From the IMG/VR virus record IMGVR_UViG_3300027741_000125, positions 1 to 42,575 of that record: a DNA stretch of 42,575 bases; one strand, given 5' to 3'. Under the pieces are notes generated by a model, which was not told where the DNA came from, ran no database searches, and saw nothing but the letters and a program-made list of their open reading frames with translations. The translations under genes were made by a program, and so were the position numbers. Below are positions 1 to 42,575 of the stretch, piece by piece. The first letter of the stretch is position 1, and every line of letters begins with the position of its first letter. This DNA comes from a virus.

Positions 1-31
1 CCCATTCTCTATTTCCGAATAGCAAACGCAA

Positions 32-214
32 TCATAGTGCTTGATATTCATCAAAACCTTGGGGATTTAGATGTCCTATAGTAAGTTTAATTGTTTCACC
101 AGTAAGTTCGTGTTTTAGAACAACTCTATGGGAGTATTGCGCCATTAGAACATAAACATCATTAGAGGTCTTATGCTTCCATCGGGAATTTATTTCAAGT
201 TGTCTCATAATCAT
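32..214 (-). CDS. Small hypothetical protein, 60 aa
   Basis: Function not recognised. The protein is basic and probably all-beta, with the early motif RWKHKTSNDVYVL followed by a VVLKHELTGE strand; this recalls small SH3-like phage proteins of the DUF1653 sort, but the match is too weak to name. I chose the ATG at 214 because AAGAG lies 7 nt upstream; an in-frame TTG one codon earlier and an ATG at 208 are alternatives. It overlaps the end of the upstream gene by about 20 nt. The 31 bases left of it, at the window edge, hold only the first bases of a possible next gene (ATG at 5). Confidence 0.6.
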   Translation of the reverse strand: MIMRQLEINSRWKHKTSNDVYVLMAQYSHRVVLKHELTGETIKLTIGHLNPQGFDEYQAL

Positions 215-431
215 CAAAATCTCTTGGTTCTACAAAAGGTTCTTCGCAACCAGTATAAGCATACATTTTGTTATTCATTTTATAGAAATTATAATTTAAA
301 GCATACCAAAAGGTCATCCAATATCCGTCATAATACTGCAATCCTTCATCATAAGAACTCCACTCATTAGTTGCTACTGGAACAGACATCCAGATTTTCC
401 AGTGTTCTATAATAATTTTTGTGAAGTTCAT
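195..431 (-). CDS. Trp/Tyr-rich small protein, 78 aa
   Basis: Function unknown. The sequence is strikingly aromatic, with a core YYDGYWMTFWYALN near residues 32-45. A similar D-x-Y..FW-x-S/A-LN core occurs in the products of 2316-2501 and 3937-4284, so the three may be diverged members of one family. The ATG at 431 is preferred over upstream in-frame codons because it overlaps the previous stop as ATGA, which suggests coupled translation. The C-terminus is acidic (DFDDYE). No signal peptide or metal site is visible. Confidence 0.65.
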   Translation of the reverse strand: MNFTKIIIEHWKIWMSVPVATNEWSSYDEGLQYYDGYWMTFWYALNYNFYKMNNKMYAYTGCEEPFVEPRDFDDYETT

Positions 432-658
432 ACTTCTTCCACTCCACATACTACTTTTCCAATTACTTCATATAATTTTTCTTTTGGTATATAAAAAGAA
501 TTATCGCATATAAACTCTAAATCAATTTCCAATGCAACTTTTTTAATTGGTTTATAAGTATTGGGGTCAAAATCCACTTTGCTTTCTTTAATTGACTGCT
601 TAACTTTTTGACAAAATAGATTTAATAAATCTTGTTGTGCTGGTGTCAGTTCAGTCAA
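428..658 (-). CDS. Small hypothetical protein, 76 aa
   Basis: Not recognised. Mixed helical protein starting MTELTPAQQDLLNLFCQKVK, ending GKVVCGVEEV, with two cysteines far apart. The best start seems to be a TTG at 658, since AGGAAG lies 6 nt before it; a longer reading from a TTG at 673 would contain that ribosome-binding sequence inside the gene and overlap the upstream gene by more than 20 nt. Even from 658 the first codons overlap the upstream stop. The start choice is an inference. Confidence 0.6.
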   Translation of the reverse strand: MTELTPAQQDLLNLFCQKVKQSIKESKVDFDPNTYKPIKKVALEIDLEFICDNSFYIPKEKLYEVIGKVVCGVEEV

Positions 659-941
659 TTTCTTCTTCCTCAAATTGTTGTTTTTTTATAGTTTCCATAG
701 TTTGAAGTTGTGTAATCATATTTTCAAGTCGTTCCACTTCAATCTTTCCGTGACTTCCATAAAGTTTTCCATAAAACTCATCTTCTTCTTCAAGTTGAGG
801 AAAATACTCATAAAAGTTATCAATAAGATATTGAAGGATATGATTGATAACAAACTCTGTGGTTCCACTTTCAGGTTGAACCACATAAGGAGTTAGATTA
901 TTTACAAGTTGTTCGGCATCGGTTAGTTTCTTTTTAGGCAT
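651..941 (-). CDS. Acidic small hypothetical protein, 96 aa
   Basis: Not recognised. Short basic N-terminus (MPKKKLTDAEQLVNNL), then a helical acidic body, with a likely C-terminal helix rich in Gln and Glu ending QQFEEEEID. The central PQLEEEDEFYGKLYG segment is strongly acidic. It overlaps the upstream 60-aa gene by 8 nt and the downstream gene by 8 nt or more, so it sits inside one translationally coupled run. Confidence 0.65.
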   Translation of the reverse strand: MPKKKLTDAEQLVNNLTPYVVQPESGTTEFVINHILQYLIDNFYEYFPQLEEEDEFYGKLYGSHGKIEVERLENMITQLQTMETIKKQQFEEEEID

Positions 942-1116
942 TTAATTCACTCACTCTTTGGTCTATAATAGATTTTAGTTTATTCAATGCACCTTCACCA
1001 TAAATCTCTTTCATATCATCAATAAGTTCTATTGTAAGAAAACCATTAAATCCCTTATAATGGAAGGGTACATCATATGATTTTATCTGTGTATTAAATA
1101 CATCTTCAAGTTTCAT
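934..1116 (-). CDS. Small hypothetical protein, 60 aa
   Basis: Not recognised. It starts MKLEDVFNTQIKSYDVPFHY and has a FNGFLTIELIDDMKEIYG segment, then a short helix NKLKSIIDQRVSELNA. GGGAG lies about 8 nt before the ATG, inside the end of the upstream gene, which it overlaps by 11 nt in another frame. It is the middle of a tightly nested string, with no spacer on either side. Confidence 0.6.
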   Translation of the reverse strand: MKLEDVFNTQIKSYDVPFHYKGFNGFLTIELIDDMKEIYGEGALNKLKSIIDQRVSELNA

Positions 1117-1315
1117 TTACATTCTCCCTTGCTTTGCGAGCAGTATCATAAAGTTCACGAAGTCGTTGAGACCTCTCCCCTCGTTTCTTAACTTGTTCTG
1201 GGTCATTATACCACACACTCTCCGTCCCGTGCAAGGGGCATTCTGGATTGAGGTTTTTGGTGTCTGATACTGTGGTTCCTATTTTGATACGGGAACAGGT
1301 GCAGGTAGAGTTCAT
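1106..1315 (-). CDS. Cys-rich N-terminus small protein, 69 aa
   Basis: Function unknown. The N-terminal half carries Cys-x-Cys near residue 5 and a CPLHGTESVWY segment around residue 27, which could form a small metal-binding knuckle (inference). The C-terminal half is a charged helix (RSQRLRELYDTARKAREN). The ATG at 1315 shares its A with the previous stop (TGATG). The region is less AT-rich than its neighbours. Confidence 0.6.
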   Translation of the reverse strand: MNSTCTCSRIKIGTTVSDTKNLNPECPLHGTESVWYNDPEQVKKRGERSQRLRELYDTARKARENVNET

Positions 1316-1584
1316 CACGAAATATACAACATCACAACTTCTTTCTTTTCCATAGGAGTTTCTATAGATACTGTTTTACCATCAATCTCGTCTCTGTATA
1401 CACAAGTATCTTCATCTTGAGACAAATAATCAACATTACTTGACCACTTATTTGTATAGTTACAATGATTTAATTCTATCTTACTGATATTGAATTCATT
1501 TTCATACCAATCACAGTCTCCTATTATCACTTCCAGTTCTTCTGGAAATTGATTTAATTTCTTTATCAGGTCTTTTATTCTCAT
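1315..1584 (-). CDS. Small protein of the K-L-x-x-FPE family, paralogue 1, 89 aa
   Basis: The N-terminus MRIKDLIKKLNQFPEELEVI matches the pattern of its upstream neighbour at 1588-1821 and of 3638-3865: [I/A]-x-x-L-x-x-[K/E]-L-x-x-[F/Y]-P-[E/Q]-[D/E], then hydrophobic V-rich strands. Small proteins of this layout are common in phages; I know no confirmed function. It carries four cysteines or histidines scattered in the middle, without a clear metal motif. Three nucleotides separate it from paralogue 2, consistent with local gene duplication. Confidence 0.7.
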   Translation of the reverse strand: MRIKDLIKKLNQFPEELEVIIGDCDWYENEFNISKIELNHCNYTNKWSSNVDYLSQDEDTCVYRDEIDGKTVSIETPMEKKEVVMLYIS

Positions 1585-1587
1585 CGT

Positions 1588-1821
1588 TCAATAAATCAAA
1601 AGAACATCTGTATTCACTCTCTGAAAATTCCAATAATCATCACTATCTTTTTTATAATATAACGTGTATTCATCGGGTTCAATTATTTCTGCAGGGTCCG
1701 CTGTTGCAGTTACAACTTCCAATTCTATTTCTCTATCATAATGCATTCCACCAATATCTATAACCACGTCCATATCTTCTGGAAATTGATTTAATTTTTC
1801 TTTTAATTGTTTAATATTCAT
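1588..1821 (-). CDS. Small protein of the K-L-x-x-FPE family, paralogue 2, 77 aa
   Basis: Starts MNIKQLKEKLNQFPEDMDVV, almost superposable on the start of the downstream gene (KLNQFPE in both), so the pair probably arose by tandem duplication. After the first 20 residues the two diverge: here an acidic body (DGG-like turn, EYTLYYKKDSDDYWNFQ) ends in a hydrophobic DVLLIY. A C-terminal hydrophobic strand is shared with paralogue 1 (VVMLYIS) and with 3638-3865 (VPAILI), which supports one common fold. Confidence 0.7.
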   Translation of the reverse strand: MNIKQLKEKLNQFPEDMDVVIDIGGMHYDREIELEVVTATADPAEIIEPDEYTLYYKKDSDDYWNFQRVNTDVLLIY

Positions 1822-1830
1822 TTTAGTTTC

Positions 1831-2058
1831 TCAAATAATCATAATGTCTCTTGCAGGAGATAAGTTCTTCTTGTGATATTCCCTGAGTACTTCGTTGAGT
1901 TCTAGATTATTGGTACATTTTTCCCAACTCCCACCAATTAAAACTTCCCAAGTCTGATAGGTATCATTTTTTCTATACCATAGAAGCTCTGGGTTATCTA
2001 CATTTTCATCCATTTCCACATAAAATGTGAGTGTTTTAGTTACATTTTTAATTTTCAT
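1831..2058 (-). CDS. Small hypothetical protein, 75 aa
   Basis: Not recognised. Starts MKIKNVTKTLTFYVEMDENV, then a Trp-rich middle (LLWYRKNDTYQTWEVLIGGSWEK shows three Trp in about 22 positions), then a basic helix and the hydrophobic end RDIMII. This looks like a compact beta-sheet protein. It is separated by 9 nt from the downstream paralogue pair and by 3 nt from the upstream gene. Confidence 0.6.
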   Translation of the reverse strand: MKIKNVTKTLTFYVEMDENVDNPELLWYRKNDTYQTWEVLIGGSWEKCTNNLELNEVLREYHKKNLSPARDIMII

Positions 2059-2061
2059 AAG

Positions 2062-2319
2062 TCAACAAGTAGTAATGTCGTAAAGTTCTCTCAATTTGCC
2101 CAGGCATTCGGTATAATATTTACTTTCAGTTTTTTCCACAAAACATCCAACTTCAATTGGTTTTACCCAAATCCATTTATGCTCTTGATTATCCCAGTAG
2201 AGGCACTTGTAGTAAAGATTTATATCCATATAAGTCGTCAAGTAATATCCAGATTTACTTGGTTTTGTCTCTGGATATTTCGTCCAATCTTCTGTTGGGA
2301 TGTTGTTATAGTTTTTCAT
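2062..2319 (-). CDS. DUF551-like small protein, 85 aa
   Basis: The N-terminal half has the layout of DUF551-type phage proteins: W-x-x-x-P-E-x-K-P-x-x-S-G-Y-Y-L, then LYWDNQEHKWIW. These families have conserved Trp residues and a Pro-x-x-x-G-x-[YV] turn but no established biochemical role. The C-terminal third (residues 60-85) has three Cys. GAGGAACT sits directly before the ATG, and the start overlaps the preceding TGA. The family assignment rests on pattern only. Confidence 0.6.
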   Translation of the reverse strand: MKNYNNIPTEDWTKYPETKPSKSGYYLTTYMDINLYYKCLYWDNQEHKWIWVKPIEVGCFVEKTESKYYTECLGKLRELYDITTC

Positions 2320-2501
2320 AGTTCCTCATCAAATATCTTATCGGAAAAGTTTAGTGAACGCCAAAACCAATAACCATCCCATAATTCAGAAAAACCAGTT
2401 GGCAATTTCTCATATAAATGTGGAAACATAAAACATTTCCAGTAAAAGAAGGAATAAGACCAAGTTAGTCTGGATTTCCAAAGGATGTTGAGTTTAGTCA
2501 T
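2316..2501 (-). CDS. Trp-rich small protein, 61 aa
   Basis: Function unknown. The ATG at 2501 (MTKLNILWKS) was chosen because GAGGAG lies 8 nt upstream; a longer in-frame reading would include that site. It contains seven Trp in 61 residues and a core LWDGYWFWRSLNFSD around residues 40-54, close in pattern to YYDGYW..FWYALN in 195-431 and DDYHIWGSFWCSLN in 3937-4284. It overlaps the upstream gene by 8 nt and has an acidic C-terminus (KIFDEEL). Confidence 0.65.
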   Translation of the reverse strand: MTKLNILWKSRLTWSYSFFYWKCFMFPHLYEKLPTGFSELWDGYWFWRSLNFSDKIFDEEL

Positions 2502-2997
2502 AACCAGTCTCCTCACCACTCAAAATCTCCCAGAAGTCCCATTCTTCACCTTTCATATGCCCTCGCCAGTTTCTAACGTTATCACGACAATCATCAAAAC
2601 CCCACTTAATTTTCTGTAATAATCTTTGAGCGGCATTTTGTTTATTGTAATCTTTAATTAGTTTAGCAATGTCTGGGTGCATTATGATGGAATTATAATT
2701 CTTTGAATTTTCTTCCTCTTGCATTTTAAAATGTAATTCCTTAAATGAATCTACATTATAAGACGCTATATCTGGAAGAAACTCTAGACTATACTCGGCT
2801 CTCAACTTTCTTGATTTTGCTCCTACTACAATCTTTTCAAGAGTAATTTTTGGAAAAAAGTATCCATAGTTTATTGCATACTTAAAGTCATCATCCTGAA
2901 ATTTACAGAACTTTTCAAATTCTTCTAGAGATTTCTCCCAAGACAATCTATATTTCTCTTTAGTTTCTTTTATTAACTTATCAAATGGGTCAATCAT
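2494..2997 (-). CDS. Hypothetical protein, 167 aa
   Basis: The largest product of the leftmost operon, not recognised. Starts MIDPFDKLIKETKEKYRLSW; it looks mostly helical and charged in the first 50 residues, then has KITLEKIVVGAKSRKLRAEY, and a final Trp-rich acidic segment (KGEEWDFWEILSGEE). No catalytic motif or membrane segment is visible. The ATG overlaps the stop of the 30-aa upstream gene as ATGA, and its own end overlaps the downstream start. Confidence 0.65.
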   Translation of the reverse strand: MIDPFDKLIKETKEKYRLSWEKSLEEFEKFCKFQDDDFKYAINYGYFFPKITLEKIVVGAKSRKLRAEYSLEFLPDIASYNVDSFKELHFKMQEEENSKNYNSIIMHPDIAKLIKDYNKQNAAQRLLQKIKWGFDDCRDNVRNWRGHMKGEEWDFWEILSGEETGYD

Positions 2998-3086
2998 TTT
3001 TCTTTCTCACAGGGGTATTCAAACTTAACCATATTGAAAATTTTATTGACTTCTGGAGAATAGTTAGGTAAGTAAGTTTCAGTCAT
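2994..3086 (-). CDS. Very small coupled ORF, 30 aa
   Basis: Product starts MTETYLPNYSPEVNKIFNMV and ends PCEKEK. Despite its size I accept it: GAGGAAGA sits right before the ATG, the ATG overlaps the previous stop as ATGA, and its TGA overlaps the next ATG, so it fills exactly the space between two accepted genes. No homologue is recognised and a role cannot be inferred. Confidence 0.6.
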   Translation of the reverse strand: MTETYLPNYSPEVNKIFNMVKFEYPCEKEK

Positions 3087-3283
3087 TCTTCCTCATCAAG
3101 TGTAGCAATCATTTTTACAATATCATAGTATTCCTTATAATGCTCCGAGTTATGAAAAACTACCAAAGCATCTTCATAAGTGAGATAGATGTACTGATTG
3201 GTCTTATGTAAGTCAGCATAAACTTCACCGTCTCGGCGTTTTTGCATAATCACCCAAAATTCGTGCCCTACTTTGTTAGTCAT
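3083..3283 (-). CDS. Small hypothetical protein, 66 aa
   Basis: Not recognised. Starts MTNKVGHEFWVIMQKRRDGE; an N-terminal strand pair is followed by YIYLTYEDALVVF, resembling small phage proteins with a TYEDA helix start, and ends in an acidic LDEEE tail whose codons also supply the ribosome-binding sequence of the next gene. Linked at both ends by overlaps. Confidence 0.65.
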   Translation of the reverse strand: MTNKVGHEFWVIMQKRRDGEVYADLHKTNQYIYLTYEDALVVFHNSEHYKEYYDIVKMIATLDEEE

Positions 3284-3416
3284 TTTCTTTCATTCCCTCC
3301 CACAAATAAAGTTGATAATGCATTTCAGTAATCATACCATCCTCTTCGTCGTTATCATAACTATCCCAGTCAATAGGATTTTCTTTCGTCCATTCTTCGT
3401 AGGTGGGTTTAGTCAT
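3276..3416 (-). CDS. Small acidic hypothetical protein, 46 aa
   Basis: Starts MTKPTYEEWTKENPIDWDSY, continues with a DNDEEDG stretch and ends YLWEGMKEND. It fills the gap between 3283 and 3409, overlapping both neighbours by 8 nt. GGGAGGG near its 3' end probably serves the downstream start. The closing KEND-stop is the same as in the next gene upstream, where the end codons also double as the start region of the following gene. Function unknown. Confidence 0.6.
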   Translation of the reverse strand: MTKPTYEEWTKENPIDWDSYDNDEEDGMITEMHYQLYLWEGMKEND

Positions 3417-3636
3417 TTTCTTTCTTTAGAATAGGATATTTAAAAGTTTCACCGATTTGTTCTAACATAGTGCGGGCAAAGAGAATTTCGCCATAATCGG
3501 AACCATCGCTAAAATTCCTACTTGATGATTGTGGAATTGCATCATAAAAATCTCCATAAATGTCGTAGCAGTGTTTACTTTCTGCATATTTTTTGAGAAC
3601 CTTGAGAAGAAAATTAAGTTTTTCAGTATCGGTCAT
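3409..3636 (-). CDS. Small hypothetical protein, 75 aa
   Basis: Not recognised. N-terminal helix MTDTEKLNFLLKVLKKYAES, then CYDIYGDFYDAIPQSSSRNF and a second helix EILFARTMLEQIGETF. Two-helix architecture with a polar loop; no metal or catalytic pattern. One base separates it from the upstream gene stop. Confidence 0.65.
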   Translation of the reverse strand: MTDTEKLNFLLKVLKKYAESKHCYDIYGDFYDAIPQSSSRNFSDGSDYGEILFARTMLEQIGETFKYPILKKEND

Positions 3637-3637
3637 T

Positions 3638-3865
3638 TCAAATCAGAATAGCAGGGACTTTTTCATATTTTCCATCAATACAGGTATTTGACGAAGAAAC
3701 TTCCTCGTGGGTTCCATAATACCAAGTACTCATATTACAATTCAAGTAGATTTCAATTTCTTTAACTCCCCCCACATCATCTACTCCACCCTCATAACCA
3801 CGAACAACTACTCGGGTGTCTTGTGGATACTTTTCAAGTTCTTTAATCAGTTCGGCAATCGTCAT
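3638..3865 (-). CDS. Small protein of the K-L-x-x-FPE family, paralogue 3, 75 aa
   Basis: Starts MTIAELIKELEKYPQDTRVV, matching paralogues at 1315-1584 and 1588-1821 through L-x-x-[E/K]-L-x-x-[Y/F]-P and a following V-rich strand; it also shares the hydrophobic C-terminal end. The middle has a Gly-rich loop (YEGGVDDVGGVKEIEIYL). I place the start at the internal ATG because the longer reading would begin inside the promoter at 3889-3943. It is the first gene of the leftmost operon. Function unknown. Confidence 0.7.
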   Translation of the reverse strand: MTIAELIKELEKYPQDTRVVVRGYEGGVDDVGGVKEIEIYLNCNMSTWYYGTHEEVSSSNTCIDGKYEKVPAILI

Positions 3866-3888
3866 AATGTTTTTGTGCTTGTTCTCAT

Positions 3889-3943
3889 AGTATAGCAGAA
3901 ATTCCACCATCCCTCAAAAGACAGTGTGACGCTTCTTCAAGTG
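3889..3943 (-). promoter_or_regulatory. Early promoter with CGTCACA upstream box (copy 1)
   Basis: On the minus strand: box CACTTGAAGAAGCGTCACA (3925-3943), 7 nt, -35 TTGAGG (3912-3917), 17 nt, -10 TATACT (3889-3894). Two other promoters in the window repeat the box and spacing exactly. It drives the genes from 3865 leftwards. The box overlaps the last codons of the upstream gene. Confidence 0.75.
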
Positions 3944-4284
3944 TCCTCTTCATCCTCAAAAGGAGATTTACGGTTCATCAAATCAGAAAGACCTTGATTG
4001 AACTTGGGGGGCTCGGAAAGTTGTTCTTGAAGTGCATCAAAGTCCCTTTGAGATAATACAATTCTTTCAGGTTTAGCATTTTTGCCCCAAACTTTTTCAA
4101 ACTGATATTTGTATTCGGTGTCGTGATACCCTCTGTTTAAAGAACACCAAAAAGAACCCCAGATATGGTAGTCATCAAAATGGAATTTGCTGTGAGAAAT
4201 CAATCTCCACCACCACCAAAATGTCGTTCCTTTGAGAAATTTGTTGGAGATTATAAAATTGTTTATAAAAATTGGGAAATCCAT
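3937..4284 (-). CDS. Trp-rich protein with DUF1778/TacA-type C-terminal tail, 115 aa
   Basis: Two parts. Residues 1-66 are aromatic, with four consecutive Trp (TTFWWWWRLIS) and a core FDDYHIWGSFWCSLN similar to two other proteins here. Residues 74-105 (RIVLSQRDFDALQEQ, then SEPPKFNQGLSDLMNR) match the C-terminal segment of DUF1778 antitoxins such as TacA: R-[IV]-x-L-S-x-x-D-[FY], a P-P-x-x-N turn and a final helix. In known systems that segment neutralises a GNAT-family acetyltransferase toxin. The usual ribbon-helix-helix DNA-binding part is absent and no toxin gene is adjacent, so blocking a host toxin is possible but only inferred. Start: ATG 4284. Confidence 0.65.
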   Translation of the reverse strand: MDFPIFINNFIISNKFLKGTTFWWWWRLISHSKFHFDDYHIWGSFWCSLNRGYHDTEYKYQFEKVWGKNAKPERIVLSQRDFDALQEQLSEPPKFNQGLSDLMNRKSPFEDEEDT

Positions 4285-4288
4285 TTTC

Positions 4289-4492
4289 TCATTTGTGAGG
4301 GTGCTCAATCAATCCTGGTGGAATTACATACCAGATAATACTGTTTGTTTTACGAATAGATGTTAGTCTATCTATAAACTCATCAATAGTATTAAAAGAT
4401 AATACTTCAAAGTCTTCCTTTTGATGCAAAGAAATCTTTTTATTTGGAATATCTACTACATATTTTATTGGAGTTTTAAGGAGTTCAATCAT
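4289..4492 (-). CDS. Small hypothetical protein, 67 aa
   Basis: Not recognised. Starts MIELLKTPIKYVVDIPNKKI and has a regular pattern of strand, strand, helix (FNTIDEFIDRLTSIRK), strand (SIIWYVIPPGLIEH). This is compatible with a small alpha/beta fold. The ATG overlaps the preceding TGA by ATGA. Ends 4 nt before the next start. Confidence 0.65.
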   Translation of the reverse strand: MIELLKTPIKYVVDIPNKKISLHQKEDFEVLSFNTIDEFIDRLTSIRKTNSIIWYVIPPGLIEHPHK

Positions 4493-4662
4493 TCTTCAAC
4501 CTCCCATTCCTCTACACGAAACATATTGCGATAATCATAATCCTTTAGAAGTTTATCTATCTTCTCATATGCCCGTTCTTCAGACAGAAAGACACCACAA
4601 ATGTTTAAACTTGCAATTCCAGGTCCACTGTCAAAATCCTCAACTACTACAAATACTTTCAT
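4489..4662 (-). CDS. Small hypothetical protein, 57 aa
   Basis: Starts MKVFVVVEDFDSGPGIASLN, then ICGVFLSEERAYEKIDKLLK and an aromatic acidic end (MFRVEEWEVEE). The pattern strand, loop, strand, helix is typical of small phage proteins that open with a beta strand plus a SEERAYEKI helix; no function is known to me. ATGA overlaps at both ends confirm its frame. Confidence 0.65.
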   Translation of the reverse strand: MKVFVVVEDFDSGPGIASLNICGVFLSEERAYEKIDKLLKDYDYRNMFRVEEWEVEE

Positions 4663-4916
4663 TTGGTTTCCTCAAGTTCACTAATGATAGATAAGAATTT
4701 GTATCGGATACGCATCCATTGGTCGTTACGAGCATCATCGTGCTCATCTCCTACATCATTGGCGTTTTCTGGTAGCACAGCATCCACCGCAGCACGGAGA
4801 GCGGCAGCAGCGATTGTATGTGCGTCAGCAGGGCACATTGCATCCCACAACCAATACGCCTGTTCAGCAGCGTCAGAAACCGCTTGTGTGGAGGGAGAGT
4901 ATTTTTGTTTAGTCAT
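4659..4916 (-). CDS. Ala-rich hypothetical protein of atypical base composition, 85 aa
   Basis: Not recognised. The middle (AMCPADAHTIAAAALRAAVD) is Ala-rich and the DNA of about 4,720-4,900 is clearly richer in G and C than its surroundings, using codons such as GCG, GCA and CGC rarely seen nearby. That suggests recent acquisition from a less AT-rich genome, perhaps the host or another phage. The N-terminal STQAVSDAAEQAYW and C-terminal RYKFLSIISELEE are helical. It is coupled to both neighbours by 4-nt overlaps, so it was fitted neatly into the operon. Confidence 0.65.
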   Translation of the reverse strand: MTKQKYSPSTQAVSDAAEQAYWLWDAMCPADAHTIAAAALRAAVDAVLPENANDVGDEHDDARNDQWMRIRYKFLSIISELEETK

Positions 4917-5104
4917 TTTAATTTCAAGTGGTTATCAAGTTCATATTTTTCATCTTCAAGAAATTGCTTTGCATTTTCAATTGCCCAACAGTCATAATCT
5001 TCTTGAGTTGGTTGGTTCTCCTTATCATTATTCCACACAAAAAAGAATTTATCAATAGGACATTCAATCCCAATATATGCAGTTTTTGGTTTGATGTCCG
5101 TCAT
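4913..5104 (-). CDS. Small hypothetical protein, 63 aa
   Basis: Not recognised. Starts MTDIKPKTAYIGIECPIDKF, continues FFVWNNDKENQPTQEDYDCW and ends in a charged helix (NAKQFLEDEKYELDNHLKLK). Two Cys, 23 residues apart. Four-nucleotide overlaps link it to both neighbours. Confidence 0.65.
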   Translation of the reverse strand: MTDIKPKTAYIGIECPIDKFFFVWNNDKENQPTQEDYDCWAIENAKQFLEDEKYELDNHLKLK

Positions 5105-5466
5105 AGTCCAAACCTATTATAAAGATACACTTGTGCTTTCCCCTTTGTTTGGACGATAATATTATAGTTAAGTTTTTCAATAATCATTTTTAGAGCATCT
5201 TCGTGAAGGCGAGCACTTTCCCATTTATGAGGATAATGGTCTATAAACTCCACACCTTTACCTGGATTTTCAAGTGCTTCTACAATTGCTTTCATATAAA
5301 GAGCAGTGGTTCGTCCAGTTCCTCTGGTTGTTGCTTCTTTATATTTTTCAGTAAGGTTATCTACTCTTTCCATTAGTGAAACTGGGACTTTATCATAGTC
5401 AATAAAATCACTTACTTCTTCAAGTGATTCGTAAAGTTCTTGTGCGAGTTGTTTGTATTCAGTCAT
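5101..5466 (-). CDS. Hypothetical protein with RGTGRTT motif, 121 aa
   Basis: The first 45 residues form an acidic helical region (MTEYKQLAQELYESLEEVSD). Residues about 47-70 read ATTRGTGRTTALYMKAIVEA, a Gly-rich turn followed by a helix, reminiscent of a P-loop but without the Lys of G-x-x-x-x-G-K-[ST]. The rest has HKWESARLHEDALKMII and a beta end (AQVYLYNRFGL). Small phage proteins with GTGRTT are familiar to me as conserved hypotheticals; nucleotide binding is unproven and ATPase activity unlikely given the length and missing Lys. Confidence 0.65.
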   Translation of the reverse strand: MTEYKQLAQELYESLEEVSDFIDYDKVPVSLMERVDNLTEKYKEATTRGTGRTTALYMKAIVEALENPGKGVEFIDHYPHKWESARLHEDALKMIIEKLNYNIIVQTKGKAQVYLYNRFGL

Positions 5467-5650
5467 TTTGCTCTTGTTGGTAATTTTCTTGTTGGTCTAA
5501 TCGTTTTTCAAGTTTCTCAATCCTATCACACAATTCCGTGATAATACTAATCAAGGAAGGATAGTAAATGGTTTCCGTATCACCCCCCTCCTCCATATCA
5601 ATATACTTGGAATAGCAGAGTTCCTTTTCAAAGTTTCGGTCAGTAGTCAT
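5459..5650 (-). CDS. Small coiled-coil protein, 63 aa
   Basis: The N-terminal half is acidic (YIDMEEGGDTETIYYPS), the C-terminal half a probable coiled coil (ISIITELCDRIEKLEKRLDQ, heptad-like I/L/L spacing) with a Gln-rich tail. Phage proteins of this shape are often annotated as hypothetical. The 3' end overlaps the next ATG by 8 nt; 6 nt separate its ATG from the upstream stop. Confidence 0.65.
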   Translation of the reverse strand: MTTDRNFEKELCYSKYIDMEEGGDTETIYYPSLISIITELCDRIEKLEKRLDQQENYQQEQND

Positions 5651-5656
5651 TTTAAT

Positions 5657-5794
5657 TTACCTCGCAATTGCACCAAATAAAAATCCAGAAATCCATTTAG
5701 TAGCACCAGAAGGTTCAGGAACTACCAGTAAAACCATAGCAACAATCAGAAGTGCTGCTTTAACTACTTTAAATGTTTTCTCTTCTTTAGTCAT
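5657..5794 (-). CDS. Small membrane protein, 45 aa
   Basis: One clear membrane segment, AALLIVAMVLLVVPEP (about residues 13-28), after a charged start (MTKEEKTFKVVK), followed by a short amphipathic stretch ending WISGFLFGAIAR. The N-terminal charges predict that the start stays cytoplasmic. It fills the 136-nt gap between two accepted genes and overlaps the upstream one by 8 nt. No homologue recognised. Confidence 0.6.
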   Translation of the reverse strand: MTKEEKTFKVVKAALLIVAMVLLVVPEPSGATKWISGFLFGAIAR

Positions 5795-6077
5795 TTTCAT
5801 CTCCAATAAGGTTAGCAAGGTCTTGAATAGTCATTTTACGAAGGTCTTCAAGCATAATAGTATTTTCTGCTGCGTGTTTCACTCCAAAGTCATATCCATT
5901 TTTATAACCTTCTGTTCTTGCTTCGTTGTATACTCCATTCTGTTCTATGTTTAAATTTCGTAGACCTCTATGACTTTCAATTAATATAGCAAGAGTCATA
6001 TTGTCCCTAGTGCCGTAGTAGTTTTTTCCGAGAATTTCTTTGGAGTAGTCTTCAAGTAATCGTTCGTCTTCAGTCAT
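5787..6077 (-). CDS. Small hypothetical protein, 96 aa
   Basis: Not recognised. Starts MTEDERLLEDYSKEILGKNY, mostly helical, with RTEGYKNGYDFGVKHAAENT in the middle: this N-G-Y-x-x-G motif recurs in many small phage proteins. The end is acidic (ANLIGDEND). The ATG at 6077 shares its A with the upstream stop (TGATG); the TTG one codon upstream is unlikely to be used. Confidence 0.65.
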   Translation of the reverse strand: MTEDERLLEDYSKEILGKNYYGTRDNMTLAILIESHRGLRNLNIEQNGVYNEARTEGYKNGYDFGVKHAAENTIMLEDLRKMTIQDLANLIGDEND

Positions 6078-6358
6078 CAAAATTCCTCCACAATTAGAAC
6101 ATCATTTACATAGGTAATACCAGTTTTATCAAGTTCTTCTTTTGCTTTTTCTGCATCCATTTCATCAAGAACTTTTCCAACATAAGCACCAAAGTCAACT
6201 GGATGATTATCTTCACAATATGCAGGCAGTGCATCAATCAAATAATCCTCAACAACGCAAAGAATTTGAATTGCTTTGCGTTTGTGTTCTTCAGTAATCT
6301 CGGTATCGGGTCGTGCGATGATTTGAGTGATGTGATTAAAGAGTTCGTCCATAGTCAT
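6077..6358 (-). CDS. Acidic small hypothetical protein, 93 aa
   Basis: Not recognised. Starts MTMDELFNHITQIIARPDTE; helical, acidic, with KRKAIQILCVVEDYLIDALP in the middle and a C-terminal beta pair (GITYVNDVLIVEEF). No metal or catalytic motif. It overlaps the Cys-rich gene upstream as ATGA. Confidence 0.65.
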   Translation of the reverse strand: MTMDELFNHITQIIARPDTEITEEHKRKAIQILCVVEDYLIDALPAYCEDNHPVDFGAYVGKVLDEMDAEKAKEELDKTGITYVNDVLIVEEF

Positions 6359-6570
6359 TTCATCCTCCAGTTTTTACAGTTCCAGTTTTCAGTAGTCGTC
6401 ACAAACGAGCAAGTAGCAATAATACCTTCTGTGGAGATTAGTTTGGCGTTTGCTTTTCCTTTGGGTTGATTGGGAATAGGAATAAGAAAACCCTCTCCAA
6501 AAATACCAGTACATCTACCTAGACCAAACTTTTCTACTTTCCAGTGCTTACAGGTTTTACACTTTTTCAT
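6355..6570 (-). CDS. Small Cys-rich probable metal-binding protein, 71 aa
   Basis: Starts MKKCKTCKHWKVEKFGLGRC: C-x-x-C-x-x-W then G-x-C, with further Cys near residues 54 and 65 (NWNCKNWRMK). This C-x-x-C-x-x-W...G-x-C...C layout recurs in small phage proteins and probably binds zinc or iron (inference). The ATG at 6570 was chosen because GAGGAA precedes it and it overlaps the upstream TGA; a reading from 6624 would add 18 residues without such support. Confidence 0.7.
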   Translation of the reverse strand: MKKCKTCKHWKVEKFGLGRCTGIFGEGFLIPIPNQPKGKANAKLISTEGIIATCSFVTTTENWNCKNWRMK

Positions 6571-6788
6571 TTTTGATTCCTCTGGGTTTCCAAGTATTTC
6601 ATATAATTGTATTCTGTTTTGCAATCTTGGGGTTTCTCAATACAAAAAACAATTCCTTCATTTCTTCCGATTGCTTTGTGTTCTGCTTTTGAGAAGATAT
6701 CTCCCAAACAGTAACCCATTCCCATAAATGCAAACAAAACACCTACTCCAACTATAGCGGTAAAGCATCCTTCAAAGTCGTTGTTCAT
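6567..6788 (-). CDS. Small membrane protein, 73 aa
   Basis: One membrane segment, CFTAIVGVGVLFAFMGMGYC (residues about 8-27), then a cytoplasmic-type region with IVFCIEKPQDCKTEYNYMKY, whose two Cys bracket a KPQD turn. Proteins with a CxxKPxxC-type segment next to a single membrane helix are frequent in marine T4-like phages as conserved hypotheticals. Overlaps both neighbours by 4 nt. Confidence 0.65.
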   Translation of the reverse strand: MNNDFEGCFTAIVGVGVLFAFMGMGYCLGDIFSKAEHKAIGRNEGIVFCIEKPQDCKTEYNYMKYLETQRNQK

Positions 6789-7012
6789 TTCAAGTTCTCC
6801 AAAGAATACGCAATATTCAATAAAGTGTCTGATGTTACGACCACTACACCATAAGTATCAGGTACATCTACAAATTCTTCCCAATCACTTACAATCTTGC
6901 GAAGAAAGGTTGCAAGTGCCTGGCGAACATCCTCGGAGGTCTTGTCGCCATTATCAAGGATTAACTCTCCGCAGTAAATCTCCCAGAGTTTTTGTGCTGT
7001 TTCGGGCGTCAT
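6785..7012 (-). CDS. Small hypothetical protein, 75 aa
   Basis: Not recognised. Starts MTPETAQKLWEIYCGELILD, a helical pair with SEDVRQALATFLRKIVSDWE, then a beta segment (VPDTYGVVVVTSDTLLNIAY). The VVVV strand followed by a helix suggests a small alpha/beta fold. Overlaps the upstream gene stop by ATGA. Confidence 0.65.
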   Translation of the reverse strand: MTPETAQKLWEIYCGELILDNGDKTSEDVRQALATFLRKIVSDWEEFVDVPDTYGVVVVTSDTLLNIAYSLENLK

Positions 7013-7446
7013 TTTTGATTCTCGTTGTAATGTTCCAAAATCGCCTTCGCCACTGCTATTACAAGGTCTTTGCTTCCAATAGAAAGGCCTTCCCGTGCTC
7101 CTTTACTACAAGCAGTCAGGAAAAGTCCGTCATCATCTAGTGTGACCTCTATACGCTCATCTTCAGTTGTGAATACATCAATTTTACTGCGGATTACATT
7201 ACTCATAGTTTCGGGTTCAGTAGGGATATCTTTGATTTCTTTGATTTTTATGATGTCTATTCTTGATTCATCATCCTCATATTGGAGACCAAACTCATTG
7301 TAAGTGACTTTTTTTCCATTATAAGGCATTTTATAAGGAAAAAATCCATCATAAGGAAGTTTTTCAATTTTACTTGGAAGAACATTACCATTACGCAGTT
7401 CAACTTCAACAGTTTTACCGATGTAGTCTTCAAGATTGATAGTCAT
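7009..7446 (-). CDS. Hypothetical protein with two beta-rich halves, 145 aa
   Basis: First half: MTINLEDYIGKTVEVELRNG, then PFKMPYNGK-type strands and FGLQYEDDESRIDIIKIKEI, resembling an Sm/SH3-like strand series. Second half: IRSKIDVFTTEDERIEVTLD, DGLFLTACSKGAREGLSIGS and a helix VIAVAKAILEHY. Small phage proteins containing GKTVEVELRNG are common; I know no function. It lies third in its operon, just below two short genes. Confidence 0.65.
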   Translation of the reverse strand: MTINLEDYIGKTVEVELRNGNVLPSKIEKLPYDGFFPYKMPYNGKKVTYNEFGLQYEDDESRIDIIKIKEIKDIPTEPETMSNVIRSKIDVFTTEDERIEVTLDDDGLFLTACSKGAREGLSIGSKDLVIAVAKAILEHYNENQK

Positions 7447-7604
7447 TTCAGTTCCTCCTGAACTTTATCATAAGCAGTTTCTGCATGTTCTTTAGTGGTA
7501 TCAATTCCCTCAATATTTTGAAGAAACTGAATTACTCCAACCATCAATTCCCGTTTCTTTTGTGGGTCTTGGAGAATTTCTTTGATGTTTACTCGTTTAG
7601 TCAT
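7443..7604 (-). CDS. Small helical hypothetical protein, 53 aa
   Basis: Starts MTKRVNIKEILQDPQKKREL, then MVGVIQFLQNIEGIDTTKEH and AETAYDKVQEELK. It reads as two or three helices with a basic first half. Proteins with the same R-x-L-M-V-G...Q-x-x-EGI-x-T-T-x-E-x-A-x-x-AY-D pattern occur in other phages; function unknown. GGAGGAAC at its 3' end serves the next gene, with ATGA overlap. Confidence 0.65.
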   Translation of the reverse strand: MTKRVNIKEILQDPQKKRELMVGVIQFLQNIEGIDTTKEHAETAYDKVQEELK

Positions 7605-7605
7605 T

Positions 7606-7776
7606 TCAATTCTTCAATTTCAGGTGATTACGGCAATACTCAAATCGTTTCCATTCCTCATCAGTAAAATTGTCCGAAGCATAAGGAATATTCACAATAT
7701 AAGCACAAACCTTGTTGAGTTTTTCGGATGGGTCGTTGCTTGATGCGATGAGAGCACTTGCAAGAAATTCAATCAT
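7606..7776 (-). CDS. Small hypothetical protein, 56 aa
   Basis: First gene below the promoter at 7811-7865. Starts MIEFLASALIASSNDPSEKL, then NKVCAYIVNIPYASDNFTDE and a basic helix (EWKRFEYCRNHLKLKN). The N-terminus is hydrophobic but too short for a clear membrane helix. The next gene starts 2 nt downstream. Not recognised. Confidence 0.6.
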   Translation of the reverse strand: MIEFLASALIASSNDPSEKLNKVCAYIVNIPYASDNFTDEEWKRFEYCRNHLKLKN

Positions 7777-7810
7777 TTTGGATGGGGGGTTCCTTTGCGG
7801 TTATGAAGTC

Positions 7811-7865
7811 ATTATAGCAGAAAAGGCACCTGTCTCCAAGTGCCTCTGTGACGGTTCTTAAAGCG
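7811..7865 (-). promoter_or_regulatory. Early promoter with CGTCACA upstream box (copy 2)
   Basis: Minus strand: box CGCTTTAAGAACCGTCACA (7847-7865), 7 nt, -35 TTGGAG (7834-7839), 17 nt, perfect -10 TATAAT (7811-7816). It begins at the base next to the SPFH gene stop and drives genes from 7776 leftwards. Its -35 falls in a terminator hairpin, and CGTCAC forms a 6-bp inverted repeat with GTGACG over the SPFH stop. Confidence 0.75.
7821..7845 (-). terminator. Rho-independent terminator after the SPFH gene
   Basis: Minus-strand RNA: stem AGGCACTTG / CAGGTGCCT (9 bp, one G-U) around a GAGA tetraloop, followed by a TTTT tract shared with the stem end. It would end the pilin-SPFH operon 20 nt beyond the stop. 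It overlaps the -35 and spacer of the next promoter. Confidence 0.75.
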
Positions 7866-8684
7866 TCACTTGTCGCTAAATCCTGAAGGGAGGAAGTCCA
7901 TTTTAGAACCATTAATGATAACCATTTTCTGAATGCTACCATTAGCAAATGCAGCCTTGAGGATTTCGTTCCGTTGGTACTCAAGAGATTGAGTCGTCAC
8001 AGTAGAAGCAAGTGCCTTATTCTCTTCTGCTTTGAGTTGGGCAGTCTCGGTTTTGACTTGCTGCTCTTTAAGACCAGATTGTGCAGCAACTACACGATTC
8101 ACCGAGGCAACCAAATCATCAGGAAGGTCTGCCTTACCGACAATGATGGAGTCAATAGTAATCTTACCTTCCAGTCCGTTTTTCTTCAGTGCTTCAGTAA
8201 GATTTCCTTTGATAGTATCTTGAATCTGTTCCAAACTACTATTTACTGCAAGAGCAGGGAACTCATCAACCGACTGATTCACCGCAGAAGTAATCAGGCG
8301 AGAGATATAACTAGACATCAGTTGAAGTTGACCATTTGAAGCAATACCATGATTGGTCAAATCATAGTTGGTATAGAACTCATAAAGAGAGTTAGGATTG
8401 ATGCTGTAAGTTACAGTCACATCCATCTCTTTCATAATGGTATTATCTTTGGTCTTCGGGCGAAGGTCATTTGCCGTCACCGTAATCTTTCGGGTGTTGA
8501 AGACTTTGATACTACCAAAACCATCGTAGTTGATACCAGGGGCAAGAACCTCATTCTTCACCTGACCATCAAATCCTACGTATAGTCCATTTTCACCAGT
8601 GCTAATCGTGGTGAATTGTCCAGCAGTAAATGCAAGAACAATCACACCAGCACCGATACCAATACCAAGTTTTGCGAGAGACAT
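7866..8684 (-). CDS. SPFH/band 7 (prohibitin-like) membrane protein, 272 aa
   Basis: N-terminal membrane segment (LGIGIGAGVIVLAFTAGQ, residues 6-23), then the SPFH domain: ENGLYVGFDGQVKNEVLAPG, FNTRKITVTANDLRPKTKDN, VTVTYSINPNSLYEFYTNYD. Residues 200-235 (AQSGLKEQQVKTETAQLKAE) form the usual Ala/Glu/Gln-rich coiled coil. Length and order fit the prohibitin group. Family members assemble into large membrane-bound rings or scaffolds that influence membrane proteases. Phage copies may alter host membrane proteolysis, but this is inference. It ends its operon, below two other membrane or envelope-directed proteins. Confidence 0.87.
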   Translation of the reverse strand: MSLAKLGIGIGAGVIVLAFTAGQFTTISTGENGLYVGFDGQVKNEVLAPGINYDGFGSIKVFNTRKITVTANDLRPKTKDNTIMKEMDVTVTYSINPNSLYEFYTNYDLTNHGIASNGQLQLMSSYISRLITSAVNQSVDEFPALAVNSSLEQIQDTIKGNLTEALKKNGLEGKITIDSIIVGKADLPDDLVASVNRVVAAQSGLKEQQVKTETAQLKAEENKALASTVTTQSLEYQRNEILKAAFANGSIQKMVIINGSKMDFLPSGFSDK

Positions 8685-8716
8685 AATTTTAAGTAAGTTA
8701 GTTAGTTAAAGAACAA

Positions 8717-8878
8717 TCAATCAGTCGTTACGCCTGCGTATATAAACGCAATCGCAACAAAAAGTAAAAGGGCAAGAGGAATCATTTTGAGAAAGAACAA
8801 CACTGGAAGTCCTCTCAAAAGAAGAATGTAAAGTAGAACTGCTACCCCAAGTCCTACTCCGATGATTCTAGTAATCAT
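8717..8878 (-). CDS. Small two-helix membrane protein, 53 aa
   Basis: Two hydrophobic segments, IIGVGLGVAVLLYILLL (residues 5-21) and MIPLALLLFVAIAFIYAGV (32-50), separated by a short RGLPVLFFLK loop. Too short to be a classical holin with known motifs, though size and topology would allow it; no endolysin is adjacent, so I do not name it. It overlaps the 72-aa gene upstream by ATGA and precedes the SPFH gene, suggesting shared envelope function. Confidence 0.65.
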   Translation of the reverse strand: MITRIIGVGLGVAVLLYILLLRGLPVLFFLKMIPLALLLFVAIAFIYAGVTTD

Positions 8879-9093
8879 ACTTCATTAGTCCACTCAGCAT
8901 TTTGAATAAAGGATTTTGATTTGTCCCTGTTATTCAGAGGATGATCGTCATCCCATTCACCAATTTCTACAGATTGAACTGAATGAATTTTACTACAGAA
9001 GTATTTTTGATTTCTCAATTCATACTTCATAACTTCTAAATCCCAATCGCCATTTGGATCAAAACAAATAAGTTCAAATTTGTATGCTTTCAT
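8875..9093 (-). CDS. Small hypothetical protein, 72 aa
   Basis: Not recognised. Starts MKAYKFELICFDPNGDWDLE, followed by YELRNQKYFCSKIHSVQSVE and an acidic stretch with DDDHPLNNRDKS. It has the strand-rich layout of small phage regulators but no diagnostic motif. It lies 2 nt after the pilin-like gene and is probably co-translated with it. Confidence 0.65.
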   Translation of the reverse strand: MKAYKFELICFDPNGDWDLEVMKYELRNQKYFCSKIHSVQSVEIGEWDDDHPLNNRDKSKSFIQNAEWTNEV

Positions 9094-9095
9094 AA

Positions 9096-9293
9096 TCAGT
9101 TGTAAGTGCAGAGTTGAGTCATTCGTCCACGTTCATAACCTTCAGTCCATTTACCACCTTGAGAGAGGCAAGATTGCTTTGAAGGAATCACAGAGTTTCC
9201 ATTCATTGCACCAAAGGCAATCGTAACTACAATACCTACGAGAGCACCAGCAATAAGCAGTTCAACAAGAGTAAATCCTTTGTCGTTTCTCAT
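9096..9293 (-). CDS. Type IV pilin-like protein, 65 aa
   Basis: The N-terminus MRNDKGFTLVELLIAGALVG is a textbook type IV prepilin signal: a 6-residue basic leader ending in Gly6, Phe7 at +1, Glu11 at +5, then a hydrophobic helix to about residue 29. Prepilin peptidase would cut G|F. The rest is only about 36 residues and has Cys42 and Cys62, which could form the C-terminal disulfide loop found in many pilins. This is far shorter than normal pilins (about 130-160 residues). It is the first gene below its own strong early promoter. Known for the family: assembly into pili or pseudopili. Inferred: it may enter or block the host pilus machinery. Confidence 0.8.
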   Translation of the reverse strand: MRNDKGFTLVELLIAGALVGIVVTIAFGAMNGNSVIPSKQSCLSQGGKWTEGYERGRMTQLCTYN

Positions 9294-9316
9294 AGGGTTT
9301 TCAAATCAACAAACAT

Positions 9317-9371
9317 AGTATAGGGTGAATTGGTCGGTTATGCAAGGGGTCTTGTGACGGTTGGTCAAGTG
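9317..9371 (-). promoter_or_regulatory. Early promoter with CGTCACA upstream box (copy 3)
   Basis: Minus strand: box CACTTGACCAACCGTCACA (9353-9371), 7 nt, -35 TTGCAT (9340-9345), 17 nt, -10 TATACT (9317-9322), 24 nt above the pilin-like ATG. It shares GAGGRCACTTGA with copy 1 just beyond the box. Gap 9294-9374 holds nothing else apparent. Confidence 0.75.
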
Positions 9372-9374
9372 CCC

Positions 9375-9566
9375 TCAATAATCCGTATAAGTTTTCAGTT
9401 CTCCACACTTTTTACAGCGTAGAGTGTATTTGGATCCAATAGGAAGTTTTTCTGGTTTTCCTTCCCAATCAAATCCAAAAAGGTCTGGTGGATATACTTT
9501 GCATTTGTTTTCAACTTCCCATTCGTGAAAACATATGGGAAGTAGAAATTCAAGTAGTTTTTTCAT
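9375..9566 (-). CDS. Small protein with C-x-x-C knuckle, 63 aa
   Basis: Starts MKKLLEFLLPICFHEWEVEN and ends TLRCKKCGELKTYTDY. Cys-Phe-His near residue 12 together with the C-K-K-C-G pair near the C-terminus suggests a small zinc ribbon (inference). The middle is KVYPPDLFGFDWEGKPEKLP. Start at 9566 is backed by GAGAGG 5 nt upstream and by overlap with the preceding gene. It is the last gene of the 12,669-9,375 operon. Confidence 0.65.
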   Translation of the reverse strand: MKKLLEFLLPICFHEWEVENKCKVYPPDLFGFDWEGKPEKLPIGSKYTLRCKKCGELKTYTDY

Positions 9567-10005
9567 TAATCCTCTCAATTTTTGCTAATTTTTCACTGCC
9601 CCAGTGCATCGGGAAATCATAATCTACAGTAATAGGCATTTTATCTCTGGAGACATTTTCATTTTCAATGACTCCGTTCTCAACTGCCCGTTCAACTGCA
9701 AGTTTTCTACGAATTACACAATGAAGGTCATACAGAATACCATTAGACTCTGGAAGACTTGGATGACCGATGCCCAGTGAAGATGCACCACCGTCAATGT
9801 TATCAATCATATGATTAGACAAAACAGAACCAATCAATCTCATATCATTATGAAGTTGAGAATAATCAATCGGTTTCTTGAGAGGTAGATTGTCTTGAAT
9901 TTCTCTAACCTGCCCTAATTGAATTCGTTGAAGAAAGTCGGTTGCCTCCATCAGTGCCTTTGCTTGCTTTTCGGTGATTTGAAGATTGTAAAGTTTTTCA
10001 GTCAT
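9550..10005 (-). CDS. Conserved hypothetical phage protein, 151 aa
   Basis: N-terminal helix series: LQITEKQAKALMEATDFLQR, then IQLGQVREIQD. The pattern I-T-E-x-Q-A-x-x-L...R-I-x-x-G-Q-x-x-E-I recurs in many phage proteins of about 130-160 residues whose function is not known. The centre has HNDMRLIGSVLSNHM and a Gly-rich turn (GGASSLGIGHPSLPESNGIL). The C-terminus is basic. Mild chance of a nucleic-acid role; nothing visible proves it. The ATG lies 24 nt below the preceding stop, the only small gap in this part. Confidence 0.7.
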   Translation of the reverse strand: MTEKLYNLQITEKQAKALMEATDFLQRIQLGQVREIQDNLPLKKPIDYSQLHNDMRLIGSVLSNHMIDNIDGGASSLGIGHPSLPESNGILYDLHCVIRRKLAVERAVENGVIENENVSRDKMPITVDYDFPMHWGSEKLAKIERINEKTT

Positions 10006-10029
10006 TTGGGTGCTGTGTGTATGAAAGTA

Positions 10030-10287
10030 TTATAAGGCATCCTGTGAGGCAGTGGAGTCGTCTTGGGACAGTTCCTCAAGTGTCTTTTTGATTTCTTTGA
10101 GATTATTCAGATGCTCTTCTTTTTCACACCACTGATAGTTAAGTAGTGAGATTATAGAATCCCTGAACTGATATTCGGATATATGAATAGGTTCGTAGTT
10201 TGTTTCTTCCCTGATTTGAAGTGAGAGTTCTTCCAAGTCTGCTTCAAATTCTTCTATGAGATGATTGAGAGTATTAAGGGGCGTCAT
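10030..10287 (-). CDS. Acidic helical small protein, 85 aa
   Basis: Starts MTPLNTLNHLIEEFEADLEE, strongly acidic and helical (probable coiled coil), then EYQFRDSIISLLNYQWCEKE and a second acidic helix (NNLKEIKKTLEELSQDDSTA). The ATG at 10287 directly follows the upstream stop (TAATATG); a longer in-frame reading would overlap that gene by 38 nt. Function unknown. A TATAAT at its 3' end (10029-10034) lacks a -35 partner. Confidence 0.65.
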   Translation of the reverse strand: MTPLNTLNHLIEEFEADLEELSLQIREETNYEPIHISEYQFRDSIISLLNYQWCEKEEHLNNLKEIKKTLEELSQDDSTASQDAL

Positions 10288-10288
10288 A

Positions 10289-10507
10289 TTAATGAACGTA
10301 ATAGACTTTTTCTTTTGGTTTTTCAATTTGACGATTTAAAAACTTACGAGCACTTTCAATTGTCTCAAATTCTATCTTTCTTGGAAACATATTGAACTCC
10401 ATAAAAGGAACCCAAAGAAAGATAAAAACTCTTTGCTGAGGAACAAAAACTATATTCCCATTGATATTCTGTTCTTCTATTATTCTATGAGTTTTAAACA
10501 TTTTCAT
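10289..10507 (-). CDS. Small hypothetical protein, 72 aa
   Basis: Not recognised. Starts MKMFKTHRIIEEQNINGNIV, then strands QQRVFIFLWVPFMEFNMF and a basic helix (IESARKFLNRQIEKPKEKVY). The strand-strand-helix order with SARKFL resembles small phage proteins of the same length but gives no function. A second ATG two codons later (10501) is possible. It overlaps the upstream gene by 4 nt. Confidence 0.6.
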   Translation of the reverse strand: MKMFKTHRIIEEQNINGNIVFVPQQRVFIFLWVPFMEFNMFPRKIEFETIESARKFLNRQIEKPKEKVYYVH

Positions 10508-10734
10508 TGTCTTGACTTTGTTTGAGTGATTTCAACATCTTTGGGTTTAAGTTTACATCGTTCCAGATATTTCTTAAGATGAAACTCATCAACAAAATAA
10601 CAGAATTTATTCTCCGACTTATGATGTAAAGTGATTGGAAAACCGATATGAAACGGTGGAACATCTAGAAAATTAGGAAAAGATTGTTTAGGTGGGCGTA
10701 TCTTTTGAGGTTGTGCTTTTCTCTTTGAAGTCAT
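10504..10734 (-). CDS. Small basic protein, 76 aa
   Basis: The N-terminus is very basic and Pro/Gln-rich (MTSKRKAQPQKIRPPKQSFP), likely disordered or nucleic-acid binding. Residues 45-70 (FCYFVDEFHLKKYLERCKLK) form a helix of the sort seen in other marine phage hypotheticals, with CKLKPKDVEI after it. It overlaps the upstream gene by 47 nt if that gene ends at 10688. No function known. Confidence 0.6.
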   Translation of the reverse strand: MTSKRKAQPQKIRPPKQSFPNFLDVPPFHIGFPITLHHKSENKFCYFVDEFHLKKYLERCKLKPKDVEITQTKSRQ

Positions 10735-10891
10735 TTTTATAATATTGTTGATACCTCAACCACTTTGTTAAATTTTCAGGTATATTTAATGACCTACAAC
10801 ACTCCTGATAACTTAAGTATTCATAATATGGTGTTGTAGGGTCAAGTGTAGGTAGTTGGTTAATCTTTTTTATTTTGTATTGATTTATCAT
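10688..10891 (-). CDS. Small hypothetical protein, 67 aa
   Basis: Not recognised. I start it at the internal ATG (MINQYKIKKINQLPTLDPTT) because the longer reading from 10933 would overlap the membrane-protein gene by over 70 nt. The middle is aromatic (PYYEYLSYQECCRSL), with adjacent Cys, then LTKWLRYQQYYKNDF. The 3' end overlaps the next gene by 47 nt in another frame, longer than usual here, so one of the two boundaries may be wrong. Confidence 0.5.
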   Translation of the reverse strand: MINQYKIKKINQLPTLDPTTPYYEYLSYQECCRSLNIPENLTKWLRYQQYYKNDFKEKSTTSKDTPT

Positions 10892-11117
10892 ATAATTCTT
10901 TCTGTAATTCTTTAGCAATTTTATCATATTCAAATCTTTTAATTAAATTTGTGACTGGATTTTGTGGATGAAATTTTATCATCCATAGCATTCTTTGAAA
11001 ATTTATTTTAAATAATTTAAACATAATGATGATATAATCTGCTACATTCTTATCAATCATTATTAAAAATATAAAAATTGCAAGTAATGCGACTAAAGAA
11101 TTGTAGTAAATATACAT
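10860..11117 (-). CDS. Small membrane protein, 85 aa
   Basis: Starts MYIYYNSLVALLAIFIFLIM: one membrane helix in residues 7-21, followed by a basic amphipathic region (FKLFKINFQRMLWMIKFHPQ) and a helical charged tail (DKIAKELQKELYDK). Proteins with the same MYxYYNSLVAL start and a P-x-NP-V motif are familiar from marine T4-like phages as conserved hypotheticals. Probably inserted in the inner or thylakoid membrane with the basic tail in the cytoplasm (inference). Confidence 0.7.
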   Translation of the reverse strand: MYIYYNSLVALLAIFIFLIMIDKNVADYIIIMFKLFKINFQRMLWMIKFHPQNPVTNLIKRFEYDKIAKELQKELYDKSIQNKKD

Positions 11118-11122
11118 TTAGT

Positions 11123-11290
11123 TTAAGATAAGATTTTATTTCTAATACTTAATAGATATTCTATTATGTTATTTTTTATTTTGTCTAGTTCGTCTTCGCA
11201 ACTTAAGTTCTTTGCCTGAATACGAATTTCTGGATGACTAGTTTTAACATCTAATAACATTAGATCTATTGCTTTGAGTTGGTTTTCCAA
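11123..11290 (-). CDS. Small helical protein, TTG start, 55 aa
   Basis: Open frame of 55 codons starting TTG: reads LENQLKAIDLMLLDVKTSHP, EIRIQAKNLSCEDELDKIKN and NIIEYLLSIRNKILS, a convincing amphipathic, charged protein rather than noise. There is no early ATG; ATG at 11260 would give a 45-aa form. GAGAG lies about 13 nt upstream of the TTG. It overlaps nothing and starts directly at the end of the 56-aa gene, one base away, in a different frame. A frameshift joining the two cannot be excluded. Confidence 0.5.
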   Translation of the reverse strand: MENQLKAIDLMLLDVKTSHPEIRIQAKNLSCEDELDKIKNNIIEYLLSIRNKILS

Positions 11291-11291
11291 T

Positions 11292-11462
11292 TTAAGATTT
11301 ATACTCTCTAATGATTATGGAACAAGATGGGGTTATTTTTCTCAATTTGAGAATAATTTCAGTTTTTTGATATTCTGTTATTACGTCAGAATATTCAACG
11401 GTTTTAGCGATATCAATTAATTGAGTACAAGTTAAAATAGAAGTTAAAAGGATTAAACTCAT
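11292..11462 (-). CDS. Small protein with hydrophobic N-terminus, 56 aa
   Basis: Starts MSLILLTSILTCTQLIDIAK, a hydrophobic stretch that could be a short signal or membrane anchor; ILTC is not a proper lipobox. Then YSDVITEYQKTEIILKLRKI and PSCSIIIREYKS. The order T-C-x-x...L-x-x-x-Q-K-x-E-[IV]-[IL]-x-x-[IL]-[RK]-x-x-[TIV]-P resembles small conserved phage proteins. It starts 3 nt after the upstream stop. Confidence 0.6.
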   Translation of the reverse strand: MSLILLTSILTCTQLIDIAKTVEYSDVITEYQKTEIILKLRKITPSCSIIIREYKS

Positions 11463-11465
11463 AGT

Positions 11466-11777
11466 TCAATCTCTTCTCATATTTTCATCATCAGAATGAA
11501 AAAAGTCTGCAAGCTCATCAGGAGTTAATGGTCCAAATCTATGATCTGTTGGATTTTCAAATCCTAAATCCATTTTCTCAATAAAGGAATCTAAACTATC
11601 AGGATGTGTTTCACCTGTAATCGCACGTCTTCGTGCAATGCGAATGATACTTGCAGCACTTCTATTTGCTTTACACCATTTCTCACACCAAATCATCTCA
11701 TTGAGACTAACTTCTTCACCTGTTTCAATCTTTCTCGCAATTTCTTGCAGTCTTAATCTTGTTTCAGTAGAGAGCAT
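11466..11777 (-). CDS. Conserved marine T4-like phage protein, 103 aa
   Basis: The start MLSTETRLRLQEIARKIETG, then a Trp-rich helix (NEMIWCEKWCKANRSAASII), RIARRRAITGE and an acidic C-terminal part (SFIEKMDLGFENPTDH, then GPLTPDELADFFHSDD) match a family of roughly 100-aa proteins common in marine cyanomyoviruses, from memory. Function unknown; the helical, Arg-rich middle could bind nucleic acid. GAGG lies 6 nt before the ATG at 11777, so I reject a 14-residue longer reading that overlaps the upstream gene. Confidence 0.75.
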   Translation of the reverse strand: MLSTETRLRLQEIARKIETGEEVSLNEMIWCEKWCKANRSAASIIRIARRRAITGETHPDSLDSFIEKMDLGFENPTDHRFGPLTPDELADFFHSDDENMRRD

Positions 11778-11799
11778 TTGAACCTCAATATTGTAGTAT

Positions 11800-11985
11800 T
11801 TAGTTAATGTCCCAATCAACCTTTTCAGTTTTCCTTATCTCTTTTAGTTCTTTGTATAGCTCTTTAATTTGTTGAAATGCATCCTCTGGTGTAATTTTAT
11901 TTGAAATCTCAAGTCCTGCGATAATCGCAGCTCTATCTCCAAAGTTTGCTAAAGAGACTTCATATGGCGACAAGTCATCATACAT
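11800..11985 (-). CDS. Small helical conserved protein, 61 aa
   Basis: Reads MYDDLSPYEVSLANFGDRAA, then IIAGLEISNKITPEDAFQQI and a charged helix (KELYKELKEIRKTEKVDWD). The MYDDLS-x-YE-x-SLA-x-F-x-DRAAII-x-GLE pattern appears in several marine T4-like phages as a short conserved hypothetical, again from memory. Likely three helices. It sits 16 nt below the 72-aa gene. Confidence 0.7.
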   Translation of the reverse strand: MYDDLSPYEVSLANFGDRAAIIAGLEISNKITPEDAFQQIKELYKELKEIRKTEKVDWDIN

Positions 11986-12001
11986 TTTTTTAATCCTTTC
12001 G

Positions 12002-12220
12002 TTAGTTTACAAATCTTGGGATATATAAGTCCCAAATTAAATCTAGGTCTTCTAGAAAATAAGCCAAATCATCTTCATCATCAAGTAGAGTTTCATTACT
12101 CTTTAAAAAGAAGTCAGAAATTCCAAGGAATGACTCACCCTTTTCATTTTCAACAGTAGCAATCACTTCAACTTGATTTTTAACTTGTCTTACGCTTTCA
12201 ATTAAATTAACAAACATCAT
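12002..12220 (-). CDS. Acidic small hypothetical protein, 72 aa
   Basis: Not recognised. Starts MMFVNLIESVRQVKNQVEVI, a strand pair, then NEKGESFLGISDFFLKSNET and a strongly acidic helix (LLDDEDDLAYFLEDLDLIWD). Acidic mini-proteins of this kind sometimes mimic DNA or block nucleases, but nothing here proves it. A second ATG follows the first directly. Overlaps the upstream stop by TGA/ATG. Confidence 0.6.
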   Translation of the reverse strand: MMFVNLIESVRQVKNQVEVIATVENEKGESFLGISDFFLKSNETLLDDEDDLAYFLEDLDLIWDLYIPRFVN

Positions 12221-12387
12221 TTTTTCTTGTTTTGAGTATCAATAAATTTTTTGGCTGTATCTAATGACCGACATAGATGAACCTGTTCTCCATTGTGTAT
12301 GATGATGTATTGCTTATCTCCAAAAGGAATAGCACACCACATTTCATCTTTAGAGCAATAGGATTGCGGTAGAGCAGGTTCAATCAT
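12217..12387 (-). CDS. Small hypothetical protein, 56 aa
   Basis: Starts MIEPALPQSYCSKDEMWCAI, then PFGDKQYIIIHNGEQVHLCR and SLDTAKKFIDTQNKKK. Three Cys; the strands FGDKQYIIIHNGE and the C-terminal helix SLDTAKKFID suggest a compact alpha/beta domain. Linked to the next gene by ATGA. Two nucleotides separate it from the upstream stop. Confidence 0.6.
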   Translation of the reverse strand: MIEPALPQSYCSKDEMWCAIPFGDKQYIIIHNGEQVHLCRSLDTAKKFIDTQNKKK

Positions 12388-12389
12388 TA

Positions 12390-12530
12390 TTATGCCGAGT
12401 AATCATCAAAGTCAATATCTTCGTTAAATGATTTAAAGTCATCAGAATCAATACCTAGATATTTTAAAAACTCTAGATTGTCTGTTTGTTTTAGTTCTTC
12501 TTTAATTTCTTCAACTGTGAAGTAATGCAT
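12390..12530 (-). CDS. Small acidic hypothetical protein, 46 aa
   Basis: Starts MHYFTVEEIKEELKQTDNLE, then FLKYLGIDSDDFKSFNEDID and FDDYSA. Highly acidic, probably two helices with a disordered Asp-rich end. It starts one base after the preceding stop. Not recognised. Confidence 0.6.
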   Translation of the reverse strand: MHYFTVEEIKEELKQTDNLEFLKYLGIDSDDFKSFNEDIDFDDYSA

Positions 12531-12531
12531 T

Positions 12532-12669
12532 TCAATAACTCCCGTATCTTGAGATCATTTCATCCATTCGGTCTGATGACCTTTCATCATCTTCATCGTA
12601 ATTCTCTTCGGGAGAGAACTCTTCATATATTGTTGCTGAATCTTTTTCTAGATAAACCGAATTAGTCAT
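12532..12669 (-). CDS. Small acidic hypothetical protein, 45 aa
   Basis: First gene below the promoter at 12739-12767. Starts MTNSVYLEKDSATIYEEFSP, then EENYDEDDERSSDRMDEMIS and RYGSY. Very acidic and probably disordered in the middle. No Shine-Dalgarno sequence is visible in the 15 nt before the ATG, so translation may be weak or use another mechanism. Confidence 0.6.
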   Translation of the reverse strand: MTNSVYLEKDSATIYEEFSPEENYDEDDERSSDRMDEMISRYGSY

Positions 12670-12738
12670 AGTAGTTAAGAAAGAAGCTACGAAAATATAT
12701 AGGCAATAAATGATATATTTTGTATCACTTACTCATAT

Positions 12739-12767
12739 ATTGTATTGAAGACCTGATGAGAAGTCAA
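12739..12767 (-). promoter_or_regulatory. Sigma70-type early promoter of the 12,669-9,375 operon
   Basis: Minus strand: -35 TTGACT (12762-12767), 17 nt, -10 TACAAT (12739-12744). It lies about 30 nt past the late terminator and 70 nt above the first gene, the expected place for the head of an early operon. No CGTCACA box is present at the usual distance. Confidence 0.7.
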
Positions 12768-12797
12768 GGTTTTCAAAGGGAAGGTTATCAGGCATAT

Positions 12798-12836
12798 AAA
12801 AAGGGGGGAACGGAATTACCAGTTCCACTCCCCCTT
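12798..12836 (-). terminator. Rho-independent terminator of the late operon
   Basis: Minus-strand RNA: stem of GGGGG and GTTCC/GGAAC pairs with a 3-nt bulge and a 10-nt loop, followed by TTTTT (12798-12802) and AT-rich DNA. It closes transcription coming from the virion genes to the right, just before the early promoter at 12739-12767. Confidence 0.8.
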
Positions 12837-12957
12837 ATTATATAACCAACTTCTATACCACCACTAGAAGAGGGTCTCATTTCCTCAAAGATACGAAGGA
12901 ACCTGACGACTTGAATACCATAACAGGTATCTACTGGTTCGTCAAGTTCTTAAATAG
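12798..12957 (-). ncRNA. Possible structured late RNA, about 160 nt
   Basis: A consensus late promoter (12964-12971) faces a 160-nt stretch with no usable start codon at a sensible distance. The transcript would hold a nested hairpin (12899-12949: GAAC-x-TGACGA paired with its complement, inner ATACC/GGTAT), a second hairpin (12850-12870, CTTCTA/TAGAAG, 9-nt loop) and end at the terminator 12798-12836. A 53-codon open frame without ATG/GTG/TTG start runs through it (12788-12949), so a peptide cannot be ruled out. Confidence 0.4.
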
Positions 12958-12985
12958 TTGACTTATTTATAAATCTTGCTATAAT
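12958..12985 (+). promoter_or_regulatory. Possible plus-strand sigma70-like promoter
   Basis: Plus strand: TTGACT (12958-12963), 16 nt, TATAAT (12980-12985). It would make RNA antisense to the end of the 50-aa gene. The hexamers are good but the spacer overlaps the minus-strand late box and the region is AT-rich, so chance is possible. Confidence 0.3.
12964..12971 (-). promoter_or_regulatory. Late promoter TATAAATA with no obvious gene
   Basis: Exact T4-type late box on the minus strand. Initiation about 6-7 nt further on would start an RNA near 12957. No ATG lies 20-35 nt below it, unlike most late boxes here. Confidence 0.55.
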
Positions 12986-13070
12986 CCTTCTGTTGTTTGA
13001 AGGGTTTACTTTAGGCCTTTAATTTCTTAAAGAGTTTTAAAGTTCTTAAAGAGATCAAAACTTAAAGTGT

Positions 13071-13098
13071 GTCCTGAAAGGACAACCCTGAAAGGGTT
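13071..13098. repeat. Two tandem mini-hairpins
   Basis: GTCCTGAAAGGAC (13071-13083) is followed at once by AACCCTGAAAGGGTT (13084-13098). Both have a CCT-GAA-AGG core, and the second touches the stop of the 50-aa gene. They may stabilise or end its mRNA. The rest of 12,986-13,070 has only A/T-rich CTTTAAGAA-like direct repeats. Confidence 0.6.
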
Positions 13099-13250
13099 CA
13101 GTCAGTTAATGCTTCAAGTGCTTCAAGTGCTCCTTGAACTTTAAGAAACTCTTCTTTCTTTACGTTAAATTGAGCTTCAATATTCATCAGCTCTTCTTTA
13201 AGAGCTTTTGCTCTCTCTGTGAGCTTTTCAGTCATTTCAGTTTTTTCCAT
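13098..13250 (-). CDS. Small coiled-coil protein, 50 aa
   Basis: Starts MEKTEMTEKLTERAKALKEE, then LMNIEAQFNVKKEEFLKVQG and ALEALEALTD: one long amphipathic helix with heptad-like Leu spacing. Small proteins of the type MTEKLTER...EEL...QF...FLKxQGAxEAL are common in marine T4-like phages (memory of the family; no known role). The internal ATG (MTEKL, 13235) could be the real start. A late promoter lies 28 nt before the first ATG, so it should be made late, as a small virion-associated or lysis-time protein. Confidence 0.7.
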   Translation of the reverse strand: MEKTEMTEKLTERAKALKEELMNIEAQFNVKKEEFLKVQGALEALEALTD

Positions 13251-13277
13251 AATTGTAAAATAATAGATTTACTTGGT

Positions 13278-13285
13278 TATTTATA
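13278..13285 (-). promoter_or_regulatory. Late promoter TATAAATA, overlapping a stop codon
   Basis: Exact late box on the minus strand, overlapping the TAA of the 2017-aa gene (13281-13283). It lies 28 nt above the 50-aa gene and inside a short inverted repeat GTTAT-ATAA-ATAAC. Confidence 0.75.
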
Positions 13286-16200
13286 TAACTCTTATAATGA
13301 AAGCAAGAGCATAATATGGGGGTAAGTTTTTATTAATACCAGATTCACCTATAGTATCAGTAGATTCACTGGTCGTTTCTAGTATTGGGGGGTCATTTGC
13401 ATTCCCAATAGTTCCAACAAAAGTAATGTTTTTTTCAGGATCTGTTGTATCAACATTTATTGAGTTTGTAGTAGAATAAACATTAATTGGGTGATTGTGA
13501 CTAACTACCACTGCGTCTTTAGTACCACCTGTAACCGTAATTGCTCCAGATTCCACTGTAGTTCCATAACCACCATAACCATTTGCAGCAAAACCTGCAA
13601 TAATGAATCTATCTGATAAATCTGGAACATATACATTATTAGTAGGGTGAAAGTAATCACCATTACATAAAGCCCAACCAGTTGGAACGGAACTACCGTA
13701 CCCAGTCCACATAATAACTCCCCCAAGCGGAGTTATTCCAGGTGCAGAGATTATACCGTTACTAATTGTTAAATTTCCATTAATTGTTGCTGTATCTGAA
13801 GTAATAGTAATTTTAGTTGTACTAGAGATAAAATCAGAATTATTTAATGCGACACCACTAGCAGAATATCCAAGTTTCCAAGAATTATCACTTGCGTCAA
13901 CACCACCAAACCAATAACGATTTGTTCCACTTCTCCACGAAATTACTGCATCTGCATTAGTTCCAGTGTTTAGGTTTCCAATAGCAAGATGTGCTCCACC
14001 TGTTCCTGTAGTATTAGTATTTCTTAATACTGAAATAATACCATCACTAGTTAAAGATAATGTTGAAATTCCAGCACTTGTTAAGTTAATAGAACCTCCA
14101 ACATCTTCAGATTTAATCTCAAGAGGTTGATTACCACGATGTAAAATTTGAGATTTAGTACTTCCAATACCAGAATTACGAGTAATTCTCAAACCGTATT
14201 GAGGGAATGTGCTATCATCATTATGAAGATTAATCGTAGAGAATCCAACAGTTGAACTTAATCCAACATCAATAGTTCTCCCATCAGTATTTAAACGAAT
14301 GGAACTCGCAACTCCAACATTTAAATTATCAGATACCGATATATTTCCATTTTTTCCATATATATTACCTTCAAATGTAGAAATTCCTGTGACTTTAAGA
14401 GAACCTAAAGTTATAGAATCTATTGAAGTACCATTAAATTGGATACCGTTAATAGTCAGACTATTATCAACAGTAAGATCTGTAACTTTAAGCTTACTTG
14501 AAGCTCCTAAATTAATATCCCAGGTATTTTCAGATTGACTAATTATTCCCCATCTTCTCCAACCAGAAGAAAGATAAATTTCTCCAATATAATTTGATCC
14601 AACTCCAACATAAGATATTGCACCTTGATTTATAATTCCTGATTTATCATCAACTGTAAATTTTTTGTTATTTAAAACTAGAGAACCTACAGATAAATCT
14701 CCATTTATGTTTAGTCCATTTTGGAATCTAACTGGTCCATAGAAAATAGAACTTTCGTTATTATCATCACCACCTTCAACAGTTAATCTTTGACGAACTA
14801 GCACTGTATCAAAAATCCCAGCTAATTTAGTTGGATCATCAGTTCCATCAACATCATCTCCAGTGAAAGTAAGAATAGGAGCTTCTACAGTTGTTTCTTG
14901 TCCTGAAGCTGAATTCAACTTCTTACTTCCAGAGTAAAATTCCCCCAAATCATTCATTCCACTGTAAACTACAGTACCACCAGAAATCTCACGAGATTGT
15001 GAAACTAATACATCATCATCTGAAAGTTTACGAGTTTGTTTTTGTGGAACTGCTGTTGAATAGTTACCTGGACCATAACCAAGATATTCAAAGGTATGTC
15101 CCGAGGCTCTCAAGTAAGATGGACGACGAAGTTCCATTGGAAGCACTTTAATCTTTTGAACCACAGTTCCCGAAGGTGCTGTAGCTTTAAGAGTTCCAAA
15201 CATCGCTCTTTCAACAGCAAAAATGTTAGTACTATTAAGATTTGTTAGGCGAAGGATTTCAGTACCTACTTGAATATAATCTCCACGATTAAATCCAGAA
15301 CCATTAGAAAGTTCAATGATAGTATCAGTGATACTAGTTAAAGTTGTAGAAATACCAGCATAAATGCAGTTAGTGCGATATCCTAGATTTTCACCAGTTT
15401 TTCCAGTAGTTAGCGCATTAGGAGCTAAAGTTCTTCTAAAGAGAGTTCCTTTAGTTGAACTTGGATTTGTTGTAGCAATTCCAACATTGAATGTGAAAGT
15501 AGTTAGTCCTACAACTTCATCTACAATAAAGTTTGAATCATAAATTGTACTTCCACTACCAATCACAGTGAAGTTATTTCCTTTAAGTAAACCGTGAGAA
15601 GCTGAAGTCGTAACTGTAACAATCCCAGCAGATACATCTGTAAATCTAAATGATGTGATTCCCACTCCTTTAGATGAAATAAATCCAAATGGAGTTCTTA
15701 AGTTTGTATTTTGAGTATATGTAGAAATTCCAGTAGGATGTTGAATAACTACTGTTTTATTATTAGGAATGGAGATAATCTTAAAGACTCCATTCAATTC
15801 TTTTTGTAAGAATCCTGAAAGTTCTAGACCGTCATTAACATTAGAATTAATCGCAGTAACCGTCGCAATTCCACCGAGAGTACCAACTCCAATAGTTTGA
15901 CCTACAGTAAATGCAGAACCAAAGTCTATAAACTCAATAGAGTTTGAAGTAATTGCTCCAGCAGAAGTTGAATAATTACAAGTAGCATCAGTATCATTAC
16001 CTCCAATGGTAATCTTAGCTCCATAATATGAACCAGTCTGACCTGAACCACCTGAAGTAAGATTGATGGTCTTAATTGAATTAAGTTTATGCTCTATATC
16101 AGTATTAATAGTAAGTGTGGTACTTCCAATTCCACTTAATGTAATACCAGTAATACCAAATCCAATACTATTATTTTGAATAAAGTACCCCAAAGATTCT

Positions 16201-19200
16201 TTGGTTATAGATTTCTTTTTATCATTTGTAATCACTTTACCAATGGTAACATAATCAGCAAATGTAGAAGATGCTTCTGGATCAGATACATAATTATCTC
16301 TATCAGTTTGTGGATAAAGATTTCTTACGTCTTGATTAAATTTCTTATCTGATAATCCATACCCTACAGTATCTGGAAGTCCTGTATTGGAAGTGATAAT
16401 TGTAAGATGATAAACACCGTCTTGCCCGTTAGTGCCTGGTATATGCTTCTTGATGGTGTCTACACGGTAGATGCTGAAGTTGTTATTGTACTGCTCCCTA
16501 GACACCAAAGGAAGCGATGCTAGAGTGCTCTGGTTGCGAGTATTTACGTTATTAGTGAATGCACCAGGATTTGTAGAAACTCCACTTATTCTATATGTGA
16601 ATGTATGAGAATCTGGAGTAGTAAGAACTTCATATGAACCATTAAAGCTTGACGTAATACCTAATGCAGTACTATTATAAGTACTCTTCACATTTTGAAC
16701 TTTAACAATATCGCCTACTAATAAATGGTGAGCTACTTCAGTTTTTGTGCTTACAATTTGACTATTGCTAGTAATAGCTCCAGCACTCATTGAGCTAATA
16801 ACTCTTTCGTTTCTTCTATCTGAAACTTTCAACTCAGAAGTACTAATACTTGCTGTTGTAACTCCTACAGTTTTTGTTTCTTGAAGAACAAAGCCAACAT
16901 TAGGTTCTCTAACATCTGTATAATTTTTTGGAATTACATAACGTAATTTATATAATCTATCATCAATAGATCTGGTTTCGGTTTGACGACTAAAGCTAGT
17001 AGTGGATGTATCTGCTCCTATTCCAGCAATTCCTAAAGAAACAATTTGAGTATAAATCTTATTTGTAGCATCAGTGCTTGAGTTTAGATACCAATTATTA
17101 ACATTAGTATCATATTGAATTGGATGTCCTACATCTCCTGGCTTTTTATCGGATACTGCACTCACAATAGTTAATATTCCACCATTGTTAGAGATGCCTG
17201 AAATATTAACTCCCGCAAGAGCATCATTGTAATTATATGCTAGTTTAATTTCAGTGCTGCTGTTACGAATAGCATAATAAACTGTATCCGTAGCAAGTCC
17301 ATCAGGAACTTGTCCTGTATCACTAAAGATACGAACTGTTTCGCCATCACTCAATTGATGACTTGTAGTGAATGTAATTATATCAGAACTAATCGTATTT
17401 TCAGTTCCACTTCTTGCTACTTTATATTCTTTACGAGCTGATGTTCCTGAACCACTATAAACTCCCATTAAAATAGGAGATGTATATTCAATGCTAGGTA
17501 CTCCTATAGATAATTTTAGAACGTCTCCGTCTTTTGCTCCAATTCTATAACCATCAATTTTATGTGGAGGTGGAGTATTAATATTAGTGTAATTTGAAAT
17601 ATATAATTTTTTAGTCGCAGAGTTACTTACACTTGTAGTTAGCCCAACATCTATAGATAACCAATTGATATCTATTTCATTATATATTGATTCTTTTGGT
17701 GGAATGATATGAGTGATATATCCAACATCATCACGATTGAATGATGTATTTCTAAATCCATAACTTTCAAGTGCTAGCGCACCAAAGTTGGAGTTAGAGT
17801 TAGTGATACTCATATCACCACCAGTTTCAGTTACAAAATGCTTTGCAAATCCAATAGCAAAAATAGATACGCACTGAATAAAACCATTATTAGAAACTCT
17901 AATATGGAAGTTTTCATAATCTGGACGATAAATTGAATATGAATTTGTATGTAATGGTCGCTCAATACTATCTTGAGATAATTGAGAACTTGTTAGATAT
18001 CCGTTAGTAGTATTTGAATATAATAAGAAAGCATTATCATCTTTCTGTAGAGAAATTCCAGTGAATTGTGCTACAACTACAGATTTAAAACCATCTGCTT
18101 TATTTCCATCCGCCCATAATCCACACATTCCATATACAGAACGAAGCGAACAGTTAAAGATATATGGAGATGAAGATGATGTAGTATCACTTTCTACTTT
18201 TATAACTGCATTAGTTAAATTTGAAGTTGATGGTAATTTTGTTGCTGGTATTGATGATGAAGTATAAGTGAATGTATTAGGTCCAACTACAGACTTCACT
18301 ACAAAAGACCCATTATAAGATTCTGGACTTACTGTAACTCCAGAAATTAAAATAGGTGTATTATTATTTAAGTTATGAGCCTTATCTAAACCAGTAAGTA
18401 AATCTTTAGTGGTGACTGTAATTTCATTAAGAAGTCCAGAACCAGTTCCAGTGCCCGAACGAATACTAGAAATACCAAGGAGATTTTCTTCTAAAACTCC
18501 AACAATACGATATTCATCAATAACTGGTTCAAAATCTTTATCACCTGGATAATCTGGAATATCTCTTCCAGATGTAGTACCATATGCATTCGCAATCTTA
18601 TAGTAATACATCTGCAAGTCAGTAAGGTCAGTCTGCTCGTAACCTAACTTAACTTTATTTACACCATCTGCATAAGTGAAAGCAGTTAATTTGTGGTGAG
18701 AATATCTTGGATTTACTTGAGTATTAGTGTAGTCATTATATACAGCAACCGCAGGATCTGCATCAAAGAATGTGAAAGATGTGAAATAACAGTTACCTGT
18801 AATTTTAAAAATACTTGATCTATCAACTGTAGAATCCGCAGGATTTGGAACATAAAGAGGTCTAATTTTTGTCTTACGAAGATCTAGACCTACAATTGAA
18901 GTTCCTCTTGGTAGAATTACTCCACCTTCAGTTGAGTTAAATTTATATAAATCATTATTAATATCAAATATATTAAAATTTGAATTCTCATCAAAGGGAA
19001 CTAAAGTTTCAACCTCCCAAGTAGTGTTTCCAGTTCTTCTTCTATATACTGGAGTAGTTGAGTTGTATCCAATTGATAAACCTGGACGATTATCTATGTA
19101 ATGAATACCAGAAGATACTAATATGGTAGTTCTATCATTAAGGTCATTATTAATTCCAGTTTGATATGAAAATCTAGAAGCCTCAATTAAAGCTCTTTGA

Positions 19201-19334
19201 ATTGTTTTAAATGGTCTTGTTGCACCGTCTCCACGATTATCAAAACTATCAGTTGCATCAAAATTTCCAGGATCAACATATATAATTGAACCTTTTGGAT
19301 TTCTTAAAAAGTTTTCTAATCTGGAAAGAGCCAT
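13281..19334 (-). CDS. Giant tail-fibre-like virion protein with tail-collar domain, 2017 aa
   Basis: N-terminus: IIYVDPGNFDATDSFDNRGD, then GDGATRPFKTIQRALIEASR, the entry pattern of pectate-lyase-type right-handed beta-helices. The long middle is Ser/Thr/Gly/Asn-rich beta structure with repeated TSSHGL/VGD-type strands and GSGYTG-like loops. The last 140 residues are a phage tail-collar domain: GGVIMWTGYGSSVPTGWALC, VPDLSDRFIIAGFA, VVSHNHP and PPYYALAFIIRVI, as in T4 gp12-type and microcystin-dependent-protein families. Probably a long, host-recognising fibre or an attachment-sheet protein on the tail or baseplate (inference). Its start is under a hairpin with a late promoter core inside. 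Confidence 0.85.
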   Translation of the reverse strand: MALSRLENFLRNPKGSIIYVDPGNFDATDSFDNRGDGATRPFKTIQRALIEASRFSYQTGINNDLNDRTTILVSSGIHYIDNRPGLSIGYNSTTPVYRRRTGNTTWEVETLVPFDENSNFNIFDINNDLYKFNSTEGGVILPRGTSIVGLDLRKTKIRPLYVPNPADSTVDRSSIFKITGNCYFTSFTFFDADPAVAVYNDYTNTQVNPRYSHHKLTAFTYADGVNKVKLGYEQTDLTDLQMYYYKIANAYGTTSGRDIPDYPGDKDFEPVIDEYRIVGVLEENLLGISSIRSGTGTGSGLLNEITVTTKDLLTGLDKAHNLNNNTPILISGVTVSPESYNGSFVVKSVVGPNTFTYTSSSIPATKLPSTSNLTNAVIKVESDTTSSSSPYIFNCSLRSVYGMCGLWADGNKADGFKSVVVAQFTGISLQKDDNAFLLYSNTTNGYLTSSQLSQDSIERPLHTNSYSIYRPDYENFHIRVSNNGFIQCVSIFAIGFAKHFVTETGGDMSITNSNSNFGALALESYGFRNTSFNRDDVGYITHIIPPKESIYNEIDINWLSIDVGLTTSVSNSATKKLYISNYTNINTPPPHKIDGYRIGAKDGDVLKLSIGVPSIEYTSPILMGVYSGSGTSARKEYKVARSGTENTISSDIITFTTSHQLSDGETVRIFSDTGQVPDGLATDTVYYAIRNSSTEIKLAYNYNDALAGVNISGISNNGGILTIVSAVSDKKPGDVGHPIQYDTNVNNWYLNSSTDATNKIYTQIVSLGIAGIGADTSTTSFSRQTETRSIDDRLYKLRYVIPKNYTDVREPNVGFVLQETKTVGVTTASISTSELKVSDRRNERVISSMSAGAITSNSQIVSTKTEVAHHLLVGDIVKVQNVKSTYNSTALGITSSFNGSYEVLTTPDSHTFTYRISGVSTNPGAFTNNVNTRNQSTLASLPLVSREQYNNNFSIYRVDTIKKHIPGTNGQDGVYHLTIITSNTGLPDTVGYGLSDKKFNQDVRNLYPQTDRDNYVSDPEASSTFADYVTIGKVITNDKKKSITKESLGYFIQNNSIGFGITGITLSGIGSTTLTINTDIEHKLNSIKTINLTSGGSGQTGSYYGAKITIGGNDTDATCNYSTSAGAITSNSIEFIDFGSAFTVGQTIGVGTLGGIATVTAINSNVNDGLELSGFLQKELNGVFKIISIPNNKTVVIQHPTGISTYTQNTNLRTPFGFISSKGVGITSFRFTDVSAGIVTVTTSASHGLLKGNNFTVIGSGSTIYDSNFIVDEVVGLTTFTFNVGIATTNPSSTKGTLFRRTLAPNALTTGKTGENLGYRTNCIYAGISTTLTSITDTIIELSNGSGFNRGDYIQVGTEILRLTNLNSTNIFAVERAMFGTLKATAPSGTVVQKIKVLPMELRRPSYLRASGHTFEYLGYGPGNYSTAVPQKQTRKLSDDDVLVSQSREISGGTVVYSGMNDLGEFYSGSKKLNSASGQETTVEAPILTFTGDDVDGTDDPTKLAGIFDTVLVRQRLTVEGGDDNNESSIFYGPVRFQNGLNINGDLSVGSLVLNNKKFTVDDKSGIINQGAISYVGVGSNYIGEIYLSSGWRRWGIISQSENTWDINLGASSKLKVTDLTVDNSLTINGIQFNGTSIDSITLGSLKVTGISTFEGNIYGKNGNISVSDNLNVGVASSIRLNTDGRTIDVGLSSTVGFSTINLHNDDSTFPQYGLRITRNSGIGSTKSQILHRGNQPLEIKSEDVGGSINLTSAGISTLSLTSDGIISVLRNTNTTGTGGAHLAIGNLNTGTNADAVISWRSGTNRYWFGGVDASDNSWKLGYSASGVALNNSDFISSTTKITITSDTATINGNLTISNGIISAPGITPLGGVIMWTGYGSSVPTGWALCNGDYFHPTNNVYVPDLSDRFIIAGFAANGYGGYGTTVESGAITVTGGTKDAVVVSHNHPINVYSTTNSINVDTTDPEKNITFVGTIGNANDPPILETTSESTDTIGESGINKNLPPYYALAFIIRVI

Positions 19335-19337
19335 TAG

Positions 19338-19379
19338 TATAAGAACTACTATTATATACAGTATTTAGTAGTTCTTATA
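19338..19379. repeat. 14-bp perfect inverted repeat above the 2017-aa gene
   Basis: Arms TATAAGAACTACTA (19338-19351) and its complement (19366-19379), 14-nt loop. The arm nearest the gene ends 3 nt before the ATG, so read-through mRNA would hide the ribosome-binding region. The late core at 19361-19368 spans the loop and distal arm. Confidence 0.8.
19361..19368 (-). promoter_or_regulatory. Late promoter variant CTAAATAC
   Basis: Minus-strand ACTAAATA core, 27 nt above the ATG of the 2017-aa gene, the same distance as other late boxes here. Variant of TATAAATA also seen before gp26, the 618-aa gene and the divergent pair. Confidence 0.55.
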
Positions 19380-19390
19380 ATATAAAATAA

Positions 19391-19570
19391 TTAAACTGTA
19401 ATATCTGACTTAATTTCTCCGCGAAGCTCTGCAAGTTTAGCTGTAGCCAAGGATTCTACACAGGTCCAGTAAATTTCACCACTAATCGGAAAGAATTCGT
19501 CAGTGAAATGCTCTGCAAGATCTTCCTGCATTTCAATCAGTTCTTTGTTGGTTTCGTAAGTAATATACAT
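19391..19570 (-). CDS. Small protein with its own early-type promoter, 59 aa
   Basis: Reads MYITYETNKELIEMQEDLAE, then HFTDEFFPISGEIYWTCVES and LATAKLAELRGEIKSDITV: a helical protein with an aromatic centre. A longer reading (80 aa, TTG at 19633) would begin inside the -35 box of the promoter at 19605-19633, so I prefer the ATG at 19570. The DNA is less AT-rich than its surroundings. Similar short proteins (TTYETAKELIELQED-type) seem familiar from cyanobacteria and their phages, without known function. Set in a late cluster with its own promoter and followed by a hairpin, it resembles a moron gene. Confidence 0.65.
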   Translation of the reverse strand: MYITYETNKELIEMQEDLAEHFTDEFFPISGEIYWTCVESLATAKLAELRGEIKSDITV

Positions 19571-19604
19571 AAAGTGAAGGGCTAGCCACTTGAGGTTCCT
19601 ACCC

Positions 19605-19633
19605 ACTGTACCAGTTTTTGAACCGTCCGTCAA
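19605..19633 (-). promoter_or_regulatory. Sigma70-type promoter inside the late cluster
   Basis: Minus strand: TTGACG (19628-19633), 17 nt, TACAGT (19605-19610). The predicted RNA start falls about 30 nt above the ATG at 19570. No CGTCACA box. It suggests early, host-polymerase expression of the 59-aa gene. Confidence 0.55.
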
Positions 19634-19656
19634 GTGGGGAGGGTCTTGGAGAATTA

Positions 19657-19782
19657 CTATGAAATAATATCAATAAATCTCAGAGGTAGATTACAACTTT
19701 TTGAGAGTTCAACCATTTGTACTTTAAGTTCTTCTGGCGGATTTCCAGTTGGAGGACAATATAGTTTAATTGGTTCTTGCAT
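19657..19782 (-). CDS. Small hypothetical protein, 41 aa
   Basis: Reads MQEPIKLYCPPTGNPPEELK, then VQMVELSKSCNLPLRFIDII and a final Ser. Its composition is coding-like and two late boxes lie 21 and 27 nt above the ATG, the normal distance, which supports it despite the size and lack of a Shine-Dalgarno sequence. The CPPTGNPPEEL segment suggests a small Pro-rich turn; role unknown. Confidence 0.55.
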   Translation of the reverse strand: MQEPIKLYCPPTGNPPEELKVQMVELSKSCNLPLRFIDIIS

Positions 19783-19802
19783 TTTTTTATAATTATGTTT
19801 TA

Positions 19803-19816
19803 TATTTATATTTATA
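19803..19816 (-). promoter_or_regulatory. Two overlapping late promoters TATAAATA
   Basis: Exact late boxes at 19803-19810 and 19809-19816 on the minus strand, sharing two bases. The second contains the TAA of the 512-aa gene. They face the 41-aa gene and then the 59-aa and 2017-aa genes. Confidence 0.75.
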
Positions 19817-21350
19817 CTACAACTGTACTTACGACTCCTAAATTACTCACGAGTAATCTATATGTAGTTCCATCGGGTGATGTTAAAATAACACCTTGAG
19901 ATGAATTAACACCTACTCTCACATCACCAACAACGTGAAGTTTTGATGTTGGATTTGTGGTTCCAATACCAACCAAACCAATAGAAGTAGTGGTAATAAT
20001 AGTTCCACCAGTACCAACATTTAATATTGAGGTTGCAGTAGTACCAGAAACTTTAACGTCATCCTGTACAGTAAGTTTTGAAGTAGGAGTTGAGGTTCCA
20101 ATACCAAGATTACCATCCTTGGTAAGAATCATCTTGGTAGTAAGTAGAGTAGAAATTCCTACTCCTTCAAAAGTACCACTAAGTCCATCATCACCAGAAG
20201 TAGTATCAAATACAATACCTCCAGTTGCTGCTAAACGAATTCTATCTGGACCATTGGGAACTATACCATTATCATTACCTTTAAATATTAAAAGTTCTGA
20301 TATTTCTGTTCCAGGTACATAAGTTCTTTCTCCAATAAATGCATGAGTATAAGGTATTTGTATGCCTCCCCCCGCTCCATCACCATAAACACCTCTAAAA
20401 GCAATATAGTTTGATGTATTAGAATTACCAACTCTTATATTACCATCAACTTGGAGTGCTTCTCCAGCATTAGTGGTTCCAATACCTAATACTACTAGGT
20501 TCTTAGTGATATTAGTATCACTAGCAAGTGTTAGACTACCTGTAGTTGTATCAATTGTATTATCATTCGTAATACCAATCTGAATATTATCAATATAGGC
20601 ACCACCATTAGCACGAATAGTATTAGTAAAGGTACTAAAACCAGCAACACTTAGATCTTTAGTTGTGGTAAAATCAGTTACACCTAATTTTGCTATGGTT
20701 GCTATACCAGTAACTTTTAAATTATCAATCTCAGTTTGTCCAGTAAATTTAGAATATCCACGAACATCAAGAAGATATTCAGGATTTGTGGTTCCAATAC
20801 CAAGATTACCCGAAATATAAGCATTACCAGATACTTGAAGTCGTTGTGAGGTTATTCCTGTTGAAGTTCTAGTACCTATTAGAACTGGTCCATCAGTAAA
20901 GGTTGAAATTCCAGATACATCTAATGTTTCTAATTTTAGATTAGTTGCAGAGGTCACTCCTAAAGTAGTTGATCCAGTTACCTTAAGAGTATTAACTTGT
21001 AGATTATCTAGTGAAGTTGGACCTAAAACTACAAAAGTATTAGCCGTAACTATACCAGTAAAGTATGCATTTGTTCCAGTTAAAAACCCTAGTGTTGTAA
21101 TTTCAGAAACATTAAGATTTTGAAGTGTTAGATCCGAAATAGAAGTAATGCCTAGGGTTGTAATTCCAGAAACCCTAAGATTTTCTGCAGTTAAATTAGT
21201 AGTAGAGGTAACACCTAAAGTTGAGACTCCAAGTACTTCTAACTCATCTGTAAGAACCTTTGTTATAGTACTTCCAATAGTAATTTTTTTATTAGCGTCG
21301 TTAACACTTACAAAAGAACCAAATTGTGATAACTCTCTATTGTTCGCCAT
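19812..21350 (-). CDS. Fibre-like virion protein with GIGTT modules, 512 aa
   Basis: Residues 30-250 are built of about 25-residue beta repeats with V-[ST]-G-[IS]-[ST]-T-L-G and SATNLKLETLDVSGI-like stretches. Copies of the module G-[NL]-[LV]-G-I-G-T-[TS]-x-P-x-x-x-L-x-V occur near residues 180, 410 and 450 (GIGTTNPEYLLDV, GIGTSTPTSKLTV, GIGTTNPTSKLHV). Such modules mark trimeric beta fibres and adhesins of marine phages. No enzymatic domain is seen. Probably part of a tail-fibre network with its neighbours (inference). A late-type box lies 31 nt above its ATG. Confidence 0.75.
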   Translation of the reverse strand: MANNRELSQFGSFVSVNDANKKITIGSTITKVLTDELEVLGVSTLGVTSTTNLTAENLRVSGITTLGITSISDLTLQNLNVSEITTLGFLTGTNAYFTGIVTANTFVVLGPTSLDNLQVNTLKVTGSTTLGVTSATNLKLETLDVSGISTFTDGPVLIGTRTSTGITSQRLQVSGNAYISGNLGIGTTNPEYLLDVRGYSKFTGQTEIDNLKVTGIATIAKLGVTDFTTTKDLSVAGFSTFTNTIRANGGAYIDNIQIGITNDNTIDTTTGSLTLASDTNITKNLVVLGIGTTNAGEALQVDGNIRVGNSNTSNYIAFRGVYGDGAGGGIQIPYTHAFIGERTYVPGTEISELLIFKGNDNGIVPNGPDRIRLAATGGIVFDTTSGDDGLSGTFEGVGISTLLTTKMILTKDGNLGIGTSTPTSKLTVQDDVKVSGTTATSILNVGTGGTIITTTSIGLVGIGTTNPTSKLHVVGDVRVGVNSSQGVILTSPDGTTYRLLVSNLGVVSTVVV

Positions 21351-21380
21351 TACTTAACTACCTGTTATACCTTATAGGTT

Positions 21381-21388
21381 TATTTATT
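21381..21388 (-). promoter_or_regulatory. Possible late promoter AATAAATA
   Basis: Minus strand, 31 nt above the 512-aa gene. One mismatch to TATAAATA. A second variant, CATAAATA, lies at 21395-21402 over the stop of the upstream gene; which of the two is used cannot be told. Confidence 0.5.
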
Positions 21389-21397
21389 CTTGAATAT

Positions 21398-22114
21398 TTA
21401 TGAGTTTGGGAATGGTGCAGTAGGTGGGGTAAAGTTGGCGGTATAACGGGCAATTGTGCTGATCCGCACTTCATCAATGTACCCCTTAAAGAAGTTGTAA
21501 TATCCCTGGTAGCCTGCTCCCAACGTGTCAAGTGTAACTCCAGATGTAAAAGTAGTAGTTGACTGAATGGCTACGCCGTTGATGTAGTCGGTTGTGGTTG
21601 TACCATTTCGGACCTGTGCAAGATGGAACCATGTGTTGGCTGTTACGCCCGCTAGCACGCCATCATTTGAGAATACGACACCATTAACATAGGAGAAGAG
21701 AACATTGGTCCCACCGGAATAGAAGAACCTCAAGACCTGAACGTTGCCATATGTTGAACCACCAAAAAGGGCACGATCACCGAGGTCATCAAGTCTCAGC
21801 CACGCTTCCAAAGTGTAGTTGCTGGTTAAGGCAATTCCTCCTGGCCAGGCTAGTGTGGCGTCAGAACCATTTAGGTATAATGATGATCCTCCAAATTTTG
21901 ACTGAGTTGTACTGATCTGTGGAGTACCATACTTTATTATGGTTTTAGGGCTACCACTGCTATCAGTAAAAGTAGTAGATCCATCACTACCGTCAAAGTG
22001 CATAAGCAAGGTAACACTTGAGAAATTGGGATCAGATGAACTATATGATTCATTACTAATCTTATTATTATAAATTAAAACTGATCTTGCAGCTCCACTA
22101 GATATAGGACTCAT
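21398..22114 (-). CDS. LamG/concanavalin-like lectin-fold virion protein, 238 aa
   Basis: Almost the whole length is one LamG-like (laminin G/concanavalin A-type) jelly-roll: VTLLMHFDGSDGSTTFTDSS, FGGSSLYLNGSDATL, YTLEAWLRLDD, then WFHLAQVRNGTTTTDYINGV and YIDEVRISTIARYTANFTPP. These are classical landmarks of the family, which binds sugars or serves as a structural sandwich. The DNA here is less AT-rich than the adjacent fibre genes, suggesting recent exchange. It overlaps the stop of the 1114-aa gene by one base (TGATG). Likely a receptor-binding or decorating protein (inference). Confidence 0.8.
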   Translation of the reverse strand: MSPISSGAARSVLIYNNKISNESYSSSDPNFSSVTLLMHFDGSDGSTTFTDSSGSPKTIIKYGTPQISTTQSKFGGSSLYLNGSDATLAWPGGIALTSNYTLEAWLRLDDLGDRALFGGSTYGNVQVLRFFYSGGTNVLFSYVNGVVFSNDGVLAGVTANTWFHLAQVRNGTTTTDYINGVAIQSTTTFTSGVTLDTLGAGYQGYYNFFKGYIDEVRISTIARYTANFTPPTAPFPNS

Positions 22115-25100
22115 CAGATTACGCCTTTAAAGTTTGTTGCAGCTATTCCAACAATTGTAAAACTAGTATTAGCAATGCTTACATTTCCATTATATGAAAC
22201 AATAAATGTAAGAATATCTAAAGCTCCTGGAGTATTTGTAAGAGTAATTGTAGTTCCTCCTCCTACTTTAATGTGAGTACTATAACCAACTCCACCTTCA
22301 GTTACAATAGTTGCTAATTGAGTTCCGATACCAGTTGCAGCAGTGGTATTATATCCAACTGCACCTTGAGTTACCAATACTGTAAATGTTTGAGTACTTG
22401 CTCTATTGGTTGAAATACCAGTAAATGAAACAATACCAATATTTGCAGAAGTTGTATGTGTAAATATAGTTCCTTGCGTAGCATCAAGTGAAAGAATATT
22501 ACTTGTAAAAGTTGAAGTATTTTGAGATTCAATAAATCCTTTAACTCTTGTAGTTCCTCCCAAATCTAAAGAATATAATGGATTTGTGGTTCCAATACCA
22601 ACTGAAGATAAAGTGTGAATTCCAACTTCGTTTAAACTCCAATATGATTGTCCTCCACCTCCAGAAGATGTAACAGTCGCAATTCCAGAATCAAGACTTA
22701 CTGATAAATTAGTTCCAAAATTAATAGTTGTTGCTGCACCTACAGGAACTCCATTACTTTCTAATGCTATCTCAACTCCAGATGCAATTACTCCAAGTAA
22801 ATTACTACCATCTCCGTAAAATGCAGTGGCCGTTACATCACCACCAACCGTTAATTTAGATGTTGGATTTGTGGTTCCAATACCAATATTAAAGTTCTCA
22901 TCTCCGACTAACCAATATTCTGAAGTTCCCGTAGTGTTTATACCAACTGCAAATTGATTGTCTTTAGTTGTATCTGGGGAGTCAAAATATTTATTATTAA
23001 AGAAAGTATTTCCTTTTTTTCCTTGACCTAAAATAATTCTATAAGAGGCCGTAGTAGACCCTCCAGTAAATCCTCCAATATAATTATTATTAGAACCTGT
23101 ATCATTATAATGACCTGAATATGCACCAAGAAAATTGTTATAATTTCCTGTAGAATTATAAACGCCAGAACGAACTCCAAAAAAATGATTATTGCATCCC
23201 GCATTATTAGCGCCACTTTCGCATCCAAATGCAACCGTACAATTTCCAGAAAATCCCCCGGACAAATACCCCATATAGATATTTTCGGAACCAGTAGTAT
23301 TACTGCAACCTGCACGATCACCAATAAAGATATTTTGGCTTCCAGTTGTATTAGAACCTCCAGCTTGATATCCAAAGAAATTATTAGTACTTCCTGTTGT
23401 ATTCCATCTTCCAGACTCTTCTCCTGAGAAATTATTATGCTCACCAGTACTATTAGAACTTCCGGCATAATGACCAAAGAAATTATTATTCTCACCACCA
23501 CCAGCACAAAGACCAAAGGAATTAGTACAGTTACCACCTCCATCACCAGCATGATAACCAAAGAAATTATTATATCTTCCTGAAGTATTATTAAACCCAG
23601 CACCAATACCAAAGAAGTTATTATTATAAGAGGTGCAACAATCTGAGTTAGTTCCTACAAAGATATTTCCATTTGGATAGACAATACCTGGTTTATATTG
23701 AACTCCATTCCATACTAAAGCTTGGTAATTAATTGGAGTATCATCACTTACATCATCTAAATTTTTAATAGAATAAGGAAGTGCTCCAATTATTATTGTA
23801 CCTGTAATTGGAGTTGTAAATTCAGCAGTTGGAACAGTAAGGGAATTTCCAGTGTATAGCGCAGTACCTTTTATGAAATTAATTCCATCTAAATAACCCT
23901 CAAAATATTCATCCGCTCTTGTACCATTTACACCAACTGCAGCATAGCCAGAATATGAATATAAACCAACTCCACTTTGTTGATTATCTAATATCCCATC
24001 AACATAAGATCTTAAAATATCTCCTTGTCTTGTTACTGCGATATGATGCCAATTGTTTTCTGTAATTAAAATAGCCCCAGTAAAATTGCCCCACTCATAC
24101 CAGTTTAAATAACCATTATAAATTTGTAACCCTTCATAATTTCCATCATCCCACATCATTATGGACTGATATCCATTAGTATTTGTTTGATAAGACCAGA
24201 ATTCTAGAGTAAAATCTTCATATGCTGCAAAAGTAACTCCAGTTGAAACTTGAACGTCAATATAAGAAGTTCCATCAAAATAAATTGAAGTAGAACCAAA
24301 TTCAGATTGAACGTCTGAAAATGAAACTCCAGAACCAACTGCACTTAAAGCAGCTCCAACAATACTAGAATCTACAAAGGTATTATCTCCAGAAATTCCA
24401 TCTCCAAGAATTAATAGAGTAGAATCAATATTAACTGAAGTTGAAACTCCAGGAATACCTCCAATTATAGGACCATCAATCCATATACCTTCATTATAAA
24501 TTAAAGCTGACCCTGTTTGAGCGGAAGATACATTTACATCAGACAGTCCAGCTAGAGTTGATGAGCCTCCACCGCCACCTATTCCACCACCACCAGATCC
24601 TGCGCTTACTAATCCATAAGCAAATATATCTACATTTTCTCCACCAAAACAGGGAGCATTTAGTACAATTGTACTTCCATTGGTTGCAACATATTCAGAT
24701 CCAGTAAGTCGCACTCCATTCACATAAACATCTAAAAATCCAACATTATATGATGTGGTAAATCCAGTTTGACCTACTGTAGCAACAGTTGAAAGACCAG
24801 TTCTTAATACAGGGAAAGTAGACCAAGTTACTCCAGTTCCAGTTGCAGATAAATATTGACCTAATACTCCAGTTGTTCCACCAACACTTAATTTTCCATC
24901 TAGCCTTGCATCACCTAATATGTCTAATTTATATTGTGGAATTGTGCTTCCAATCCCGACATTATCCGAAACATAATATAATTGACTTGCTCCATATGCA
25001 TATCCAGTTGATGTATTATATAATACCTGTCCTACTTCTCCTCTATTTAAAATATCTGTAACTGTAAATCTTATTGTTGCTATTCCAACTCCTTCAAATG

Positions 25101-25458
25101 GACCATCAACTGAAGTAGTATCTACGGTAACACCAGTTCCTACAAAATCAAGTCCATTAATTCTTTGAAATCTATTATCTCCATTCGGTAGAAAACCATT
25201 TTGATATACAGATATAACTCCAACAGTAGTCCCAAATCCTACAAGAGGAGTCCAATATCTTTCTCCTTCTTTTGTAGAAACTGATACAGGTTGAAATACC
25301 TGACCTACTGGAATTGGATTGACCCCAATTGAAGATGGTCCAACTGTAGGATCACCTAAATTAGGTTCAGCTTGATTTAAACCTAAAAATTCATACCTAT
25401 CGGATGTAATTCCAGTTTGTGGAATTCTTTTTACTCTACCTGAACGAAGCTTTCCCAT
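22114..25458 (-). CDS. Large adhesin-like virion protein with LamG domain and beta-solenoid, 1114 aa
   Basis: Domain order: residues 1-330, beta-rich region with GIGSTIPQYKLDILGDARLD module and a Gly-rich hinge (SAGSGGGGIGGGGGSST, about 290-305); residues 336-542, LamG-like domain (STSIYFDGTSYIDVQV, DFTLEFWSYQ, NNWHHIAVTRQGD, YLDGINFIKGTALY); residues 609-806, about a dozen short repeats of the type NNFFG-x-x-A-G-x-x-NTTG-x-x-N, a beta-solenoid pattern known from adhesins; residues 850-1114, another GIGTTNPTSKLTVGGDV module and fibre-like end. No catalytic site. Probably a side or tail fibre contacting the cell surface (inference). Confidence 0.8.
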   Translation of the reverse strand: MGKLRSGRVKRIPQTGITSDRYEFLGLNQAEPNLGDPTVGPSSIGVNPIPVGQVFQPVSVSTKEGERYWTPLVGFGTTVGVISVYQNGFLPNGDNRFQRINGLDFVGTGVTVDTTSVDGPFEGVGIATIRFTVTDILNRGEVGQVLYNTSTGYAYGASQLYYVSDNVGIGSTIPQYKLDILGDARLDGKLSVGGTTGVLGQYLSATGTGVTWSTFPVLRTGLSTVATVGQTGFTTSYNVGFLDVYVNGVRLTGSEYVATNGSTIVLNAPCFGGENVDIFAYGLVSAGSGGGGIGGGGGSSTLAGLSDVNVSSAQTGSALIYNEGIWIDGPIIGGIPGVSTSVNIDSTLLILGDGISGDNTFVDSSIVGAALSAVGSGVSFSDVQSEFGSTSIYFDGTSYIDVQVSTGVTFAAYEDFTLEFWSYQTNTNGYQSIMMWDDGNYEGLQIYNGYLNWYEWGNFTGAILITENNWHHIAVTRQGDILRSYVDGILDNQQSGVGLYSYSGYAAVGVNGTRADEYFEGYLDGINFIKGTALYTGNSLTVPTAEFTTPITGTIIIGALPYSIKNLDDVSDDTPINYQALVWNGVQYKPGIVYPNGNIFVGTNSDCCTSYNNNFFGIGAGFNNTSGRYNNFFGYHAGDGGGNCTNSFGLCAGGGENNNFFGHYAGSSNSTGEHNNFSGEESGRWNTTGSTNNFFGYQAGGSNTTGSQNIFIGDRAGCSNTTGSENIYMGYLSGGFSGNCTVAFGCESGANNAGCNNHFFGVRSGVYNSTGNYNNFLGAYSGHYNDTGSNNNYIGGFTGGSTTASYRIILGQGKKGNTFFNNKYFDSPDTTKDNQFAVGINTTGTSEYWLVGDENFNIGIGTTNPTSKLTVGGDVTATAFYGDGSNLLGVIASGVEIALESNGVPVGAATTINFGTNLSVSLDSGIATVTSSGGGGQSYWSLNEVGIHTLSSVGIGTTNPLYSLDLGGTTRVKGFIESQNTSTFTSNILSLDATQGTIFTHTTSANIGIVSFTGISTNRASTQTFTVLVTQGAVGYNTTAATGIGTQLATIVTEGGVGYSTHIKVGGGTTITLTNTPGALDILTFIVSYNGNVSIANTSFTIVGIAATNFKGVI

Positions 25459-25464
25459 TTCTTT

Positions 25465-25818
25465 TTATTGTTTTGCTGTTTCCAGAACGCTGATGATTAA
25501 ATCTATTTGGTTAGTACCATTAGATTTGAAATATAGCACATCATTAGTATCCATTGCTAATCTACCATCAGGAAATAGATTCAACGTATCATTTGAAGGA
25601 ATTGATTCTTCATTTGCAAATTTAAATCCACCAGTATCAGATCTTGAATGAATACCAGTAATAGTATAAGTTGATAATGAAACACCAGTGGATACATTTG
25701 TCGCATTACATAATGTAATAATTGCGGAAACCCCAATAGGGCAAGTATAAACTCCAGATAAAGTTGGAGTTAATTTTCTTCTAATTGATTTAAATCTATT
25801 AAGAGGTACTGCAGCCAT
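25465..25818 (-). CDS. Small virion structural protein, 117 aa
   Basis: Reads MAAVPLNRFKSIRRKLTPTL, SGVYTCPIGVSAIITLCNAT, then beta strands and DTLNLFPDGRLAMDTNDVLY, ending QIDLIISVLETAKQ. The pattern V-Y-T-x-P-x-G-[VY]-x-A-I-[IV]-x-x-x-N-[AVI] plus D-x-L-x-[FV] is the sandwich common in small phage neck, tail or capsid-decoration proteins; I cannot say which. Lying 6-7 nt from two fibre genes, it is probably a partner or cap of one of them (inference). Confidence 0.65.
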   Translation of the reverse strand: MAAVPLNRFKSIRRKLTPTLSGVYTCPIGVSAIITLCNATNVSTGVSLSTYTITGIHSRSDTGGFKFANEESIPSNDTLNLFPDGRLAMDTNDVLYFKSNGTNQIDLIISVLETAKQ

Positions 25819-25825
25819 TTTTTAA

Positions 25826-28800
25826 TTAACCTAATGCGACGATGAGTGGTGTAACTGTGCTTAAAACGCTTTGATTATATGCCCTACCTGAAATTGTTCC
25901 AGTAAGTTGATTAATTACAACTCCATCACCAATCTTGAAGTTTCCTGCTTGATTGGTGCTAGTGTAAATAACTTGACCTCCACCTTCTTTAACAACTTCA
26001 TTATCACTAATAGTAACACCACCAAGAGCAGGTTTAGCAGTATTAATATTAGTTCCCGCCCCAACCCATTCAAAAGATATAGTTGTTGCGATTTGTAAGC
26101 TTATTCTTGAAAAATAAACGATAGAACCTGCACTTACTGTATTATTTAGTGTGGTTGTAAGAACTACTGTTGAAACTCCTTCAACTGGTTCTGTAGCACT
26201 TTCAATATTATAATATAAAGGATACATAACTGCTTCTGCTGTTGCACTATTATTACCAGCAAAACTAATAGATGGTGGAGTTTTTTGATATTGACTACCA
26301 CTGCTTATAACATCTACAGAAACAACCCTTCCATTTTCCACATTAGCGGAGGCTTCTGCCTTAATTCCATAGATAGGATCTACTGGAAGATCTATAATAA
26401 CTTCTGGAGGATTTGTATCACTGTATCCACTACCACCATTAGTTACTCTAATTTGGTCAACTCTATAATACAACTCATCAAAATAAATAGCTTGACCGTC
26501 ATACGGACGATTTAATCCAACTCCAGAAATTACAACTCTATCATTTACAATATCTTCATAGTTGACTGTATTAGCAACTGTTCCAGTGTAACGATAAATT
26601 GACTTTGTTGTATTATCGCCTACACCTGAAGAGTATAAACCATAATTACCAAAGGATGAGTTGGAGTTTGTTAGGTCGCATTGACCTCCAGAACCAGTAA
26701 AGATTGCGATATCATCACAAATGGTGAAGATAGAAACTAGCTGGGCGTAACCTCCATTTGTAATTGAAACTCCAATACCACCTTGATTATATTGAGTATA
26801 GGAGTCCACCGACATTGTTCCAGTTACACCAATATCATCAGCTTCGCCAGGTTCAGCAGCAAATCCATCAACTTTCATTCCAATACTTTTGGGAATGAAA
26901 TTAGTACAGTTTCTTATATAAGGACCTTGAGTAATTGGGCCAACACCTTTTGAATATGTTGGGAATATTATACCACCACTCACATAATTATGTGGAATTG
27001 TTGATGTTCCTACTTGAATTGTAAAAGTATTACCAAAAGATTGAACCCCCGCAACTCTAAATTCATATCCTTCACTTCCAGTTGGATAAATTGTAGTTGT
27101 TCCTGCCCCACTAGCACAGGAGAATTCTAAATCTCTAACTCTGACTACATCTCCAACTTTTACATATGCTCCAGGGGCTGTAATGGTGGTAATACCAGTG
27201 ATATTATTATAAGTTGCAGTTGTAACCCCAACAGATCTATCTATAATAAAACCACCACCGACATAGGTATGGGGAAGTGTAGAAATTCCAACAAATACAT
27301 TAAAGCTTGAATCTGGATTTATTTTATCCACATAGAATTCATATCCATATTGACCTGATGGGAATTTTTGAGTACTTATTCCAGAACCACTAGACGCACA
27401 CTCAAATGATAAATCTCTTAATTCAATACGATCTCCTAATTTTATATTTAATCCAGGAGCTTTCAATTTAACAAATCCCTGAAGTAATAAATTGTCTGAA
27501 TCTGTTTTATCATAATAAATCGCACTTGTTATTCCAATAACTGTAGTAAAACCAATTCCAGAATTTCCAGGATATCTTGGAGTAATTCCAGAAGTAGAAC
27601 CTAAACCGATTATTGTAGTTACAATTCCAACACAACTATGAATTGCAGATATTACATCGTTACAAGAATTAATGGAATTATTATATCCAGTTTCAGAATC
27701 TACTTGAATTGATAAATCTTTAACTTGAGTAACAGTAGACTGGAAGTTTTGATATTTCTGAACTGTTCCACCAGAGACATAAGTATGTGGTAGTGTAGAT
27801 TGACCTACTACAACTTCAAATTCATTTGCTCCATTTACTGACTTAACTGGGAAAATATAACCAAGATTTCCAGTAGGATAGATAAGTGTTCCAGGACCAG
27901 AGGGGCAAGTGAATCCTAAACCTACAACTTTTACTGGGTCATTTAAGTTTAGTCCGTGATTTGTCGCAGTAATAGTTACAATTCCTGTTACATTATCATA
28001 TTCGGCATTAGTGACCGTAGTTCCAAGTCCTACTGGATAACCACCCCAAGTACAATTATTTACAACTGACCTTGCTATATTAAATGAATAATCTAATGTA
28101 GCAATTGTTTGATTTACTTCATCAATATTATTTAAAATAGTAGGAATTAAATTCCAATCATTATCATAATATGAAGATCCTGCAGCATAACTACGAGAAT
28201 TTCCACCACGAGTAATATCGTGAATAATAGATTTCCATACACGTTTTACATCAAGTTTTGTTTCAGCCTCATCTCTAAAATTAGTACTAAATCCACTAAA
28301 TCCACTGGTTAAAAATCCCACTGATTCATTTGCAATATAATCAAGATTCATACGAATCATTCGCGCTGCATCAAAATACCTATCAGTTGAAACTCCAAGT
28401 AAAGGTTGTAATGAAACAATGGCGGAACCATTAGTCATTTCAGGGCCAATGAAACTTGCATTAGTTATGTGGCAGCCATTATTCACATAGAATAAATCAA
28501 GTTCTGGATATTTTGGAGTAATTACGATGTTTCTTAATTCGGTTCCTTGAACTGATACTGTTTTAGAAAGAACAATTGGATTTTCTTCTTGATAAACACC
28601 TGGATATACTTTGATAGTATCACCATAAAGTGCAATAGATGCGGCAGACTTAATAGTTCTTTTTGGATAATTTTCAGCTAAACCTGTATTAGTATCTTCT
28701 CCAGTTTGAGAAACATAAATGGTTTTACCTATAGGTCTATATGCATCAATCGTTACAACACCCTTTCCAGGATTTTGAGTTGATTTAATATTAATTCCAA

Positions 28801-29407
28801 TACTTGGAATAATTTGAGTTACAATTCCTACAAGATTAACACCATCTCCAAAATATTTCTCTGCTGTTACATCTCCACCAACATCTAATGTTGTAGTTGG
28901 AATATTTTTATTAATGCCTAATCTATTTGTAGATGGATTATATGATAATGAATTAGTTGAATCAATATAAATATCTTGAGGACCAGTCCCAGATACAAAT
29001 GTAGGATAATAAATTAAATTATTATCTGTATCATTTAAAATTACTGTAACTGATGTTTGAGCGGTTCCAGTGATATTAATATCATAAGTTCCAGATAGAC
29101 GAGCTGGGTTAATAGTACCATCTAGAATATTTTCTGCTCTCGCTAATTTATCCGCAGTTCCAGAAATATCAATATCATAAGTTCCAGATAGACGAGCTGG
29201 GTTAATAGTACCATCTAGAATATTTTCTGCAGCCGTTAAATTAATAGCGGTAGTTGCAGTTCCAATTAGATCACCATAAAATAGCTTAGATTGAATTGAA
29301 TCTGCATTTACAATTCCACTTTGAGTTAAATCAAGATAATCACCGGCTGGTAATTCCTCAATTCTTCTTTTTTCTTTATTGGCAGTTAATGGTAATCTAT
29401 TAGCCAT
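25826..29407 (-). CDS. Large fibre-like virion protein with beta-helix region, 1193 aa
   Basis: Order: residues 1-120, SGIVNADSIQSKLFYGDLIG and a perfect 31-residue duplication (NILDGTINPARLSGTYDI twice); about 165-205, a module LGINKNIPTTTLDVGGDVTA; 227-330, a pectate-lyase-like entry (GKTIYVSQTGEDTNTGLAEN, PKRTIKSA, GDTIKVYPGVY); 440-860, three repeats ending P-H-[TN]-Y-V-[SG]-G-G; 870-1000, ANFIP-type strands and a NSSFGNYGLYS loop like the one in the 2017-aa protein; 1020-1100, two SGSGY-type turns. Likely a trimeric host-contact fibre. It has its own late promoter. Confidence 0.8.
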   Translation of the reverse strand: MANRLPLTANKEKRRIEELPAGDYLDLTQSGIVNADSIQSKLFYGDLIGTATTAINLTAAENILDGTINPARLSGTYDIDISGTADKLARAENILDGTINPARLSGTYDINITGTAQTSVTVILNDTDNNLIYYPTFVSGTGPQDIYIDSTNSLSYNPSTNRLGINKNIPTTTLDVGGDVTAEKYFGDGVNLVGIVTQIIPSIGINIKSTQNPGKGVVTIDAYRPIGKTIYVSQTGEDTNTGLAENYPKRTIKSAASIALYGDTIKVYPGVYQEENPIVLSKTVSVQGTELRNIVITPKYPELDLFYVNNGCHITNASFIGPEMTNGSAIVSLQPLLGVSTDRYFDAARMIRMNLDYIANESVGFLTSGFSGFSTNFRDEAETKLDVKRVWKSIIHDITRGGNSRSYAAGSSYYDNDWNLIPTILNNIDEVNQTIATLDYSFNIARSVVNNCTWGGYPVGLGTTVTNAEYDNVTGIVTITATNHGLNLNDPVKVVGLGFTCPSGPGTLIYPTGNLGYIFPVKSVNGANEFEVVVGQSTLPHTYVSGGTVQKYQNFQSTVTQVKDLSIQVDSETGYNNSINSCNDVISAIHSCVGIVTTIIGLGSTSGITPRYPGNSGIGFTTVIGITSAIYYDKTDSDNLLLQGFVKLKAPGLNIKLGDRIELRDLSFECASSGSGISTQKFPSGQYGYEFYVDKINPDSSFNVFVGISTLPHTYVGGGFIIDRSVGVTTATYNNITGITTITAPGAYVKVGDVVRVRDLEFSCASGAGTTTIYPTGSEGYEFRVAGVQSFGNTFTIQVGTSTIPHNYVSGGIIFPTYSKGVGPITQGPYIRNCTNFIPKSIGMKVDGFAAEPGEADDIGVTGTMSVDSYTQYNQGGIGVSITNGGYAQLVSIFTICDDIAIFTGSGGQCDLTNSNSSFGNYGLYSSGVGDNTTKSIYRYTGTVANTVNYEDIVNDRVVISGVGLNRPYDGQAIYFDELYYRVDQIRVTNGGSGYSDTNPPEVIIDLPVDPIYGIKAEASANVENGRVVSVDVISSGSQYQKTPPSISFAGNNSATAEAVMYPLYYNIESATEPVEGVSTVVLTTTLNNTVSAGSIVYFSRISLQIATTISFEWVGAGTNINTAKPALGGVTISDNEVVKEGGGQVIYTSTNQAGNFKIGDGVVINQLTGTISGRAYNQSVLSTVTPLIVALG
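29078..29230. repeat. 60-bp direct repeat inside the 1193-aa gene
   Basis: 29078-29137 and 29171-29230 are identical, 93 bp apart, equal to 31 codons. They encode the duplicated NILDGTINPARLSGTYDI segment. Identity at DNA level points to a recent duplication or gene conversion. Confidence 0.9.
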
Positions 29408-29436
29408 TATTTATTAAAATTTCTTTTTCTTATTAA

Positions 29437-29444
29437 TATTTATA
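29437..29444 (-). promoter_or_regulatory. Late promoter TATAAATA
   Basis: Exact late box on the minus strand 30 nt above the 1193-aa gene, in the 41-nt gap after the 556-aa gene. The gap otherwise has only A/T-rich sequence. Confidence 0.8.
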
Positions 29445-29448
29445 AAGT

Positions 29449-31119
29449 TTATAAAGAGTTATAATCAAAACTTTCTAATGAATTAATATCTGATTGTATA
29501 TTACTCATTTCACTTCTCAAATAAGAAGCTGATTGTAAATAAGACCAAGCTTTAAGTTCATTACCATCTTTATATTTACGAAGAGGTAAAGATGCAGAAA
29601 TTAATCTTTGAATCTCTGGTAAATTTGTATCAATAATATTTTGTAAATTAGACTCTGCAGTTGTAATATTTGTTGTATATGAATTACAAGTAGCTCCATT
29701 AGTACTTAATCCTGTAGGAGAAATTGAGGTATATGCTGGAGCTGCATACTCCGCAAAGTTATAAATATGTCCTTCTGTCGCATAACCAACTAATATATCA
29801 TAAGGCCAGGATGATATTCCTACATAATGAGTTGTAGTTCCAGCACCTATACTTGGTTCAGGATCATTTAAAATTTTTCTCCATTGAGACGGACCAGGAG
29901 ATTCTCCATTATTTACGATTCCTATTTCATTTCCACTTCCAATTCTTTGTGTATCTATAATTCCAATTGTTACAGGATCTAATGGACTATCGGTATAACT
30001 AAAATTTTGAGTGATATCTTCAGTATTACGAATAACTGTAAATACTCCACCATCTATTGTAATATTTGATGGCTCACTTAAATTAATAGCTTGATATTCA
30101 GTATAAGTGCTGAATCCAAATGAACTATTAGTAACCGAACTGATTGAAACTTTACTAACTTTAATTGATGGGACTACTACATTTGTAGACATAATTTTAG
30201 TTACAGTTGTTCCAAATCCAACAACTTGAGTATCAGAATCAAATACGTCTATATTTGAAACATAATTTCCAATTGAAATATTTCCAGTTGAACCTACACC
30301 TGTATATGCTATTACACTAGAGCCTAATGATACATTTCCACTAATTGAAGTTGTAATACCAAGTAAACTTGTTACACCAAAGCCTACAACTTTTGGTAGA
30401 CTACCAATATTAAATGCAATAGGTGTATTTAAATTATCTGTAATTTCATCTCCTATTTGAATACCTAAAGTAGACCCTGTACCTATTACTGCAAGATTTT
30501 GACTTCCAACTAAAATTGAACCTTCAAATTCTGAAATAATATTAAATCCATAATCACGATTTGATGGCTTTTGATAATATTTAATACCGTAATAATTTGT
30601 TATTACTTTTTGACTGGGATCTTTAATTACTTGATAATTAGAATATGTAACAGCAGTTCCAGTTAATGCATCATATGCAGTTGATATTCCTAAATCGCTC
30701 CAAATTAAATTACTTCTACACCCTATTGAAATTCTAGCTTGATACGCAGCATTTACCGCATTAATTGCATCATTGATTTCATTAACTAATACAAGTGCCT
30801 TTGAATCAATTTTTGTAATAAGTTCACTTGTTTTATCAATAGAAGCATCAGATAAGGATAATAAATCTAAAATAGAGTCAAGTTCTCTAACTTTAAGAGT
30901 ATATTCATAATTAGAATTATTGATAATTTGATCTGTAGTACTATCAGTTTTTTTTGGTAATGGTGGAGCACTTGGAGCATTTTGTAATATATCTTTAATT
31001 GAAGATGTAGAAGCCTCTGAATTTTGACGCCTTTGTTCTATCTCTCTAAAGACCGAGGGATCTATTTGATTATTACTATTAATAATGTCTAAAATTGATT
31101 TATCTAATTTAACTTCCAT
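29449..31119 (-). CDS. Virion structural protein, 556 aa
   Basis: The start is the ATG at 31119 (MEVKLDKSILDIINSNNQID): AGGAG lies 12 nt before it, whereas the upstream in-frame ATG would contain that sequence. Residues 1-130 are helical with a Pro-rich linker (APSAPPLPKK); residues 130-470 are beta-rich with many GVGSTG, GFGTTVTK and GISTS loops; the last 80 residues are again helical (ESNLQNIIDTNLPEIQRLIS). The helix-beta-helix layout suggests a protein that anchors a fibre to the baseplate (inference). Not recognised by name. Confidence 0.7.
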   Translation of the reverse strand: MEVKLDKSILDIINSNNQIDPSVFREIEQRRQNSEASTSSIKDILQNAPSAPPLPKKTDSTTDQIINNSNYEYTLKVRELDSILDLLSLSDASIDKTSELITKIDSKALVLVNEINDAINAVNAAYQARISIGCRSNLIWSDLGISTAYDALTGTAVTYSNYQVIKDPSQKVITNYYGIKYYQKPSNRDYGFNIISEFEGSILVGSQNLAVIGTGSTLGIQIGDEITDNLNTPIAFNIGSLPKVVGFGVTSLLGITTSISGNVSLGSSVIAYTGVGSTGNISIGNYVSNIDVFDSDTQVVGFGTTVTKIMSTNVVVPSIKVSKVSISSVTNSSFGFSTYTEYQAINLSEPSNITIDGGVFTVIRNTEDITQNFSYTDSPLDPVTIGIIDTQRIGSGNEIGIVNNGESPGPSQWRKILNDPEPSIGAGTTTHYVGISSWPYDILVGYATEGHIYNFAEYAAPAYTSISPTGLSTNGATCNSYTTNITTAESNLQNIIDTNLPEIQRLISASLPLRKYKDGNELKAWSYLQSASYLRSEMSNIQSDINSLESFDYNSL

Positions 31120-31120
31120 T

Positions 31121-31921
31121 TTATATTGAATCTCCTTCATATTCTACAACTAATTTATCTATATCCTTTCTTTCTGCGTATATAACATAATCACAATCAA
31201 TTGGACCACCTAGATTATTCGCAATGTGAATCACTTTACCCCAATCAATAGACTTCACATAAAGTTCTTGATAAATTCTACGAGCTGTAAAATGAACTGT
31301 AATACTTTCTGGATTTATTAGATTATCCCAAAATTTTGGAAGTTCAATAAAAGTTTTATCCTTTAATTTTCCTCTAAAATATACTCCATATTCTGGACCT
31401 TCAAGACAAGCGTGAACTAATCTATGTCCTGGTTTAGATGGATGTGGAATATTAAAATGCTTACCTGGCGCAGAAAGATTGATGGTAAATCTTCCAACTT
31501 CAGCAACAATAACTGGAGTTTTTATTCCCCCATTAGCAGTCAATAACTCATCAAATACTGTAGGTCCATTCGCAAGATTTAGAGCATTTTTTATATCAAC
31601 TGCATTTTTAATTCCAACTCCATTAAAAATAGAAGTTCCATATAAAGTAGAAAGACCAGTAAAAGTACTTATAGCTGAAACATTAAAAGTTCCAAAAATA
31701 TTAGCAATTCCAATAACTTCCAATGAATTTGGATTACCAAACAAAGTTGGTCCAATCATACACGCAGCTCTTGGTATTCCAGGTGAAGCATTTGCTCCAA
31801 TATAACAAGGTCCATTTAAAACCGCAGTTCCAGGTAAAAGTTTATCAGTAATACTACCTAGACTCACATCAATCTGGCCTACTATAAGCCTATCGCCAAC
31901 ACAACTAATTGGAGTACTCAT
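31121..31921 (-). CDS. Fibre-like virion protein with conserved C-terminal beta domain, 266 aa
   Basis: Residues 1-140 are fibre-like (TFNVSAISTFTGLSTLYGTS, KNAVDIKNALNLANGPTVF). The C-terminal domain, from 150 on, has KHFNIPHPSKPGHRLVHACL, then EGPEYGVYFRGKL, ELPKFWDNLINPESITVHFT and YVIYAERKD. The pattern H-P-x-x-P-x-x-x-L-x-H-x-x-x-E-G-P-E-x-x-V-Y-x-R-G is a widespread C-terminal domain in phage fibres and bacterial surface proteins, with uncertain role. It stands between the spike gene and the 556-aa gene, suggesting a baseplate-proximal location (inference). Confidence 0.75.
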   Translation of the reverse strand: MSTPISCVGDRLIVGQIDVSLGSITDKLLPGTAVLNGPCYIGANASPGIPRAACMIGPTLFGNPNSLEVIGIANIFGTFNVSAISTFTGLSTLYGTSIFNGVGIKNAVDIKNALNLANGPTVFDELLTANGGIKTPVIVAEVGRFTINLSAPGKHFNIPHPSKPGHRLVHACLEGPEYGVYFRGKLKDKTFIELPKFWDNLINPESITVHFTARRIYQELYVKSIDWGKVIHIANNLGGPIDCDYVIYAERKDIDKLVVEYEGDSI

Positions 31922-31926
31922 TTATT

Positions 31927-32496
31927 TTATCCACATATAGAATTGAAGAAATCTTTAAATCGTTTTATAGCTGATAATATTTTTCCAAAGAATGAAGCTT
32001 TAAGAAAATCTGTTCCAGCGGTAGTTTCATTAGTATATTCTCCGTGAGACATAAGACTTCCTCCTGCAGCAGAGAATGAACTTGCTGCAGTCATAGTTAT
32101 ATTACCATCACTTTGAACTTTCACATTAGGTGCCCCAATTTGAACGGTTTTAGAACTATTGATTGTAACTTCTCCTCCCAAACCATCAATACCTTCAATA
32201 CGAATATTCATACCTCGCAATACAATATCACCTTGTTTTGCGTCTAATACAATATCTCCATTGGCCGCGTGAATTATTTTTGCTGGAATATCACTATTTG
32301 GTGGTAATTTAAGACCGACTACTTCAGACGAAGTATTATCAGTTATAAACAATGAATCTCCATTACTAAAATATTTAATTCCAGTATTACTTTCTGTAAT
32401 CAAACTGAATAATATATCATCAGTTGAATCTATTCTCCACTTATGTTTTTGTAAAATAAAATTAAAATCTTCTAATTCTTTACTTAAAGTATTCAT
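31927..32496 (-). CDS. Probable tail spike tip (gp5 C-terminal-like beta-helix), 189 aa
   Basis: The centre (residues about 75-140) is a series of short, regular strands: AANGDIVLDAKQGDIVLRGM, NIRIEGIDGLGGEVTINSSK, TVQIGAPNVKVQSDGNITMT. That is the look of the triple-stranded beta-helix that follows the OB domain in T4 gp5 and VgrG. Here it is a separate protein, directly after the gp5-like gene (ATGA overlap, ATG at 32496). The C-terminus is basic and hydrophobic (FFGKILSAIKRFKDFFNSIC). I infer that gp5-like hub and needle are split between two genes. Confidence 0.65.
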   Translation of the reverse strand: MNTLSKELEDFNFILQKHKWRIDSTDDILFSLITESNTGIKYFSNGDSLFITDNTSSEVVGLKLPPNSDIPAKIIHAANGDIVLDAKQGDIVLRGMNIRIEGIDGLGGEVTINSSKTVQIGAPNVKVQSDGNITMTAASSFSAAGGSLMSHGEYTNETTAGTDFLKASFFGKILSAIKRFKDFFNSICG

Positions 32497-34637
32497 ACAC
32501 AATCCACTACATTAATTACACTAGTTCCAATTGCTATTTGAGTTCCATTAACTACTCCGTCAATATTAGATAGAGAAGTCTCAAGAGTTATAATAGGTAG
32601 AATTTCAGCTCCAATTCCAGTAGTGCTATTTATAGTTATATTTGGAGTGCTTGAAAAACCACATATTGGAGCTTTTAATGGCTTAATTGAAATAATTACA
32701 CCATTTACTGGTGAAATTACAGGGTAATAAGTATTTACTCCATCAGTTATAGTATCTCCTGTTGTATAACCAATTCCTGGTTTTGTAACTATTAATTCTT
32801 TAATACATATTTTAATATTTCCATTTTCATTTTTATAATTACCTTGCTTATAATTTTTTCCAGGATTTTTAATAACAACTTTTTCAATTGAACCTTTATC
32901 ATTAATCTTTGAAACAACTTTAGCGCCTTTACCGTATCCACTCTTATCTACAACTGTTAATATTGGATCATAACTATACCCAAATCCACTAGAAACAATA
33001 TCAACAGCTATAAGTGTATTATCTTCAGCTACAATTGGAACAAGTTCTGCTCCAATTCCATCTCCATATATCTCTATAATTGGAGGAATAGGAGTAGCTC
33101 TAATTACTCCAAGCGGATTTCTAGATAACTCATATTGGGTTGCAGGGTTATTTACAGAATCATTACAAGCTTGATAATTTAAACCTTGTCCGTATAATGA
33201 AAGACCTACAATTGCGCCTTCTATTGAACCTAATCCATCAGAAACACCTTTAACTACATTAATATTTCCTACCATCTTTTCCCAATTATCTGAAGCTACA
33301 TTACTTGGACCTATAGTAGAAACCCATTGACTTGGAGTTTTACACTTTAGTTCATCACAACCAATAAAACTATAAATTTTATTCGCTAAACTTGAAGCTT
33401 GATTTAAAACATTAAATACATTAGTTAATCCTCCAGTTAACCAACTAATTCCAGATATTATCGTATCTATACTACTTTCAATACTACCCATTACATTAGT
33501 TAATATTCCTGCTACGAATTGCTCAACAGCACATATTGGAGCATTGAATACACTATCAACCATTTTTTCCAAATATCCTTCAATGAAAGATATAATTTCT
33601 GGAAGTAGCTTTTCAAAAAGACAGAAAAGTTGATCTAGTATACTTTTTGTAGCTTGAGCTGTAATAGCTTGTTGAGGGCAAGGAACAACAATACCTATAA
33701 ATTTTTTAAATAGTGAAATAATGCATTTTAATAATGCACCACGAATTGAATTTATAATTAAACGTATAATTCCTCCAATACTCCTTGCTGTAGATTTGAT
33801 AGATTGTGTAATATCTACAACTTCATTTAATATTGGATCAATATAAGTATTTGCATATTTTTGAATTCCATTTGTAAATCCAATAAAGTCTTGAAGTATT
33901 TGAGTAATTTGTCCTATCATATTATCTCTACATCCACTTGGCTTTGAATAAGTGAATGTACCTTTTTTATCAAAGGCTAATTGTGCGAGATTTTCAGATG
34001 CAGTCCAAAGTTTATCCCCAAAATTAAGATTAATTGGAGCATAATTCACTCCAAGATTTAAATTTGGATCAAATGTATAATTACCATCGGTAAAACCAAT
34101 TCCTGGATTTGCTGCTTCTATTGTTGGAGTTATTGGATTTGGTGGAACTCCAGGTTGAGTATTATTTATTTTTTCCCTTTTAGTAGATGGAACATCTCCT
34201 GGATGGCCTGTGAATGGTCTAAATGCAAAATCTTCATCATTTGGAAAATTTTGAACCATTCTATGTCGGTGTAATAATCCTACTACAACGGGCTGTTGAG
34301 CATCATTACCATCCAAGAAGAATCCGAAACAAACCTCACCTCCAGCTAAATTATTACTAACTCCATCTCCACCCTGACCGCTTCCGAATGCAGGGTCCAT
34401 CATTATGTGAGCCCAAGGAAGGTCTTCATCACTCAATTCCTTGGCTCTAAATGAATGATAACCTATAATCCTTACTTTACAGCGTTCAGGCCAATTTTTA
34501 TCTTTCTTGGTTGAATCTTGAAAGTTTGCGTGTAATGATTGTGTTTTCCAAGAAACTGCAGGAGCAACTTGACCTAACCACCAAATAAAGCCATCTTTAC
34601 CTAAATAGTCACTTTTAAATAGAGTTTCATCAATCAT
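32493..34637 (-). CDS. gp5: gp5-like baseplate hub with OB fold, no lysozyme domain, 714 aa
   Basis: Residues 50-130 form the OB-fold domain of T4 gp5/VgrG: CKVRIIGYHSFRAKELSDED, LPWAHIMMDPAFGSGQGGDG, GEVCFGFFLDGNDAQQPVVV, then GLLHRHR. In T4 gp5 a lysozyme domain and a beta-helix follow; here I see neither. Instead there are several helical hydrophobic segments (IRLIINSIRGALLKCIISLF, LPEIISFIEGYLEKMV) and a C-terminal part with SSGFGY, NPGKNY and KPGIGY turns. The puncturing role is thus probably split with the next gene, and cell-wall cleavage moved to the 618- and 729-aa proteins (inference). Confidence 0.75.
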   Translation of the reverse strand: MIDETLFKSDYLGKDGFIWWLGQVAPAVSWKTQSLHANFQDSTKKDKNWPERCKVRIIGYHSFRAKELSDEDLPWAHIMMDPAFGSGQGGDGVSNNLAGGEVCFGFFLDGNDAQQPVVVGLLHRHRMVQNFPNDEDFAFRPFTGHPGDVPSTKREKINNTQPGVPPNPITPTIEAANPGIGFTDGNYTFDPNLNLGVNYAPINLNFGDKLWTASENLAQLAFDKKGTFTYSKPSGCRDNMIGQITQILQDFIGFTNGIQKYANTYIDPILNEVVDITQSIKSTARSIGGIIRLIINSIRGALLKCIISLFKKFIGIVVPCPQQAITAQATKSILDQLFCLFEKLLPEIISFIEGYLEKMVDSVFNAPICAVEQFVAGILTNVMGSIESSIDTIISGISWLTGGLTNVFNVLNQASSLANKIYSFIGCDELKCKTPSQWVSTIGPSNVASDNWEKMVGNINVVKGVSDGLGSIEGAIVGLSLYGQGLNYQACNDSVNNPATQYELSRNPLGVIRATPIPPIIEIYGDGIGAELVPIVAEDNTLIAVDIVSSGFGYSYDPILTVVDKSGYGKGAKVVSKINDKGSIEKVVIKNPGKNYKQGNYKNENGNIKICIKELIVTKPGIGYTTGDTITDGVNTYYPVISPVNGVIISIKPLKAPICGFSSTPNITINSTTGIGAEILPIITLETSLSNIDGVVNGTQIAIGTSVINVVDCV

Positions 34638-34640
34638 TTT

Positions 34641-34850
34641 TTATAAATCAAAAATTTTACATTCCCTCGCATTTGGATTTAAGTCACAGAAAATAGCTAA
34701 AGAACTAGGCACTTCAGTTACTTCTGGATGTTTTTCTGAATAAGAAATTAATTCAGTTAAGTAAGATTCCAAATATCTTTTTCTTTGTTTATTTATAGAG
34801 TTGAGGTCAAGCTCATTTTTAATAACTTGAATTGTATTAGATAAGTTCAT
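34641..34850 (-). CDS. Small conserved protein in the hub cluster, 69 aa
   Basis: Reads MNLSNTIQVIKNELDLNSIN, then KQRKRYLESYLTELISYSEK, HPEVTEVPSSLAIFCDLNPN and ARECKIFDL. The basic helical half and a C-terminal C-D-x-N-P-x-A-x-E-C-K-I segment recur in marine T4-like phages, as far as I remember. The two Cys of CDLNPNAREC could bind metal or form a bridge. Between gp27-like and gp5-like genes, it may assist hub assembly (inference). Confidence 0.6.
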   Translation of the reverse strand: MNLSNTIQVIKNELDLNSINKQRKRYLESYLTELISYSEKHPEVTEVPSSLAIFCDLNPNARECKIFDL

Positions 34851-34855
34851 TTTTA

Positions 34856-36187
34856 TTAAGTAAGATTTTCTGCGCCATAAAGTCCATAACTATCACGAAT
34901 TAATCGTAAACTTGTAACAACCGTTCCTGGTTCCATATGATGACGAAGTTCTTTGATTAAATATAAACCACTTTGCTCGTCATCTACTCTCTTATTATTA
35001 CTTCTTTCAATTCTTGGAAATTCTGCGTAAATTACATCACCTACTTTTAATTGAACGTTACAAGGAACCACCATATTTAGTGATTGGGTGAATAAAATAT
35101 TATACCTTGATGTGGATTTCGCCATATCTGCGATGTCCCTTTGTTGACTATCATTAAATTTATTTCCAGTGTAATCATTATCCATTACACCAATATCTGA
35201 TGTTCTAAAAAGAATACGAGAAATTGATGTTCCCAATTCTTCTGATACTGGAATTGTATCATTTGTTCCTAGTTTACTTGCATTTTTAATTTCGTCTTTT
35301 AAATTGTATTGATATGTTGAAAGCTTATTTGAATATAGATTATAAAAATAAGTAAGATTGGAATACATTCCAACTCTTAAACTCTTAATTAAGTCAGAAT
35401 TCTTTTCAACTTGATAGTTTAATATTTTAAATTCATTTGCTACTGTATTGGTTTCAATAACTTGAGTATATGTATATCTTGGAATATCTTTTGCATCTGC
35501 AGTTCCAACATTGGTTCTACTAACTAATGATTCAATACTTTTAAAATTAAATCCTTCACTATTCTCATAAAAAAGAAATCCAGCAACTCCCTTCGCCATT
35601 CCTTTCTTATCTACTTCTGCCGTTTTACTTGAATTTTGAGATGGTAAAGATTTAGGACATAGCCAAGTTAAAACATTAAATGGCTTCTTCATATTTCCAA
35701 TAAAGGAATACGTGTTTGAAACAGGATGTATATTTTCATCCTTAAACTTTTCAGTGACTAATACATCTTTTAAAATTGTTTTTACAATTTCATTAATCTT
35801 TCCATCATATCGCCTCATACATCTTGTTGTTTCATTTGTAATAGTTTCTCTTGAAACTAAATGAAGAGTAAATCTTTCACTTGTGCTGTCTGCAATAACA
35901 TCACTTATTTTAAATACATAAAGAGCATTAGCTCCTTCAAAATTAAGATCTCCAAATGCAGTGCTAACACTTAATGATATTTTCTCTCCACCACGTATTG
36001 GAAGAAGATTAGTAAGTGATGTGCTATTCATTACCTGAATAATCATCGTAACGCAAGGCGATAAAATATCCTCATAATAATCTAAAAATAGTATTGAACT
36101 AGAACCAGCCAAATCAATGGTAGTTTTTCCATCTAATGATTGAATTGCAAAGGCATTTGCCTTTAATGAATGAGCGGCTATAGACAT
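34856..36187 (-). CDS. gp27-like baseplate hub protein, 443 aa
   Basis: Layout of the T4 gp27/late-control-D family: N-terminal tube-like domain (residues 20-130: LDYYEDILSPCVTMIIQVMN, GGEKISLSVST, YVFKISDVIADSTSERFTLH), then a helical inset (KINEIVKTILKDVLVTEKF), a second domain from 220 (GFLFYENSEGFNFKSIESLV), and a closing barrel (VVPCNVQLKVGDVIYAEFPR, SGLYLIKELRHHM, VTSLRLIRDSYG). T4 gp27 has 391 residues; size and position just before the gp5-like gene fit. It forms the trimeric hub between tail tube and spike. Confidence 0.65.
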   Translation of the reverse strand: MSIAAHSLKANAFAIQSLDGKTTIDLAGSSSILFLDYYEDILSPCVTMIIQVMNSTSLTNLLPIRGGEKISLSVSTAFGDLNFEGANALYVFKISDVIADSTSERFTLHLVSRETITNETTRCMRRYDGKINEIVKTILKDVLVTEKFKDENIHPVSNTYSFIGNMKKPFNVLTWLCPKSLPSQNSSKTAEVDKKGMAKGVAGFLFYENSEGFNFKSIESLVSRTNVGTADAKDIPRYTYTQVIETNTVANEFKILNYQVEKNSDLIKSLRVGMYSNLTYFYNLYSNKLSTYQYNLKDEIKNASKLGTNDTIPVSEELGTSISRILFRTSDIGVMDNDYTGNKFNDSQQRDIADMAKSTSRYNILFTQSLNMVVPCNVQLKVGDVIYAEFPRIERSNNKRVDDEQSGLYLIKELRHHMEPGTVVTSLRLIRDSYGLYGAENLT

Positions 36188-38376
36188 TATACTAGGGTAA
36201 GTTCTAGAAGTTTATTTAGAGTGTTTCTTTCAGCTTGATGAGTTGAAGCTGCAACTACAACAGTTCCACCACCACCTCCAGATGAAGATGGAATTACAAT
36301 AGGTCTTGACGAACCTCCACCTGAAGCAATAATTGCAGATGACCTATCTAATATTACTGTGGATGATGTTTTTTGATTATATGAAAGTTGATGACTAACA
36401 TCTCTAGTTTTAGCTGGAGGTGTATTTACTTGTGATTGAGGTTTAACTGTTGAAGTTCTCATTCTAGAACTTCTAGCCCAATTTGTATTTGGATCTTTAT
36501 CATCATTAGCTATTATTGAGCGAATGTAATTAACATTAGACATACCTGCAGCCTTTGCTAATTGTTCTACTCTTTTGCCTAGCATATCAGTAAAAACTTG
36601 TTCTATTGTTCTACCATTAATACTAGAATTTGAGGTTCCAGCTGTTCCAGTTTCACCTGTAGTTACATCATTATGTCCTGCAAAAATATTAATAGGAGTG
36701 TTTGAATTTTTTGGAAGTGCTCCCAATAATTTTTGAGCTTGAGCCTCTACAAATGCCTGTCTAGTTTTAGGATTCATCATCAAGCTTGTATTTTTTTTAT
36801 CAAAAGATACTGCCTCTAATAAATTTAATCCTCTTTTTGGTCCACCCAAGTCTCCACCTCTGAAATTTCTATCATAACTACCATATGATCCAGCTAATGA
36901 TGAAGTGACGGCATTTGGTTTATCAATATAACTACCAATTAAACCAGTTCCACCTCCAGGTTGAGATGCGTGAAGCTCAATATTTACAGCTCCAGATGTT
37001 CCAGTTGAAGTAGCTTGACCTCCCGCCTTTGGTTTTACTTTTACATTTCCCCCTATTCTAAAAAATTTATCAGCATATGGAGAAGAATTTACTGAACCTG
37101 ATCCTGGTGGAGCATATTCAAAATGTAAATGAGGTCCAGTTGTTTGTCCTGCTCCCCATTTTCCAGGTCCACCTCCTGAGGTTCCTATAATCATTCCAGG
37201 ATTTATCTGTTGACCGGCTTTAACATTAATTTGACTTAAATGTAAATAACGAGTTTGAGAACCATCAGGATGATCAATGTAAACAGCACCGTTTCCTCCT
37301 CTATCTAATCCTGCAAATTTAACTGTTCCTGGTTGTATAATACTAATTTTTTCATATCTGACATCATAATCTACTCCCATATGATTTGTTGAACCCCCTG
37401 CAACTGGAGCAAGTCTTCTACCAAATCCACTAGTTATGAGTCTACTGCTAGGCAATTCTCCACCACTAGCTTCAATATCTAATAAATCACCATCTGCTTT
37501 ATTATCATTTTCAACTTCTGGCAATTCTCCAAATTCCGTAGGCATATCTTTTGTATCAAATCCTGAAATTATAGCCCCAGCTACACCCCCAACAATACCT
37601 TTTACAAAACCTTCAAATTTGTTAGCAACATCATCAAATTTATCTAATATATTATTTTGATTTTCAACTTTACCAGGTTTAGACCTCTCTACAGCTTGAC
37701 TTTGTTCTTTTAATTTAGCTTCTTGTTTTGCCTTTATAACTCTTTGCGATTCTACAGCCTCATAAGTTCTATCTGCACCATATCCTCCAAGAAAACTTCC
37801 AGCAGCACTTCCTATAATAAATCCAACACCTGGAATTGGAATAAGTGCCTGACCTATTGCTCCGCCCAATAATGAGCCAGCAAGAGCACCCGAAGTTCCT
37901 GCAGCAGATTTGCCTATACTTTCACCTTCTGCAAGTCCAGTTGAAAAGTCTAATCCAGCAAATAGCGCATTAGTAACTCCTAATGCTCTAATTCCACCTA
38001 ATCTTAATTTTCCACTTTTTATTACTGGTTTTGTTTTAGGTTTTCCTGCCTGTGGGGCTGCTCCAACTTTCTTCCCTTCACCTGGAAAGAATCCACGAAC
38101 AAGACCACCTACATCTAATGCACCACCCAGTAATCCACTCAGTAATCCTCCAGCGGAGCCAAAGGTATTAACTACATTAATATTTGCAAGTTTCTGTATC
38201 TTTTTATCGTCTGGAAGTGGAATTCTTTCTAGTTCTTGTCTTTTGTAATCTAGAAAATCTCCAAATTTTTTATACTCACTTTGTGCTCTCACTAATGAAG
38301 TTCCAGTCCTAGAGTTTACTGAAACAATCTTATTAGCAACAGATGCAAGTGGAGAAGATAGTGTAGTAATAGCCAT
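36187..38376 (-). CDS. Tail hub/tape-measure-type protein with M23 endopeptidase domain, 729 aa
   Basis: Residues 70-100 and 160-200 are Gly/Ala-rich hydrophobic segments (SGALAGSLLGGAIGQALIPI), as in tape-measure proteins. Residues 312-442 are an M23/LytM peptidase: NHMGVDYD gives zinc ligands His332 and Asp336, RYLHLS gives His379, and PHLHFE gives His416 and His418, all in order. It should cut peptidoglycan cross-links at DNA entry. Residues 540-620 contain INIFAGHND and a following Gly-rich loop, a possible further hydrolase fold (amidase- or SGNH-like) that I cannot name. The stop shares a base with the hub gene start. Confidence 0.75.
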   Translation of the reverse strand: MAITTLSSPLASVANKIVSVNSRTGTSLVRAQSEYKKFGDFLDYKRQELERIPLPDDKKIQKLANINVVNTFGSAGGLLSGLLGGALDVGGLVRGFFPGEGKKVGAAPQAGKPKTKPVIKSGKLRLGGIRALGVTNALFAGLDFSTGLAEGESIGKSAAGTSGALAGSLLGGAIGQALIPIPGVGFIIGSAAGSFLGGYGADRTYEAVESQRVIKAKQEAKLKEQSQAVERSKPGKVENQNNILDKFDDVANKFEGFVKGIVGGVAGAIISGFDTKDMPTEFGELPEVENDNKADGDLLDIEASGGELPSSRLITSGFGRRLAPVAGGSTNHMGVDYDVRYEKISIIQPGTVKFAGLDRGGNGAVYIDHPDGSQTRYLHLSQINVKAGQQINPGMIIGTSGGGPGKWGAGQTTGPHLHFEYAPPGSGSVNSSPYADKFFRIGGNVKVKPKAGGQATSTGTSGAVNIELHASQPGGGTGLIGSYIDKPNAVTSSLAGSYGSYDRNFRGGDLGGPKRGLNLLEAVSFDKKNTSLMMNPKTRQAFVEAQAQKLLGALPKNSNTPINIFAGHNDVTTGETGTAGTSNSSINGRTIEQVFTDMLGKRVEQLAKAAGMSNVNYIRSIIANDDKDPNTNWARSSRMRTSTVKPQSQVNTPPAKTRDVSHQLSYNQKTSSTVILDRSSAIIASGGGSSRPIVIPSSSGGGGGTVVVAASTHQAERNTLNKLLELTLV

Positions 38377-38377
38377 A

Positions 38378-40234
38378 TTATACGTTTATAATTCCAAGAG
38401 TATATGGTAAAGACCAATATGGATTATGTGTATCTGCAGTTCTTCCATACATTGAAACATCTGGGGCATCCATTGATGGTGAAGGGAGCGATGCTACTGC
38501 TCCTCCTCCATCTTGAGAACCTCCCCCAGGTATAACAGTTATGTCTGGAGGTAATGAAGCAACTTCTACTTTATTACTTTTATCTTGACCTGGAGGTGTG
38601 GAAATAATTTGTGATACTTTTTGAGCTTCTTGTTTTCTTGGAGCTGGTTGTATTTTAGAAGTTGCTGTTGGTGCTGGCTTTACAGTAGATTCTGGTTTTT
38701 GTGCTGTTTGTGGGGTTGCTGTTGGAGGTGTGACTCCAGATGTTTTAACTTTTTGAAGATTTTGTTGATATACATTAAAAGCTTGTGATGTAGTTCTATT
38801 GGTTTGACCGTAGTAAGTTCCAAGACTTGCCCACACCATCTGAAGAACATCAAAATCTTTTTTAGATAATGGTTTATTTAAATCAATTCCTCGTTCTTTT
38901 GCATAATACACTATTAATTTATTTTGAAATTCCTCATCAAATATTTGTTTTGATGGATCTAATCCCATTTTTCTAGTATATTCTTCTGGCTTCATAAATT
39001 GGCCTGCACCTACTGCTGCGGACCTCCCACCTGAATAATTACCCCGACCCTCTGCAAGAAATTTATGCTGTAATGCTACTACTTCTGATACTGTTTTTTT
39101 AGTTAAATCTCCACCATAAGTAGAACCTCCAAAAAATTTACTATATCCTTCTTTACCTGCAGTTCCTTCTAATTGTCTAATAGTTGCAATTGCAGCTTTT
39201 GATTCTGGGGTATCAGCTTTAATATCCGCTAGATTCATAGTTGATTCGGGAGTAGCACCTCCTCCAGGACTACCTCCACCTCCTCCACTACTAGCCCCTG
39301 CACCTCCTCCAGAGGTATCCTTCTTACCACCTAACAGGCTATTGATAGAATCTGAAAATCTCTCTATAATATCATTTAATCCTTTCATAAAATCATTAGA
39401 TTTATCTTCACCATCAATACCTTTTTTCGCAGTTGAAGCTAATTTCTCTTCTTGACTTGCCTTTGCGGATTGCATACCCATCATTCCAAGTCCAAGTGTT
39501 CCAGCTCCAACTACACCAGCGCCAAGTAATTTACCTCCACCGCCTCTAATAAATTTACTAATTGATGCTCTTCCAGCCTGCTTTAATGGTCCACCTGGAA
39601 TATTAACATCTAAATTTAAACTACCAGAAGACCCAGAAGCAGTTGGGAGATTAGATAATTGTCTAACTATTTTATTAATTGTTTGGCGAATCACCATAGC
39701 AGTATTAAAGCTTTCATCAAACATTTTACGAAGACTTTTAAGACTAGTTTCAATCTTCTTATTATTTTTACTATCTCCAAAGAATGTTACAAAATTAATT
39801 GCATTTTGATAAAGACCTAAAAATCCTTTTAAAATATTTGATGGTTTATTATCTTCTTTATTTTGAATTCTCTGTTGATAATCTTTTGTAAAATTTTGAA
39901 TTACCGCAGTAAGATTACTTTGAGCTTGATTTTGAAGACCACCTATTACTGATTGTATTTGAGTTTTAAATGAATTTAAAGTATTGCTAATAGAATTGTC
40001 TACGTTATTAACTATACTTGTAGATATATTTGTAATTAATGGTGTAAGGTTTGGACTATTAGCCTCTACACTTACATTACCTCTTGAAAAATTAGAAATA
40101 TTATTTGCAGCACCAGTTGATACTGAAGAACCTGATGATGCTCCTCCAGTCATAAAATTAGAAAAAGCTTCAGGAGTCGCAGCTTTAGTTCCATTCCCTG
40201 TAATTTTTTGTGGATTAATGAAACTTTTAAACAT
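38378..40234 (-). CDS. Tail hub/tape-measure-type protein with lysozyme-like domain, 618 aa
   Basis: I start it at ATG 40234, since the upstream in-frame codon is TTG and a late box lies 23 nt above the ATG. Residues 1-220 are helical, Ser/Asn-rich (NNVDNSISNTLNSFKTQIQS), followed by a hydrophobic Gly segment (LLGAGVVGAGTLGLGMMGMQ). Residues about 341-496 look like a phage muramidase/lytic transglycosylase: IRQLEGTAG supplies the catalytic Glu356, then YSKFFGG, SAAVGAGQFM and ERGI. The tail is Pro/Ser-rich. It lies directly after the gp26 frameshift region, the usual tape-measure position. Confidence 0.7.
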   Translation of the reverse strand: MFKSFINPQKITGNGTKAATPEAFSNFMTGGASSGSSVSTGAANNISNFSRGNVSVEANSPNLTPLITNISTSIVNNVDNSISNTLNSFKTQIQSVIGGLQNQAQSNLTAVIQNFTKDYQQRIQNKEDNKPSNILKGFLGLYQNAINFVTFFGDSKNNKKIETSLKSLRKMFDESFNTAMVIRQTINKIVRQLSNLPTASGSSGSLNLDVNIPGGPLKQAGRASISKFIRGGGGKLLGAGVVGAGTLGLGMMGMQSAKASQEEKLASTAKKGIDGEDKSNDFMKGLNDIIERFSDSINSLLGGKKDTSGGGAGASSGGGGGSPGGGATPESTMNLADIKADTPESKAAIATIRQLEGTAGKEGYSKFFGGSTYGGDLTKKTVSEVVALQHKFLAEGRGNYSGGRSAAVGAGQFMKPEEYTRKMGLDPSKQIFDEEFQNKLIVYYAKERGIDLNKPLSKKDFDVLQMVWASLGTYYGQTNRTTSQAFNVYQQNLQKVKTSGVTPPTATPQTAQKPESTVKPAPTATSKIQPAPRKQEAQKVSQIISTPPGQDKSNKVEVASLPPDITVIPGGGSQDGGGAVASLPSPSMDAPDVSMYGRTADTHNPYWSLPYTLGIINV

Positions 40235-40256
40235 TTCTTGATACAATCGTCCAGAA

Positions 40257-40264
40257 TTATTTAG
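40257..40264 (-). promoter_or_regulatory. Late promoter variant CTAAATAA
   Basis: Minus-strand TCTAAATA core 23 nt above the ATG at 40234. The rest of 40235-40279 shows nothing. Confidence 0.5.
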
Positions 40265-40279
40265 ATGAGTTTATTAATC

Positions 40280-40447
40280 CTATTTTTCTTGTTTTGCTTT
40301 TTCTTCTTCTATATGTTCTGATAACATATGAACGTAAATTTCTCTATCTACTGGAGTCCATTCTTCAACCATCGTCATAGGCCAATGTTGAAATTGTTGA
40401 AGTGAAAAAAGAAGGCGATAATAATTTTCCAAATCAAAATACGCCAT
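40280..40447 (-). CDS. Downstream part of a frameshifted tail assembly chaperone, 55 aa (gp51 position)
   Basis: The frame reads MAYFDLENYYRLLFSLQQFQ, then HWPMTMVEEWTPVDREIYVH and MLSEHIEEEKAKQEK. Its ATG has no Shine-Dalgarno sequence. A -1 shift at T-TTT-TTT (40456-40462), one codon before the gp26 stop, enters exactly this frame, giving a 303-residue fusion. The gene sits where T4 has gene 51, after gene 26 and before hub genes. In lambda (G/GT), P2 and many other phages such fusions are chaperones that bind the tape measure. Independent translation is also possible. Confidence 0.65.
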   Translation of the reverse strand: MAYFDLENYYRLLFSLQQFQHWPMTMVEEWTPVDREIYVHMLSEHIEEEKAKQEK

Positions 40448-40449
40448 TG

Positions 40450-41190
40450 CTAGATAAAAAAACTTGTTAGCCCCGTTAGAACAACTGTATTTTCTACTTT
40501 AGTTTTTGGATTCGTAACTACTACAGTATGAGATAATACCGGCATTGTATCAAAGAAATTCTCAATCTTTTTGAATTGTTGATTAGTTAAGCTATCAAGA
40601 TAGTCAAATAATTCCTTTTCAGTACAATCACTTGCTGCGAAACTTTCCTCACTATTAAAAACTACATCCATACAAGAAGCAATAATTTTAAATGATTTAT
40701 TAATATTATCAGCTGTAGATTCTTTTTCTTCTGATTTCTCAAATACAAAACTAGATTCTACAAACTGTTTTAGTGATGGATACTTCATACGAAGAATTAG
40801 ATTATCTTGTAATACTATGTCTTTTGTATGTTCTGGGTCTTTTTGAACTTTAATTTCATCAATAAACACAGTTACAGGAACTTTAGTTTCTCCATCATCT
40901 CCACAAGTGATAATTAGGTCTAAATTTTCTCCAGCAGACTTTGCTCGCACATTGAGGAAAATATATTCAATATCAAAGGATGGAAGTTCTTCTACTTTAA
41001 TTCCTTTTGTTATAATGCATCCTTTGAGAATTTGCTTAATAGCATTTATAATTTGAGTCTCATTTTTAGATTCTACAGCTTCTAATAATATTTTTTCTTC
41101 TTTTACAATAAAAGGTCTATATTTAATTGTTTTTTCTGTTGAAGGTAAAATCAATTCATATTGACTAGTAATAATTTTAGGTAAAGGCAT
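40450..41190 (-). CDS. gp26: gp26-like baseplate hub assembly protein, 246 aa
   Basis: The start MPLPKIITSQYELILPSTEK and KYRPFIVKEEKILLEAVESK are the hallmark of marine T4-like gp26 (T4 gp26 is 208 residues). Further landmarks: ILKGCIITKGIKVEELPSFD, IEYIFLNVRAKSAGE, then ITCGDDGETKVPVTVF. T4 gp26 is needed for assembly of the baseplate hub; it has also been regarded as chaperone-like. The C-terminal end (LTSFFI) lies on the slippery heptamer. A late promoter variant lies 22 nt above the ATG, over the stop of the tube-fold gene. Confidence 0.8.
   Translation of the reverse strand: MPLPKIITSQYELILPSTEKTIKYRPFIVKEEKILLEAVESKNETQIINAIKQILKGCIITKGIKVEELPSFDIEYIFLNVRAKSAGENLDLIITCGDDGETKVPVTVFIDEIKVQKDPEHTKDIVLQDNLILRMKYPSLKQFVESSFVFEKSEEKESTADNINKSFKIIASCMDVVFNSEESFAASDCTEKELFDYLDSLTNQQFKKIENFFDTMPVLSHTVVVTNPKTKVENTVVLTGLTSFFI
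40456..40462 (-). other. Candidate -1 ribosomal frameshift site T-TTT-TTT
   Basis: The gp26 frame reads AGT TTT TTT ATC TAG. The seven T form a perfect X-XXY-YYZ heptamer; after a -1 slip the next codons are TAT CTA GCA ATG GCG, the frame of the 55-aa ORF. The nearby stop would increase pausing. I see no strong pseudoknot, only a distant GGCG/CGCC pairing. Confidence 0.65.
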
Positions 41191-41211
41191 TTTTAATTTA
41201 GTTCAGTAGCA

Positions 41212-41219
41212 TTATTTAG
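41212..41219 (-). promoter_or_regulatory. Late promoter variant CTAAATAA
   Basis: Minus-strand CCTAAATA core, 22 nt above gp26. It overlaps the AAA TAA end of the upstream gene, so stop codon and promoter share bases. Confidence 0.5.
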
Positions 41220-41994
41220 GTGTAGTCCCCTTATTATTTTCTACAACATAACGAGAGTATAAAAATCTAACTGTAGTTTTTGTAATCACACTACCTTCAT
41301 AAGTTACGGGAATAGAATTAAGTTGATCTGGATATGCATCAATCATACGATAAGTGATTGTAGGAACCTTCCTTAATTTATTAGTGTTGTTTACACGAAA
41401 ATCTCTTTCAAATTTACTTACTGATATAATCCTTTTATAGCTATCAGGATATTGCATACGAAAGAAATCTGGACGATTTTTGTACTCACCTAAACCTTCC
41501 TCTCTTGTTGTAGCTTTCCCTCCATAACTATAAAGTGGATTAATAAAGTTTATCCATTCTTCAAATAATCTAATAATTTTATATTCACTATCTACATAGA
41601 AGGTCATTTCAAAGGGTGGGTATATTCTTGTTGTAGGAAAATTTTCAATAATTCCTTGACGACTTCCTGCTTCTTGAGATGAATTTAAAGATGACCCAGG
41701 TAAAGATGCGTCAGCACAGAAGAAGTCATATGATGTAATATCAGGTAGTGTTTTTAATACTCCAGCTTGATCTAAATGTGCGGTAAGTGGATCATTTAAA
41801 TCATTTGCTCGTTTAGTTAAATGTAGAGACACTTTAAATTGACTAGTAACGGAAAGTGCTCCCAGTAAATCAATCACACCAGGAAGTAATATGGACCTCC
41901 CATCGGAGCTAAGTCTTCCATCCGACTGCTTAATATAAAGTGATCCAATATCAGGTTGACCTGTGCCTGGACCTCTACCTAATTCTCCCGCCAT
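41212..41994 (-). CDS. Tail-tube-fold baseplate protein, gp48/gp54 family, 260 aa
   Basis: The sequence has the tube-protein layout: SQFKVSLHLTKRANDLNDPL (first strands), YDFFCADASLPGSSLNSSQE (the F-x-C-x-x-A-x-L-P-G landmark), RIYPPFEMTFYVDSEYKIIR, LFEEWINFINPLYS, and a C-terminal strand (VTYEGSVITKTTVRFLYSRY). T4 gp19, gp48 and gp54 share this fold; gp48 and gp54 start the tube on the baseplate. Next to gp26, one of these two is more likely than the tube itself (inference). The start codon lies within a 15-bp inverted repeat. Confidence 0.65.
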   Translation of the reverse strand: MAGELGRGPGTGQPDIGSLYIKQSDGRLSSDGRSILLPGVIDLLGALSVTSQFKVSLHLTKRANDLNDPLTAHLDQAGVLKTLPDITSYDFFCADASLPGSSLNSSQEAGSRQGIIENFPTTRIYPPFEMTFYVDSEYKIIRLFEEWINFINPLYSYGGKATTREEGLGEYKNRPDFFRMQYPDSYKRIISVSKFERDFRVNNTNKLRKVPTITYRMIDAYPDQLNSIPVTYEGSVITKTTVRFLYSRYVVENNKGTTPK

Positions 41995-41996
41995 TC

Positions 41997-42004
41997 CTAA
42001 ATAC
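41997..42004 (+). promoter_or_regulatory. Late promoter variant CTAAATAC towards gp4
   Basis: Plus-strand CCTAAATA core, 24 nt before the ATG at 42028, matching the distance on the other strand exactly by symmetry. Confidence 0.55.
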
Positions 42005-42017
42005 TAAAAATCCTTAT

Positions 42018-42025
42018 GTATTTAG
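42018..42025 (-). promoter_or_regulatory. Late promoter variant CTAAATAC towards the tube-fold gene
   Basis: Minus-strand CCTAAATA core, 24 nt before the ATG at 41994; mirror image of the plus-strand site. Confidence 0.55.
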
Positions 42026-42027
42026 GA

Positions 42028-42486
42028 ATGGCTAGAGAAGTTCATTACAGTCAAGGTAAATTCAAACCTAAAAATCCTAGTAAGTATGATGGAGACCCCT
42101 GTGAAATATATTATAGGTCTTCTTATGAATTGAAGTTTATGCAATATTGTGATTTAACAGAAAGTATTTTATCTTATCAATCTGAAGAATTCTTCATTCC
42201 TTATGTTTCACCCATTGATGGTAAATATCATAAATATTATCCAGATTTCTTTATTAAGTATAAAGATAAGGAAGGTAATATTAAAAAAGCAGTAATTGAA
42301 GTGAAGCCAAAGAAAGATTTAAAAGAACCTGAAAAGAACCCTAAAAGGCGAACACGTTCTTGGGCGTATCAAGTGAAAACTTGGGCTGTAAATCAACAAA
42401 AGTGGGCTGCAGCAAGAAAGTATTGTGAGGATAAAGGTTGGGAATTTATGCTATTCACGGAAAAAGAATTAGGAATTTCGCTATGA
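42028..42486 (+). CDS. gp4: Head completion nuclease-like protein gp4, 152 aa
   Basis: Good match to T4 gp4 (150 residues): GKFKPKNPSKYDGDPCEIYY corresponds to the GKW-x-PKN-x-SKY-x-GDP of T4, then YRSSYELKFMQYCD, HKYYPDFFIKY, VIEVKPKK and WAVNQQKWAAARKYCEDKGW. The D of YPDF and E-x-K of IEVKPK are the active-site signature of TnsA-like endonucleases. gp4 completes DNA-filled heads before tail joining. I take MAREVHYSQ (42028) as start rather than the ATG at 42016, because the late core is then 24 nt upstream and the T4 alignment begins there. Confidence 0.85.
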   Translation: MAREVHYSQGKFKPKNPSKYDGDPCEIYYRSSYELKFMQYCDLTESILSYQSEEFFIPYVSPIDGKYHKYYPDFFIKYKDKEGNIKKAVIEVKPKKDLKEPEKNPKRRTRSWAYQVKTWAVNQQKWAAARKYCEDKGWEFMLFTEKELGISL

Positions 42487-42575
42487 TTTCAGACGACATT
42501 AAAAAACAAGCTGGTAGAACTGGCTTTAAGAGTGGAAATTGGTATACTGACCGCTTACTAAATGAACTTTCAGGT
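42483..42575 (+). CDS. Hypothetical protein, N-terminal 31 aa only (runs off the window)
   Basis: The frame starts with ATG overlapping the gp4 stop as ATGA, and stays open to the window edge: MISDDIKKQAGRTGFKSGNW, then YTDRLLNELSG. In T4 the next gene after 4 is 53, but this N-terminus does not look like gp53. Not recognised from 31 residues. Confidence 0.6.
   Translation, partial: MISDDIKKQAGRTGFKSGNWYTDRLLNELSG

Follow-up and report, generated by a model that had tools for sequence, protein, structure and literature searches.

The known cases in which a phage controls host pili come from a small number of Pseudomonas proteins, which bind PilB or PilC. In Geobacter, pili are built from the short pilin PilA-N with its partner PilA-C. 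Cyanobacterial pili control buoyancy, escape from grazing and DNA uptake, and the piliated, naturally transformable strain Synechococcus elongatus PCC 7942 forms a model pairing with phage BUCT-ZZ01. PfsE of Pseudomonas phage Pf4 is a very small phage inner-membrane protein that binds PilC and halts pilus extension (PMC8764522). Cyanobacteria have type IV pili that require PilD, and minor pilins take part in their DNA uptake (PMC12288463). Pili are present in about one in four marine picocyanobacteria (PMC7994388), and natural competence is thought to have been lost among the marine free-living picocyanobacteria (PMC12288463).

The window, i.e. the whole stretch of DNA that we analysed, covers an entire virus record of 42,575 bases. 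The best matches of its gp4-like head-closure gene were to Synechococcus T4-like phages (56-63% identity), and it also has a T4-type tail block; both indicate that the window represents part of a T4-like cyanophage genome (Kyanoviridae-like). The mini type IV pilin gene was taken from the list of open reading frames (9096..9293) and reads from 9293 to 9096 on the minus strand. Its product of 65 amino acids begins with MRNDKGFTLVELLIAG, ends with CTYN and contains two cysteines, C42 and C62. The leader MRNDKG precedes a mature chain of 59 amino acids (F7-N65), in which E11 becomes E5. The protein scored above the cut-offs of both Pfam N_methyl (PF07963; E 4.9e-8, 32.7 bits, cut-off 21.2) and NCBIfam TIGR02532 (26.1 bits, cut-off 16.3), and it was the sole N_methyl match within the virus record (E 2.2e-9). 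The N-terminal hallmarks of a type IV pilin were all found, namely a prepilin leader, Gly-1, an aromatic residue at +1, Glu+5 and a hydrophobic helix, both in the profile matches and in 25-26 of the 26 family members described below. Hence, the prepilin peptidase site and membrane helix reported in the first-pass annotation stand. A charged glutamate within a membrane helix is hard to account for other than by pilin docking. Judged by its sequence, the mini pilin is a genuine class III signal protein. The same annotation placed it far below normal pilin size; 65 amino acids is indeed small, but the solved short pilins of Geobacter geopilin domain 1 span 61-90 amino acids.

An initial search for relatives found two. 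A query of IMG/VR with the SPFH protein encoded downstream yielded 51 loci, 13 of which had a pilin upstream (4 of these 13 shared one pilin sequence), and a query with the C-terminal half of the pilin, independent of SPFH, yielded 43 loci. After de-duplication there were 26 distinct close members, including the window copy, of 63-74 amino acids. An N_methyl search across whole contigs added a second subfamily of three members; both groups are in T4-like cyanophage contigs. The check for cyanophage homologues suggested by the first-pass annotation thus returned 26 close members and three of a second subfamily, and its core observation of a very short, pilin-like protein encoded by a phage was borne out by the open reading frame, the profiles and the family. 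A chance open reading frame is ruled out by these 26 + 3 distinct members and by dN/dS ratios well below 1. Photosystem reaction-centre proteins were encoded in 5 of the 17 family contigs tested, and a T4-type portal in 7 of the 17. As judged from the contig genes, the host group of the family is cyanobacterial.

Gly-1 was retained in 25 of the 26 close members, and the aromatic residue at +1, Thr+2, Glu+5 and the two cysteines that had been pointed out earlier were retained in all 26. The C-terminal ending was near-invariant (Cx3GGKWxEGxxYGRxTQLCTYN); over the 26 members the essentially invariant pattern, in addition to both cysteines, was GGK-(W/Y)-x-EG...G...T-x-LCTYN-stop. Codons of the prepilin motif varied synonymously among the 26 members (GAA 19, GAG 7; GGA 21, GGT 4). 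Pooled dN/dS was about 0.41 for leader plus motif, 0.75 for helix residues 12-31 and 0.19 for the C-terminus, values that are approximate because synonymous differences were large. Near pairs mostly had a pN/pS of 0.07-0.32, with a single noisy pair at 0.81. These results imply that the processing site and the C-terminal hairpin are both constrained, while the remaining helix need only stay hydrophobic. The substitution patterns show the hairpin to be under purifying selection, and it is more conserved than the pilin helix. Among all fetched loci the hairpin was never found on another anchor; it followed pilin N-termini only, save in broken or altered copies.

The N-terminus was lost in four remnant copies (L120, L135, L153 and L155). 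Such broken copies indicate that the gene is accessory, as expected for a gene of host interaction. L115 had a serine at -1. In L128 (3896-4102) the frame was open and the hairpin intact, and the prepilin site had changed to KEFTSTKLL, without Gly-1 and with a lysine at +5. This natural variant could separate the role of the helix from that of the hairpin. The second subfamily (L157, L158 and L159) was located elsewhere in large related phages, with longer tails, the pattern CVRSGG[NS]WTEG...ALC.Y and decaying prepilin motifs (GLTRIEL, GFILIEL). Another copy (L114, 3881-4102; same record as L002) contained an in-frame tandem duplication of 33 bp in the pilin helix, with ELLICCAIGGI present twice; it lengthens the membrane segment and doubles the glutamate, and is either real or an assembly artefact. 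A genome scan for host copies with two patterns (KWTEGYE and the N-terminus) gave N-terminal matches only. Recent capture of a host minor pilin together with its C-terminus thus found no support from these two patterns, although host copies of the common GGKWSEG form may exist.

AlphaFold, with 25 aligned members, predicted a helix at residues 9-30, a short helix at 39-44 and a beta-hairpin at 48-54/57-63 (mean pLDDT 74, pTM 0.36). A single-sequence run on a relative (L085) gave the same elements in the same topology. Cys42 was placed before the hairpin and Cys62 at its end, and their conservation suggests a Cys42-Cys62 disulfide. In place of a pilin-type globular head with a multi-strand beta-sheet, only the short helix and the two-strand hairpin were predicted. 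A structure search of the PDB (Foldseek) gave no significant fold match, and none to pilins. The nearest solved proteins by sequence were Geobacter geopilin domain 1 (E 5.7e-7 to 5e-4) and PilA pilins, with alignments confined to the N-terminal helix.

Neither PilC/T2SSF (PF00482) nor prepilin peptidase (PF01478) was detected in any of the ten phage records searched (0/10), of which S-CREM1 and BUCT-ZZ01 are whole genomes, while the window and most contigs are incomplete; both were detected in the Synechococcus elongatus control. A complete phage-encoded pilus system, with platform and peptidase, was thus found in none of the ten records, which implies that processing must be performed by the host.

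With moderate confidence, and reasoning from sequence, we consider the mini pilin to be a dummy minor pilin, processed by the host, whose role is to block or retune the type IV pilus of that host. The host Sec system would insert it in the inner membrane so that the C-terminus faces the periplasm; cleavage after Gly6 and methylation of Phe7 would fall to host PilD. The mature 59-residue chain would keep the helix and Glu5, i.e. the parts with which pilins dock to PilC and to neighbouring subunits, and the short disulfide hairpin would replace the globular head. By occupying PilC or the filament base, the mini pilin may compete for, cap or retune the pilus machine. The simplest effect would be blocked extension, so that pili are removed during infection, resulting in superinfection exclusion or in an infected cell without DNA uptake. 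The hairpin probably confers specificity by binding some conserved pilus protein or minor pilin of the host, and the SPFH and TM53 proteins of the same operon may act alongside the mini pilin in the membrane. What we infer here is the processing, the membrane topology, that the protein enters the pilus machine, in which direction it acts and how the phage benefits. PfsE, which acts through PilC, shows that a tiny phage membrane protein is able to stop pilus assembly (PMC8764522). The loss of competence in marine picocyanobacteria makes the version based on DNA uptake weaker for marine hosts. The destroyed site in L128, the serine at -1 in L115 and the decayed motifs of the second subfamily count against a dummy pilin.

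The mini pilin is the first gene of a tight run of four on the minus strand. It is followed at 2 nt by a 72-amino acid protein whose annotation gives no function (8875..9093; PHROG 3154, E 5.9e-9 in PHROGs), then by TM53, a membrane protein of 53 amino acids in the list of open reading frames (8717..8878; 4-nt overlap with the preceding gene), and, 32 nt after TM53, by the last gene of the operon, encoding an SPFH/Band 7 protein of 272 amino acids (7866..8684; Pfam Band_7, 69.4 bits). The SPFH protein was 73% identical to that of Synechococcus phage S-CREM1. TM53 was also found beside SPFH in L113, L114, L140, L141, L146 and others, as well as in S-CREM1 and B23; the pilin was absent from these two Synechococcus phages. 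Further neighbours of the pilin were small membrane proteins and a lipoprotein. A second, head-like pilin subunit of the Geobacter type was not found among the neighbours (the 72-amino acid protein, TM53, SPFH, TM62, lipoprotein and coil genes). In one set of phages, a membrane protein of 135 amino acids that consists only of the SPFH C-terminal coil stands in for the full SPFH protein beside the pilin (L118:4559-4963, L123:5357-5758, L151:4114-4518). It belongs to PHROG 11227, labelled 'protease', and corresponds to positions 248-360 of PHROG 200 (E 2e-12).

Such neighbours are compatible with a membrane-anchored envelope effector, in which the pilin N-terminus serves as signal and anchor and the disulfide hairpin acts in the periplasm with SPFH and TM53, independently of pili. 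It might, for example, bar the DNA of other phages, hold lysis or guard membrane proteins. We regard this explanation as possible, but on the unlikely side. Since the hairpin is the best-conserved part, more so than the helix, it may be the business end and the pilin part a mere anchor. Moreover, an SPFH gene or SPFH C-terminal coil lay within 1.6 kb downstream, often only 9 nt away, in 38 of the 42 loci with the C-terminal motif. These 38 do not represent as many independent events because many contigs are closely related, although two distinct arrangements are represented. This linkage, together with the small membrane proteins and lipoprotein nearby, suggests a membrane role beyond pili. 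Of 11 phages that encode short pilins, 9 also had SPFH; in Aeromonas phage Aes508 it immediately precedes the pilin, and in AhP_Mru1 it comes three genes earlier. Yet a plain anchor needs no G-1, F+1 and E+5, which selection has kept in 25-26 of the 26 members, and the shortest phage pilins lack any periplasmic domain. Furthermore, SPFH is common in large phages, and a pilin was nearby at just the 13 of 51 SPFH loci. SPFH adjacency as a universal rule was rejected: it is valid in the cyanophage family and the two Aeromonas phages, but not in KVP40, Aeh1, PX29, G1 or BUCT-ZZ01.

Upstream of the pilin we found a promoter-like element, CACAAG...CCCTATACTA (9311..9356, minus strand), with a -10 of TATACT and a weak -35 of TTGCAT. 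The element, CACA[AG]...CC[CT]TATA[AC]TA, stops about 23 nt ahead of the pilin ATG (at 9316). It occurred 4 times in the window against a mean of 1.0 in dinucleotide shuffles, and 2-4 times in relatives against 0.03-0.12. In its general form, CACA[AG]-(up to 34 nt)-[CT]TATA[AC]TA, it recurs before many small cyanophage genes, often with a G/C inverted repeat inside; sites in the window are 9311-9356, 10028, 5115 and 42109 (minus strand), and others were seen in L116, L122, L147 and elsewhere. Judged by sequence, it resembles a class of promoters whose -35 is weak or missing. The first-pass annotation described the gene as the first after a strong early promoter, a claim that is only partly supported. 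The pilin is indeed the first gene after the element in the window, L116, L122 and L141, but 'strong' is unproven, as the -35 hexamer agrees with TTGACA in just 3 of 6 positions and its poor fit leaves the element below the threshold of the sigma-70 scan; the 'early' timing is likewise unproven. The pilin of most relatives lies inside an operon, immediately behind an upstream gene or overlapping it.

Short N_methyl genes were also found in unrelated lytic phages of Vibrio, Aeromonas, Pseudomonas, Delftia and Synechococcus, with products of 28-83 amino acids that are mostly annotated as 'hypothetical'. They measured 28 amino acids in Aeh1, 31 in PX29, 37 in AhP_Mru1 and 75 in Aes508, all Aeromonas phages, 66-82 in KVP40-type Vibrio phages (66 in KVP40 itself), 44 in Delftia phage PhiW-14, 59 in Pseudomonas phage G1 and 83 in the Synechococcus elongatus phage BUCT-ZZ01. 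Longer pilins were encoded by Acinetobacter phage Acibel004 (107 amino acids) and Xanthomonas phage PhiXhv-16 (99 amino acids). The shortest consist of leader and helix alone, without a periplasmic domain. Hosts of these short-pilin phages bear type IV pili. A query with a 30-residue consensus pilin N-terminus, which favours consensus sequences, matched 175 phage records: 49 from Synechococcus, 47 from Pseudomonas, 32 from Vibrio, 25 from Aeromonas, 10 from Acinetobacter, 3 from Xanthomonas, 2 from Delftia, 5 unassigned, 1 from Erwinia and 1 from Salmonella, the last bearing the name of a bacterial strain. Among the matches listed, the Synechococcus records were mainly ACG-2014f with a full-size pilin. 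None of the 175 came from phages of Escherichia, Klebsiella or Shigella, despite 661, 328 and 88 T4-like records, respectively. This distribution is what one would expect if the role requires type IV pili in the host, with phage phylogeny and host confounded. Going beyond the dummy pilin of the cyanophages, we tentatively propose that a pilin was cut down to leader and helix, in some cases with a tiny hairpin, independently in several unrelated lineages of lytic phages, and serves them as a general dominant-negative pilus jammer; the cyanophage hairpin would target a single host protein and cooperate with the phage SPFH scaffold.

Marine cyanophages also encode full-size PilA-like pilins (L165:2947-3897, NC_047712.1, ACG-2014f; L166:2956-3912, S-CAM7). 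In ACG-2014f, the pilin of 126 amino acids is followed by a partner gene of 187 amino acids, beside psbA, psbD and talC, and in the two phages pilin and partner have the look of auxiliary pilus genes that form a pair. A run of four consecutive pilin-like genes (217, 143, 145 and 131 amino acids) occurred in three virus-classed contigs (L004:4032-5976, L008:5323-7271, L010:5327-7271), which may be cellular DNA or a phage with a pilin set; one relative was in a Dehalococcoidia bin (L038). They were rejected as relatives of the mini pilin, with no relatedness past the N-terminus.

Phage photosynthesis genes keep the infected host running, and a pilin could likewise benefit the host by joining its pilus and maintaining or altering adhesion, buoyancy or DNA binding. 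The position of the ACG-2014f pilin beside photosynthesis genes and the ability of Geobacter short pilins to form pili are in line with this option, but the mini pilin has 65 amino acids, no globular head and, unlike Geobacter PilA-N/PilA-C, no adjacent second pilin, and its repeated loss and broken copies also make the option improbable. A pseudopilin-like aid to secretion or lysis, or a virion part, unrelated to host type IV pili, is very improbable: GspH and ComGE profiles matched weakly, well under their cut-offs and only by way of the common N-terminus, but the gene lies outside the structural block, in a region of small genes with its own promoter-like element, and no secretion platform protein was found in the phages searched.

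Pilin-like phage genes are already known as annotations ('pilin' in ACG-2014f, PilE-like in Acibel004, and notes in Aeh1, PX29, KVP40 and Aes508). The first-pass annotation mentions neither these entries nor the near-invariant hairpin and the linkage to SPFH genes. A literature search, with most subscription journals outside its coverage, found no paper on phage-encoded pilins. Apparently undescribed are the family with the Cys-flanked invariant hairpin, its SPFH linkage and the fact that helix-only pilins recur among lytic phages whose hosts are piliated. If true, a pilin mimic of lytic phages would be a different route to pilus control, one that exploits the host's own processing enzyme, and its recurrence over Vibrio, Aeromonas, Pseudomonas, Delftia and Synechococcus phages makes it testable in model strains. 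Given these functions of cyanobacterial pili in buoyancy, in escape from grazers and in taking up DNA, pilus loss during infection would have ecological effects.

Compared with known systems, the mini pilin shares with type IV pilins (PF07963, TIGR02532) the leader, Gly-1, the aromatic +1, Glu+5, the hydrophobic helix and a cysteine pair in the C-terminal region. It differs in its mature chain of only 59 residues, in a two-strand hairpin instead of a beta-sheet head, and in coming without pilus machinery. Geobacter PilA-N (geopilin domain 1) is a natural short pilin with a mature length of about 61 amino acids, but its likeness to the phage protein is limited to the N-terminal helix, and a PilA-C-like partner is present in Geobacter and absent from the phage. 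The pilin of ACG-2014f and S-CAM7 has the same N-terminal motif, but differs by its 126 amino acids, PilA-like head, 187-amino acid partner and other locus. The short N_methyl proteins of other phages (PHROGs 13280, 11263 and 10597; KVP40.0030, Aeh1p044, PX29 gp038, Aes508_086, G1 orf026, PhiW-14 gp119 and BUCT-ZZ01) have the same leader and helix, a single gene and a short or no tail; their tails are unrelated to those of the cyanophage family, hosts and lineages differ, and homology is apparent only at the N-terminus. PfsE of the filamentous phage Pf4 depends on Y16 and W20, and the accessible part of its description reports no prepilin motif (PMC8764522). It nevertheless resembles the mini pilin in size and membrane location, a likeness for which we claim no homology, and by analogy the two proteins may have a common mode of action on PilC.
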